A stretch of DNA of 48,048 bases, from assembly GCA_017446045.1 (NCBI GenBank), contig JAFSRP010000002.1, positions 1 through 48,048 on the forward strand. Direction: 5' to 3'. Below, piece after piece: positions 1-48,048 of the stretch; the stretch's first letter is position 1, and the number at the start of each line of letters is the position of its first letter. This stretch comes from Lachnospiraceae bacterium (GTDB lineage Bacteria; Bacillota; Clostridia; Lachnospirales; Lachnospiraceae). The position numbers and the translations under genes were made by a program. The notes under the pieces were generated by a model that did no database searches, had not been told where the DNA came from, and saw only the letters and a program-made list of their open reading frames with translations.

Positions 1-2
1 AT

Positions 3-206
3 GGTTTTATGACACTGTACCGTGCCTTTGGGCCGAAGCGGATCCTTTTCGGAACAGATAACCCCTGGAGCGACGCCGCAGAGAGTCTCGACTTTATCCG
101 TATGCTGCCGGTCCCCGCGGAAGAGAAGGCCATGCTTCTCGGGGAAAATGCAGCGGCACTTCTGGGAATTACAAAGGAGAATGCAGGTGTACCATTTTTA
201 CAGTGA
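3..206 (+). CDS. Amidohydrolase, C-terminal end (5' truncated)
   Basis: Only the last 67 residues lie in the window; the frame is open to the left edge. The motif FGTDNPW followed by a helix and then GENAAALLGI is typical of the C-terminus of TIM-barrel metal-dependent amidohydrolases of the amidohydrolase_2 type (Pfam PF04909), where the Asp of the GTD motif is a metal ligand or catalytic residue and the NA.xLLG helix closes the barrel. The substrate cannot be told from this fragment. The stop lies inside the next gene, an amidase, so the two are probably translationally coupled and may act in one catabolic route, for example on a cyclic or acylated amide. The family assignment is fairly firm; the pathway is inference. 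Confidence 0.7.
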   Translation, partial: GFMTLYRAFGPKRILFGTDNPWSDAAESLDFIRMLPVPAEEKAMLLGENAAALLGITKENAGVPFLQ

Positions 207-1680
207 AGATCTTGCGCAAAAATCGGTCGGCGAGCTGCTTGCGCTTTTGGAAGCAGGGAACCTGAGTTCGGAAGAGCTGGTCTGGGCATATGCGGAGCGG
301 ATCGCAGCACTGGACCAGGCGGAAGGCGGACCACAGCTGCATGCTGTGCGTGAGCTGAATCCGGATGCCTTCCGGATCGCCAGGGAACGTGATTGGGAAC
401 GGCGTACCGGAAAGATCCGCGGATCGCTGCATGGCATCCCGATCCTGCTGAAGGACACGATCGATACGGGCGATATGACCCATACGACCTGCGGTTCCAT
501 GAGTATGCGGGATCACAGGGCTTTGGAGGATGCATTTATCGTCAGGCGTCTGAGGGAAGCCGGAGCCATCATCCTCGGGAAGAATTACTGCTCCGAGTTT
601 TGCGGGTACAGTTCTCTTGACGCGCCCAACGGCTACAGCAGCCTGCTGAACGGTTCGCCGCGCAATCCATTTGGACCGGGAAGACTGAAGCCCGGAGGAT
701 CGTCGGGAGGAAGCGCGATCTCTGTGGCAGCGGATATGACCGCAGCTTCGATCGGGACCGATACGGCGGGGTCGATCTTTGAACCGGCTTATCTCAACGG
801 AGTTGTAGGATACAAACCGACGGTCGGTCTTACCAGCCGGAGCGGGATCCTGCCGGTCGCGATGTGCCAGGATGCCGCCGGCCCTATCACGCGGACAGTA
901 GAGGATGCTGCCAGGATCGCGGATGTCATGATCGGAAGAGACGAAGCGGATCCGGATACGATCCGGGCTGAAGCCTTTGCGGAAGGCAGCTTTCTGGACG
1001 GTCTCGAAGATGAGAGCCTTAACGGAAAACGCATCGGCATCGTAAAGGAAGGGTATTATCCCTCCATGAGCGGTACGGCCAGACTGCTGACGGAACAGGC
1101 GATGGACCGTCTGCGCCTTGCAGGCGCGCGGATCGTGGAGGTCGAAGGTTTCCTGCCGGCCCGGATCCTCGCCGCACCTAATCAACATCCGGAGCGGCTC
1201 AGCAATGAGGTCATGGATCGCGCTTTTAAGGTACGCTTTGACTATTATCTGGCATCACAGAAGGACCTTCCTTTTTCCTGCCTTGAGGAGCTGCTTTCCT
1301 GGAACCGGCAGCACCCGGAAAACATTCCGATCGGACAGAGCTATCTTGAACTGGTTGCGGGTTACGGTGACCAGGCTATGATGGCACCCGGATTCACTGC
1401 CGCAAGAATGAATGATCTTGATATCTGCGGCACGCGCGGCATATGGGGCACAATGGATCATTACCGCCTGGACGCTCTGGTCCTGCCGGGCCTTGAGGCA
1501 CAGGGGATCGCTGCCACTGCGGGAAACCCGACGATCACCATCCCCGCCGGATATATGAAAGAGACAGGTCCCGTCGGAATTACCCTGGTGGGAGACCTGA
1601 TGGGCGACCGCGAACTTCTGCGCATTGCCCGTGCCTGTGAAAAAGTTTTGCCCGCACGACCTGTTCCGGAACTGCAATAA
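187..1680 (+). CDS. Amidase (amidase signature family)
   Basis: A 497-residue amidase-signature enzyme that hydrolyses a C-N amide bond, cytoplasmic, with no signal peptide. The Lys-cisSer-Ser triad is visible: K89 in LLKDTIDTG, S172 in PGGSSGGSA and S196 in GTDTAGSI, with the family's usual 24-residue gap between the two serines. The GTDTAGSIFEPA stretch differs from the common GTDTGGSIRxPA, so the substrate pocket may be unusual. The first ATG is at 181, but AAGGAG at 174-179 would touch it; GTG at 187 has a 7-base gap and is preferred. The gene overlaps the end of the upstream amidohydrolase and is followed by a terminator. The C-terminal part (TAGNPTITIPAGY) is also family-like. It is not GatA: it lacks gatC/gatB neighbours. 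The substrate is unknown. Confidence 0.9.
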   Translation: MYHFYSEDLAQKSVGELLALLEAGNLSSEELVWAYAERIAALDQAEGGPQLHAVRELNPDAFRIARERDWERRTGKIRGSLHGIPILLKDTIDTGDMTHTTCGSMSMRDHRALEDAFIVRRLREAGAIILGKNYCSEFCGYSSLDAPNGYSSLLNGSPRNPFGPGRLKPGGSSGGSAISVAADMTAASIGTDTAGSIFEPAYLNGVVGYKPTVGLTSRSGILPVAMCQDAAGPITRTVEDAARIADVMIGRDEADPDTIRAEAFAEGSFLDGLEDESLNGKRIGIVKEGYYPSMSGTARLLTEQAMDRLRLAGARIVEVEGFLPARILAAPNQHPERLSNEVMDRAFKVRFDYYLASQKDLPFSCLEELLSWNRQHPENIPIGQSYLELVAGYGDQAMMAPGFTAARMNDLDICGTRGIWGTMDHYRLDALVLPGLEAQGIAATAGNPTITIPAGYMKETGPVGITLVGDLMGDRELLRIARACEKVLPARPVPELQ

Positions 1681-1708
1681 TAAGGACTTCATAGTATCAG
1701 ATTACGAA

Positions 1709-1732
1709 AACGCCCCGGGCAGGGGCGTTTTT
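1709..1732 (+). terminator. Rho-independent terminator after the amidase
   Basis: An 8-bp perfect stem (AACGCCCC at 1709-1716 and GGGGCGTT at 1722-1729) with a 5-base loop is followed by a short T run. It ends the amidohydrolase-amidase unit. Confidence 0.8.
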
Positions 1733-1765
1733 GCTTTCCGGTCCTGTTCCAAACTGCAGAAACTG

Positions 1766-1774
1766 TGATATGAT
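1766..1774 (+). promoter_or_regulatory. Extended -10 promoter for the small ORF/EamA pair
   Basis: TG-A-TATGAT forms an extended -10 element (TATGAT matches TATAAT at five of six positions). No clear -35 is seen at the expected distance, as is common for extended -10 promoters. It lies 40 bases before the ATG at 1815, downstream of the amidase terminator. Confidence 0.5.
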
Positions 1775-1814
1775 AACACTATAAAACGACGAGAAACGCG
1801 GAGGAACAGCATCG

Positions 1815-2048
1815 ATGAACCCTGAAAAAAAGCAGTACAGGATCAGCCTGGTCGTCTATGGAACAGACCTGGATCCGGACGCGCTGCGGTATTTTATCCC
1901 ACTGACGATTCCCGTGGAAAGTCTGTCCGTGGAAGGAGATGCTTCACATGCTTTTGTGAGCTGTGTGACGGCTGAGCCCTGGCATGTGATGGGGTACTGT
2001 TCGACGGTGGGCGATATGGACGAGATCGCGATCAGCAGAGAATCATGA
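1815..2048 (+). CDS. Small conserved-looking hypothetical protein (77 aa)
   Basis: I do not recognise this 77-residue protein. It has no signal peptide or membrane segment; it is mildly acidic with an alternating hydrophobic pattern (RISLVVYG, HAFVSCVT), so a small alpha/beta fold is likely. Support for it being real is contextual: an upstream GGAGGAA ribosome binding site with about 9 bases of spacing, a promoter-like extended -10, and a stop codon that overlaps the ATG of the EamA transporter by four bases (ATGA), which indicates translational coupling. A role linked to the exporter is a guess from position only. Confidence 0.55.
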   Translation: MNPEKKQYRISLVVYGTDLDPDALRYFIPLTIPVESLSVEGDASHAFVSCVTAEPWHVMGYCSTVGDMDEIAISRES

Positions 2049-2935
2049 GACCCGGCCTGTCGAAAACCAGAGGTGTGATCAAAGGAGTGCTGGCCGCCAT
2101 GTTCTGGGGATTCAACGGGGCGGTCACCCAGTATATCTTCAGTCATTACGCCATAACCTCCTATCAGATCGCCTGTATCCGCATGATCTCGGCAGGACTT
2201 GTACTTCTGCTGTTTTTATTCTTGCGGGAAGGGCGGCAGGCTGCCGGTATCCTGCGGGATCGCGCCGGGCGGAAGTATCTGCTGATGTTTTCGGTCTTTG
2301 GGCTGGTTTTCAACCAGACCTGCTATTTCAATGCGATCCGTTATTCGGATGCCGGGACGGCGACCGTCATGCAGAGCATGAGCACGCTGGTGATACTCCT
2401 GTTTACCTGTGTCGCAGAAAAGAGGATACCTCCGAAACTGCAGATGGGAGCAGTATGTCTGGCTCTGTTTGGCGTCTATCTGGTCTCCACGGAGTCGGGC
2501 AGGGGACTGGCGCTGACTCCGCTGGGGCTTGTCTGGGGGCTTCTTCTGGCAATAGCAGCGGCCGCCTATATACTGCTTTCCAGACCGATCGTAAGACGGT
2601 GGAGCAGTATGGCAGCTGTCGGCTATGGCATGCTGATCGGCGGGATCATATTTTCTGCCGCGATCCGGCCATGGCATGATTTTCCTGCGGTGGATGCGCG
2701 GTTTCTTATATTGTTTGCTTACCATGTTCTGTTCGGAACGGTGGCAGCATTTTCACTGTTCCTGAGTTGTATCAATGACATCGGGCCGGTCAGCGGCAAC
2801 CTGATCGGCAACATTGAACCATTGACTGCATCCGTTGTGGCGGCAGCCCTTTTGCATACAGCTTTTACAGTCAGGGACATTACGGGTTTCCTCTGCATCA
2901 TGAGCGCCGTGATCATCGTGCAGCTTACCGTATGA
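2045..2935 (+). CDS. EamA-family DMT transporter
   Basis: A 296-residue integral membrane protein with ten predicted hydrophobic segments arranged as two homologous EamA halves, the usual size for the drug/metabolite transporter superfamily. The first repeat opens with GVLAAMFWGFNGAVTQY and holds the family-type segment DAGTATVMQSMSTLVILL; the second contains GPVSGNLIGNIEPLTASVVAA. Members export amino acids, nucleobases or other small metabolites by exchange with ions or protons; the substrate here is unknown. Its ATG overlaps the stop of the 77-residue ORF, so its translation is probably coupled to it. It is one of three EamA proteins in the window (others at 23734-24618 and 30829-31704). 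Confidence 0.9.
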   Translation: MRPGLSKTRGVIKGVLAAMFWGFNGAVTQYIFSHYAITSYQIACIRMISAGLVLLLFLFLREGRQAAGILRDRAGRKYLLMFSVFGLVFNQTCYFNAIRYSDAGTATVMQSMSTLVILLFTCVAEKRIPPKLQMGAVCLALFGVYLVSTESGRGLALTPLGLVWGLLLAIAAAAYILLSRPIVRRWSSMAAVGYGMLIGGIIFSAAIRPWHDFPAVDARFLILFAYHVLFGTVAAFSLFLSCINDIGPVSGNLIGNIEPLTASVVAAALLHTAFTVRDITGFLCIMSAVIIVQLTV

Positions 2936-3005
2936 TATATTCCCGGAACATTATCGTCCTGCATGTCATCAGGCAGGGACTAAGTCTCACAGGAGGTGAA
3001 CAGAT

Positions 3006-4391
3006 ATGTCGATCGTGGCATCATTCATGGTACCGCATCCGCCGATGATCGTACCTGCGGTCGGGAAAGGCAGCGAAGCTGAAATTACTGCTACCACCCA
3101 TGCTTATGAGCAGGTGGCGGATGAGATCGCGGCTCTAAAGCCGGAGACGATCATTATTTCCAGTCCTCATTCTGTCATGTATGCGGACTATTTTCACATT
3201 TCCCCGGGGAAAGGCGCAAAGGGATCGTTCCGACAGTTTCGTGCGCCGGAGGTCTCATTTTCGGAAACATATGATACAGAATTGGTGTCGCAGCTGGAAA
3301 ACCTCGCCCGGACAGAAGGCTTGCCTGCAGGGACACTGGGAGAGCGGGACCCTTCGCTGGACCATGGTACTATGGTGCCGCTGTACTTTATCCGGCAAAA
3401 GTATTCCGAAGGGAAGATCGTACGCATCGGCCTTTCCGGACTTCCTTTGACGGATCACTACCGCCTTGGCCGGCTGGTCCGTGAGGCGGCGGAAAGGCTC
3501 GGGAGACGCGCGGTCTATGTCGCAAGCGGAGACCTCTCCCATAAACTGCAGTCATACGGACCCTATGGATATGCTGAGGAGGGACCGCAGTATGACCGCC
3601 GTATCATGGATGTCTGCGGCAGGGCGGCATTCGGAGAGCTGTTTGGCTTTTCCGAAAGCTTCTGTGAAAAAGCCGCTGAGTGCGGCCATCGTTCCTTTGT
3701 GATCATGGCGGGTGTCTGGGATGGGATACGGGTGAAAGCGACGGCGCTTTCTCATGAAGACGTGACCGGTGTCGGATACGGGATCTGTTCTTTCTATCCG
3801 GAGGGTCCGGATGAGAGCAGGCATTTCCTGGATCTATACCTTGCGGAGCAGGAACAGATGCTGACGGCGCAGAAGGATGCAGCTGATGCCTATGTGCGTC
3901 TGGCCCGTTCCACTGTCGAGAGCTTCGTAATTCACCGGAAGATCCCGAAGCTTCCAAAAGACCTTCCCGCGGAGCTGCTGCACACTAAGGCGGGCGCCTT
4001 TGTATCGATCCATGAGCATGGAAGACTACGCGGGTGTATCGGTACCTTTCTGCCCACTGCGGGCTGCCTGGGGGAGGAGATCATTCAGAATGCTGTCAGC
4101 GCCTGTTCAAGAGATCCTCGCTTTGATCCGGTTACAAAGGATGAACTGAAATATCTGGAGATCAATGTTGACGTTTTAAGCGCGCCGGAACCGATCGATT
4201 CGCCGGCACAGCTGGATGTCAGAAAATACGGTGTGATCGTAACCGCCGGGAGCCGCAGAGGACTTTTGCTGCCCGATCTGGACGGCGTGGATACCGTGGA
4301 GCAGCAGATCGATATTGCCCGGCGGAAAGCGGGGATCGGGAAGCAGGAAAAGATCAGTCTGCAGCGGTTTGAAGTAGTGCGGCATAAATAA
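3006..4391 (+). CDS. amrA: AmmeMemoRadiSam system protein B-A fusion (Memo + AMMECR1)
   Basis: A 461-residue, two-domain protein. Residues 1-265 are a Memo domain, related to the LigB/class III extradiol dioxygenase fold, with conserved histidines visible at H11 (VPHPP), H55 (SSPHS), H120 (LDHGTMVPL) and H179 (GDLSHK). Residues 285-461 are an AMMECR1 domain with its hallmark LRGCIGT at 341-347. The two domains and a radical SAM enzyme co-occur widely as the AmmeMemoRadiSam system, whose biochemical function is unsettled; here Memo and AMMECR1 are fused and the radical SAM gene follows after 13 bases. A strong AGGAGGTGA site 8 bases upstream fixes the start. No signal peptide; cytoplasmic. The identification is firm, the reaction unknown. 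Confidence 0.93.
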   Translation: MSIVASFMVPHPPMIVPAVGKGSEAEITATTHAYEQVADEIAALKPETIIISSPHSVMYADYFHISPGKGAKGSFRQFRAPEVSFSETYDTELVSQLENLARTEGLPAGTLGERDPSLDHGTMVPLYFIRQKYSEGKIVRIGLSGLPLTDHYRLGRLVREAAERLGRRAVYVASGDLSHKLQSYGPYGYAEEGPQYDRRIMDVCGRAAFGELFGFSESFCEKAAECGHRSFVIMAGVWDGIRVKATALSHEDVTGVGYGICSFYPEGPDESRHFLDLYLAEQEQMLTAQKDAADAYVRLARSTVESFVIHRKIPKLPKDLPAELLHTKAGAFVSIHEHGRLRGCIGTFLPTAGCLGEEIIQNAVSACSRDPRFDPVTKDELKYLEINVDVLSAPEPIDSPAQLDVRKYGVIVTAGSRRGLLLPDLDGVDTVEQQIDIARRKAGIGKQEKISLQRFEVVRHK

Positions 4392-4404
4392 GAAAGGAAC
4401 TGTA

Positions 4405-5265
4405 ATGGCTCAGTGTGAGGTGTGCTTCCGGCACTGTAAAATAGAAGAAGGCGCGCGCGGATTCTGCGGCGTCCGTACCGTACGGGACGGGATCGTCACT
4501 GCGGCAAATTACGGCCGCATCACCTCGCTTGCCCTCGATCCGATCGAGAAAAAGCCTCTCTATCATTTTCATCCCGGAAGCCGGATCCTATCTGTCGGAA
4601 GTTACGGCTGCAACCTCCGCTGTCCTTTCTGTCAGAATTATGAGATCTCCTGGTCGGAACAGGCTTACCGTTTAGAAAAAACGGCGGAATACGCCTCTCC
4701 GGAGCAGCTTGCGGAGACGGCTGCCTATTATCGGAAGAGCGGCAATATCGGTGTCGCCTTTACCTATAATGAACCGCTTGTCGGATATGAGTATGTACGG
4801 GACACCGCTAAGCTCATACACGAGCGGGGTATGGTCAATGTGCTCGTGAGCAACGGCACGGCATCGATCCCTGTGCTGGAAGAACTGATGCCTCATATAG
4901 ATGCAATGAACATCGATCTCAAGGGGTTTACGGACCGGTATTACCGGGATGTGCTTGGGGGTGATCGCCAGATGGTGATGGATTTCATAGAAAGGGCAGT
5001 ACAGCTTTGTCATGTTGAACTGACCATGCTGATCGTCCCGGGAGAAAATGATACGGAAGAGGAGATGAGGGCACTGAGCGCCTGGGTCGCCGGGTTACGG
5101 GACAGATCGGGCGAAATGATCGGAACGCAGATCCCCCTGCACGTTTCCCGTTTCTTCCCGCGTTTTCATATGACAGACCGGGACGCGACCCCGGTGAGGA
5201 CAGTGTACCGCCTTGCAGAGATCGCAGGAGAAAAGTTGAAATATGTTTATACCGGCAACTGTTGA
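4405..5265 (+). CDS. amrS: AmmeMemoRadiSam system radical SAM enzyme
   Basis: A 286-residue radical S-adenosylmethionine enzyme. The CxxxCxxC cluster motif is C69-NLR-C73-PF-C76, which binds the 4Fe-4S cluster that cleaves SAM. An N-terminal Cys-rich stretch (C4, C7, C11, C21) is usual for this family, which is related to pyruvate formate-lyase-activating enzymes. Downstream motifs FTYNEP and MNIDLKGF fit the radical SAM TIM barrel. It lies 13 bases after the Memo-AMMECR1 fusion and shares its transcript; the product presumably modifies a substrate handled by those domains. The start ATG has AAGGAACTG upstream. A terminator follows. The family call is firm; the substrate is unknown. Confidence 0.93.
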   Translation: MAQCEVCFRHCKIEEGARGFCGVRTVRDGIVTAANYGRITSLALDPIEKKPLYHFHPGSRILSVGSYGCNLRCPFCQNYEISWSEQAYRLEKTAEYASPEQLAETAAYYRKSGNIGVAFTYNEPLVGYEYVRDTAKLIHERGMVNVLVSNGTASIPVLEELMPHIDAMNIDLKGFTDRYYRDVLGGDRQMVMDFIERAVQLCHVELTMLIVPGENDTEEEMRALSAWVAGLRDRSGEMIGTQIPLHVSRFFPRFHMTDRDATPVRTVYRLAEIAGEKLKYVYTGNC

Positions 5266-5311
5266 AGCTGGAAGCCACCGGTATTTTAAAAAAACTTCAT
5301 CACGATATGCG

Positions 5312-5342
5312 AAAGCTGCCGGATCATTCCGGCAGCTTTATT
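5312..5342 (+). terminator. Terminator after the AmmeMemoRadiSam genes, overlapping the SGNH gene end
   Basis: AAAGCTGCCGG (5312-5322) pairs perfectly with CCGGCAGCTTT (5329-5339) around a 6-base loop, with TTTATTGT on the plus side. The stop codon of the convergent SGNH gene (5324-5326) lies in the loop, so one hairpin serves the convergent junction and includes the last codons of that gene. Confidence 0.8.
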
Positions 5343-5935
5343 GTCTGTGGAAGTTCGTTCAAAAGATGTTCTGCAAACTGCCGATGTCCTTCTTCTGAAA
5401 AATGCACCCCGTCGAAGGCAAAATCGATCTCCCAGGACGAAGCGTCTATCAGGGGTATACCGAAGCTTTCGGCCAGTTTGCGGTAGCCCTCAGCCATTGC
5501 GCTGTTCTCGGAAGCGAACTGCTGAAGCACCGGATCCGACGTCTCTTCGGGACGGACCGCGGGCGGCGCGATCAACGCGATCCCGGGCCGTGCGGCTCTT
5601 TTCAGGACCCGGCGCAGAAAGGCCTCCATACGCTCGGTTGCGATCCCGGCATCCGGCGGTATCTCCACAAAGAGATCATTGGTACCGAGCATCACGAAAA
5701 AAACATCCTCCGGGGACATGCGATCCATCAGAAAATCGATATGGCGGAATTCATAATCCGAATGCGGCACCTGCCGTCCGTTGAGGCCCTGGTTGATCAC
5801 ATCGTACCGATCGCCGAGTGCTTCTGAAACAAGGCTTGTCCAGACTGTTTCCTCCGGGTAACGCTCCCCGATATAGCTCCTCGGATCATATCCCCAGGTA
5901 TTTGAATCTCCATAGAACAATAGCTTTCTTCGCAT
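5324..5935 (-). CDS. SGNH/GDSL-type esterase or lipase
   Basis: A roughly 203-residue hydrolase of the SGNH (GDSL-like) family. Block I is LLFYGDSNTWGYD with the nucleophilic Ser in GDSN; block III is MLGTNDL (Asn of the oxyanion hole); block V is DGVHFSEEGH, supplying the catalytic Asp and His. It most resembles the compact arylesterase/acyl-CoA thioesterase-like members. There is no signal peptide, so it should act in the cytoplasm. Two ATGs are adjacent (5938 and 5935); a GGGGG run has 7 bases of spacing to the second, so 5935 is preferred. Its 3' end is built into the shared terminator hairpin. It diverges from the exported esterase genes to its right. Substrate unknown. Confidence 0.9.
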   Translation of the reverse strand: MRRKLLFYGDSNTWGYDPRSYIGERYPEETVWTSLVSEALGDRYDVINQGLNGRQVPHSDYEFRHIDFLMDRMSPEDVFFVMLGTNDLFVEIPPDAGIATERMEAFLRRVLKRAARPGIALIAPPAVRPEETSDPVLQQFASENSAMAEGYRKLAESFGIPLIDASSWEIDFAFDGVHFSEEGHRQFAEHLLNELPQTIKLPE

Positions 5936-6102
5936 CATACATCCCCCGTTGATCTGAAACTGCGGTAAAACAGATCTCTCCCGAATTATGATAACACGGA
6001 TCGGGATACCTGTTTACTGTCTTTTTTATTATGGCTGAATATCAAGATGTAAAAGAACATAGATATACAATAATACAATGTCTTTTATTCTAAGTATTTA
6101 TG

Positions 6103-6108
6103 TATAAT
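6103..6108 (+). promoter_or_regulatory. -10 box upstream of the exported esterase genes
   Basis: A perfect TATAAT lies in an AT-rich stretch (6035-6115) between the divergent SGNH and esterase genes. A good -35 match at 16-18 bases is not obvious. If used, it gives a leader of nearly 90 bases before the ATG at 6203. Confidence 0.45.
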
Positions 6109-6202
6109 AAAAATGTGGAACTTTTTAGTTGTGCGGGATTCCGGAAAAGCCTGAGGCAGATGCGGGATCCGGATGATTTCAGAAAGGAGCGATTACTGTT
6201 CT

Positions 6203-7468
6203 ATGAGAAAGAGTATTGTTTACGGAATGGCAGCCCTTATGATGCTTGCCGTGACAGCATGTTCTCCTGGCATCACACTGGCGGAAACGAAAGCCGCAGA
6301 TCCGGCAGCGCTGGAAACTGTTCAGGAAACGAAAGCTCCGAAGCAGGAAACCGCTTCCAAGAAGGAAGAGGCAAAACCTGCGGAAACAAAGGCAGCAGAC
6401 ACAAAGACAGCGGAAACAAAAGCCACGGAACCGGCGGAAGAAGAGCTCCCATTCCCGGTATTTGATTTAAAGCCGACGTATGAAGACATTGTCGTCGCCG
6501 AGGTAGATACCGAGATCGCGGGTGAAGGTACTTCCCGTGAACTGAGAATGAATATCTATAATCCGAAGGGCGCCAAAAAGGCAACGCCTGCCGTTATCTA
6601 TGTCCACGGCGGAAAATGGAGCACCGGTGATTATACCTGCGCCAGCCTGATGGACGGAAAGAAAGAAAACGGGACCTTCCTTGCATGCATGAATATGCTG
6701 AATTACGGCTGCAGTGTCGTGACGGCAGATTACAGGCTGAGCCAGGAAGCATCCTATCCCGCTATGATCTGGGACCTGAAAGGACAGATCCGCTTCCTCA
6801 GAGCTCACGCGGACGAGTATAAGATCGATCCCGACAGGATCATCGTCTGGGGCGAGTCTGCGGGCGGACAGCTCGTCAATATCCTCGGAACGACCGACGG
6901 GATCGAAGAGCTTGAAGGAGATGTCGGCGGCAATCTGGAGTTTTCTTCCAAGCCGACCGCCGTCGTGGATTACTTTGGAATGACCGAGATCCTGCAGCTT
7001 GCGCCCGATCAGTATGTGCGTCCTTATGTACAGGGATTCCAGTCCCTTTATGACACAAACGATGCGCAGGCAGCGACACGTGCCCAGCTGCTCGGTTTTG
7101 GAGGAGAAGTTGAAGGCGAAGGAAATGCCTATCTGCGCGGTGAGCTCGGCAATCCTTCCAACCCGTATGAGAACCCGGAGATCCCGGAGTATGACCAGGA
7201 AGCGCTGCACAGGGCATATCTTGCCTCTGCCCTGAACTTTGTAAGCCCGGATGACTGCCCGTTCTTTATCTGCCAGGGCGGTATGGACTTCCGTGTTGCT
7301 ATGGTACAGAGCGAACGCCTGTTCGATGCCCTGACGAAAGCCGGTGTAGAGACGTACATGTTCACCAGCACCCTTCAGTCCCATGGCAACCAGGGACCGT
7401 TTGCCGACGATGCGGCTGCACGCTTCGTGTGCAACCAGTTCGGACTCGAAGAGCCTTCATTATATTGA
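6203..7468 (+). CDS. Lipoprotein alpha/beta-hydrolase (carboxylesterase type)
   Basis: A 421-residue predicted lipoprotein. Residues 1-20 form a signal peptide ending in the lipobox VTAC (Cys20). Residues 24-80 are a low-complexity Ala/Glu/Lys/Thr spacer with repeated ETKA units, probably a flexible stalk outside the membrane. The catalytic domain follows: oxyanion motif YVHGGKW, nucleophile in GESAGG (S219), an acidic residue in GGMDFRV and the His in QSHGNQG, matching esterase/lipase and feruloyl or acetyl-xylan esterase-like folds. The start at 6203 is chosen because it begins the signal peptide, although the AAAGGAG site is 13 bases away. It is a paralogue of the next gene. Substrate unknown; an esterified carbohydrate is plausible. 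Confidence 0.88.
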   Translation: MRKSIVYGMAALMMLAVTACSPGITLAETKAADPAALETVQETKAPKQETASKKEEAKPAETKAADTKTAETKATEPAEEELPFPVFDLKPTYEDIVVAEVDTEIAGEGTSRELRMNIYNPKGAKKATPAVIYVHGGKWSTGDYTCASLMDGKKENGTFLACMNMLNYGCSVVTADYRLSQEASYPAMIWDLKGQIRFLRAHADEYKIDPDRIIVWGESAGGQLVNILGTTDGIEELEGDVGGNLEFSSKPTAVVDYFGMTEILQLAPDQYVRPYVQGFQSLYDTNDAQAATRAQLLGFGGEVEGEGNAYLRGELGNPSNPYENPEIPEYDQEALHRAYLASALNFVSPDDCPFFICQGGMDFRVAMVQSERLFDALTKAGVETYMFTSTLQSHGNQGPFADDAAARFVCNQFGLEEPSLY

Positions 7469-7486
7469 TCAAGGAGGTAAGATAAG

Positions 7487-8569
7487 ATGAAAAAAGCAAT
7501 ATCTGTTATACTCAGTGTGGCTCTTGTGCTTGGAATGTCGATCTGCTCCTTGGCAGAATATAAGCCCCTGGAAGGCACGCATTTTGAGAAAGAGCCGACT
7601 TTTGCGGACGTTGTCGTTGACACGGTGGAAACAGAGCTTGCCGGTGAGGGAACCGAGAGAGAGCTCAGAATGAATATCTACAGCCCGGAAAAGACAAAGG
7701 GACCGAGCCCTGTCATCGTTTATGTGCATGGCGGCGCCTGGAATTCCGGCGATTATACCTGCGAGAACCTGATGGAAAAGGACACCGGGACCAATGATCC
7801 TTTCTTTGCCTGCATGCGGGCTCTGGACATGGGGATCACCGTCGTGACCGCTGACTACAGACTCACGACAGAAGCTCTTTATCCGGCAATGGTATGGGAT
7901 CTGAAGGGACAGATCCGTTATCTCAGGGCTCATGCAAAAGAGTTCAACATCGATCCCGATAAGATCATCGTCTGGGGCCAAAGTGCCGGCGCACACCTTT
8001 GCAATATCCTTGGCACAACGGATGGTGTGGAAGAACTGGAAGGCGAAGTCGGCGGGAATCTGGATTTCTCCTCCAAGCCGCTGGCTGTCGTAGACTACTA
8101 TGGCATGACGGATATCCTGGATCTTGCTCCCGACCAGTACATGCGTCCCCATATCATCGATCCTGCCGAAATGTATAAGCAGGCGGATGATCCGACTTCC
8201 TCGAGGTCAGCCCTGATCGGATACACCGGGGAAGACCAGGGTCTTTATAATCTCCGGGCACAGATGGGCAACCCCGGCAGCCCCTATGTCAATCCTGATG
8301 CGGACGAAGAGACACAGGCAGCCCTGCACAGAGCATATCTGGCCTGCCCGCTGAATTTTGTGGATAAGAACGATGTGCCTTTCGTCATCCTGTATGGAGG
8401 CAAGGACCACAGGGTCGCTCCCGTCCAGAGCTATGATCTGTTTGAGGCACTGACAAAGTACGGCGTAGAAGCGTATATGTTCGGTACTTCCTCGACGACC
8501 CATGGCAACCAGGGTGAATTTGCAGCCAACTGTGCGCTCCGTTTTGTGAAGGACCAGTTCTCGAAGTAA
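7487..8569 (+). CDS. Secreted alpha/beta-hydrolase, tandem paralogue
   Basis: A 360-residue secreted serine hydrolase with an N-terminal Sec signal peptide (about residues 1-24, cleavage near SLAEY; no lipobox Cys in place). It has the same architecture as the preceding gene without the low-complexity stalk: YVHGGAW, nucleophile S166 in GQSAGA, acid in GGKDHRV and His in THGNQG. Long stretches align with the upstream protein (for example GEGTxRELRMNIY, DLKGQIR, ILGTTDG), showing a local duplication. AAGGAGGT lies 8 bases before the ATG and 2 bases after the upstream stop, so they form one operon. One copy is membrane-tethered, the other probably released. Family firm, substrate unknown. Confidence 0.9.
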   Translation: MKKAISVILSVALVLGMSICSLAEYKPLEGTHFEKEPTFADVVVDTVETELAGEGTERELRMNIYSPEKTKGPSPVIVYVHGGAWNSGDYTCENLMEKDTGTNDPFFACMRALDMGITVVTADYRLTTEALYPAMVWDLKGQIRYLRAHAKEFNIDPDKIIVWGQSAGAHLCNILGTTDGVEELEGEVGGNLDFSSKPLAVVDYYGMTDILDLAPDQYMRPHIIDPAEMYKQADDPTSSRSALIGYTGEDQGLYNLRAQMGNPGSPYVNPDADEETQAALHRAYLACPLNFVDKNDVPFVILYGGKDHRVAPVQSYDLFEALTKYGVEAYMFGTSSTTHGNQGEFAANCALRFVKDQFSK

Positions 8570-8600
8570 GCCGGACTGACAGGAATGCATTTAATGTACT

Positions 8601-8628
8601 TTGAATACCGGGACCTGTTTGTTATAAT
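8601..8628 (+). promoter_or_regulatory. Strong sigma-A promoter with extended -10
   Basis: TTGAAT (8601-8606), a 16-base spacer and TATAAT (8623-8628) preceded by TG-T make a near-consensus extended -10 promoter. The predicted start is about 40 bases before the ATG at 8677, so the third hydrolase can be transcribed independently. Confidence 0.75.
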
Positions 8629-8676
8629 GTCCATGTAGTCAATGTAAAACCATTACATTTATGAAAGGTGGCACGT

Positions 8677-9834
8677 ATGAAGAAAATGAAAGTATTTGCA
8701 GCTCTGCTGGCAGCTGCGGCAATGGTGGTCGGAGCTTCCCTTACCGCAATGGCAGCAGACGGTGTCTCTCTGGCAAGCCTGTCCATCACGACGGCAGTAC
8801 AGGACGGGAGAAACATCATGTTCAATCCCGATGTGACCGATTACTCATACAACGTACAGTCTGACTGCTATGGTGTTAAGATCATGGCAGTGGCACCGCT
8901 TGGCGCGACGATTACGATCAACGGAGAAGAAGCGACTTCCGGCATGCCGAAGATCGTAAAGATCGATGACACGATGCCAAGCTATGACATCGTACTGGAG
9001 ACCGCGATCCCGATCACCGTTACGAAAGGCGATGCAAGCAAGACCTATACCATCAACGTGATCAGGGATTGCGATACCTGGGTCTACAACCTGTTCAAAG
9101 CCGGTGAGTATTTCGATGCCGCAAACAACGTCAACATTCCTTATCAGCTCTATATCCCGTCCAACTATGATCCGTCAAAGCAGTATCCGATCGTATTCGC
9201 GCTGCATGGATCGGGACAGAGGACCCAGTCCGTCGACATGGTTCTGAAGAGATACCAGATGGCTACTGTCTGGGCTAAGGATTCCGAGGCGGGCAGGAAC
9301 CAGTGCATCGTCCTGGCACCGCAGTGCAAGATGGATTCTTCCGTCACTGCCTCCGATAACTGGACCACGCTGATGGGATACCGCAACGGTACTGCTGCAG
9401 ATCCCTATACTCCCATGAAGTATCTTGAAGGCGCTTATAACCTGCTTCTCAAGACCATGGGTGAGTATTCCGTGGATCCGTCCAGAGTTTATATGACCGG
9501 TCTTTCCTCCGGTGGTTTCGGCACCTACGCACTCGCGATCGAGCATCCGGAGACTTTCGCGGCGATCGCTCCCGATGCCGGCGGCGCGGATCCCGCTAAG
9601 GTCAGCGCCCTGAAGGGAATTCCGATGTGGATCTTCCATGCGGCAGATGACCCGCAGGTGAAGCCGGATGAGTATTACTATCCGACCCTGGCTGCCCTCA
9701 ATGCGGCAGGCGTAAGCTACAGGACCACTCTGTATGCGCCGGGTACTGTATTCGGTACCTCCGCACACTTCTCCTGGGTCCCGATGTATGCGACCCAGAG
9801 CTTCAGAGACTGGATGTTCCAGCAGAAGAAGTGA
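8677..9834 (+). CDS. Secreted hydrolase with cadherin-like beta-sandwich and PlaB/peptidase-like alpha/beta domain
   Basis: A 385-residue exported protein. The signal peptide covers about residues 1-26 with cleavage after TAMA. Residues 30-125 look like a cadherin-like beta-sandwich module (LASLSI...FNPDVTDYSYNV, typical of PF12733-type domains often attached to surface enzymes). The rest is an alpha/beta-hydrolase of the predicted peptidase/phospholipase-carboxylesterase kind: FALHGSGQR (oxyanion hole), nucleophile S277 in GLSSGG, acid in HAADDPQV and a C-terminal His in SAHFSW. The start at 8677 has AAAGGTGG upstream; the GTG nine bases earlier is less likely. It follows two other exported esterases but has its own promoter and terminator. 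Substrate unknown. Confidence 0.88.
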   Translation: MKKMKVFAALLAAAAMVVGASLTAMAADGVSLASLSITTAVQDGRNIMFNPDVTDYSYNVQSDCYGVKIMAVAPLGATITINGEEATSGMPKIVKIDDTMPSYDIVLETAIPITVTKGDASKTYTINVIRDCDTWVYNLFKAGEYFDAANNVNIPYQLYIPSNYDPSKQYPIVFALHGSGQRTQSVDMVLKRYQMATVWAKDSEAGRNQCIVLAPQCKMDSSVTASDNWTTLMGYRNGTAADPYTPMKYLEGAYNLLLKTMGEYSVDPSRVYMTGLSSGGFGTYALAIEHPETFAAIAPDAGGADPAKVSALKGIPMWIFHAADDPQVKPDEYYYPTLAALNAAGVSYRTTLYAPGTVFGTSAHFSWVPMYATQSFRDWMFQQKK

Positions 9835-9876
9835 TCCATTTTCAGAAGAATTGTTTTCCTCCCTTTCGGGAGTGAA

Positions 9877-9920
9877 GAGAGCAGGCCGTACCGGTATTCC
9901 GGGCGGCTTGTTCTCTTTTT
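9877..9920 (+). terminator. Rho-independent terminator
   Basis: GAGAGCAGGCCG (9877-9888) pairs with CGGCTTGTTCTC (9904-9915), allowing G-U pairs, around a 15-base loop, followed by five Ts. It ends the third esterase transcript. Its 3' arm overlaps the promoter of the next gene. Confidence 0.85.
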
Positions 9921-9937
9921 GCAGTTTGTGGTATAAT
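9908..9937 (+). promoter_or_regulatory. Extended -10 promoter overlapping the terminator
   Basis: TATAAT (9932-9937) with TG-G before it is a consensus extended -10; a partial -35 (TTGTTC, 9908-9913) lies 18 bases upstream inside the preceding terminator. The start codon at 9956 is only 18 bases beyond the box, so the leader would be about 12 bases. Confidence 0.65.
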
Positions 9938-9955
9938 AGCGCGGGGGTATGTGCC

Positions 9956-10411
9956 ATGTTTTTTATGATCGGTGTGACCAACGGAAAAAAGGACCTTGAT
10001 CACAGGCAGCCGGCTACATGCGGAGCCTGCGGAAGGTATGGCGCCTATGAAGTGTTTATGACTTATACGCAGCTTCTGCTTTTTTTTATCCCGGTCTGGA
10101 AGTGGAACCGGCAGTATTTTGTGCGAATGAGCTGCTGTGGGACGGTTTATACACTCGACCCCGCAGTGGGTGAGGCGATCGCGCGGGGAGAAAATCCGGA
10201 GATACGTCCGGCAGATCTTGTGCAGGTACCAGGCACCGGAGAAGTGTGGCAGGGCGGCAGCACCTATATGCCTGCCGGATATGAAGATCAGGAAACGATC
10301 AGGGAAAGCAGTGCTCCGCAAAATGGCGGCACGCATCACCGCTGCGTGATCTGCGGGTATGAGACGGATGAAGACTTCGCTTTTTGTCCGAAGTGCGGTC
10401 AGAGATTCTGA
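9956..10411 (+). CDS. Zinc-ribbon protein of unknown function
   Basis: A 151-residue protein with metal-binding Cys pairs at both ends. The N-terminal half has TCGACG and SCCGTVY with the hydrophobic stretch LLLFFIPVWKW between; the C-terminus is a classical zinc ribbon (CVICGYETD...FCPKCGQRF, CxxC-x10-CxxC). The N-terminal part resembles the zinc-ribbon_15-like proteins found in Firmicutes. No signal peptide. ATG 9956 has GGGGG upstream with 9 bases of spacing; ATG 9965 is an alternative. It stands alone between a terminator/promoter and the DUF2130 gene. Function not known; metal binding is inferred from the Cys pattern. Confidence 0.75.
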   Translation: MFFMIGVTNGKKDLDHRQPATCGACGRYGAYEVFMTYTQLLLFFIPVWKWNRQYFVRMSCCGTVYTLDPAVGEAIARGENPEIRPADLVQVPGTGEVWQGGSTYMPAGYEDQETIRESSAPQNGGTHHRCVICGYETDEDFAFCPKCGQRF

Positions 10412-10490
10412 CCTCTTTTGTGTTCTGCCAGACAGATCGGGTCAGCAGGCTGTAGAGTTTTGTTTGTATCACAGGGGATAAGGTGGAGTC

Positions 10491-11726
10491 ATGCAAGAAA
10501 TCAGATGCCCAAATTGCGGCAAGGTCTTTCAGGTCGATGCGGCCGGCTATGCCCAGATATTACAGCAGGTACGTGACAAAGAATTTGAAAAGGAACTTGA
10601 ACGCCGTGAAAAGGAATTGGTACAGAGAAAAGAAGGCGACTTACTGATAGCTCGGATGAAGCAGGAAAAGAGTCATGCTGAGGAACTATTGAAAATAGAA
10701 AATGAACTTGCTGAAAAAGACAGGCTGATCGAGCACCTGAAAGCACAACTTGATAAAGCTGATACAGAGAAGAAACTTGCTGTATCAGAAGCCATCCAGG
10801 AAAAGAACAGGGAGTTATCAGAAAAGGGAACTGAGATCACAAAACTCCAAAGCGACCTGGACCTGCAGAAGAAGGAAGGGGAACTGAGAGAACACAACCT
10901 TACTGAAAAGCATAAGGGAGAATTAAAACTGCGGGATGAAGAAATAGAAAGGCTGAAGGATTTTAAGGCAAGACAATCAACAAAAATGGTTGGAGAGAGC
11001 CTGGAGCAGCATTGCATGACCCAATTCAATCAGATCCGTATGACTGCTTTTCCAAATGCTTATTTTGAGAAAGACAATGATATCAGAAGCGGCAGTAAGG
11101 GGGATTTTATTTTCAGGGAATCCTCGGAAGGCACAGAATTCATATCCATTATGTTTGAAATGAAGAATGAGATGGATACGACTGCCACAAAACATAAAAA
11201 TGAGGATTTTTTTAAAGAACTCGACCGGGACCGCAATGAAAAGAGATGCGAATATGCAGTCCTGGTAACACTTCTCGAAAGTGATAATGAACTCTATAAT
11301 AACGGAATTGTAGATGTGTCATATCGCTATCCCAAAATGTTTGTGATACGGCCGCAGTTTTTCATTCCGATTATTTCTTTGCTGAGAAATGCCGCATTGA
11401 ATTCTTTGGAATACCAGAAGAAGCTCACCGAAGTACAGAATCAGCAGCTGGATCTCTATCATTTTGAAGAGAATCTTTCCCTGTTTAAGAGCAGCTTTGC
11501 TGACAGTTTCAGAAAAGCCAACGATCGTTTTAATGATGCCATAAAAGGTATTGATAATACCATTTCTGCCCTGACTAAAATCAGAGAGAATCTGGTCAAG
11601 TCTGAAAACCATCTCAATACCGCAAATAATAAACTGGAAGATGTCAGCATTAAGAGATTAACAAAGAATGCTCCCTCCGTCCGGTCTATGTTTGAGGAAC
11701 GCAGACAGGACGGCCCTATAACGTAA
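10491..11726 (+). CDS. DUF2130 domain-containing protein
   Basis: A 411-residue protein matching the DUF2130 family. It opens with a CPNCGKVF zinc-knuckle-like motif, followed by a long Glu/Lys/Arg-rich coiled coil (about residues 25-165), then the DUF2130 domain with KGDFIF and FEMKNE (acidic-x(n)-E-x-K, reminiscent of PD-(D/E)xK nucleases), and a C-terminal helical tail. The nuclease relation is a suggestion from the motif, not proven. Base use is visibly more AT-rich than that of its neighbours (many AAA, GAA and ATT codons), which hints at horizontal acquisition. GGTGGAG precedes the ATG. It converges on the next gene with only 27 bases between and no terminator. Function unknown; defence or DNA maintenance is possible. 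Confidence 0.85.
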   Translation: MQEIRCPNCGKVFQVDAAGYAQILQQVRDKEFEKELERREKELVQRKEGDLLIARMKQEKSHAEELLKIENELAEKDRLIEHLKAQLDKADTEKKLAVSEAIQEKNRELSEKGTEITKLQSDLDLQKKEGELREHNLTEKHKGELKLRDEEIERLKDFKARQSTKMVGESLEQHCMTQFNQIRMTAFPNAYFEKDNDIRSGSKGDFIFRESSEGTEFISIMFEMKNEMDTTATKHKNEDFFKELDRDRNEKRCEYAVLVTLLESDNELYNNGIVDVSYRYPKMFVIRPQFFIPIISLLRNAALNSLEYQKKLTEVQNQQLDLYHFEENLSLFKSSFADSFRKANDRFNDAIKGIDNTISALTKIRENLVKSENHLNTANNKLEDVSIKRLTKNAPSVRSMFEERRQDGPIT

Positions 11727-11753
11727 AAATGTAAGATAAGAGCTTTCCTTTCA

Positions 11754-12527
11754 TTACATCCAGAGATATTCCATGAACATCGGCACCTGCTTTTCCCAGT
11801 CAGCTTCGCAGTGCCGCCCGCCGGGCTGTATATATGCGCGGGTCATAACTGATTTTTCTGCAAGGAGCTCCAGGATCTTTTCTGTGCAGTATGCGGTCCT
11901 GGTCTCAAAAAGACTGCGTGTTCTTTCACTCCTGCCAAAGGCTTCATCTTCCCCGTAGGAGAGCCAGATACGCGTGTCAGGATGCAGAGCTGCATGTCGG
12001 ATATCCGTACATAGTTTCCGAAAGCATGGGATGACTGTACTGGAGACACAGGCTGACTTGGAGAAATACTGATTATATTTGATCGTGCCGTACAGTGCCA
12101 TCAGACCGCCCATGCTGGAGCCGCCGATCCCGGTGGCTTCCCGGTGAGACCAGGTCCTGAAACGGGCATCGATCATAGGCTTTACTTCGCTGACGATCCA
12201 ATCAAGGATCGTAGTGCCGATGCCTTCAACTTTGCCGATATAGTTGCTGTTGAAAGAATAGGGACTGTATTCGTTCAGCCGTTCACGCCCTTCGTGACCG
12301 CACTCAAAGCCAACGATGATCATGGGTTTATGCCATGCATCGAGATATTCCCTGAGACCCCAGCATTTGCCGTAGGTCGCGTCATGGTCGAAGAACAGAT
12401 TGTGTCCGTCAAAAAAATACATGACGGGATATCGTTCTTCGCTGCGGTCGTATCCGTCCGGCAGATAGATGTGGAGCCGACGGCTTTTGCCCACCGGCGT
12501 GCAGATACAGTCTTCCCTGATCACCAT
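11754..12527 (-). CDS. Esterase, putative esterase D/enterochelin esterase-like family
   Basis: A 257-residue cytoplasmic alpha/beta hydrolase of the putative esterase (PF00756) family. Motifs: RLHIYLPDGYD...YPVMYFFDGHNLF at the start of the fold, nucleophile in GIGGSSMGG, an acidic residue in SYGEDEAFG, and the C-terminal His in GGRHCEADW. The length is typical. No signal peptide, unlike the esterases at 6203-9834. A GGAG site lies about 11 bases before the ATG. It is transcribed toward the DUF2130 gene and diverges from the PIN-like gene, with 49 bases between the two start codons. Likely acyl ester hydrolysis (for example of S-formylglutathione, glycosyl or siderophore esters); the substrate is unknown. 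Confidence 0.9.
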   Translation of the reverse strand: MVIREDCICTPVGKSRRLHIYLPDGYDRSEERYPVMYFFDGHNLFFDHDATYGKCWGLREYLDAWHKPMIIVGFECGHEGRERLNEYSPYSFNSNYIGKVEGIGTTILDWIVSEVKPMIDARFRTWSHREATGIGGSSMGGLMALYGTIKYNQYFSKSACVSSTVIPCFRKLCTDIRHAALHPDTRIWLSYGEDEAFGRSERTRSLFETRTAYCTEKILELLAEKSVMTRAYIQPGGRHCEADWEKQVPMFMEYLWM

Positions 12528-12576
12528 AGAAACAATTCTCCATTCAATACAGTATGATCAATAACGAGGTAACAAA

Positions 12577-13164
12577 ATGAATTATTATCTGATAGATTAT
12601 GAAAATGTCAAGGCTGAGGGGCTGAACGGCATTGAGGAACTGACCAAAGAGGATGTCGTACACATCTTCTACAGTGAGAATGCCGATAAGCTGACCTTTG
12701 AGATGCTGAATATGATCATGAAATCCCAGGCGAAGATCATTTATCAGAAAGTCAAGGTCGGCCATAAGAATGCTCTCGACTTCCAGCTGACTTCCTACCT
12801 GGGCTATCTGATCGGCGCCAGCGGGAAGGAGGCGCTCTGCGATTACTACATCGTTTCCAAAGACAACGGATATGCCGTCCTCGCCTCCTTCTGGAACGGC
12901 AAAAACATTAGGGTGAAGGCAGTGTCCGCAATCTCCACACAGAAACGGGAGGCGGCGGAGCAGGAATTTCTGCGGAAGGTAGAAGCTGCCCTGGGGAACC
13001 CGGAAGACGCTTCCGCGGTTGCGAAGATCATCACCTCTTACAAGACCAAGCAGGGTATCAACAACGCTCTTCAGAAAAAGTTTCCTGACCGCGTAAAGGA
13101 GATCTACCGCTCGATCAAGCCGCTGATCACAGATAAGAAAGGCGTAAGGCCGGAAGAGGGGTAA
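12577..13164 (+). CDS. PIN-like domain protein, probable ribonuclease-type
   Basis: A 195-residue protein. The N-terminus YYLIDYENVK carries the acidic pair D7/E9 with N10, followed by ALDFQLTSYLGYLIG and YIVSKDNGY with further conserved Asp residues; this pattern matches PIN-like domains (PIN_7/NYN-type), a metal-dependent nuclease fold. The C-terminal third is basic and helical (KTKQGINNALQKKFPDRVKEIY) and may bind nucleic acid. No antitoxin-like partner gene is adjacent, so a toxin role is not supported. GAGGTAAC lies before the ATG, and a possible -10 (TATGAT at 12553) suggests a short leader. Converges with the HAD gene. Nuclease activity is inferred from the fold. Confidence 0.8.
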   Translation: MNYYLIDYENVKAEGLNGIEELTKEDVVHIFYSENADKLTFEMLNMIMKSQAKIIYQKVKVGHKNALDFQLTSYLGYLIGASGKEALCDYYIVSKDNGYAVLASFWNGKNIRVKAVSAISTQKREAAEQEFLRKVEAALGNPEDASAVAKIITSYKTKQGINNALQKKFPDRVKEIYRSIKPLITDKKGVRPEEG

Positions 13165-13189
13165 GGGCAGAAAAGCTGCGCCATCGGGT

Positions 13190-13951
13190 CTATCCGGCAT
13201 CCTCAAGCGCCTGAAGGATGGCTTCCTCGGCTGTATCGACGAGTCGTGCTGCCTTATGCTGCAGAACTTCCGGCGCTGTTCGGAACGTGAAGCCAACATC
13301 CGCACTGCTGACAAGCGGGAGATCATTGAGAGAGTCTCCCATACCGTACGTGCGGTCTGCCTGCAGGAGCGCGGCTGTTTGCTGCAGGGCATTTCCTTTG
13401 GAACACCCTGCCGCATTGATATCAACTGCAGTCCTGTTCTGCCATGCGCTGATGCTGTCGGAAAACCTTTCACCGATCTCGCGGACGAAGGATCCGGCAG
13501 CGCTGTCGCTTCCTGTCAGAAAGCTGATGCCATGGATTGCGCGCCCATAGACCTCATCGAGGCTTTGGATACGGGGCATGTTCCAGGAAGACGATCCCTC
13601 CCGGTCCAACAGGAGAAATCTCCCTTCTGCCTGTACAGCACAGGTGAAACCGCGGTCCCGGCCTGATCGTTCCAGTTCCCGGAGGGTGTCAAAGGAAACC
13701 GTCTGTTCCATCAGAGTTTTTCCGTCCCGGTCCAGGATCACAGCACCGCTGCTGCCGATAATAAAATCGGGACGAAAGATCCCCATATAGTATTCTTCCA
13801 GACCCCGGGCCGGCCGTCCCGTACAGATACCGAAGAGGTGACCGGCTTCCTGAAAGCGCTTCACCGCGTCCGCGATGCCGGGACGGATCGGGGGCGTTTC
13901 CTGCCGGAAATAAAGTGTATTGTCAAAATCGCTCGCAAACAGTTTTTTCAT
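13190..13951 (-). CDS. HAD-superfamily hydrolase (Cof-type phosphatase)
   Basis: A 253-residue HAD phosphatase. Motif I is FASDFDNTL with nucleophile D8 and acid/base D10; motif II is ICTGR; motif IV is YGMGDSLNDLPL, binding Mg2+ with the catalytic Asp pair. The size and the GDSLND motif fit the Cof/YbjI (class IIB) group that dephosphorylates sugar phosphates or flavin and pyridoxal cofactors. ATG 13951 is chosen: the upstream ATG at 13960 overlaps a TATAAT box, and 13951 begins the conserved MKKLFASDFD. There is no ribosome binding site; the -10 ends 7 bases before the start, so the mRNA is probably leaderless. Its start codon overlaps that of the divergent DUF3810 gene (shared CATG). Confidence 0.88.
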   Translation of the reverse strand: MKKLFASDFDNTLYFRQETPPIRPGIADAVKRFQEAGHLFGICTGRPARGLEEYYMGIFRPDFIIGSSGAVILDRDGKTLMEQTVSFDTLRELERSGRDRGFTCAVQAEGRFLLLDREGSSSWNMPRIQSLDEVYGRAIHGISFLTGSDSAAGSFVREIGERFSDSISAWQNRTAVDINAAGCSKGNALQQTAALLQADRTYGMGDSLNDLPLVSSADVGFTFRTAPEVLQHKAARLVDTAEEAILQALEDAG

Positions 13952-15110
13952 GTATTTCATTATAGACCAAACCGCAGGGGAAAACAAAGAAAAGCCGGAA
14001 AAATCACCTGATACCCGGAAAAACAGGAGATGGGCAGCCATTTGCCTGATCATGCTTGCGGCTGCGCTGCTGCTCAGGATCCTTTCCAGGGCACTCCCCG
14101 GGTTTGCGGACCGGTATTCGGACCTTGTCAATCCTTTTATGGTCGGCTCGCTTGGAAGAGTATCCGGGATGCTGCCGTTTTCGCTTTTCGAACTTCTTCT
14201 GTGCCTGCTTGGCATCATGGTCTTACGGGCGGCATATCACCTTGCTGCGGATCTGTGCTTCCGAAACCGGGAAGCGCCGTGCAGACGAAGATATCTCGCG
14301 GATATCCGTTTTCTTACATTGCTTGCCGCCGCGCTCATCCTTTTATTCGAGATCAACGAAGATGTTTATTTTTCCCGAACGCGTTTTGCTGCGCGTTACG
14401 GTCTCGAGCGTTCCTTTTATACCAATGAGGAATTGGAGGAAGTCTGTTCTTACCTGATCGGTGAGATCAACGAAACAGCGCCGTTTGTCGACAGGGATGA
14501 AAAGGGGATCATGCAGGTTTCGGAAGGTCTTACGGGACGGATGCGGGCAGCTATGCAGGCTCTCGGGGAAGAGTATCCGGAGCTTTCCGGATGGTATCCG
14601 CACCCGAAACCCGTGTTCTTCTCGACCCTGCTCAGCCGCTGCGATATCACCGGTGTCTACAGCATGTTCACGATCGAGGCGAATTTCAACAGGGACATCC
14701 CTCCGTATAATCTTCCCTTTACAATGGGACATGAACTGTCGCATCTCAAGGGCTTTGAGTCGGAAAAGGAAGCCAATTTCCTGGGCTATCTGAGCTGTAT
14801 CCGCGGGCAGGCGCCGGATCTGCATTACAGCGGTGCCATGCTTGGCTGGGTCTACTGCGGGAACGAAATGAAAAAACGCGATCCCGGGATCTGGAGGCAG
14901 CTGGCAGCCCGGATCTGCCCGGAAGCGGACAGGGATCTGCAGGATAATAACCGTTACTGGGACGGTTATAAGGGACGCGCATCAGAAACGATGCACGATA
15001 TCAACGATACTTACCTGAAAGCGGAAGGTCTGGAGGAGGGATATGCTTCCTATGACCTTGTCACGGATATGATCGTCGCGTATTACTTCTCAGACCGAAA
15101 CACGGGTTGA
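13950..15110 (+). CDS. DUF3810 family membrane protein with HExxH motif
   Basis: A 386-residue protein of the DUF3810 type. A short cytoplasmic basic head is followed by membrane segments (WAAICLIMLAAALLLRIL, LFELLLCLLGIMVL and LTLLAAALILLF, within residues 30-140). The remaining domain carries HELSH (H261, E262, H265) with nearby Glu residues in GFESEKEANF, the signature of a zincin-type metalloprotease, suggesting a membrane-bound peptidase. Substrate and role are unknown. The start codon is uncertain: ATG 13950 overlaps the start codon of the divergent HAD gene and has no ribosome binding site; the TTG at 13920 would be antisense to conserved HAD coding sequence. The lipid-kinase gene follows closely. 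Confidence 0.82.
   Translation: MYFIIDQTAGENKEKPEKSPDTRKNRRWAAICLIMLAAALLLRILSRALPGFADRYSDLVNPFMVGSLGRVSGMLPFSLFELLLCLLGIMVLRAAYHLAADLCFRNREAPCRRRYLADIRFLTLLAAALILLFEINEDVYFSRTRFAARYGLERSFYTNEELEEVCSYLIGEINETAPFVDRDEKGIMQVSEGLTGRMRAAMQALGEEYPELSGWYPHPKPVFFSTLLSRCDITGVYSMFTIEANFNRDIPPYNLPFTMGHELSHLKGFESEKEANFLGYLSCIRGQAPDLHYSGAMLGWVYCGNEMKKRDPGIWRQLAARICPEADRDLQDNNRYWDGYKGRASETMHDINDTYLKAEGLEEGYASYDLVTDMIVAYYFSDRNTG
13959..13987 (-). promoter_or_regulatory. Promoter for a probably leaderless HAD mRNA
   Basis: On the minus strand TTGTTT (13987-13982), a 17-base spacer and TATAAT (13964-13959) are followed by 7 bases and then the ATG at 13951. Transcription starting 7-8 bases past the -10 would begin at or next to the A of the start codon. 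Confidence 0.65.
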
Positions 15111-15133
15111 AATGCGGACGGATGTGGTATAAA
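15107..15133 (+). promoter_or_regulatory. Extended -10 promoter adjoining the lipid kinase start
   Basis: TTGAAA (15107-15112), a short 15-base spacer and TATAAA (15128-15133) preceded by TG-G. The ATG at 15142 is only 8 bases past the box, so the transcript would be leaderless or nearly so. It lies at the stop of the DUF3810 gene. Confidence 0.55.
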
Positions 15134-15141
15134 ATCAGGAC

Positions 15142-16068
15142 ATGAAATATTACTTCATCGTGAATCCCAACGCAGGCAACGGACGCGGCCTGAAAAAGTG
15201 GAATCGGGTCAGGGCTTTTCTGGAAAGAAACGGCCTTGATTATGATATCTTTTTTACGACTGCTGCCGGTGATGCGGCAAGGCGCGCCCGCGAACTGTCC
15301 GAAGCATGCACGGAGCCGATGGATATAATCACCATAGGCGGGGATGGTACGGTCAATGAGGTCCTGAACGGGCTGCGGCTGCTGGCTCCGGTCACTTTGG
15401 GATATATTCCTTCCGGGACCGGCAACGACCTGGCGCGAAGCATGCATATCAGCGGCAATCCCGTCCGCGTGATCCGGAATTTTTCACGCATTCACCGGGT
15501 GGAATCGCTGGACTACGGTGTTCTGACCTGTGGGGACGGGGAAACGGTGCGGCGTTTTATCAACAGTTCCGGTGTGGGCTACGACGCGGCTGTATGCAGC
15601 GGGCTGGTCAAACGGAGACAGAACAGCAGGTTCCCGTTCCACCCTTTGGGAAAGTTTGGCTATATACTGGAGGGAATCCGGCAATTCATGCTGTCACGGC
15701 CTTCCAGAGGCTATATCATACTGGATGGCGAGCGGAGGGTCGAGTTCAACAACATCCTTTTCGTTTCATCCCATATCCATCCGTTTGAGGGCGGTGGTTT
15801 TCGTTTCGCTACCTATGCGGATCCGAAGGACGGTATGCTTGAGATCTGTGTGATCAGCGGGAGGAACAAGCTGGCCCTGATCCCGGTCCTTTGCAGCGGA
15901 CGCTGGAAAGGGCTCAAAAGCAGGCGCGGCGTAAGGCTTTTCCAGTGCAGGGAGGCCCATATCCATCTGGATCACGCTCTTCCGGTCCATACGGATGGCG
16001 AGGTGATCCGCAGCCAGACAGAAATGGATGTGCGCTGTGTGCAGCAGCAGCTGAAAGTACTGCGGTAA
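15142..16068 (+). CDS. Diacylglycerol kinase family lipid kinase
   Basis: A 308-residue member of the DagK/LCB5 (PF00781) lipid kinase family, which phosphorylates diacylglycerol or related lipids with ATP at the membrane inner face. Visible motifs: [12 protein letters not shown] at the N-terminus, the nucleotide-binding GGDGTVNE (66-73) and SGTGND (91-96). The C-terminal beta-rich half contains the usual [17 protein letters not shown] segment. The length is typical. It probably recycles DAG from envelope polymer synthesis into phosphatidate. It heads a run with ispF, cysS and mrnC (14-base gap to ispF), downstream of an extended -10 promoter that leaves almost no leader; only a weak AGGA touches the ATG. 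Confidence 0.9.
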
Positions 16069-16082
16069 GGAAAGGACAGAAG

Positions 16083-16565
16083 ATGATCCGTATCGGACAC
16101 GGATATGATGTACATAAACTGACTGAGGGAAGGAAACTGATCCTGGGCGGCATGGAGATCCCTTTTGAAAAAGGACTGGATGGCCATTCTGACGCGGATG
16201 TGCTTTTGCATGCCATCATGGATGCGCTTCTTGGGGCTGCGGCGGAAGGTGATATCGGTCTGCATTTTCCGGATACGGATGACCGGTATCTCGGCGCGGA
16301 CAGCACCGTACTCCTTGCGGAGGTCGGGAAGATACTGGAGGAAAAGGGATACAGGATCGAAAACATCGACAGCACCGTCCTTTGTCAGAGACCAAAGCTG
16401 CGCCCTTATATTCCGGGCATGCGATGTCGGGTCGCGGGGATCCTCGGCCTGGAAGAGGATCAGGTGAGCATCAAGGCGACGACAGAAGAAGGGCTCGGAT
16501 TTACCGGAGACGGTTCCGGGATCGCGGCACATGCCGTTGTCCTGATCAGCAGGAATGAGCCGTAA
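16083..16565 (+). CDS. ispF: 2-C-methyl-D-erythritol 2,4-cyclodiphosphate synthase
   Basis: A 160-residue enzyme of the MEP isoprenoid pathway that cyclises CDP-methylerythritol 2-phosphate with release of CMP; it works as a cytoplasmic trimer. Diagnostic motifs: GHGYDVH with metal ligands D9 and H11, [20 protein letters not shown] with H43 as the third ligand, [11 protein letters not shown], and [12 protein letters not shown] near the C-terminus. The length matches the family. The true start is [11 protein letters not shown] at 16083, with an AAGGAAAGGA site upstream; an upstream extension of the frame overlaps the lipid kinase gene and is not coding. Position between a lipid kinase and cysS suggests a housekeeping operon. 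Confidence 0.97.
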
Positions 16566-16607
16566 TGCGGTTTTATCGATCAGATCATTAAGAGGAAGGA
16601 AAGACCT

Positions 16608-18020
16608 ATGAAGATATTTGACACACTGCAGAGAAGAAAAGTTGAATTCGTACCCATCGAGGAAGGCAAGCTGACCATGTATGTCTGCGGCCCGACCGTA
16701 TACAATCTGATCCACATCGGCAATGCGCGTCCGATGATCGTTTTTGATACGTTCCGCCGTTACATGGAGTACAAAGGCTATGACGTGAACTATGTATCCA
16801 ACTTCACGGATGTCGATGATAAGATCATCAAGGCTGCCAATGAAGAAGGCGTCAGCTCCGAAGTGATCTCCGAGCGTTATATCGCTGAGTGCAAAAAGGA
16901 TATGAGCGACCTCAACGTCAAGCCCGCGACGACACATCCCCAGGCAACGAAGGAGATCGACGGCATGATCCGTATGATCCAGACACTGATCGACAAGGGA
17001 CATGCCTATGTCGCTGAGGATGGCACGGTCTACTTTGCGGTGGAGACCGACCCGGGCTACGGCAAGCTGAGCCACAAGGATATGAATGCCATGATGTCCG
17101 GACTTCGTGACCTGCAGGTCAGCGGTGAGGAGCAGAAGCGCAATGCCAATGATTTTGTGCTTTGGAAGCCCAAGAAGGAAGGCGAGCCGTACTGGAAGTC
17201 ACCGTGGTGTGACGGACGTCCCGGCTGGCATATCGAGTGTTCTGTCATGAGCCAGAAATACCTGGGTGATACCATTGACATCCATGCCGGCGGTGAGGAT
17301 CTGATCTTCCCGCATCACGAGAATGAGATCGCCCAGTCGGAGTGCGCGACCGGCAAGGACTTCTGCCATTATTGGATGCATAACGGTTTCCTGAAGATCG
17401 ACGGGGAAAAGATGTCGAAGTCCCTTGGCAACTTCTTCACTGTACGTGATATCACCGCGCAGTATGACCCGATGGTAGTGCGTCTGTTCATGTTGAGCGC
17501 GCAGTATCGTACTCCCCTTAATTTCTCCCGTGAGCTGATGGAACAGAACAAGGCTTCCTATGAGCGCATCCTGAACTGCACCGACAAGCTGAAGGATCTC
17601 CTGAAAACGGCATCCGGTGACGAACTGAGTGCGGAGGAGCAGGAACAGAAGGCAAAGGTCGAAGAGTTTATCCGTGAGTTTGAAACAGCCATGGAAGATG
17701 ATAACAACACAGCCAATGCCGAAACAGCAGTATTCGAGATCGTGCGTCTCGCCAATTCCACTGCGGGTGAAGGGTCATCCAAGGCCTATCTGGAGTATGT
17801 TCTCGGCGTCATCCGTACGCTCTGCGACGGCGTGCTCGGCGTGATCACCGACAGAAAGGCGGAAGGACTGGACGCGGAGATCGAGGATCTTATTAATCAG
17901 CGTCAGGCAGCCCGCAAGGCAAGAGATTTCAAGACGGCAGACGCGATCCGCGATCAGCTGAATGCCATGGGCATCATCCTGGAGGACACCAAGGACGGCG
18001 TGAAGTGGAAGAGGGCCTGA
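16608..18020 (+). CDS. cysS: Cysteine--tRNA ligase
   Basis: A 470-residue class I aminoacyl-tRNA synthetase that charges tRNA-Cys. The HIGH-type motif is HIGN (36-39) within YVCGPTVYNLIHIGNARP; KMSKS is at 268-272 (DGEKMSKSLGN). Zinc ligands are seen in C27, GWHIECS and FPHHENEIAQSEC. The C-terminal anticodon-recognition region ends in RKARDFKTADAIRDQL...GVKWKR. The length is normal. AGGAAGGAAAG precedes the ATG. Only 42 bases separate it from ispF, too little for a T-box leader, so control by tRNA-Cys at this point is unlikely. Its stop overlaps the start of mrnC (TGATG), a common arrangement in Firmicutes. Confidence 0.98.
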   Translation: MKIFDTLQRRKVEFVPIEEGKLTMYVCGPTVYNLIHIGNARPMIVFDTFRRYMEYKGYDVNYVSNFTDVDDKIIKAANEEGVSSEVISERYIAECKKDMSDLNVKPATTHPQATKEIDGMIRMIQTLIDKGHAYVAEDGTVYFAVETDPGYGKLSHKDMNAMMSGLRDLQVSGEEQKRNANDFVLWKPKKEGEPYWKSPWCDGRPGWHIECSVMSQKYLGDTIDIHAGGEDLIFPHHENEIAQSECATGKDFCHYWMHNGFLKIDGEKMSKSLGNFFTVRDITAQYDPMVVRLFMLSAQYRTPLNFSRELMEQNKASYERILNCTDKLKDLLKTASGDELSAEEQEQKAKVEEFIREFETAMEDDNNTANAETAVFEIVRLANSTAGEGSSKAYLEYVLGVIRTLCDGVLGVITDRKAEGLDAEIEDLINQRQAARKARDFKTADAIRDQLNAMGIILEDTKDGVKWKRA

Positions 18021-18547
18021 TGACAGGAAACATAAGCATGACCTCCCATACGGAAGAAAGCGACAGATCGATAAAAGAGCCGGCATTGTCCGGCTCTTTG
18101 GAGATGTTAAGAATCCTTTCCTCAAAGGGGAACTCCGGGAAAGGCATCGATTCCGACGCTGCGGACCCGGCTGATCCGTTTCTTCTCAACGGGGCATCGC
18201 TGGCTTATATCGGGGATGCTGTCTACGAGCTCATGGTGCGGAGCTATATGCTGGATCACGGTTCACATATGGCTGACAAGCTTCACCGCAGGACTGTCGA
18301 GCTGGTCAATGCGGGGGCGCAGTCTGATATGGTGCGCGCGCTGCTGCCCGAGCTCACGGAGACGGAAACAGCCATCTTCAAGCGAGGCCGGAATGCCAGC
18401 ACCATGACAGCCGCTAAGCATCAGAGCGTGACCGATTATCGCCGTGCCACAGGACTGGAAGCCCTTTTCGGCTACCTTTACCTAAACGGAGAGTATGAGA
18501 GGCTTCTTGAGCTGTTCCTCCATGGCGCCGGGATGCTCCGGATCTGA
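18020..18547 (+). CDS. mrnC: Mini-ribonuclease III
   Basis: A 175-residue RNase III-like protein without a dsRNA-binding domain, which matures 23S rRNA ends in Bacillus. The RNase III domain contains LAYIGDAVYELMVR with catalytic D66, and AAKHQSVTDYR...LEALFGYLYLNG, the usual C-terminal signature. Compared with typical family members of about 130-145 residues, it has roughly 40 extra N-terminal residues of low similarity. These are encoded by a stretch with a perfect 10-bp hairpin (18074-18099). The ATG at 18020 overlaps the cysS stop and has GAGGG upstream, so it is the preferred start; ATG 18104 would give a family-sized protein but has no spaced ribosome binding site. Identification firm, N-terminus uncertain. 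Confidence 0.92.
   Translation: MTGNISMTSHTEESDRSIKEPALSGSLEMLRILSSKGNSGKGIDSDAADPADPFLLNGASLAYIGDAVYELMVRSYMLDHGSHMADKLHRRTVELVNAGAQSDMVRALLPELTETETAIFKRGRNASTMTAAKHQSVTDYRRATGLEALFGYLYLNGEYERLLELFLHGAGMLRI
18074..18099 (+). other. Perfect hairpin inside the 5' part of mrnC
   Basis: AAAGAGCCGG (18074-18083) and CCGGCTCTTT (18090-18099) form a 10-bp stem with a 6-base loop, about 55 bases into mrnC and just before the alternative ATG 18104. The shape is terminator-like but only three Us follow, so termination would be weak. Confidence 0.55.
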
Positions 18548-18567
18548 CCGTATCTAAGGGAAATAAT

Positions 18568-18623
18568 AAACTGCATTCTGTACGTCCGGTTTTGTCCCGT
18601 GAATGTACAGAATGCAGTTTTTA
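18568..18623. terminator. Bidirectional terminator between mrnC and the antiporter
   Basis: A perfect 16-bp stem (AAACTGCATTCTGTAC at 18568-18583 and its complement at 18605-18620) with a 21-base loop. T runs flank it on both strands, as expected between convergent genes. Confidence 0.85.
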
Positions 18624-18647
18624 ATATGCTTACAGCAGGATCGTGTG

Positions 18648-20015
18648 TTACCGGCTCTCGGGGCCGCGTTTTGCAACGACAGCGGAATGTGCCTTCAGGC
18701 GGGCAACAGTGTTGCGCCAATGCAGGACATCCTTGGGCGTATTGAACCGATCGTGGCTCTTTTTATCGGCAGATGCTTCCACGATATCGCCGGATCTGGT
18801 GAGTGCCCAGCGGGTCATCATGGGACCGAGCAGCTCATAGACAAAGACACCGAACAGGACGATGTTACGGATCAGCGGACCGTCTCCGGGCATGGCTACG
18901 GCAGTGGCGCTCATACCCAGAGCTACACCTGCCTGCGGAAAGAGGGTGATACCCAGATATTTCTTAACGACCGGGTCACACTTCATAAGGATCGAACCGA
19001 TCCCGGCGCCGGAGAACTTACCGACACAGCGGAAGACGATATAGATGAGGCCTATGCAGACAACTGCACCGCTTTTAAAGACGCCGAGTTCAAGCTCCGC
19101 CCCGCTCAGGATGAAGAACAGCGCAAAAAGGGGCGCCGTCCATCCGTTGGATCGTTCCATGATGTCGCCGGAGCGCGGGCACAGGTTGCAGAAAATGGTA
19201 CCCACCATCATGCACACGAGGAGCGAGGAAAAGGACAGTGTTACAGGGCCGAGCGGGATCCGGAGACTGGACAGCGCAACGGAAAGCAGCACGAAAATGA
19301 TCGTCAGGTTCAGACGGTTGGTGTTGGAATAGAAAAGGGTCTCGACCTTAGCAAACAGGGCGCCCAGTAAGGCGCCGAACACCAGGGAAGCTGCGATCTG
19401 CAGCAAGGGCTCAACGATGATGGAGATGAGATCAACATCGCCGCTTTTAAGCGCCTGGGCGATCCCGAAAGAAACCGCGAAAATGATCAGGCCGATGGCG
19501 TCGTCAAGTGCGACGATCGGGAGCAGGAGCTCGGTGACTTTTCCGTGTGCCTTGTACTGTCGGACGACCATCAGCGTGGCAGCAGGTGCCGTGGCGGCAG
19601 CGATCGCGCCAAGCGTGATGGCAGCGGGCAGTGTGATGACATCGTCACCGAATATGAAGTGAAGCGATATCAGCACGATATCTACTACGATAGTGGCACA
19701 GGTCGCCTCAAAAATACCGATGACCACAGCCTGACGGCCTGTCGCGCGGAGCTGGGAGAGGCGGAATTCGTTACCGATGGAAAAAGCAATAAAGCCGAGG
19801 GCGGCAGAAGTAATGACGCCCATTGCATTGACCTCTTCCATACTATGGAAACCGATGCCGCTGAGACCCAGACGGCCGATGCCGTAAGGGCCGATGGCAA
19901 GTCCTGCCAAAAGGAAGGCTGTGACGTCCGGAAAATTCAGATGCAGCACCTTCAGCAGACGGGTCATCATCAGTCCCGCGAACAGTGCGATGGAAACATT
20001 GATCAGATATACCAT
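18648..20015 (-). CDS. Cation/proton antiporter (sodium/hydrogen exchanger family)
   Basis: A 455-residue integral membrane protein with about 12-13 transmembrane segments, of the CPA-type sodium/hydrogen exchanger family. Family features: LAGLAIGPYGIG near segment 2, the Ala/Thr-rich stretch GAIAAATAPAATLMVV in the unwound helix region, and the ion-binding acidic pair in VALDDAIGLI. It probably exchanges Na+ or K+ for H+ for pH and ion homeostasis. There is a short cytoplasmic tail of about 60 residues and no TrkA-N domain. GAAGG precedes the ATG, and a TTGTTT-16-TATAAT promoter is visible upstream. It is monocistronic, with a bidirectional terminator at its 3' end. Confidence 0.9.
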   Translation of the reverse strand: MVYLINVSIALFAGLMMTRLLKVLHLNFPDVTAFLLAGLAIGPYGIGRLGLSGIGFHSMEEVNAMGVITSAALGFIAFSIGNEFRLSQLRATGRQAVVIGIFEATCATIVVDIVLISLHFIFGDDVITLPAAITLGAIAAATAPAATLMVVRQYKAHGKVTELLLPIVALDDAIGLIIFAVSFGIAQALKSGDVDLISIIVEPLLQIAASLVFGALLGALFAKVETLFYSNTNRLNLTIIFVLLSVALSSLRIPLGPVTLSFSSLLVCMMVGTIFCNLCPRSGDIMERSNGWTAPLFALFFILSGAELELGVFKSGAVVCIGLIYIVFRCVGKFSGAGIGSILMKCDPVVKKYLGITLFPQAGVALGMSATAVAMPGDGPLIRNIVLFGVFVYELLGPMMTRWALTRSGDIVEASADKKSHDRFNTPKDVLHWRNTVARLKAHSAVVAKRGPESR

Positions 20016-20107
20016 GAGGATACCTTCGACTTTCTGTCATTCAAATACGGGCATACCGTCGCGCGGAGCATGACTGCAGCGGATACCTGTCCCATTCCGA
20101 CAAGATG

Positions 20108-20135
20108 ATTATAGTTATGAAAGCAGAGAAAACAA
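20108..20135 (-). promoter_or_regulatory. Antiporter promoter
   Basis: Read on the minus strand: TTGTTT (20135-20130), 16-base spacer and a perfect TATAAT (20113-20108), about 90 bases upstream of the antiporter ATG. Confidence 0.55.
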
Positions 20136-20314
20136 GCCATGTTTGTAAAAAAACGCATGCAGTCCGTGAGGTGATCTCAATGTTTCCGGGCCTTCTTTTG
20201 CCGGGAAAGCAGCCGAAGCCCTCCGGTTCATGGAGAAACAATCAAATGTGCATATCATTGCCGTCAACAACAATATATAGGTTGTAACCCATACAACTTT
20301 ACAGATGTATTTTC

Positions 20315-20343
20315 TTGACAAGGCGCAGTGCTTTTTATATAAT
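20315..20343 (+). promoter_or_regulatory. Perfect-consensus sigma-A promoter of the TAXI-TRAP genes
   Basis: TTGACA (20315-20320), a 17-base spacer and TATAAT (20338-20343): both hexamers and the spacing match the sigma-A consensus exactly. The predicted start leaves a leader of about 30 bases with AGGAGG at 20364-20369. Strong, possibly constitutive expression is expected. Confidence 0.9.
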
Positions 20344-20378
20344 TGACCACAAAGTTTTTAGTTAGGAGGATTCTCATT

Positions 20379-21395
20379 ATGAAAAAGATACTTTCTGCAG
20401 TGATCGCTGCTGCGATGGTCCTTTCCCTTGCAGCCTGCGGTTCTTCCGGATCGACTACCGCGACTACCGCCGCTGCGGCTGCTCCCGCGGCTGAGGCACC
20501 TGCATCTCTCGGCAAGATGACGATGGGTACCGGCGGCACGGCAGGCACCTACTATGCATTCGGCGGCGTCCTTGGCCAGTATATGAAGAACAAGGGCGGC
20601 GTGGATGTCACGGTCGTTTCCACGGACGGTTCCAAGGCCAATATCCAGGGCATCGATGCCGGCGACTATCAGCTGGGTACCGTGCAGTCCGACGTTATGG
20701 CATACGCATGGGAGGGCAGCAAGTCCTTCGCGGATGACGGCGCCATCGACACCTTCCGTGTCATCGGCGGCCTCTATGCTGAGACTGTACAGCTCGTGAC
20801 CATGGATCCGAACATCAAGTCCGTAGCAGACCTTGCGGGCAAGGCTGTTTCCATCGGTGCTCCGGGTTCCGGCGTTTACTTCAATGCGATCGACGTTCTG
20901 ACGGCAGCCGGCCTCAGTGAAGATACCATCAAGCCGCAGTACCTCAGCTTTGCGGATTCCGCCGAAGGTCTGAAGGATGGTAAGATCGACGCGGCGTTCA
21001 TCGTAGCGGGCGCCCCGACACCGGCGATCACCGAGCTGACCACGACCAATGATGCTTATCTGGTACCGATCGACGGCGAGATCGGCGAGAAGGTCCTGGC
21101 GAGCTGCCCGTATTACACTGCACTGGCGATCCCGGCAGGTACCTATAAGGGCCAGGAAGAGGATGTGACCACCGTCACCGTCAAGGCGACCATGATCATC
21201 TCCGCTGACGCTACCGAGGATCAGGCATATGCCGTGACCGCAGCGATCTTTGACAACATCGACGACATTACCGCAGAGCATGCAAAGGGTGCCGAGCTCT
21301 CCATCGAGAACGCGACTTCCGGTATGACCGCTCCGTTCCATGCAGGTGCTGCGAAGTACTTCAAGGAGAAGGGCGTAGACGTCGAGACCAAATAA
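20379..21395 (+). CDS. TAXI-family TRAP transporter solute-binding lipoprotein
   Basis: A 338-residue extracytoplasmic solute receptor of the TAXI subtype of TRAP transporters. The signal peptide ends in the lipobox LAAC (Cys20), followed by a short Ala/Thr linker, so it is tethered to the outer face of the membrane. The TAXI domain begins MTMGTGGTAGTYYAFGGVLGQY and includes YQLGTVQSDVMAYAW and VSIGAPGSGVYFNA, the ligand-binding signature. Known or proposed ligands of TAXI proteins include glutamate and other dicarboxylates; the ligand here is unknown. AGGAGG lies 9 bases before the ATG; the GTG/TTG-type upstream extension is not needed. A hairpin separates it from the permease gene, probably to give excess binding protein. 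Confidence 0.95.
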   Translation: MKKILSAVIAAAMVLSLAACGSSGSTTATTAAAAAPAAEAPASLGKMTMGTGGTAGTYYAFGGVLGQYMKNKGGVDVTVVSTDGSKANIQGIDAGDYQLGTVQSDVMAYAWEGSKSFADDGAIDTFRVIGGLYAETVQLVTMDPNIKSVADLAGKAVSIGAPGSGVYFNAIDVLTAAGLSEDTIKPQYLSFADSAEGLKDGKIDAAFIVAGAPTPAITELTTTNDAYLVPIDGEIGEKVLASCPYYTALAIPAGTYKGQEEDVTTVTVKATMIISADATEDQAYAVTAAIFDNIDDITAEHAKGAELSIENATSGMTAPFHAGAAKYFKEKGVDVETK

Positions 21396-21409
21396 TCGGT
21401 TTTTCAGAG

Positions 21410-21445
21410 GAGCGTCCGGGGTCATTTCCCAGGCGCTCTTTTCTT
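21410..21445 (+). terminator. Hairpin between TAXI receptor and permease (partial terminator)
   Basis: GAGCGTCCGGG (21410-21420) pairs with CCCAGGCGCTC (21428-21438) with one G-U pair and one mismatch, followed by TTTTCTT. It sits within an evident two-gene operon, so it likely terminates only part of the transcripts and lowers permease expression. Confidence 0.7.
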
Positions 21446-21470
21446 AAATGACCCGAAAAGGGGAAATCGC

Positions 21471-23471
21471 ATGAGTATTCCGAATAAAGATTTGAACGAT
21501 CCGAAGCTCAACACGGCAGCGGCAGTGGAAACTGCCGCTGCTTCGGCAAATGAAGATATGCAGGCGCGCGTGGATGACGTCATGAAGAAATTTGACAGAG
21601 AGTCCAACGTGCGTCTCTGGGAAGGTGTGCCCAAAATGGTCGTGAACGGCCTCCTGGTAGCGTTTTCCCTGTTCTGTATCTATGTGACGCTGTGGGGTAC
21701 ATTCCTCGAGGAGGTACGCCTTACCTCATTCATGGCATGCATCGTGTTTTTGGGCTATCTGATCTTCCCGGCGAAGAAGGGTGTGCAGAAGATCAACTAC
21801 ATTCCCTGGTATGATCTGATCCTGATGGTGCTCGGTACCGGTGCCTTTCTGTATTTTATGTGCAACGCTGTAACGATCATACAGCAGGGCAGCAAATTCT
21901 CTGATATGCAGATCGCGATCGGTGTGGTGGGTATTATTTCCCTGGCAGAGGTCTGCCGACGCTCTGTCGGTCTGCCGATCCTGATCGTGGCTACCGCATT
22001 TATCATTTATGCGCTGACGACCGGTCTGTCCAATCCTACGTTTGTCAAACGGCTGAACTATGCCGTTCGTCTGCTCTTTTATTCAAAGGAAGGCATCCTG
22101 TCGACACCCGTCAATACCTGTTCAAAGTTTATAGTAATATTCATCATTTTCGGTGCTTTTCTTGAGCGGACGGGCATTTCGGATTTCTTTATTGATTTTG
22201 CAAATGCTCTCGTCGGAAGCTTTGCGGGCGGGCCCGCAAAGGTAGCGGTCGTGTCCTCCGCGCTGCTTGGTATGGTATCGGGCTCCTCGGTGGCCAATAC
22301 GGTCGGCTCCGGCTCTGTAACGATCCCGCTGATGAAAAAGACAGGTTACCGGGGCGAGTTTGCGGGTGCCGTGGAAGCAGCCGCATCCACCGGAGGACAG
22401 ATCATGCCGCCGATCATGGGAGCCGCTGCGTTTCTGATGGCGGATATCGTAGGTACGCCCTACAGCAATATTATCGTACGCGCGATCATTCCTGCTGTCC
22501 TGTACTTTACCGGCATCTTCATCGCGGTCCATCTGGAGGCAAAAAAGAATGACCTGAAGGGCATTCCGAGGGACCAGCTCCCCAAGATGCATATCCTGAT
22601 CCGTAATATTTACCTGCTGCTCCCCATCGTGGTCCTTGTCTGGCTGGTCAGCACGAATCTTCGTACGATCCAGTCATCAGCTGCTATTGCCATCGTCCTC
22701 GCGATCGCGGTCAGCATGTTCAATAAGCAGCACCGCATGACACCGAAACTGATCCTGGAAGCATTAGCGGCAGGTGCAAGAGGCTCCATCAGTGTGGCGG
22801 CCGCCTGCGGAATTGCGGGTATCATTGCGGGTGTCATCACTATGACAGGTCTGGCCAATGTCCTGATCAACGGTATCGTTGCCCTGGCAGGAAGCCGCGT
22901 GCTTATCGCGCTCGTGCTGACCATGCTGTGCTGTATCGTCCTTGGAATGGGTGTTCCGACGACAGCAAATTACTGCATCATGGCAGCGACATGCGCTCCG
23001 ATCCTTGTGCGAATGGGTGTACCGACCATCGCGGCGCATTTCTTCGTATTTTACTTCGGAATCGTTGCGGACATCACACCGCCCGTAGCCCTGGCAGCGT
23101 ATGCAGGCGCAGCAATTGCGCAGGCAAACCCGATGCGGACGGCATTGAATGCTACAAAACTTGCGATCGCGGCATTCATCGTTCCCTACATCCTGGCACT
23201 CAATCCGGTAATGGTCCTGGTGGATGTGAGCGGTCCCCTGCAGATCGCGGGCATCGTTCTGACTTCCCTGATCGGTATTTTCGGCGTATCTTCCGGTCTT
23301 GCGGGATACCTGCTTGACTTTATGAACTGGCCGCAGCGCATCCTCGCGATCGTCGGCGGCCTGATGCTGATCGACCCGTCCGGCACGACGGACATCATTG
23401 GCATCATAATGGTAGCATTGGTATTTATGTGGCAGCTGGCAATCCGTAAAAAAGCGGCGGCGAAAGCCTGA
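21471..23471 (+). CDS. TRAP transporter permease, fused DctQ-DctM (TAXI type)
   Basis: A 666-residue membrane protein that fuses the small (DctQ-like, about residues 55-190) and large (DctM-like, from about 195) TRAP permease subunits, as is usual for TAXI systems. It would import the receptor-bound solute with an ion gradient, typically Na+. The large part has the repeated TRAP motifs GSSVANTVGSGSVTIPLMKK, GAVEAAASTGGQIMPPIMGAAAF and GMGVPTTANY, with some 15 or more membrane segments in total. The first 50 residues are cytoplasmic and acidic. AGGGGAA precedes the ATG. It lies 75 bases after the receptor gene, separated by a hairpin, and is followed by a terminator-like hairpin. Confidence 0.95.
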   Translation: MSIPNKDLNDPKLNTAAAVETAAASANEDMQARVDDVMKKFDRESNVRLWEGVPKMVVNGLLVAFSLFCIYVTLWGTFLEEVRLTSFMACIVFLGYLIFPAKKGVQKINYIPWYDLILMVLGTGAFLYFMCNAVTIIQQGSKFSDMQIAIGVVGIISLAEVCRRSVGLPILIVATAFIIYALTTGLSNPTFVKRLNYAVRLLFYSKEGILSTPVNTCSKFIVIFIIFGAFLERTGISDFFIDFANALVGSFAGGPAKVAVVSSALLGMVSGSSVANTVGSGSVTIPLMKKTGYRGEFAGAVEAAASTGGQIMPPIMGAAAFLMADIVGTPYSNIIVRAIIPAVLYFTGIFIAVHLEAKKNDLKGIPRDQLPKMHILIRNIYLLLPIVVLVWLVSTNLRTIQSSAAIAIVLAIAVSMFNKQHRMTPKLILEALAAGARGSISVAAACGIAGIIAGVITMTGLANVLINGIVALAGSRVLIALVLTMLCCIVLGMGVPTTANYCIMAATCAPILVRMGVPTIAAHFFVFYFGIVADITPPVALAAYAGAAIAQANPMRTALNATKLAIAAFIVPYILALNPVMVLVDVSGPLQIAGIVLTSLIGIFGVSSGLAGYLLDFMNWPQRILAIVGGLMLIDPSGTTDIIGIIMVALVFMWQLAIRKKAAAKA

Positions 23472-23588
23472 CGTTTCTGTCGGCATTCTGTCGGCTGACG
23501 TGGCGCAAAGCACGGATCATCGTACTTCAATATGATCTCTCTGAAGTCCGGGGCGGGTCCATATAGTTTTGAGATCCAAATAATGAAA

Positions 23589-23647
23589 GCCTGCGTTTGG
23601 CATCCATGATCGATATGATATGGCGGATGTCAAAACGCAGGCATTTT
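23589..23647. terminator. Terminator between TRAP permease and EamA genes
   Basis: GCCTGCGTTT (23589-23598) pairs with AAACGCAGGC (23633-23642), extended inward by imperfect pairing of GGCATCC with GGATGTC; ATTTTA follows on the plus side. It lies between convergent genes. Confidence 0.65.
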
Positions 23648-23733
23648 ATGTTCAACGATAATGTTTGTTTTGTACTTTTCCTCTGCGGAAAATGCTGTAA
23701 TGAAAGCAAAATACCGATTCCGGTCAGACCGGT

Positions 23734-24618
23734 TCAGGACTGGGAGGAGAAAAAGTCACTAAGCGCTGCAGAACCGATGATCAGGACCGCACCGACCAGT
23801 CCCTGCCAGCCCATGTCCTCATGCAGAAGGAACTGAGAGAAGATCAGGGCCAGCACCGGGTCCAGATAACTGTAGAAAGCTACAGTCTGCGCCGGAAGAC
23901 GATCCAGACAGGTATAGTAGATACCGTAAGTAACGCCGGTATTGAACAGACCGAGGAGAAGTACCCATCCCCATGCGGGCAAGGTCATGCGTGAAAGGGA
24001 CGCGAGGTCGCCGTGGAAACAGGCGAGGGGGATCAGCACGACACCCACCGCGATCAGTTCTACCAGTGTACGGTCCATGATCGGGACATCGTCGATCGTC
24101 TTGTTCCAGATCACACAGATGGCATAAAAGAGGCCGGCAAGCAGGCCGAAGAAAACTCCCTTGAGCTCTGCGATACCGCTGAAACCGGCCTGCAGGACTC
24201 CGGAAACAAAAATCATCCCGATAAAGGAAAAAATAACGCACAGGATCTTGGGAACCGTGATGCGTTCGTGGAAGACAAAAGGAGAAGCCAGGATCAGGAA
24301 GACAGGCTCCATGTAATAACAGACAGTAGCGGTTGCCACGGAGGTGTGATTGAAGGATTCGAAAAGAAAGACCCAGTTAAAGCCCATAATGATCCCGACG
24401 AGCACGATGAGCCAGAAACGGGAGCGGATCCTGTCGACGGAAAGTTTCCGTCCGCTGATCCGGATCACCGCATAGAGTGAAGCGGCTCCGAGAAAGGCCC
24501 GGATACCGGCAAGCAGGAGAGAATCCATGGGGATATTTCTCCTCACAAGGCCGACAGTGCCGAAGATGGCCATGGTGATGGCGAGCTGTATACGTAATGA
24601 AGCAGGTGAATCTTTCAT
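23734..24618 (-). CDS. EamA-family DMT transporter
   Basis: A 294-residue ten-segment membrane transporter of the drug/metabolite superfamily, with two EamA repeats. Features: LAITMAIFGTVGLVRR in segment 1, FNWVFLFESFNHTSVATATVCYYMEPVFLILASPFVFHERIT (the family's helix 3-4 region) and, in the second half, FYSYLDPVLALIFSQFLLHEDMGWQGLVGAVLIIG. It presumably exports a small metabolite; the substrate is unknown. A TATATAAG -10-like element and an AGAGG site lie just before the ATG, giving a short leader. Monocistronic; it converges on the TRAP genes and is only distantly similar to the other two EamA proteins in this window. Confidence 0.9.
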   Translation of the reverse strand: MKDSPASLRIQLAITMAIFGTVGLVRRNIPMDSLLLAGIRAFLGAASLYAVIRISGRKLSVDRIRSRFWLIVLVGIIMGFNWVFLFESFNHTSVATATVCYYMEPVFLILASPFVFHERITVPKILCVIFSFIGMIFVSGVLQAGFSGIAELKGVFFGLLAGLFYAICVIWNKTIDDVPIMDRTLVELIAVGVVLIPLACFHGDLASLSRMTLPAWGWVLLLGLFNTGVTYGIYYTCLDRLPAQTVAFYSYLDPVLALIFSQFLLHEDMGWQGLVGAVLIIGSAALSDFFSSQS

Positions 24619-24873
24619 GGATCGAAGCCTCTTATATACCGGAATATGACGGTCCGGGTCCGATATGCCGCAGTGTACGGATGTCTTCCTGACAGGTATC
24701 GTATGGCTGCGGCAGTTTTATTATGATAACATAATGAAAGAGAATTGTCACCCGAAAGCAGGATTGATTTTAGCATTGTTTCAAGGTACTATAAAGAAAA
24801 CAGATCCGGCACAGAGGCGTTTCCGGAGGCGTATTCCGGACAGCACGTTTCGGAAAAAACAGGAGGACAGAGT

Positions 24874-25701
24874 ATGAAGACATTTACATATGATGAATAT
24901 CTCTTAAGCAAAAAGGTCATTGCCCGCAGGCTCGGGGACTTTGTTCCGGAAGTCCTGATCACGCTCGGGTCCGGACTCGGATTTATGGCGGATGAAGTGG
25001 AAAACCCGATCTATGTGCCATATGAAGAGATCCCTAATTTCGGGACATGTACGGCGCCGGATCACAAGGGGCGGTTCGTATTCGGCACGCTTTGCGGCAA
25101 GAATGTCGCTGTTATGCAGGGACGGCTGCACTGCTACGAAGGCTATGAGGTACAGGAGGTGACCTATCCGATCCGTGTCATCCGGCTGCTGGGTACGAGC
25201 AAGCTGATCCTTACAAACGCCGCGGGCTGTGTAAACATGAACTGGAAGGTGGGAGACCTGATGCTGATCGGTGATCACATCCGCCTGTTCGGACACGGGC
25301 CTCTGCAGGGCGCGAACATTCCTGAGTTCGGTCCCCGCTTTTGTGACATGAGCTATGTTTACTCTCCAAGACTCCAGGAACTTGCGGAGAGTAAGGCGCG
25401 CAAGCTGGATATGCCGCTCAGAAAGGGCGTGTATATGTTCTTCCCCGGACCGAACTATGAGACGCCTGCGGAAGTCCGGGCTGCCCGCGTTCTCGGAGCG
25501 GATGCTGTCGGTATGAGTACGGTGCCCGAAGCAACAGTGGCAGCGCACTGCGGCATGGAAGTACTGGGTATCACCGTGCTGACCAACATGGCGGCAGGTG
25601 TACTTCCGCAGCCGCTGTCAGGCGATGAGGTGACGAAAGCAGCTGCAGAAGCCGCGGAGAAGTTCTCCGGACTGATCCGTGCCTGCCTCGCGGAAATGTA
25701 A
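24874..25701 (+). CDS. Purine nucleoside phosphorylase
   Basis: A 275-residue trimeric-type purine nucleoside phosphorylase (PNP/MTAP family, PF01048), which cleaves purine (deoxy)nucleosides with phosphate to free base and (deoxy)ribose 1-phosphate. Motifs: phosphate-binding LGSGLG near residue 30, GRLHCYEGY, LTNAAGCVN, FPGPNYETPAE, and VGMSTVPEATVAAHCGMEVLGITVLTNMAAG near the C-terminus. The start at 24874 has AGGAGG with 7 bases of spacing; upstream extensions of the frame are not conserved. The size is typical for the PunA group. The alanyl-tRNA editing gene starts within 42 bases but has its own promoter inside this junction. Purine salvage is the likely role. Confidence 0.95.
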   Translation: MKTFTYDEYLLSKKVIARRLGDFVPEVLITLGSGLGFMADEVENPIYVPYEEIPNFGTCTAPDHKGRFVFGTLCGKNVAVMQGRLHCYEGYEVQEVTYPIRVIRLLGTSKLILTNAAGCVNMNWKVGDLMLIGDHIRLFGHGPLQGANIPEFGPRFCDMSYVYSPRLQELAESKARKLDMPLRKGVYMFFPGPNYETPAEVRAARVLGADAVGMSTVPEATVAAHCGMEVLGITVLTNMAAGVLPQPLSGDEVTKAAAEAAEKFSGLIRACLAEM

Positions 25702-25707
25702 AAATGC

Positions 25708-25736
25708 TTGTATTACACAAGGCGGGAGATTATAAT
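25708..25736 (+). promoter_or_regulatory. Promoter of a probably leaderless alanyl-tRNA editing mRNA
   Basis: TTGTAT (25708-25713), a 17-base spacer and TATAAT (25731-25736), then 6 bases and the ATG at 25743. Transcription 7 bases beyond the -10 would start exactly at the A of that ATG. Confidence 0.65.
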
Positions 25737-25742
25737 TACGGC

Positions 25743-26933
25743 ATGATCACTGAGAAACTTTTTTATAAAAATGTATACATGAAAGAGTTCGAGGCAGTTG
25801 TCTTGAACTCTTCTTTCGATGAAAAGAAAAAGAGCTGGCTGGTCGAACTGGACCGGACAGCTTTCTATCCCGAGGGCGGCGGACAGCCGGCGGATGAAGG
25901 GACTCTCTCGACCGGAGAGGGCATCGTGCGCCGGGTCATGGATGTGCATGAAAAGGAGGGCACGATCCTGCATTACTGCGATGGTCCGCTGGATGAAGGT
26001 ATGAAAGTCCGGGGACAGCTCGACTGGGAACGCCGTTTCGATCATATGCAGCAGCACAGCGGCGAGCATATCGTCAGCGGCATGATCTGCAGCCGTTTTC
26101 ACTGCGACAATGTTGGCTTCCATATGGGAAAGGATACGGTCGTCATCGATTATAACGCGGAGGTCTCCAGGGCTGCGCTCGCAGAGCTGGAGGAAGCGGC
26201 GAACCGTTATATCTGGGAGGATCACGCTCTGCAGATCCTGTGGCCGACACCGGAGGAGCTGAAGGCACTGGAGTACCGGAGCAAGAAAGAACTCACCGGG
26301 GATGTGCGCATCACTTCCTTCCCCGGTGCGGATATCTGTGCCTGCTGCGGCACCCATGTGATGACGAGCGGCCAGGTCGGACTGGTCAAATTCATCGGCT
26401 CCCAGAAATTCAGCAAGGGGACCCGTATCGAACTGCTCTGCGGAAAGCGCGCGTTTGACTTTCTCAGCATGAATTGGGAGCAGAACCATCAGGTCAGCGT
26501 TGCAATGGCGTCAAGCCTCGACAAGACAGCTGCTGTCTATCAGAAGCAGAAACAGGAACTGATCGATGCCAAGATGAAGATCTCGGAGCTGGAGGGATAT
26601 TACTTTGAGCAGCTTGCAGACGAATACAGAGGTGCCGGCGACATACTGCTTATTCGTGAGCCGATGACACCCGACAACGTACGGAAGCTCTGTGTGATGA
26701 TCGCGGAGCGCTGTGGCGGACGCTGTGTCCTATTTGCCGGTGAAGGACGGGATTATAAATATGCTTATCTTGACCAGCACGCCGATCCGAAGGAGGTCAT
26801 GGCGAAGGTCAGGGAGATGAACGGGGCACTTTCTGGCCGGGGCGGCGGCAGGGATGGGTTTGCGCAGGGTTCCGCAGCAGCGTCGAAGAAAGAGATCGAA
26901 GTGTATTTTTCTGCTTCGGCCGCGAAGCAGTAA
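25743..26933 (+). CDS. Alanyl-tRNA editing protein (AlaX-like, DHHA1)
   Basis: A 396-residue trans-editing protein related to the editing and C-Ala domains of AlaRS, which deacylates Ser- or Gly-tRNA-Ala. Residues 1-90 form the N-terminal barrel (AFYPEGGGQPAD). The zinc site is HSGEH (H105, H109) plus C201xxxH205 in CACCGTH. The C-terminal part has a coiled coil (KQKQELIDAKMKISELE) and a DHHA1 domain ending in GRGGGRDGFAQGSA. The frame is open from 25704, but ATG 25743 is chosen since MITEKLFYKNVYMKEFEA is the family-like N-terminus and lies directly at the predicted transcription start. No ribosome binding site is properly spaced from it, consistent with leaderless translation. Confidence 0.9.
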   Translation: MITEKLFYKNVYMKEFEAVVLNSSFDEKKKSWLVELDRTAFYPEGGGQPADEGTLSTGEGIVRRVMDVHEKEGTILHYCDGPLDEGMKVRGQLDWERRFDHMQQHSGEHIVSGMICSRFHCDNVGFHMGKDTVVIDYNAEVSRAALAELEEAANRYIWEDHALQILWPTPEELKALEYRSKKELTGDVRITSFPGADICACCGTHVMTSGQVGLVKFIGSQKFSKGTRIELLCGKRAFDFLSMNWEQNHQVSVAMASSLDKTAAVYQKQKQELIDAKMKISELEGYYFEQLADEYRGAGDILLIREPMTPDNVRKLCVMIAERCGGRCVLFAGEGRDYKYAYLDQHADPKEVMAKVREMNGALSGRGGGRDGFAQGSAAASKKEIEVYFSASAAKQ

Positions 26934-26957
26934 GTACTGTCAGGTAAAGTAAATAAA

Positions 26958-27845
26958 ATGAATGATTTTGTAATCAGCTGCAGTTCCACGGTGGATCTTT
27001 CCAACGAATATATGGAGAAAAGAGGCATACCTTACGTTTGTTTCCATTTCGAGATGAACGGTTTAGAGTATCCGGACGATATGGGGCGCACCGTTACGCC
27101 GGAGGAACTGTTCAAAAGAATGGCAGAGGGAGCGGAAACGAAGACTTCCCAGGTAACCGCAGGCGAGTATGAACTGTTTTTTGAACCTTATCTCAAAGAG
27201 GGAAAGGACATCCTCCACATCTGCCTTTCCAGCGGAATATCGGGGACCTATAATTCAGCGCATCTGGCTGCAGAGATCCTCCGGGATCGGTATCCGGAAA
27301 GAAAGCTCTGCATCGTCGATTCCCTGGGCGCCTCCAGCGGCTATGGGCTGTTGGTGGACAAACTGAAGGATATGCAGGAAGCAGGGGCCGATATCGATGC
27401 TGTCCGTGATTTCGCCGAGAGGGAAAAGCTCCGTCTGCAGCATTGGTTTTTCTCTACGGATCTGACCTATTATATTCGCGGGGGCCGTATATCCAAAACA
27501 GCGGGATTCATCGGCCAGGTCCTGAACATCTGTCCGCTTCTCAATGTCAGCAATGAGGGCAGGCTGATTCCGCGGGAAAAGATCCGCGGCAAGAAAAAAG
27601 TCATCCGGCGTATCGTAGAACAGATGGTAATGCATGCCGAGGGAGGCAGGGAATACAGCGGGAAATGTTTTATCAGCCAGTCGCTTTGCATGGAAGATGC
27701 AAAGGAAGTGGCGGACCTGATCGAAGAGACATTCCCGAAGCTGGAGGGCCCCGTACAGATCTTTCCGATCGGGACAACGATCGGCAGTCATACCGGACCG
27801 GGCACAGTCGCGGTCTTTTTCTGGGGCGACACGAGGATCGATTAA
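26958..27845 (+). CDS. DegV family fatty-acid-binding protein
   Basis: A 295-residue DegV protein. The family binds fatty acids; FakB proteins of this family present fatty acid to the kinase FakA for phosphorylation and entry into phospholipid synthesis. Motifs: VISCSSTVDLS at the N-terminus, TSQVTAGEY (the TSQ(P/V) motif that contacts the lipid head group), CLSSGISGTYNSA, and LTYYIRGGRISKTAG. The C-terminal GTTIGSHTGPGTVAVFFWG is also typical. No fakA gene is visible here. It lies 24 bases after the tRNA editing gene with no strong ribosome binding site (TAAAGTAAAT). The exact lipid is unknown. Confidence 0.93.
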   Translation: MNDFVISCSSTVDLSNEYMEKRGIPYVCFHFEMNGLEYPDDMGRTVTPEELFKRMAEGAETKTSQVTAGEYELFFEPYLKEGKDILHICLSSGISGTYNSAHLAAEILRDRYPERKLCIVDSLGASSGYGLLVDKLKDMQEAGADIDAVRDFAEREKLRLQHWFFSTDLTYYIRGGRISKTAGFIGQVLNICPLLNVSNEGRLIPREKIRGKKKVIRRIVEQMVMHAEGGREYSGKCFISQSLCMEDAKEVADLIEETFPKLEGPVQIFPIGTTIGSHTGPGTVAVFFWGDTRID

Positions 27846-27885
27846 TTATAGTGTTTTTTGACTTTTTTGTCAGGAGCTTATGCAT

Positions 27886-28821
27886 ATGGAGTTGAGCATC
27901 CTTCTTTTTGAAAAGATCGTATCCATGGCATTGATCATGATGATGGGATATGCTGCCCGCAAGGCACATATTGCCAGGGAAGAGCAGATCCCGCTGATCT
28001 CATCGCTGATGATGTATGTGCTGATCCCGTGCATGGTGTTCCGCTCATTCCTGATGCCGTTTACAACAGAACGTTTTCATGCCTTCCTTTTGGCTATGGC
28101 AGGCGGTTTCGCATCACAGTTTCTGTTTATCCTGGTTGCATGGGCTTTGGGCCGTTCGTCATTCCATGCGGACAGCACGGAGCAGGCCTGTTTGGCCTAT
28201 ACCAACTGCGGCAACCTGCTGATCCCCCTGATCAACAGCCTTCTGGGACCGGAGTACGTGTTTTATTCGGTTCCTTTTCTGGCAGCCAATACGATCTTCG
28301 CCTGGCTGCACATCCCGATGCTGATCTCCGGACAGTTTCGGCCGGAATGGAGGAAGATCCTGCTGAATCCGGCGATCCTTTCGGTCTTTGCGGGCATCCT
28401 GTTCTTCTGTCTCAGGATCCCGCTTCCGGGAATTTTATCTGATACCATCGCCAGCGTATCGAGCTCCATCGGTGTTTTTTCCATGCTGCTGACCGGCATG
28501 CTGATGGCCGGGATCGATTTAAGAAGCGTCTTCATGAATGTCCGATACCTGATCGTGTCGCTGATGCGTCTGATCCTGTTCCCGCTGATCCTGATCCTGA
28601 TCATCCGCATCACCGGGCTGTCATTCCGTTCGGATATGTTCCGTGAAGTGCTGATGGTAGTCGTCATGGGAGGCGCGGCGCCCACAGCTACCGTTGTGTT
28701 GGTAATGTCGAACCTGTTTGGCGGCAAGGCAGAGCTGGCTTCGGCGATCAGTGCCATGACCACGTTGATGTGTATTGTCACACTGCCGTTAATGGTGCTG
28801 GTGTACCAGGTAGTGTGCTGA
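27886..28821 (+). CDS. AEC-family transporter (auxin efflux carrier type)
   Basis: A 311-residue membrane protein with about ten hydrophobic segments, of the auxin efflux carrier (AEC, PF03547) family. Features: GYAARKAHI after segment 1, the central TNCGNLLIPLINSLLG (conserved Asn-rich segment of the family), and a C-terminal half with VVVMGGAAPTATVVLVMSNLFGG. Bacterial members export malate, malonate or other organic acids; the substrate here is unknown. ATG 27886 is preferred over 27880, because AGGAG then has 9 bases of spacing. The gene follows the DegV gene by 40 bases that include a T-rich stretch; they may share a transcript. Confidence 0.9.
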   Translation: MELSILLFEKIVSMALIMMMGYAARKAHIAREEQIPLISSLMMYVLIPCMVFRSFLMPFTTERFHAFLLAMAGGFASQFLFILVAWALGRSSFHADSTEQACLAYTNCGNLLIPLINSLLGPEYVFYSVPFLAANTIFAWLHIPMLISGQFRPEWRKILLNPAILSVFAGILFFCLRIPLPGILSDTIASVSSSIGVFSMLLTGMLMAGIDLRSVFMNVRYLIVSLMRLILFPLILILIIRITGLSFRSDMFREVLMVVVMGGAAPTATVVLVMSNLFGGKAELASAISAMTTLMCIVTLPLMVLVYQVVC

Positions 28822-28833
28822 GATGAGAATAAA

Positions 28834-28875
28834 CCGCCCGGATGGCGCAGTTTCCGGACCCCGGACATCGGGCGG
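28834..28875 (+). other. GC-rich hairpin downstream of the AEC gene
   Basis: CCGCCCG-G-ATG (28834-28844) pairs with CATCGGGCGG (28866-28875) with one bulged G, enclosing an inner TCCGG/CCGGA stem. No T run follows, so it is a structured 3' element rather than a standard terminator. Confidence 0.4.
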
Positions 28876-28927
28876 CGCGTATAGATCCTGAACAAGAACC
28901 AGACAGAGAATGAGGAGACCTGGAATC

Positions 28928-30826
28928 ATGAAGAATCACAAAGAGATGGGCAAACCGATCAGTTTATCATATCGTGCGCTCGTGACAGCGCTGGCTGCGG
29001 CAGGCTGCATTGCGGTCTTTGCGGCAGGATGCAGCGGGTCGCAAAAGAGCGGGCAGAGCACGGCACAGGAAACGCTGCAGGGAGATCCCGCTGCCGCAAA
29101 AGCCGCGGAAAATGCGATCAGCGATCTCCTGAATGAAAGCAAGGCGGAAAAAGAAGCGGAGAATAAAGCGGAAGAGCCGCTGAGTGAAAGTACAGCAGAA
29201 ACAACGGCGCAGGATGCTTCCGAAGCTGCGCAGGAATCCGAAAGCAAAGAAGCGGGCAAGGACAGTAGTGCAGATGAAAGCGCTGCATCCGCCGGACCTG
29301 TACAGAAATCTTATGGCAGCTCTTTGACCAAAGGAGAAGTGTTTGCGGCCATGGCAGACTGGCAGTTTGAGTTTACGAGCGGCGCCGGCGCGTGGCAGAC
29401 CTATCTGACAGTAGAGCCTGACGGTAGCTTTTCCGGTCAGTATACCGATGCCAACCTCGGTGAGACCGGCGAGGGATACGAAGAGAGCGGCACCACCTAT
29501 GTGTGTGAGTTTTCGGGACGGTTTACCGATGCCGTGGAGACTGCGCCCTATATCTATGAACTGCGGTACGACGACCCGGAGCTTGCGAAGCAACCCGGAA
29601 CGGAAGTGATCTCGGAGGGACTCCGCTTGGTCTATACAGAACCGTACGGATTGCAGGGAACTGACCATGTGACGGTCTATCTCCCCGGTGCCCCGCTTAA
29701 AGATCTGGCGGAAGATTATATCGATTGGATCGCGCCTATGCATTTCGGCTGTTATGTAGGCGATACGTATTATACGGATCTCCCGGAGGACCTTCCTTTC
29801 TGCGGTATCTATAATGAAGAGGAAAACAACGGCTTTTTCTCTGCGGGGAGGACGGAACGGAATCCCCTGTATCTTGTGAACCGCTCGGTGTGGCCGGATC
29901 TGGTCTCCCAAAAAGCGGAACTGGCCGAAGACGGCACCTATCGGTATGAGGATATGGATGCCTATGGAATGCATGAGGTCATCGATCTCTGCTTCCGAGC
30001 AGAAAAAGGCTCGGACGGGAAGGAGTTCCCGGCTATGAACCTGTACCCGAAGAGCTTTGTGCTCCGCTGCCTGGAAGCCATCGGCGTTACCCCGGCGGAT
30101 GAAGATACGCTGTATTACTTTACGATGGACGATGCCGAATGGTACGCGCCGATCCTCTATATCAACGGAAAAGAAGGGATCTATGCTTTCTGGACCACGG
30201 GCTCGGGCGAGGATACCCGTTCCTGGTCAGCAAGGATGACGCAGATCGGAGAGTATGTCTATGTCTATGCGCTGGGCCTGAGCCAGTATGAGGAGCTGTT
30301 TGCCGGCGAGGCGGCACATTTCTTCCATACTTCTCTGACCTTCTCCGGAAGACCGGAGCTCCTGTCATCCGCGCCCGCGAAGAGGGCGGAGGATATTGCT
30401 GCCGCATCGGAAAGCGCGGATGCGGGACAAAGTGAAGAAGCTCCGTCATTTGGAGCGTCTGCGGAGCTTCACAGCATCTTTGCCGACGTTAAGCCGGCAG
30501 GAAAGGATGCGGTGACAGTAAGGGAGCTTGTCTTTGTCGGATACGGAGCGGAGGACCTGATCGAAGAATACGGACTGGATCCGGAGGAGATGACTGACGA
30601 TTATGCCATCGTGGAAAAACACGGCGCAGAGGAAAGGACACTGTCTGTCAGCAGGAATAGCCCGATCTATATCCAGTATCCCCCGGAAGGGACGTTCCGA
30701 TCTATGATCAAACTGGCGGAGCTTTCGGATTACTGCGCGCGTTTTCATGATGACCATGTGGCTATGACCCTGATCCTTGATGAAAATGATCAGGTACTCT
30801 TCATGTATCAGAACTACACCCCGTAA
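28928..30826 (+). CDS. Large lipoprotein of unknown function
   Basis: A 632-residue exported protein I do not recognise. The N-terminal region has two possible lipobox cysteines (AAGC at C27 and C35), the second better placed after the hydrophobic stretch. Residues 36-125 are low-complexity, rich in Ala, Glu, Ser and Lys, probably a surface stalk. The rest is acidic and Tyr/Asp-rich, with beta-type segments (WQTYLTVEPDGSFSGQY, YVYVYALGLSQYEELF) and a roughly 60-residue second linker around 510-530. No catalytic motif stands out; a binding or sensing role at the cell surface is possible. GAGGAG lies 10 bases before ATG 28928. The EamA gene starts two bases after its stop. Confidence 0.7.
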   Translation: MKNHKEMGKPISLSYRALVTALAAAGCIAVFAAGCSGSQKSGQSTAQETLQGDPAAAKAAENAISDLLNESKAEKEAENKAEEPLSESTAETTAQDASEAAQESESKEAGKDSSADESAASAGPVQKSYGSSLTKGEVFAAMADWQFEFTSGAGAWQTYLTVEPDGSFSGQYTDANLGETGEGYEESGTTYVCEFSGRFTDAVETAPYIYELRYDDPELAKQPGTEVISEGLRLVYTEPYGLQGTDHVTVYLPGAPLKDLAEDYIDWIAPMHFGCYVGDTYYTDLPEDLPFCGIYNEEENNGFFSAGRTERNPLYLVNRSVWPDLVSQKAELAEDGTYRYEDMDAYGMHEVIDLCFRAEKGSDGKEFPAMNLYPKSFVLRCLEAIGVTPADEDTLYYFTMDDAEWYAPILYINGKEGIYAFWTTGSGEDTRSWSARMTQIGEYVYVYALGLSQYEELFAGEAAHFFHTSLTFSGRPELLSSAPAKRAEDIAAASESADAGQSEEAPSFGASAELHSIFADVKPAGKDAVTVRELVFVGYGAEDLIEEYGLDPEEMTDDYAIVEKHGAEERTLSVSRNSPIYIQYPPEGTFRSMIKLAELSDYCARFHDDHVAMTLILDENDQVLFMYQNYTP

Positions 30827-30828
30827 CG

Positions 30829-31704
30829 ATGAATACAACACGTAAATCAGAGCTGATGGTGATCCTGGCGGGGATCTGTTGGGGCATCATCAGCATTTTT
30901 ATCCTGCCGCTGGCAGCGGCGGGGCTGAGCTCCATGCAGATCACGGCTGTCCGTCTTACGACAGCGGCCCTGATCATGACGCCCCTCATGTTGTGGAAGG
31001 CGCCGGATAAGATGAGGATAAGGGTGCGAGACCTGTGGATGTTCGTACTGACAGGCACGGTCTTTACGGTCGGTTATGCGGCTCTGTATATCTATGCCAA
31101 CGTACACGGAGAGACGTCTGTGGCGATCGTTCTGCTGTATACGTCGCCCGTCTGGGTAGTCCTTCTTTCTGTCCCGATGTTTGGTGAACGCATCACCACC
31201 GTCAAAATGATCTCCATCATACTGACCGTCGCCGGATGTGTGCTGGTGTCCGGTATCCTGCAGGGGATCAGCGCGATCTCTCCTGTCGTCGTACTTGCCG
31301 GTCTGGCTTCCGGAATGAGCTATGGACTGTACACCGTGTTCGCAAGGATCGCGATGCGGCATTATGACAGCCTTACGGTGACCGTGTATACATTGCTTTT
31401 TGCCATGATCGGGATCCTGCCGCTGGGGGATCTCAGGGGCGTGCTCAGTCTCATTCCCGCACACCCGGAGATCATATTCTGGGGTCTGGGGATCGGCATC
31501 GTCTGCATGATCGCGCCTGTGTTCCTTTTCAACGCCGGGCTTGCGCATATCGAGACCGGCAAAGCAGCGATCCTCGTAGCGCTGGAACCGGTGGTCGGTG
31601 TGATCATCGGGATGCTTCTGTGGCATGAGTCTCACAGCGCGATGAAGATGGCCGGGATCGTACTGGTCATCCTTGCGATCATCCTGATAAACCGCGATTC
31701 TTGA
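30829..31704 (+). CDS. EamA-family DMT transporter
   Basis: A 291-residue ten-segment transporter with two EamA repeats. Typical stretches are LAGICWGIISIFILPLAAAGLSSMQITAVRL, VAIVLLYTSPVWVVLLSVPMFGERIT and AHIETGKAAILVALEPVVGVIIGMLLWHE, which carry the family's conserved Pro and Glu. It presumably exports a small metabolite, substrate unknown. The ATG is two bases past the stop of the lipoprotein gene, with no ribosome binding site of its own, so translation is probably coupled; the membrane protein and the surface lipoprotein may therefore act together. A consensus promoter for the next operon begins at its stop codon. Confidence 0.9.
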   Translation: MNTTRKSELMVILAGICWGIISIFILPLAAAGLSSMQITAVRLTTAALIMTPLMLWKAPDKMRIRVRDLWMFVLTGTVFTVGYAALYIYANVHGETSVAIVLLYTSPVWVVLLSVPMFGERITTVKMISIILTVAGCVLVSGILQGISAISPVVVLAGLASGMSYGLYTVFARIAMRHYDSLTVTVYTLLFAMIGILPLGDLRGVLSLIPAHPEIIFWGLGIGIVCMIAPVFLFNAGLAHIETGKAAILVALEPVVGVIIGMLLWHESHSAMKMAGIVLVILAIILINRDS

Positions 31705-31729
31705 CACAGTGGCAACTATCATATAAAAT
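31701..31729 (+). promoter_or_regulatory. Sigma-A promoter of the CNNM operon
   Basis: TTGACA (31701-31706), a 17-base spacer and TAAAAT (31724-31729, five of six). The -35 overlaps the stop codon of the EamA gene. The leader would be about 33 bases, with a GAGGAG site at 31749-31754. Confidence 0.75.
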
Positions 31730-31768
31730 TGAGCACAGAATTGTTTTTGAGGAGTGTGATTTTCCCAT

Positions 31769-33061
31769 ATGGATGATGGCAGTCGAATATCATGGCTTAT
31801 CGTAGTTTTTCTCTTATTCGGAGCTATGTATTTTGCTGTTGCCGAGACCGCATTTGCTTCGGTATCAAGGACAAGGCTGAAGACGTATGCGGATAAGGGT
31901 GACCCGCGGGCCGCTAAGGCTTTATTTGTGACCGATAATATGGACCGTGCGATCACAACGATCCTGATCGGAACCAATGTGGTCCACCTGGCGGCAGCTT
32001 CTGTCGTCACAGTCAATGTGACCCGGATCTGGGGTCTGTCTGCGGTCACGGTCTCCACACTTATTACAACACTGGCAGTATTTTTCTTTGGGGAGATGCT
32101 GCCGAAAAGTATTGCGCGCAAATACAGCGAGCGGCTTTCCTTATCGACGGCCGGATCGCTGTGTTTTTTCATGTTTATCCTCCGTCCTGTGGCTGCGCTG
32201 CTTACTTTGATCGGCAACGGGGCGGCTGCGCTGACAAAGGGTGATTCCGAGGCGTCGGTGACAGAAAATGAGATCTATGACATCATTGAGGATATGACGG
32301 AGGAAGGTTCTCTCAATGAGGAACAGAAGGACCTGATCTCGTCTGCGCTCAGCTTCGGTGATGTCACGGTGGAGAGCATCCTTACGAGCCGTGTCGACGT
32401 CGCTGCTATCGATGTCAGTATGTCTGAAAAAGAGATCCTGGATTTTATCAAAGAGCAGAATCACAGTCGTATTCCCGTCTATGAGAAGACCATAGACAAC
32501 ATTATCGGCATTCTTCAGATCCGGAAATATATCAAGGACTATATCCGTAACGATGAACCGCTGGATATCCGCGGGCTCCTGGATGAGCCGTATTTTGTCC
32601 ATCAGTCTACCAAGATCGATGATCTGCTGCAGATCATGTCCACCCGCAAACTGAACATGGCTGTGGTGACGGACAATTACGGAGGAACACTGGGCATCGT
32701 TACCGTAGAGGATATCCTGGAAGAGCTCGTGGGCGAGATCTGGGATGAAGATGACCGTGTCGTAAAGAATATCGTCCCGCTTAAGGACGGGGCATGGAGC
32801 GTCAATGCCGAGGAACATGTGATCGATGTCCTGGATGAACTGGATGTACGGTATGACGAAGAGGAAGAAGACAGGATCCTGAATAAACTGATGAGTGAAC
32901 TGGCTTTTGAGAATTTCCCCGGCATACCGAAGGAAGGAGACAGTTTCCAATACCTCGGCCTGCTGATCACGATCCTCTCGATGAAGCGCAGCCGAATCTA
33001 CCGGCTTCGTGTGGAAAAACTGCCGGAGGATGCTGCGGCAGAGGAAGGAGGCGCCGAATGA
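31769..33061 (+). CDS. CNNM/CorC-type hemolysin family protein, copy 1
   Basis: A 430-residue membrane protein of the DUF21-CBS-CorC_HlyC architecture. Residues 1-135 hold three or four membrane helices of the CNNM domain (VAETAFASVSRTRLKTYADKG, ILIGTNVVHLAAAS), residues about 190-320 a CBS pair (RVDVAAIDV, RIPVYEKTIDNIIGILQIRKY, MAVVTDNYGGTLGIVTVEDILEELVGEI), and the tail a CorC_HlyC domain. Such proteins export or help export Mg2+ and other divalent cations; the CBS pair usually senses adenine nucleotides. The old name hemolysin is not functional evidence. The GAGGAG site is 14 bases from the ATG, a long spacing. It overlaps its paralogue downstream by four bases. Confidence 0.93.
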   Translation: MDDGSRISWLIVVFLLFGAMYFAVAETAFASVSRTRLKTYADKGDPRAAKALFVTDNMDRAITTILIGTNVVHLAAASVVTVNVTRIWGLSAVTVSTLITTLAVFFFGEMLPKSIARKYSERLSLSTAGSLCFFMFILRPVAALLTLIGNGAAALTKGDSEASVTENEIYDIIEDMTEEGSLNEEQKDLISSALSFGDVTVESILTSRVDVAAIDVSMSEKEILDFIKEQNHSRIPVYEKTIDNIIGILQIRKYIKDYIRNDEPLDIRGLLDEPYFVHQSTKIDDLLQIMSTRKLNMAVVTDNYGGTLGIVTVEDILEELVGEIWDEDDRVVKNIVPLKDGAWSVNAEEHVIDVLDELDVRYDEEEEDRILNKLMSELAFENFPGIPKEGDSFQYLGLLITILSMKRSRIYRLRVEKLPEDAAAEEGGAE

Positions 33062-34320
33062 GTCTTTATATCATCGGTATTCTGGCCTGCCTTCTCGGTT
33101 CGGCATTTTTCTCCGCATCGGAGATGTCCTATTCCTCGTGCAACCGGATCCGTCTGGAGCATATGGCGGAAAACGGCAGTACGACCGCCGCTGTTGCGGT
33201 CAGGATACTGGAGCACTTTGACGATGCGCTTTCGGCGATCCTTGTCGGCAACAATCTCGTGAACATCGCATCCTCTTCCTTAAGCTCCGTGGTGGCGATC
33301 CTCGCGTTCGGCCCGCGGTCAGCCTGGATCGCGACTGTGATCATTACCCTCGCGGTGATCATATTCGGGGAGACGATCCCAAAGATCACGGCACAGAAAA
33401 ACGCGACCCGTTTTGCGGATGAATTCGCGTTGCCGGTCCATGCGCTGATGATCCTGTTCACACCGGTCACACGTCTGGTGGTGGGCATCGTGGATCTGCT
33501 GACCAGGGGACTGAAGGGCGATCAGTCTTCGGATTCCGATACGGCTGTTGAAGAACTGCATTCTATTATCGAGACGGCAGAAGATGAAGACGTACTTGAT
33601 GAGGACGAAGTAGAGCTGATCAGTGCAGCCATCGATTTTTCCGAGATCACGGCGCAGGAGGTCATGACCGCAAGGGTGGATCTGCTGGCGATCGACGTCG
33701 ATGACAGCTGGCAGGAGATCATGGAGATCATTGAAGAGTCTCCTTATTCCCGCATCCCGGTATACGAGGACAGTATCGACAACATTATCGGTATTCTGTC
33801 CATGAACCATCTTCTGAAAACACTGATCGACCATGAGATCGTCGATATCCGCAAGCTTCTGCTGCCTGCCATGTATGTGTACAAGACAATGAAGCTGCCC
33901 GCGATCCTTTCCGGTTTCCGCAGCGCGAGACAGCATCTGGCGATCGTAACGGACGAATATGGCGGCACGCTCGGTGTCGTCAGCATGGAAGATGTGATGG
34001 AAGCGCTGGTCGGCGATATTTGGGATGAAACGGATACGGTGGAGACCGATGTGGTCGAAAAGGCGGACGGCGTCTATGAGATCGACGGCGACACTGTGAC
34101 GGGCGATCTGGTGGAACTGATGGGATGGGACGAAGACGAATTTGATTTCATCAGTGATACCGTGGGCGGCTGGTGCATAGAAATGCTGGACGGATTCCCG
34201 GAACAGGGGGATTCCTTTGAGTATATGGGGTCAGAGGTGTGCGTCCTGGAAGTGGATGAACGCCGTGTGACCAGGGTCCAGATCCGGCGGTCTTCTTCGG
34301 AAGATGAAAACAGATCATAA
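33058..34320 (+). CDS. CNNM/CorC-type hemolysin family protein, copy 2
   Basis: A 420-residue paralogue of the preceding protein with the same order: membrane CNNM/DUF21 domain (SAFFSASEMSYSSCNRIRLEHMAENG, ILVGNNLVNIASSS, FGETIPKITAQKNA), a CBS pair (RIPVYEDSIDNIIGILSMNHLL, LAIVTDEYGGTLGVVSMEDVMEALVGDI) and an acidic CorC_HlyC tail. The start overlaps the upstream stop as ATGA, and GGAGGCG just before it acts as ribosome binding site. Tandem, overlapping copies suggest a heteromeric transporter rather than redundant enzymes, though this is inference. Probable role: divalent cation (Mg2+) efflux and homeostasis. The cytidylate-kinase-like gene follows after 18 bases. Confidence 0.93.
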   Translation: MSLYIIGILACLLGSAFFSASEMSYSSCNRIRLEHMAENGSTTAAVAVRILEHFDDALSAILVGNNLVNIASSSLSSVVAILAFGPRSAWIATVIITLAVIIFGETIPKITAQKNATRFADEFALPVHALMILFTPVTRLVVGIVDLLTRGLKGDQSSDSDTAVEELHSIIETAEDEDVLDEDEVELISAAIDFSEITAQEVMTARVDLLAIDVDDSWQEIMEIIEESPYSRIPVYEDSIDNIIGILSMNHLLKTLIDHEIVDIRKLLLPAMYVYKTMKLPAILSGFRSARQHLAIVTDEYGGTLGVVSMEDVMEALVGDIWDETDTVETDVVEKADGVYEIDGDTVTGDLVELMGWDEDEFDFISDTVGGWCIEMLDGFPEQGDSFEYMGSEVCVLEVDERRVTRVQIRRSSSEDENRS

Positions 34321-34338
34321 AGAGAAGGGGGCAATATC

Positions 34339-34959
34339 ATGAAATATCAGGTGATCACCATCAGCAGGGATTACGCGGCATATGGAAGGACGATCGCGAA
34401 AGCCCTTTCCGAAGCCTTGGAGCTGGAGTGGTATGACAAGGACTTTGTAAAAAAGACCGCCGAAGAAAGCGGTTTTGAGACCGAAATGATCCAGGAGGAG
34501 GGCGAAGACCTGAGCCAGGGAGATAAATGGCTGGACAGCATCATGAGTAAGGTGCACAGCGGATATAACTCCAGCCATGATGACATTTTCCGGGCCCAGA
34601 GCCGTGTCATCCTGAAGCTCGCCGCGGAGCCGTGCATTATTGTCGGACGCTGCGCAAACCGTGTATTGCGGATGGCGGAGATCCCGTCTTTCGATATCTA
34701 TCTTTATGCGTCAAAGGAAGACCGGAGAAAACGTGCCGCGGAACTGCTGGCAGATGAGGGCCGGATACTGGATCCGGTAAAAGACGTGGCTGAATTGGAT
34801 AAATATATCACAAAAAGAGACGATCTGCGGAGGACTTATTATAAAAAGTACACCGGATCGGATATGAGCAATGCCCGAAATTACAATATCTGTCTGGATG
34901 TCGGCGCGCTGGGCGTGGACCGCTGTGTGAATATCCTGCTGGAGATCCTCCGGGGATAA
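34339..34959 (+). CDS. Cytidylate kinase-like family protein
   Basis: A 206-residue protein of the cytidylate kinase-like family (PF13189). The N-terminus VITISRDYAAYGRTIAKALSEALELEWYDKDFVKKTAEESGF is the family hallmark, a modified P-loop region in which G-x-G-x-G-K is replaced by YAAYGRTIA. Other features are PCIIVGRCANRVL and YLYASKEDRRKRAAELL with an Arg-rich lid, and YYKKYTGSDMSNARNYNICLD near the end. A nucleoside monophosphate kinase activity is presumed; the true substrate is not established for the family. AGAAGGGGG precedes the ATG. It is the last gene of the CNNM operon and converges on the GntR gene without an evident terminator. Confidence 0.9.
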   Translation: MKYQVITISRDYAAYGRTIAKALSEALELEWYDKDFVKKTAEESGFETEMIQEEGEDLSQGDKWLDSIMSKVHSGYNSSHDDIFRAQSRVILKLAAEPCIIVGRCANRVLRMAEIPSFDIYLYASKEDRRKRAAELLADEGRILDPVKDVAELDKYITKRDDLRRTYYKKYTGSDMSNARNYNICLDVGALGVDRCVNILLEILRG

Positions 34960-35005
34960 GCCCGGCTGATCCCGGTGGAAAACGGCAGTGGGAGAGCACT
35001 GTCAC

Positions 35006-35767
35006 TCAGCTGTTCAGATCGAGATGGACCCGGTTTTCCTGTTTGGAAAGCGAGAAGTGGCAGATGCTGCCCGGGAGCAGATGCCGCGCGTAGCAAAGAG
35101 GCTGCCCGTCCTGCAGAAACAGGAATGACCGCACTTCAAACATGGGGTCTCCTGCACGCATATTCAGGAGTTTCGCCTCCTGCTCGCCCGCAAGCGTGAC
35201 ATACAGGATATAGTTCTTGACCCAGATATCGGATGCGTCAAAGGCGGTCCCTTCTAATACTGCCTGACGCAGCGGGATATTTTCAAGATTCCTGTTGAGA
35301 AGGAAATGATATCTGTTCGCCGGAAAATAGACTTTCTCCAATTTACTGGGAACAGACGCGGCGTAGCTGAGCCGTTCGATATAGATGACCTGCTCTTCCT
35401 TTGCAAGCTGCAGATCACGCGCGAGCTGCTGCGTCGGAGGCATGATCTTTGATGTTACTATGTGGGTATATACCGGGATATTGCTTTGCTCGCACTGATC
35501 CTCAAAAGTGCGGAACATCTCGTGCGTTTTGTGGTCTGCCTGGTCGGTGACAAAGGAGCCCTTGCCATGATGCTTGGTGACAAGGCCTTCATCTACCAGT
35601 ATCTGGATCGCGTTGCGTACTGTGATGCGGCTGACGCCGAATTTTTCACAGAATCCTGCCTCACTTGGCAACAGCTGGCCGGGCTGGTATTCCCCCGAAC
35701 GGATCTTTTCCCGGACGTAATCAACGATCTGCTGGTACAATGGAGTAGCGATATTCTTATTAAGCAT
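35006..35767 (-). CDS. GntR-family regulator, HutC subfamily (UTRA domain)
   Basis: A roughly 253-residue transcription factor. Residues 5-75 form the GntR winged helix (TPLYQQIVDYVREKIRSGEYQPGQLLPSEAGFCEKFGVSRITVRNAIQ...GSFV), and residues 95-240 a UTRA effector domain (VIYIERLSY, KVYFPANRYHFLL). HutC-type regulators sense sugar phosphates or other small ligands. Two ATGs are adjacent (35770, 35767); GGAG has 6 bases to the second, which is chosen. A perfect 10-3-10 palindrome lies in its leader, so it probably represses itself. The divergent Nudix gene may also be under its control, but no second operator copy is obvious at that promoter. Effector unknown. Confidence 0.93.
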   Translation of the reverse strand: MLNKNIATPLYQQIVDYVREKIRSGEYQPGQLLPSEAGFCEKFGVSRITVRNAIQILVDEGLVTKHHGKGSFVTDQADHKTHEMFRTFEDQCEQSNIPVYTHIVTSKIMPPTQQLARDLQLAKEEQVIYIERLSYAASVPSKLEKVYFPANRYHFLLNRNLENIPLRQAVLEGTAFDASDIWVKNYILYVTLAGEQEAKLLNMRAGDPMFEVRSFLFLQDGQPLCYARHLLPGSICHFSLSKQENRVHLDLNS

Positions 35768-35790
35768 CATGATCTCCTCAAAATAATAAA

Positions 35791-35813
35791 TTGTAAATAT
35801 GTAATATTTACAA
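35791..35813. promoter_or_regulatory. Candidate GntR operator (perfect palindrome)
   Basis: TTGTAAATAT (35791-35800) and its exact complement ATATTTACAA (35804-35813) flank a 3-base centre. It lies about 20 bases upstream of the gntR start and just downstream of its predicted transcription start, an ideal site for autorepression by a dimeric winged-helix protein. Confidence 0.7.
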
Positions 35814-35828
35814 CCTCTATATATTTAC

Positions 35829-35858
35829 ATTATAGTACAAAAGTATAAGTTATTACAA
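35829..35858 (-). promoter_or_regulatory. gntR promoter
   Basis: On the minus strand: TTGTAA (35858-35853), 18-base spacer and a perfect TATAAT (35834-35829). The predicted start near 35822 places the palindrome at about +10 to +30. Confidence 0.65.
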
Positions 35859-35924
35859 GTGAAATCAGAACCGCTTTATCATCAAAGATTTTAAATATAT
35901 TATAAATAAATTTGATAACAAATG

Positions 35925-35972
35925 TGGCACGGAACGCCAATGAAAAAATTGGCACGTTTCGTGCCATTTTTT
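35925..35972 (+). terminator. Orphan terminator-like hairpin between gntR and Nudix promoters
   Basis: TGGCACG-TTT-CGTGCCA (35950-35966) forms a 7-bp stem followed by six Ts, a classical terminator. A second TGGCACG...CCAAT copy (35925-35941) can instead pair with the whole 3' part, giving a longer hairpin. No plus-strand gene lies directly upstream, so it may end a small RNA or form an attenuator. Confidence 0.6.
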
Positions 35973-35995
35973 GTGACGAACATGTCATTGACATC

Positions 35996-36024
35996 TTGAA
36001 GTGATGCTGTAATAGAGATATAAT
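35996..36024 (+). promoter_or_regulatory. Nudix gene promoter
   Basis: TTGAAG (35996-36001), a 17-base spacer and TATAAT (36019-36024). The predicted start near 36031 gives a leader of about 86 bases to ATG 36117. A TTGACA at 35988-35993 is nearby but wrongly spaced. Confidence 0.65.
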
Positions 36025-36055
36025 TAATTCAAATTTGTGTGAGATATCGGGTGAT

Positions 36056-36109
36056 TCCGGCAGGGGATACCGCGAAAGCGGGGTGGACCTGCCGGATACG
36101 AGAGGCAGG
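36056..36109 (+). promoter_or_regulatory. Structured Nudix leader with two exclusive stems
   Basis: TCCGGCAGG (36056-36064) pairs perfectly with CCTGCCGGA (36088-36096), enclosing an inner CCGC-GAAA-GCGG hairpin. The CCTGCC of the 3' arm can instead pair with GGCAGG at 36104-36109, next to the start codon and overlapping the putative ribosome binding site AGGGA. The two pairings exclude each other, as in translational riboswitches. No known riboswitch class was recognised. Confidence 0.55.
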
Positions 36110-36116
36110 GATCTTT

Positions 36117-36554
36117 ATGATCGAAGCGGTGAGTTGCGGCGGTATCGTCATATATCGGGGCAAGGTATTGCTGCTTTATAAAAACTACAAAAACAGATAT
36201 GAGGGCTGGGTAATGCCCAAGGGAACGGTGGAAGACGGCGAGTCGCACGAAGAGACCGCATTGCGGGAGGTGAAGGAGGAGACCGGTGCCGATGCCGAGA
36301 TCATGGAATACATCGGCAGTAATTCCTATTCATTTATGGTTCCCGAGGACAAGGTCGAAAAGGAAGTGCACTGGTACCTGATGAAGGGCAGGTCTTATTA
36401 TTCGAGACCTCAGACAGAGGAGTATTTCAGGGACAGTGGATTCTATAAGTACCATGAGGCGATCCATCTGCTCAAATTCCCCAATGAGCGGGAGATGCTC
36501 GAAAAGGCATGGCCCGTATACCAGCGGCTGCGCCGTGAGGGAAGCTGGACATGA
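36117..36554 (+). CDS. Nudix hydrolase
   Basis: A 145-residue Nudix hydrolase, cleaving a nucleoside diphosphate linked to another moiety. The Nudix box is complete: G-TVEDG-E-SHEETA-L-REVKEETG (GX5EX7REUXEEXGU), with WVMPKG just before it. N-terminal SCGGIVIYRGKVLLLYKNY is typical of small ADP-ribose/Ap4A-type members. ATG 36117 is chosen: MIEAVSCGGIVIY is the family start and AGGGA lies 5-6 bases upstream; a longer frame from GTG 36039 would translate the structured leader, which looks like RNA structure rather than protein. It is divergent from gntR and monocistronic, with a terminator. Substrate unknown. Confidence 0.92.
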   Translation: MIEAVSCGGIVIYRGKVLLLYKNYKNRYEGWVMPKGTVEDGESHEETALREVKEETGADAEIMEYIGSNSYSFMVPEDKVEKEVHWYLMKGRSYYSRPQTEEYFRDSGFYKYHEAIHLLKFPNEREMLEKAWPVYQRLRREGSWT

Positions 36555-36607
36555 CCCGGTAAGTCGGGAGCGGAGCGCGGCAAACCGTGGATCTGATGCA
36601 ACAACGT

Positions 36608-36642
36608 GCAGACTGCTGTACAGACAGCAGCCTGCCTTTTTT
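36608..36642 (+). terminator. Rho-independent terminator after the Nudix gene
   Basis: GCAG...CTGC (36608-36611 with 36632-36635) closes over CTGCTGT-ACAG-ACAGCAG (36613-36630), followed by six Ts. A clean terminator. Confidence 0.85.
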
Positions 36643-36721
36643 GTCTTTCTGCCTGTACGGCAGCATGACTCCGAGAGGACTTGCCCGTTTGCCGCTAATG
36701 AGGTAAACTGGTTAGGATATG

Positions 36722-37360
36722 ATGAATTATCTGAAACAAAACAGACATCTGCTGCTGCTCCTATACCTGCCGGTCTACCTGGCTGCTTTTTTTATCATTG
36801 ACCGTATCCCTGCAGAGCATTATGTGATCCGCTGTTCACTGGACAGGCTGATCCCGTTCAACGAATATATGGTGATCCCGTATGCGCTGTGGTTTTTCTG
36901 GTTTCCGGGATGGGTGCTATGGTTTGCCTGGCGTTCGCTCGAGGATGATGGCGCGCGGGAAGATTTTATCAAGTTGTGTGTGGTGATGTTTACGGGGATG
37001 ACCCTGTGCCTGATCACCTATGTCATATGGCCGAATGCGGTGGACCTGAGGGAACCGATCGAAGCTTCGAATCTGTGTGCGCTTGCGGTACAGGCGATCC
37101 GGGCCGCCGACACGCCTTACGGTGTCTGCCCTTCGATCCATATCTCCACCATCGTCACAGAAGCGCTGGTGATCCGGGACAGCAGACTTCCGGTGCTGAC
37201 GCCGACAGTCCGGATCTACAGCTATGTTATTACTGCTCTCATCACATGGTCGACCCTCGCAATCAGGCAGCACAGTATTATCGACGTGGCAGCCGGCGCG
37301 CTGCTTGCGCTGCTCCTTTACGCAGGATACAGATCGTTAAGGTCTTTAAAAGCTAAGTAA
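36722..37360 (+). CDS. PAP2-family membrane phosphatase
   Basis: A 212-residue membrane protein with about six hydrophobic segments. The phosphatidic acid phosphatase type 2 motifs are present in altered form: CPSIHIST (motif 2, usually PSGH) and [11 protein letters not shown] (motif 3, R-x-H-x3-D). This form, with CPSxH, is common in Firmicute PAP2 proteins near lipid or inositol-phospholipid metabolism. It probably dephosphorylates a lipid phosphate at the outer membrane face. ATG 36719 and 36722 are adjacent; AGGA is better spaced to the second. Its stop lies two bases before the uvrA ATG, so the two genes are co-transcribed although functionally unrelated. Substrate unknown. Confidence 0.85.
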
Positions 37361-37362
37361 TT

Positions 37363-40197
37363 ATGGGAAAACAGTTTATCAAGATCAGGGGTGCCTCTGA
37401 GCACAATCTGAAAAACATAGATATCGATATTCCGAGGGATCAGATGGTGGTCCTGACAGGGCTTTCCGGCAGCGGAAAGTCTTCACTGGCATTTGACACG
37501 ATCTATGCCGAGGGACAGAGGAGGTATATGGAGTCGCTGAGCTCCTATGCCCGGCAGTTCCTGGGCCAGATGGAGAAGCCGAAAGTGCAGAGCATCGAGG
37601 GATTGTCGCCTGCCATCAGCATCGATCAGAAGTCCACGAATCACAATCCTCGTTCCACCGTGGGCACAGTGACGGAGATCTATGATTATCTGCGCCTTTT
37701 ATACGCGCGCATCGGTATCCCGCATTGCCCGAACTGCGGCAGGGAGATCCGCAGGCAGACCGTCGATGAGATGGTGGATACGATCCTGCAGCTTCCGGAA
37801 CGCACCAGGATCCAGCTTCTGGCGCCGGTAGTGCGCGGCCGGAAGGGCGAGCACGCGAAACTGCTGGAGCAGGCCCGAAGATCAGGCTATGTGCGTGTCC
37901 GCATCGACGGAAGTATATATGATCTGGGTGAGGAGATCCGGCTCGATAAGAACCTCAAGCACAACATTGAGATCGTGATCGACAGGCTCGTGGTGCGCGA
38001 AGGAATCGAACAGCGTCTGACGGATTCCGTGGAGAATGTCCTGAAGCTTGCAGACGGACTGATGATGGTGGATGTGATCGACGGGGAGACGATGATGTTT
38101 TCCCAGCATTTCGCATGCCCTGACTGCGGTGTCAGCATCGAAGAGATCGAACCGCGCTCTTTTTCCTTCAATAACCCTTATGGAGCCTGTCCGGAGTGCT
38201 TCGGACTCGGATATAAGTCGGAATTCAGCCTGGATCTCATGATGCCCGATAAGTCGCTGTCTTTGAATCAGGGGGCGATCCAGGTCATGGGGTGGCAGTC
38301 CAGTACACAGGAAGGCTCCTATTCACATGCGATGCTGGAAGCGCTCGCCAGAGAGTACCGGTTCAGCCTTGACACCCCGTTCAACGAGCTCCCGCAGCAT
38401 ATCCGTGATATCGTGCTGTACGGCACGGGCGGGCATAAGATCACTGTCCGCTACAAGAGCAAATACAGCGGCGGCACTTCATATGAGGTGGCGTTCGAAG
38501 GCCTGATGGAGAACACCAGGCGCCGCTACAAGGAATCGTATTCCCAGGAAATGAAGGAAGCGTACGAGGAGTATATGATCAAGAGCGTCTGTCCTCTTTG
38601 CGGAGGCCAGCGTCTCAAGAAGTCTTCGCTCGCGGTGACCGTGGACGGGGAGAATATCTATACGATGTCGTCGCACTCGGTCGGAACGCTTCGCACTCGT
38701 CTGAAAGAACTTCATCTGACCTCGTTTCAGGAACATGTCGGAGCGGAGATCCTGAAGGAGATACGGGCCAGGGTCGATTTCCTGAACAATGTCGGCCTGG
38801 ATTATCTAACACTTTCCCGCGCGACCGCTACGCTCTCGGGAGGAGAAGCCCAGCGGATCCGGCTGGCTACCCAGATCGGTTCCGGCCTGGTCGGCGTGGC
38901 GTATATCCTGGATGAACCGTCCATAGGACTTCACCAGCGTGATAATGACAAGCTGCTGGCTACCCTTCGCCGGCTGCGTGATCTGGGCAATTCCGTCATC
39001 GTTGTCGAGCATGACGAGGACACGATGAAGGCAGCCGATTACATTATCGACATCGGACCCGGCGCGGGAGAGCACGGCGGAAAAGTCGTGGCAGCCGGTA
39101 CTTATGAGGATATCGTCAACTGTACCTCCAGCATCACGGGTGACTATCTGTCCGGCCGCCGGAAGATCCGGGTGCCCGCGGTGAGGAGGGAAGCAAAGGG
39201 ATCGATCACAGTACGGGGCGCGGCAGAAAACAATCTCCGCGGAATCGATGTGAGCTTTCCGCTCGGGGTCTTTACCTGTATAACGGGTGTATCCGGCAGC
39301 GGCAAGTCATCTCTGGTCAATGAGATCCTCTACAAGGCGCTGGCCCGGGAACTGAACCGTGCCAAGACGATTCCGGGAAAGTACACCGGGATCGACGGGA
39401 CAGAGCAGCTGGATAAGGTCATCTGCATCGACCAGTCGCCGATCGGCCGTTCTCCCAGGTCCAATCCGGCCACTTATACGGGCGTGTTTGACATGATACG
39501 TGATCTTTTCGCGTCGACGCCTGACGCAAAGATGCGCGGCTACAGCAAAGGACGTTTCTCGTTCAATGTCAAGGGCGGGCGCTGCGAGGCGTGTTCCGGC
39601 GACGGCATCATCAAGATCGAGATGCATTTCCTGCCGGATGTTTACGTTCCCTGTGAAGTATGCGGCGGACGGCGCTATAACAGGGAGACCCTTGAGGTGA
39701 AATACAAGGGGAAGAGTATCTATGATGTCCTCAACATGACCGTTGAGGAGGCGCTGGAATTCTTTAAAAACGTTCCGTCGATCGAGCGCAAGATACAGAC
39801 GCTCTATGACGTGGGTCTGTCGTATATCAGGCTCGGGCAGCCAAGTACGGAGCTTTCCGGCGGCGAAGCGCAGCGTATCAAGCTGGCGACAGAGCTCAGC
39901 CGGCGGAGCACAGGCAAAACGATCTACATCCTGGATGAACCGACGACGGGACTCCATTTCGCGGACGTGCATAAACTGGTGGACATACTCCTTCGTCTGC
40001 GGGAGAGCGGGAACACGGTCGTCGTGATCGAGCACAATATGGATGTGATAAAGACAGCGGACTATATCATCGATATGGGACCGGAAGGCGGCGACCGCGG
40101 CGGCACCGTCGTCGCGCAGGGTACGCCGGAGGAAATATGCCGGGTACCGGAAAGCTATACGGGGCAGTATCTCCGCCCGTATCTGGAGCAGGCTTAG
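37363..40197 (+). CDS. uvrA: Excinuclease ABC subunit A
   Basis: A 944-residue UvrA, the DNA-damage recognition ATPase of nucleotide excision repair; it works as a dimer with UvrB. Two ABC ATPase modules are seen: Walker A GLSGSGKS at 33-40 and GVSGSGKS at 642-649, signature [17 protein letters not shown] and [16 protein letters not shown], Walker [12 protein letters not shown] and [11 protein letters not shown]. Zinc modules: CPNCG near the start, CPDCG...CPECFG in the first half, and CEACSGDG...CEVCGG in the second. All are intact and the length is normal. The start follows the PAP2 stop by two bases with no separate ribosome binding site, so translation may be coupled. uvrB is not in the window. 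Confidence 0.98.
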
Positions 40198-40248
40198 ACA
40201 GGAGATCCCGGATGCCCGGGAAACAATACGAAAACACGGAGGTCTACC

Positions 40249-41571
40249 ATGCTTTTCAAGGACATTACCATCATTGACGGCTCGTTTACCGCGCAGAAAC
40301 ACCGGTATGTGCGTACGGAGGGAGCATACATAACGTATATCGGCACAGAGGCTCCGGAGGAGCTTCCCGGTGAAGAGATCTGTGACGGGAGGAACAAGGC
40401 GCTTGTTCCGGCCTTTTACAATGTTCACTGCCATGTGCCCATGACACTGCTGCGGGGATACGGCGAAGGCCTCCCTCTGCAGCGCTGGCTCAATGAACGA
40501 ATCTTTCCCTTTGAAGCGAAACTGACGCCGCAGGATATCGTGAACGGCACCCTCCTCGGCGCTTTGGAACTGGTGGCAGCCGGAAGTGCCTCCATCAGCG
40601 ATATGTATTTCTCCATCAACGAGATGGCGGAAGCACTGGACAGGGCAGGCATGAAAGCCAATATCTGTCACGGCATATCTTCCTTTGATCCGGAACAGAA
40701 GCTTGCGGATCTCCCGGGCTACCGGGATACGCTGCGGCTTGCGCGGGATGTGAAGGCCGGTGTATACGGCGGCAAAGCTGGTACGGGAGAGGGCAGCAGG
40801 ATCCGGGCAGACATGGGCCTTCATGCGGAGTATACCTCTACGGAAGGTCTCGTGCGGCAGATCGCGGAGGCAGCAGCGGAAGAAAAGCTGGCCATTCATG
40901 TGCATATTTCCGAAACGGAGACCGAGCACGAAGCCTGTAGGGAACGTCATGGCGGCCGGACACCGATACGGTACATGGCTGACTGCGGGATCCTGGATGT
41001 GCCCATGCAGGCGGCGCACTGCGTATGGCTGACCGATGAGGACACTGCGATCATGCGGGAACACGGAGCGGTGGCGGTCCATAACCCATCCAGCAATCTG
41101 AAGCTCGGCAGCGGAATCGCCCCGGTACGCGATTATCTTAGCAAGGGACTGCGGGTCGCGCTCGGTACGGACGGTGCTTCGAGCAACAACAATCTCAACA
41201 TGATGGAGGAGATCCACATGGCCGCCATGCTCGCCAGGGGCGTGACAAGGGATGCCAATGCGGTCAGCGCGGCAGACATTCTCCGCATGGCCACGCTGGA
41301 AGGTGCAAAGGCGCAGGGGCGTCCGGACTGCGGACGCATTGAACCGGGATGCCGCGCGGACCTTCTGGTCTTTGATCTGGATAGACCGCATCTGCAGCCG
41401 GACTATGATACAGTGGCCAATGTGGTGTTTGCGGCACAAAGCAGCGATATCGTACTCAATATGATCGACGGACGCGTCGTATACCGGAACGGTGAATACC
41501 TGACACTGGATAAAGAGCGCGTGATCTTTGATGCGAACCAGAGCTTCCGAAGGATCCTGAGTGAACTCTGA
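40249..41571 (+). CDS. Amidohydrolase, MTA/SAH deaminase type
   Basis: A 440-residue metal-dependent amidohydrolase of the TRZ/ATZ group that includes 5'-methylthioadenosine/S-adenosylhomocysteine deaminases (MtaD). Metal-site motifs: HCH (60-62, where many relatives have HTH) followed by VPMTLLRG, HVHISETETEHEAC, AAHCVWLTDED and GTDGASSNNNLNM. N- and C-terminal strands form the composite domain (GCRADLLVFDLD). GGAGGT lies upstream of the ATG with normal spacing. Zinc or iron is expected. The deaminase substrate (MTA, SAH, guanine-like or other) cannot be set from sequence alone. It follows uvrA by 51 bases. Confidence 0.88.
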   Translation: MLFKDITIIDGSFTAQKHRYVRTEGAYITYIGTEAPEELPGEEICDGRNKALVPAFYNVHCHVPMTLLRGYGEGLPLQRWLNERIFPFEAKLTPQDIVNGTLLGALELVAAGSASISDMYFSINEMAEALDRAGMKANICHGISSFDPEQKLADLPGYRDTLRLARDVKAGVYGGKAGTGEGSRIRADMGLHAEYTSTEGLVRQIAEAAAEEKLAIHVHISETETEHEACRERHGGRTPIRYMADCGILDVPMQAAHCVWLTDEDTAIMREHGAVAVHNPSSNLKLGSGIAPVRDYLSKGLRVALGTDGASSNNNLNMMEEIHMAAMLARGVTRDANAVSAADILRMATLEGAKAQGRPDCGRIEPGCRADLLVFDLDRPHLQPDYDTVANVVFAAQSSDIVLNMIDGRVVYRNGEYLTLDKERVIFDANQSFRRILSEL

Positions 41572-41678
41572 TACATAGGAATAATTACCAAAAAACCGCT
41601 GAAAATAAGGCTGGATTTCAGCATCGGCCTCTCAACTTATGTCAAGTAAAAGTATGGAAAAAAAACCAAAAAAATGAT

Positions 41679-41704
41679 AAAATTTACCGTAGGAGGTAAA
41701 TTTT
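41679..41704 (+). promoter_or_regulatory. Inverted repeat covering the carD ribosome binding site
   Basis: AAAATTTACC (41679-41688) and GGTAAATTTT (41695-41704) are perfect complements with a 6-base loop. The Shine-Dalgarno AGGAGG (41691-41696) spans loop and 3' arm, and the ATG follows at 41705. The folded RNA would partly hide the site; as DNA it could also be an operator. Confidence 0.65.
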
Positions 41705-42217
41705 ATGTACAAGATCGGCGAATATGTTGTGAAAGCGAACACCGGTATTTGTAAGATCGATGAGATCGTATCGAGAAGCCTGGCCGAGGGCATGGAAGAA
41801 AAAGAGTACTATGTTTTGATTCCGGTGGATGATCCGCGGGCAAAGGTGTTCGTGCCCGTAGCTTCGGACAAGTCCAACATGCGCAGAGCAATGGGCGAAA
41901 AGGAGGCATGGGATTTTATTGATTCCATACCGGTAATTGATGTAAAATGGATCGAGAGCGATAAGAGCAGGGAGCAGGAGTATAAGAACGCGATGCGTTC
42001 CAACGATCCCCGCCATCTTGTCGGGATCATCAAGAACCTCTATCTCAGAAGCAGGGAGCGGGAGAACCAGGGAAAGAAAGTAACAGCAGTGGATGACCGT
42101 TATTTCAAATTGGCGGAAAACGCGCTAAATTCAGAACTGGCCCATGCTCTCGGGAAGAACAAGAATGATATCAGGGACCTGATCGCAGAGTCGATCGAGG
42201 TCAAAACGAGAGTTTAG
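41705..42217 (+). CDS. CarD-family transcriptional regulator
   Basis: A 170-residue CarD/CdnL-type protein that binds RNA polymerase (beta subunit) and stabilises open promoter complexes. The N-terminal RNAP-interacting Tudor-like domain (residues 1-60: MYKIGEYVVKANTGICKIDEI...YYVLIPVDDPRAKVFVPV) is followed by a helical DNA-binding region (residues 70-160: EAWDFIDSI...RHLVGIIKNLYLRSRERENQGKKVT...YFKLAENALNSELAHAL), the family arrangement. The start has AGGAGG with 8 bases of spacing, located in a perfect inverted repeat. The C11 peptidase gene begins 14 bases after its stop, so the two share an operon. Whether this CarD acts globally or mainly on nearby genes is unknown. Confidence 0.93.
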   Translation: MYKIGEYVVKANTGICKIDEIVSRSLAEGMEEKEYYVLIPVDDPRAKVFVPVASDKSNMRRAMGEKEAWDFIDSIPVIDVKWIESDKSREQEYKNAMRSNDPRHLVGIIKNLYLRSRERENQGKKVTAVDDRYFKLAENALNSELAHALGKNKNDIRDLIAESIEVKTRV

Positions 42218-42231
42218 TTCAAGGGAGTATT

Positions 42232-45120
42232 ATGGACAACAATAACAGACCGAGAGGCCGCGAGAAGAATGTAACTGGCACTGGAACTGTGAACAAGAAA
42301 GGCAGCGGCCTCGGAGTCGGAAAACCGGTCGGCAATACCGGCGGACTATCCGGGCGTCCGGGCGCATCCGGGGGCGGATCGTTCGGCGGCTTTTCCGGCG
42401 GCGGGCCATCCGGCGGTTCGGGCGGTCCGGTCAGGAGGGGCGGTGGCTTCGGCTGCGGCCCTATAGCTATTATTGCGGCAGTTATCATTTATATGCTGCT
42501 TCGGGGCGGACTGTCCTCGATGATGGGCGGCGGTTCACAGCCCGCCGTTCCGCAGCCTGCCGTTCCGCAGCAGACTCAGAGCGCCACGACCCCTGCTCCA
42601 AGCAGCGGATCCTCGGGATCCGGCAGTACCGCATCGGGTTCCGGAAGCAGCGCCTCTGCATCTTCTTCCGCTGGAAGCACCGAAGGCAGCGGCTCGCTGT
42701 TCGACCTGGGAGGCTTCCAGGATTATTACAGCGGGCAGAGCGGCGCGGGCGGCTCTTCATCCGGCGGAATGGATCTTGAGAGCCTGATCTCGAGTCTGTA
42801 TGGCGGCAGCCTCGGCGGGGCCGCGTCCTCTGAGAGCGACAGCATCGATGACAGCTACACGCAGTCACAGGCTTACACGGAAGCATTTGACAACAACCTG
42901 ACCATTTCCAACACCGGAACGGGCAATGCGAACGGCAGCCTGAACGAGTCGACCGCAGGTACTGCGAGGGATAAGTTCACCAAGATCCGCGGCAAGGGAA
43001 AAGATAAGGTCACTGTCCTTGTGTATATGTGCGGTACAGACCTCGAGTCAAAGTACGGCATGGGCACCTCCGATATCAAGGAGATGGCTTCCGCTTCCTT
43101 CAGCGATAAAGTACATGTGCTGGTCTATACCGGCGGATGCAGAAAGTGGCAGAACAATTTCACCAGCAACAGTGTCAACCAGATCTATGAGGTAGTCAGC
43201 GGCGGCCTGAACAGGCTCGAGGATGACTTTGGGCGCAAGCCGATGACAGATCCGGCGACGCTGACCGAGTTCATTGATTACGGTACGAAGAAGTATCCGG
43301 CGGACCGTTATGAGCTGATCTTCTGGGATCACGGTTCTGGAACCATCAGCGGCTACGGCTATGATGAGAAGTTTGCGAATACCGGATCCATGAGCCTGGC
43401 CGGGATCGATAAGGCGGTCTCTTCCTCGGGCATCAAGTTTGATTTTATCGGATTTGACGCATGTCTGATGGCAACTCTGGAAAATGCCCTGATCCTTTCC
43501 GACGATGCGGATTACCTGATCGCTTCCGAAGAGACGGAACCCGGCACGGGATGGTATTACAAGAACTGGCTGACCGCGCTTTCCAAGAACACCTCCACTC
43601 CGACCGTGGAGATCGGACGCATGATCGCCGACGATTTCCTGCTGGCTTCCCAGCAGGTCAGGCAGGGCGATTCGGTCACGCTTTCCGTGACAGACCTTGC
43701 CGAACTGGGCGAGACAGTGCCCGGCGCGCTGGCTGATTTTTCCGCAGCCACATCGGAGCTCATTCGAAACAAGAATTACAAGAGGGTATCCGATGCCCGC
43801 AAGAGCGCCAAGGAGTTTGCGGCATCCAACCGCATCGACCAGGTGGATATCGTGGATATGGCCCTAAGAATGGGCACTTCGGAAGCAAAAAAACTTGCGC
43901 AGGCGATCACATCCGCTGTCAAATACAACCGGACATCCCGGAGTTACGGAGACGCCCACGGCCTGTCGGTCTATTTCCCGTATAAACGGGCTTCCTACAT
44001 CGACAGAGTCGTAAAGCTTTATAAGAGCATCGGCATGGACAATGCCTATGCGCGCTGCATTACTGATTTTGCGAATATCGCGGTCAGCGGCCAGGCGGCG
44101 GGCGGCGGTACTACTTCTCCGTTCTCCTCCCTGTTTGGCGGCAGCTCCAACTCTGAATACACTGACTTTTACAGCATCCTGGGCGGAGGTTCCGGATCGG
44201 GATCCGGCTACGGAAGCGGATTCGGCAGCCTTCTGGAAGGTCTCGGCAGCAGCAGCGGCAGTAGCTCTTCCTCGGGTTCCGGAAGCATTTCCCTGTCAGA
44301 GTACTCCAACCTGTTCGGCAGCGGTTCGGGGAGCAGCTACCAGAGCAGTACGCAGGATGAACTGGTATCGGCCCTTTTGGGAAGCCTTCTGGGAGGCGGT
44401 TCCTACGGACGCGTCAAAGGCCTGGATGATTCCAATACCGAATTCCTTGAAGAAGATTCTGTACGGCGTGCGGCAGAGTATGTGTTTGAGAACCATATCG
44501 ATACGACACGCATGTTCTGGCTCGACAATAACGAAGGACAGACTGTCCTGGCGCTCAATGAAGAAGACTGGGATCTGGTACAGGATGCCGTCCTCAGCGT
44601 GCTCTATGACGACGGAGAAGGATTTATCGATCTCGGCACCGATAATATCCTTGATTACGACAGCAAGGGCCGCCTGGTCGGAAAATATGACCAGACCTGG
44701 CTGGCTTTGAATGATCATATCGTAGCGTATTATTATCTTGATACCACAGACAACGGTGAAGAGTACGAGATCCATGGATATGTTCCGGCCTTGGTTAACG
44801 GCGAGCTCAGTGACATCCTCCTTACATTCAGCAATGATGTTCCCGGCGGATATGTCAGCGGCTACCGTCCGCACTACGACGCACAGACCACGGAAACCGT
44901 CGCGAAGAATGCGCTCCTGAAGGACGGGGACGAGATCATCTTCGTCTGTGATTATTACAGCTACGAAGGTGAGTTCATGGACAACTATGAGCTCGACCGT
45001 ATGACCGTGGACGGAGAGATCGGCATCAGCAATCTGCTGATCGGTTCCCGGACGAATGCGGCATACAGACTGACCGATATCTATGGACAGGACTACTGGA
45101 CACCTCTGATCCCGAGATGA
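42232..45120 (+). CDS. Membrane-anchored clostripain-family (C11) cysteine peptidase
   Basis: A 962-residue protein. Residues 1-73 are basic, then Gly/Ser/Pro-rich; a single transmembrane helix follows (about 76-92, IAIIAAVIIYMLL), then a long Ser/Gly linker to about 250. The C11 peptidase domain begins KVTVLVYMCGTDLES; the catalytic dyad is H367 in WDHGSG and C411 in GFDACLM, a spacing like that of PmC11-type enzymes. A second Gly/Ser-rich, repeat-like segment (about 620-735) separates it from a C-terminal beta-rich domain (from about 745). C11 enzymes cleave after Lys or Arg and often self-process; this is inferred here. Orientation suggests an outside peptidase. GGGAG sits 4 bases before the ATG. 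It is the last gene of the carD operon. Confidence 0.9.
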   Translation: MDNNNRPRGREKNVTGTGTVNKKGSGLGVGKPVGNTGGLSGRPGASGGGSFGGFSGGGPSGGSGGPVRRGGGFGCGPIAIIAAVIIYMLLRGGLSSMMGGGSQPAVPQPAVPQQTQSATTPAPSSGSSGSGSTASGSGSSASASSSAGSTEGSGSLFDLGGFQDYYSGQSGAGGSSSGGMDLESLISSLYGGSLGGAASSESDSIDDSYTQSQAYTEAFDNNLTISNTGTGNANGSLNESTAGTARDKFTKIRGKGKDKVTVLVYMCGTDLESKYGMGTSDIKEMASASFSDKVHVLVYTGGCRKWQNNFTSNSVNQIYEVVSGGLNRLEDDFGRKPMTDPATLTEFIDYGTKKYPADRYELIFWDHGSGTISGYGYDEKFANTGSMSLAGIDKAVSSSGIKFDFIGFDACLMATLENALILSDDADYLIASEETEPGTGWYYKNWLTALSKNTSTPTVEIGRMIADDFLLASQQVRQGDSVTLSVTDLAELGETVPGALADFSAATSELIRNKNYKRVSDARKSAKEFAASNRIDQVDIVDMALRMGTSEAKKLAQAITSAVKYNRTSRSYGDAHGLSVYFPYKRASYIDRVVKLYKSIGMDNAYARCITDFANIAVSGQAAGGGTTSPFSSLFGGSSNSEYTDFYSILGGGSGSGSGYGSGFGSLLEGLGSSSGSSSSSGSGSISLSEYSNLFGSGSGSSYQSSTQDELVSALLGSLLGGGSYGRVKGLDDSNTEFLEEDSVRRAAEYVFENHIDTTRMFWLDNNEGQTVLALNEEDWDLVQDAVLSVLYDDGEGFIDLGTDNILDYDSKGRLVGKYDQTWLALNDHIVAYYYLDTTDNGEEYEIHGYVPALVNGELSDILLTFSNDVPGGYVSGYRPHYDAQTTETVAKNALLKDGDEIIFVCDYYSYEGEFMDNYELDRMTVDGEIGISNLLIGSRTNAAYRLTDIYGQDYWTPLIPR

Positions 45121-45186
45121 TCATATAGGTCAAAATGTAGTTGTAATCCATAATACTATAATACGCGGATAAAACGTGTTGGGTTT

Positions 45187-45229
45187 AACCGCTGATCACC
45201 CAAGAATACAAGGGTGATCAGCGGTTTTT
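45187..45229 (+). terminator. Rho-independent terminator of the carD-peptidase operon
   Basis: A perfect 15-bp stem (AACCGCTGATCACCC at 45187-45201; complement at 45212-45226) with a 10-base loop and a T run. One of the strongest terminators in the window. Confidence 0.9.
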
Positions 45230-45450
45230 ACGCTATCTGAAGCAATAAACAGGCTTGTCTGATGCAAGATACAAGACGGACAGTAAATGGCGCTTTACAA
45301 GTTGGGAATGCTTGCTGCAGAGGTGGTAAATGTTTTGCTCTAAAAGTGGGAGAACCTCAGCCGAAAGTGAGGGAAACTCTAAGCTGCACGAAAAATGTTC
45401 CGAATGAGCGTATGCTGTAATTTAACCCCATCAGGAGCTCGGAGATCCTG

Positions 45451-45615
45451 CGAAAATAGTTTGCACAAAATGGGCATAAGTATAGAGTTTTCAATAGAAA
45501 GGCAAACCTGAAAAATGACACCAATGGAAATGCCGAAAACCTACGAAAATGGTTCACATAAGTATGAGGTTTTCAATATAAAGGCAAACCTGAAAATTGA
45601 CACCATTGAAAATGC
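45451..45615. repeat. Imperfect direct repeat pair of about 70-85 bases
   Basis: Copy 1 runs 45451-45534 and copy 2 45544-45615. Both read CGAAAAT..., then ATAAGTAT, TTTTCAATA, AAAGGCAAACCTGAAAA and TGACACCA with scattered substitutions; copy 1 has about 10 extra bases. The shared block AAAGGCAAACCTGAAAA is identical in both. Confidence 0.75.
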
Positions 45616-45633
45616 TGATTTCCATGGTGTCAA
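45597..45633. repeat. Inverted repeat within the AT-rich island
   Basis: TTGACACCAT (45597-45606) and its exact complement ATGGTGTCAA (45624-45633) enclose an inner AAAT/ATTT pairing. A related GACACC lies at 45517 and a GGTGTC at 45708, so the motif occurs twice in each orientation. Confidence 0.7.
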
Positions 45634-45835
45634 AATCGAAGATGCTCCGTATATTGAAAAACGGCGAGATTGTGTAAGATTATGTAAACCAAATCGGTCG
45701 ATTTTTTGGTGTCAGATTTTGACTTTCCTGAAATATTGAAAAATGACAAGTTATGTCAACCAGAGTGGGTTTTAGAATTTGGGGACATTTTCCGACTTCC
45801 CAGGGATTGGAACAATGCGCCAAATTATATAGGTA

Positions 45836-45950
45836 TAGTGAAGCGATATTGCGCAGGCATCTCCTAGTAAAGCGATATCGCGAAGGCATCTCCTAGTAAA
45901 GCGATATAGCGCAGACATCTCCGAAATCAAGCAGTATTGCACAATAATCC
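45836..45950. repeat. 29-base tandem repeat, three copies plus a degenerate fourth
   Basis: Units at 45836-45864, 45865-45893 and 45894-45922 follow TAGTRAAGCGATATNGCG plus MAGRCATCTCC; 45923-45950 is a decayed fourth unit. Each has GCGATAT-N-GC at its core, and the middle one is the palindrome GCGATATCGC. There are no spacers, so it is not a CRISPR array. It sits just past the 3' end of the LysR gene. Confidence 0.85.
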
Positions 45951-45993
45951 CGCCCCAAAAAAACGCACACATACTGCACATTTATGTCAGGAC

Positions 45994-46863
45994 TTATTTG
46001 CGCAGCCGTTCTACGGCAAAATCGATGAAGCGGCGCACGGCAGGGGAGGCACTGTCGAGTGAAGGGACCGCGATCCCGAGGCTGATATGCTGCGGAGGAT
46101 CCAGGGGGAGCTTCACGACACGGCACTGGTAGTTTCTTGTGATCAGGTCGTTCATGATGCTCATGCCCATGCCCTGTTCGATCAGGGCCAGGGCAGCAAA
46201 GTTTTCAAGGGTGGAAAAGGTGATCTTGGGGTCGATCCGGTTTTTGCGGAACAATTCGAGAACGTCGTCGTCCCGTCCGAGTGCCGGCATGATAAATGAC
46301 TCCTTCCGTACTTCGTGAAGAGGGTAGCTGTCATCCCCGGCACGCGGGTGCGTCTCGGGGAGCACAGCGACCATCGGGTCATCAGCGAGCGGGATCCAGT
46401 CGTAGGTCATGCCTTTCTTATAGCTGAAGAACGCGAGATCCACGAGATGATTGTTCAGCCATTCTTCGTTTTCCTGCCGGATCCCTTCCATCATGCTGAT
46501 CTTGATGCCCGGATATTCGGTCATGAAATGGTTGATCAGTCCGGGAAGCCAGTGGGAGGCGATGGAAGAGTAGGCGCCGATGTTGATCATACCTACGGAA
46601 AGACCCTGCAGATCCGCCGTAAGCTGTTCGAGACGCTCCTCCTGATGCAAAAGCTCACGGATAACAGGAAGGACTGTGGCTCCTTCCGAAGTGAGTGCAA
46701 CGCCCCGCCGGTGACGCAGCAAAAGTGTAAATCCAAGCTCTTTTTCCAGGGCGGAAACAAGCTGGCTCACGGCAGAAGGAGAATAATGCATGATCTCCGC
46801 CGCTCTGGTGAAACTTCCTTCGGCTGCGGATATGGAGAAGGCGCGATATCTTTGATTCAGCAT
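45994..46863 (-). CDS. LysR-family transcriptional regulator
   Basis: A 289-residue LysR-type regulator. Residues 1-60 form the winged helix-turn-helix (YRAFSISAAEGSFTRAAEIMHYSPSAVSQLVSALEKELGFTLL), and residues 85-289 the substrate-binding effector domain (GMINIGAYSSIASHWLPGLINHF, HPRAG, ALIEQGMGMSIMNDL). The start MLNQRYRAFS at 46863 is chosen: GGGAGGTCA lies just upstream, while an in-frame extension to 46983 covers the regulatory region. It is divergent from the HAD/ferredoxin genes, with a T-N11-A palindrome between them, so it most likely activates that operon and represses itself. The effector is unknown. Confidence 0.95.
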   Translation of the reverse strand: MLNQRYRAFSISAAEGSFTRAAEIMHYSPSAVSQLVSALEKELGFTLLLRHRRGVALTSEGATVLPVIRELLHQEERLEQLTADLQGLSVGMINIGAYSSIASHWLPGLINHFMTEYPGIKISMMEGIRQENEEWLNNHLVDLAFFSYKKGMTYDWIPLADDPMVAVLPETHPRAGDDSYPLHEVRKESFIMPALGRDDDVLELFRKNRIDPKITFSTLENFAALALIEQGMGMSIMNDLITRNYQCRVVKLPLDPPQHISLGIAVPSLDSASPAVRRFIDFAVERLRK

Positions 46864-46895
46864 GAAAATGACCTCCCGTGAACGATTGTATATAA

Positions 46896-46904
46896 ATTGT
46901 ATCA
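46896..46904 (-). promoter_or_regulatory. lysR -10 element
   Basis: On the minus strand TG-A-TACAAT forms an extended -10, about 35 bases before the lysR ATG. The LysR box begins 4 bases upstream of it, so bound regulator would block this promoter. A second TACAAT at 46885-46890 is an alternative. Confidence 0.5.
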
Positions 46905-46907
46905 GAC

Positions 46908-46922
46908 TTAAGTACATCTTAA
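46908..46922. promoter_or_regulatory. Candidate LysR-binding box (T-N11-A palindrome)
   Basis: TTAAG-TACAT-CTTAA is a perfect 5-5-5 inverted repeat containing the T-N11-A pattern of LysR-type operators. Its centre (46915) is about 65 bases upstream of the predicted start of the HAD gene transcript, the canonical recognition-site position for this family. Confidence 0.65.
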
Positions 46923-46944
46923 CTCTAAAATGCATATTTGTAAA

Positions 46945-46973
46945 TTTACTTTTGTCATGCCTTAATATATAAT
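46945..46973 (+). promoter_or_regulatory. Promoter of the HAD-ferredoxin operon
   Basis: TTTACT (46945-46950), a 17-base spacer and a perfect TATAAT (46968-46973). The weak -35 fits an activator-dependent promoter. The leader is about 114 bases and includes a CGGACAG/CTGTCCG hairpin (47035-47059) before AAAGGAG. Confidence 0.7.
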
Positions 46974-47093
46974 GTAAACACAAACAAGAGCATTATTTTA
47001 TTATGGATGGCGGATCAGCCGGCCCGGAGAGGATCGGACAGACGCTGGTAAGCTGTCCGTATAGCAGCATTTTTATGAAAGGAGTTCATAACA

Positions 47094-47837
47094 ATGGACA
47101 AGAAAAGACTGGTACCCAAGGCAATTACTTTTGATGTGTACGGCACCCTGATCGACTGGGAAGGCAATATCCAGAATTTCTTTGCCAAGCTGTTCGAGAA
47201 GTACAATGTGACCCACATCACTCCGTATCAGGCACAGCAGAGATGGGAGATCCTTCAGTTTGACTACATCAAGGAGTATCGTCCTTACCGTCAGGTCCTT
47301 AAGGACACCCTGAAGATGACTGCTGAAGACATGGGATTCCCCTTCAGCGAGGAAGATCAGGTTGAGTTCTCCAACTCCATGTCTTACTGGACAGCATTCC
47401 CGGATACTGTTGAGGCTATCAAGAAGCTTCGCAGATACACCAAGTGCGTCATGCTGACCAACACCGACAGAGACATCATCCGCGCTACCCTTGCCAATGC
47501 AGGCATCGAAGTAGACGATATCATCTGCGCAGAGGATGCACAGTGCTACAAGCCGCATCACGGCGGATTCCTTCTTTCCCAGAAGAAGCTCGGCCTGACT
47601 GTCGATGAGATGATGCATGCAGGTTTCGGATTCAAGTACGATGTTATCCCCGGCAACGAGCTTGGCTACAGAACCATCTGGGTCAACCGTCAGGGCATCG
47701 TTCGTCCGATCGAAGGCATCACCGGCAAGCAGCTTGAGTACTGCAAGGAAGACATCATGACCGGCGATCTGATGACCCTCGCATATGTCATCCAGGGTAT
47801 GCATCAGACCGACATCGAGAACGGTTTCGTCGACTGA
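47094..47837 (+). CDS. HAD-superfamily hydrolase, haloacid dehalogenase type II-like
   Basis: A 247-residue HAD hydrolase. Motif I is ITFDVYGTLIDW with nucleophile D14, the form typical of (S)-2-haloacid dehalogenase-like proteins; motif II is MLTNTD (VMLTNTDRD); a conserved Lys lies in CYKPHHGGF, and GFGFKYDVIPGNELGYRTIWVNR is the motif IV region, although the usual acidic pair is changed here to YDVIPGNE. Dehalogenase activity is not established by this; phosphatase or a related activity is possible. AAAGGAG lies 9 bases before the ATG. Codon use is strongly biased (AAG, CTG, ATC, CGC), suggesting high expression. It is followed by a ferredoxin-type gene after 88 bases with a long hairpin. 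Confidence 0.87.
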   Translation: MDKKRLVPKAITFDVYGTLIDWEGNIQNFFAKLFEKYNVTHITPYQAQQRWEILQFDYIKEYRPYRQVLKDTLKMTAEDMGFPFSEEDQVEFSNSMSYWTAFPDTVEAIKKLRRYTKCVMLTNTDRDIIRATLANAGIEVDDIICAEDAQCYKPHHGGFLLSQKKLGLTVDEMMHAGFGFKYDVIPGNELGYRTIWVNRQGIVRPIEGITGKQLEYCKEDIMTGDLMTLAYVIQGMHQTDIENGFVD

Positions 47838-47842
47838 TCGTT

Positions 47843-47899
47843 ATAACCAATTTGCTTTAAGTCACGGTCTATTTGTGGTCCGTGACTTAAGGCGGTTAT
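47843..47899 (+). other. Long intercistronic hairpin between HAD and ferredoxin genes
   Basis: TTAAGTCACGG (47857-47867) pairs perfectly with CCGTGACTTAA (47880-47890); ATAACC (47843-47848) and GGTTAT (47894-47899) extend it below an internal loop. No T run follows, so it may be an mRNA-stabilising or processing element, or a weak terminator. Confidence 0.6.
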
Positions 47900-47925
47900 G
47901 TATAGATTTAAGAAGGTGGTAGAAA

Positions 47926-48048
47926 ATGAATCTTGTCAAGATTAACTTTGACCGCTGCAAAGAATGCGGTTACTGCATCAAGTTCTGCCCGAAGGGATGT
48001 CTTACCAAGGGCGATAAGATCAACAAAAGAGGCTATTTCCCGCCGGTA
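47926..48048 (+). CDS. 4Fe-4S ferredoxin-type protein, 5' end (truncated by window)
   Basis: The first 41 codons of a gene that runs off the right edge. GAAGGTGG lies before the ATG. The sequence has the ferredoxin motif C-x2-C-x2-C-x3-C-P (RCKECGYCIKFCPKGCL), which binds one 4Fe-4S cluster. A start of this type (INFDRCKECGYCIKFCP) is characteristic of the small delta/ferredoxin subunit of 2-oxoacid:ferredoxin oxidoreductases (KorD/VorD-like), whose alpha, beta and gamma genes usually follow. That assignment is likely but not certain from 41 residues. It belongs to the operon controlled from the LysR/HAD intergenic region. Confidence 0.8.
   Translation, partial: MNLVKINFDRCKECGYCIKFCPKGCLTKGDKINKRGYFPPV

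Follow-up and report, generated by a model that had tools for sequence, protein, structure and literature searches.

The leader of a Nudix hydrolase gene in a Lachnospiraceae genome carries a repeat, its complement and the repeat again in an order that could open or close the ribosome binding site, which raises the question of whether the gene is under a translational switch or merely follows an ordinary hairpin. We analysed this leader in the window, a 48,048-nucleotide stretch of a genome whose nearest named relatives are uncultured Lachnospiraceae, two of them Candidatus Avilachnospira. A preliminary description had seen in the arrangement the logic of a translational switch and, possibly, a riboswitch. 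Our analysis indicates that the leader is structured and fast-diverging, and that it is probably a lineage-specific 5′ untranslated hairpin with a constitutively translated Nudix gene, a masking helix that is a minor state and no sensing of a ligand.

Repeat and anti-repeat upstream of the Nudix gene

Two copies of GGCAGG, at 36059–36064 and 36104–36109, lie on either side of CCTGCC at 36088–36093 (Table 1). Reading the letters directly confirmed every position given earlier for the repeats, the anti-sequence, the 9-bp stem and the inner hairpin, and the repeat copy overlapping the Shine–Dalgarno (SD) sequence and its anti-sequence are both real. In the minimum-energy fold, the inner hairpin stretch pairs slightly differently. 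The ribosome binding region forms a calculated duplex of −17.6 kcal/mol with the 3′ end of 16S rRNA. The encoded protein is nearest in the PDB to the Ap4A hydrolase 3i7u (4.1e-22) and to Ndx1 (1vc8, 2.3e-18). The promoter-like site would start the transcript near 36031. Because this site stands just upstream, the frame from GTG 36039 is broken in a sister species and the codons upstream of the ATG are dissimilar among relatives, 36031–36116 is very likely an untranslated leader.

Table 1. Features of the Nudix locus in window coordinates
Feature	Position	Strand	Basis or remark
GntR/UTRA regulator gene, divergent	starts 35770	−	open reading frame and Pfam
Promoter-like site TTGAAG-17-TATAAT	35996–36024	+	consensus scan
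Untranslated leader of the Nudix mRNA (very likely), 86 nt	36031–36116	+	putative transcript start to ATG 36117
Stem A, 5′ arm TCCGGCAGG	36056–36064	+	contains GGCAGG, the SD-like copy; perfect 9-bp complement of 36088–36096
Inner hairpin CCGC-GAAA-GCGG	36070–36081	+	read directly
Stem A, 3′ arm CCTGCCGGA	36088–36096	+	CCTGCC at 36088–36093 is a possible anti-SD
Ribosome binding region AGAGGCAGGGATC	36101–36113	+	GGCAGG at 36104–36109 could pair with 36088–36093 (stem B, 6 bp)
Nudix hydrolase gene, 145 aa	36117–36554	+	Pfam NUDIX, 7.2e-19

Of 20,000 dinucleotide-preserving shuffles of 36031–36119, 32 contained an exact 6-mer followed by its reverse complement and the same 6-mer, and 68 contained a perfect 9-bp stem. 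The 101 nt of 36025–36125 fold with a z score of −3.14, equalled by 1 of 200 shuffles. Across the window, 82 of 9,592 overlapping 89-nt stretches contain the exact 6-mer arrangement; by our own count from the listed positions they correspond to about 15 separate places including the Nudix leader. The arrangement is real and unusual for a single leader, but chance alone would supply similar examples in a genome-wide scan.

The leader also stands out within its own genome. We selected 116 leaders mechanically from 203.6 kb (open reading frames of at least 100 codons with an ATG and an SD-like motif), a procedure that sets some starts wrongly. The Nudix leader has the top competing-helix score, 14.2, followed at 14.1 by one such mis-called start that lies within a coding sequence, and it is one of five of the 116 leaders with a shuffle p of 0.02 or less. 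Among 59 mostly intergenic leaders of the same genome, its folding z score of −4.1 is the lowest.

The intergenic DNA further upstream holds features of its own. A perfect 10-bp inverted repeat, TTGTAAATAT/ATATTTACAA, occupies 35791–35813 beside the point where the divergent GntR/UTRA gene starts, and a further copy of ATATTTACA lies nearby at 35821–35829. Between 35920 and 35972 is a terminator-like hairpin, TGGCACG-TTT-CGTGCCA, readable from either strand. A second GGCACG copy ahead of the hairpin could pair with its CGTGCC in competition, and most of this feature falls in sequence without alignment to the nearest relative, G016.

The predicted fold leaves the ribosome binding site open

Letters and constrained folds agree that two mutually exclusive pairings are present, one of which masks the SD, and to that extent the earlier switch logic stands. 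Its predicted equilibrium is one-sided. Over 36031–36125, the pair probability is 0.99996 for stem A and 2e-5 for stem B, and the constrained ensembles lie at −36.4 and −29.9 kcal/mol, a gap of 6.5. When 30 nt of coding sequence are added, the probabilities become 0.985 and 0.009, and the ensembles −43.4 and −40.7 kcal/mol, a gap of 2.7. With stem A ahead by 2.7–6.5 kcal/mol, the ribosome site should be open by default, provided that the energy parameters are sound and no protein interferes. Stem A has already formed in full when the first 68 nt of the putative transcript are folded, a length at which the SD has yet to be made.

A potential small hairpin, GATC-TTTAT-GATC (36110–36122), encloses the start codon at 36117. 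It appears in the fold of 36025–36125 and in folds of at least 100 nt, and is missing from folds of 84 and 92 nt.

The leader diverges rapidly within the genus and family

Of the 25 genomes of the genus, 21 have a close Nudix homologue; G001, G012 and G024 have distant matches only, and G013 has none. Searching these 25 genomes at the DNA level with 35980–36125 returned, beyond the window, only short matches at chance level and, in G016, a 56-bp match to the promoter end, so that the leader lacks conservation apart from its two ends, and those in one relative. For comparison of leaders we took the best 80 of 569 loci, comprising 18 from the same genus and 62 others; two of the 20 relatives in the genus that have a close Nudix homologue, G008 and G018, are not among them. 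The mean folding z score is −0.93 in the 18 same-genus relatives and −0.03 in the 62 others, against −0.51 in the 116 leaders of the window's genome. By eye, the other Nudix leaders are unlike that of the window. Several in the same genus (L042–L058, in the 86 nt before the start) have small hairpins of their own, unlike the window's, with z scores of about −3 in L044 and L049.

Competing helices are likewise no general property of these leaders. With the last 22 nt held fixed and the remainder shuffled, the median p is 0.25 in the 18 same-genus relatives, of which only G016 reaches p ≤ 0.05, about the number expected by chance; in the 62 further relatives the median is 0.52, and 2 of 62 reach that level. 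An apparent excess of 14 of 81 leaders over 3.4 expected, obtained with the SD also shuffled and G–U pairs counted, was set aside because such shuffling destroys the SD; this figure also counts the near-identical L068, L069, L072, L078 and L093 separately and required four G/C in the SD segment, which omitted G016.

Covariance models gave a similar picture. When a model built from the window (R2) was run on the window and the 80 relatives, an unrelated place beyond the Nudix gene of L096 scored higher (15.4 bits) than the leader of G016, which reached 15.1 bits (E 1.2); the E-value for G016 is 0.0008 when 211 nt are searched. In 299 family genomes, drawn evenly under stricter filters and including just one other genome of the same genus, R2 found no convincing second copy: apart from the window, its one match (G202, 30.5 bits) falls within a large coding sequence. 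A model built from the window and G016 (R3) recovered in the 25 genus genomes these two, by construction, and four matches with E of 0.3–0.92 in G022, G005 and G012, none of them at the listed Nudix places. A repeated or mobile element was considered and rejected: the window's own genome holds short matches only and no second copy.

Pairing in the sister species

A translational switch limited to two sister species, those of the window and G016, is possible but unproven, and we rate it as a minority prospect. In such a switch the TGCC segment would pair either upstream, leaving the SD open, or with the SD itself, masking it, and the balance would be shifted by temperature, a metabolite or a factor acting in trans. 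G016 is the nearest relative of the window's genome, its Nudix protein being 91% identical. In window coordinates, the aligned pieces are about 35469–35860 (76%), 35974–36037 (79%) and 36103–36552 (84%); of the two stretches between them that fail to align, one is the leader. The other, the intergenic stretch 35861–35973, aligns no better, so divergence in the leader resembles that of other non-coding DNA. When the last 20 nt are left off, the G016 leader shares 34 of 79 identical columns with the window, a score reached by 86 of 500 shuffles; with the SD end included, none of 500 shuffles aligns as well, and the SD region GGCAGGGAT is kept.

Several signs in G016 fit selection on pairing. The order of SD-like copy, anti-SD and SD, exact in the window, is similar in G016 with different flanking pairs: a GGCR/TGCC/GGCA core stands in order at aligned positions (there GGC(G)...TGCC...GGCA). 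Of 81 leaders, only those of the window and G016 show this pattern, which was written post hoc. Six of eight scorable stem A pairs form in G016, three unchanged, one changed on one side and two changed on both; of the nine pairs of stem A, two are unpaired and one is gapped. Stem B keeps its four core pairs, with one lost, one gapped and none changed on both sides. Over both helices of the window structure, 8 of 12 scorable pairs form. G016 also has competing helices in its own sequence: when it was shuffled with the SD held constant, 1 of 200 shuffles equalled the best of them, as for the window, and the two states stand at 0.90 and 0.10, their ensembles within 1.3 kcal/mol.

Counting the window together with G016, 84% of cells pair, compared with 32–46% when the alignment is slid; the cells that the window contributes are, however, bound to fit the true register best, since the structure is its own. 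With two sequences, this pairing is reached by 24 of 500 shuffles and, against a switch, the covariation score by 113 of 500. The competing helices of G016 lie in a different register from its aligned stem A, so these two signs do not describe one structure. The rarity of the competing-helix signal among same-genus relatives, the dominance of stem A in the window and the lack of a shared aptamer-like sequence also speak against a switch. Because covariation cannot be shown with two sequences, the likeness of G016 is a hint. A bolder version, to which we give distinctly less credence, would be a young, fast-evolving switch of an Ap4A-hydrolase-like Nudix gene, confined to a pair of sister species in an uncultured genus of Lachnospiraceae; compensating changes would keep its pairs while the sequence drifts, and it may sense a nucleotide.

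Alternative readings of the leader

The same letters could serve as DNA or as protein-coding sequence. As DNA, TCCGGCAGG-N23-CCTGCCGGA is a perfect inverted repeat too, to which a protein might bind downstream of the promoter, and a divergent GntR-type regulator gene lies upstream. A 23-nt spacer is, however, long for a dimeric operator, the window's own genome has only chance-level short matches elsewhere, and the palindrome TTGTAAATAT/ATATTTACAA beside the GntR gene is the better candidate and likely an operator; we regard an operator in the Nudix leader as very unlikely. The preliminary description had cautioned that the region might be coding if GTG 36039 were the start of the Nudix protein, and this frame is indeed open from 36039 to 36554. 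That GTG would nevertheless lie only about 8 nt from the putative transcript start, and G016 has an in-frame stop within the 26 codons before its ATG. These 26 codons are free of stops in 18 of 81 leaders, counting the window, and the 19 compared by eye are dissimilar. An ATG stands at the aligned start in 80 of 81 loci, the gene of L059 starting one codon later, and the Nudix proteins of the 18 same-genus relatives all begin MIEA, after 26 preceding codons that differ by eye. With the frame broken and the upstream codons without similarity, we rejected a coding extension as highly implausible.

A known riboswitch class fares worst, and we consider it scarcely credible. Its appeal lies in gene context: PMC7266159 describes ykkC subtype 2c RNAs, which respond to nucleoside diphosphates, as preceding and regulating NUDIX genes, and on this point the preliminary description was correct. 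At gathering thresholds, Rfam has no match in the window, which contradicts this and any other Rfam class; a permissive search of 35770–36250 gave 15 matches, all under their gathering scores. In 40 of the 80 named relatives, Rfam returned a single match, a Clostridiales-1 small RNA (RF01699, 92 bits) at L061:1257–1434 on the minus strand in Lachnospiraceae bacterium NK4A179, opposite in strand to the Nudix gene and 66 bp before its start. A new class would call for an aptamer whose sequence and structure are both shared between species, and we found none in the 25 genus and 299 family genomes. Our literature search found nothing on Nudix riboswitches in Lachnospiraceae or on Avilachnospira riboswitches. 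Given the empty Rfam result, a leader that relatives do not share, no convincing copy in the 299 family genomes and the one-sided equilibrium, a riboswitch, whether known or a different motif, is not supported.

Discussion

Since the open form is by far the preferred one in the predicted fold and the relatives lack the sequence, we read the leader as an ordinary lineage-specific hairpin rather than a proven riboswitch. Transcription would start near 36031 and, once polymerase had passed 36096, the 9-bp GC-rich stem A would close ahead of synthesis of the SD, capturing the CCTGCC that could otherwise mask it. The SD near 36104–36109 would thus stay open and the Nudix gene would be translated constitutively, with masking stem B a minor state and no ligand sensed; the hairpin would at most insulate the ribosome site or slow 5′ decay. 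Evidence against such a constitutive hairpin comes from the lowest folding z score among the 59 leaders, the top competing-helix score among the 116 and the pairing signals in G016.

If the leader is just a default-open hairpin, it is ordinary, and its lesson is that a repeat, anti-repeat and repeat over an SD arise by chance often enough to make a test of conservation necessary ahead of any claim for a switch. Should the signal in the sister species be true, it would represent a switch selected for structure, not sequence, over short times, of a kind that homology-based RNA searches would miss.

Among known systems, the ykkC subtype 2c nucleoside diphosphate riboswitch (PMC7266159) resembles the window leader in standing upstream of a Nudix gene. 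The window leader differs in having no Rfam match. Translational control through the order of SD-like copy, anti-SD and SD is familiar from riboswitch expression platforms, and the window shares this order of three segments, with an SD-like sequence repeated upstream; it differs in that it has no shared aptamer, is conserved at most in one sister species and has one state strongly favoured. Hairpins at the 5′ end can stabilise or insulate an mRNA, and the window likewise carries a strong hairpin near the 5′ end, with the SD free in the predicted fold; it differs in that stem A begins about 25 nt from the putative transcript start, and any effect on stability is hypothetical.
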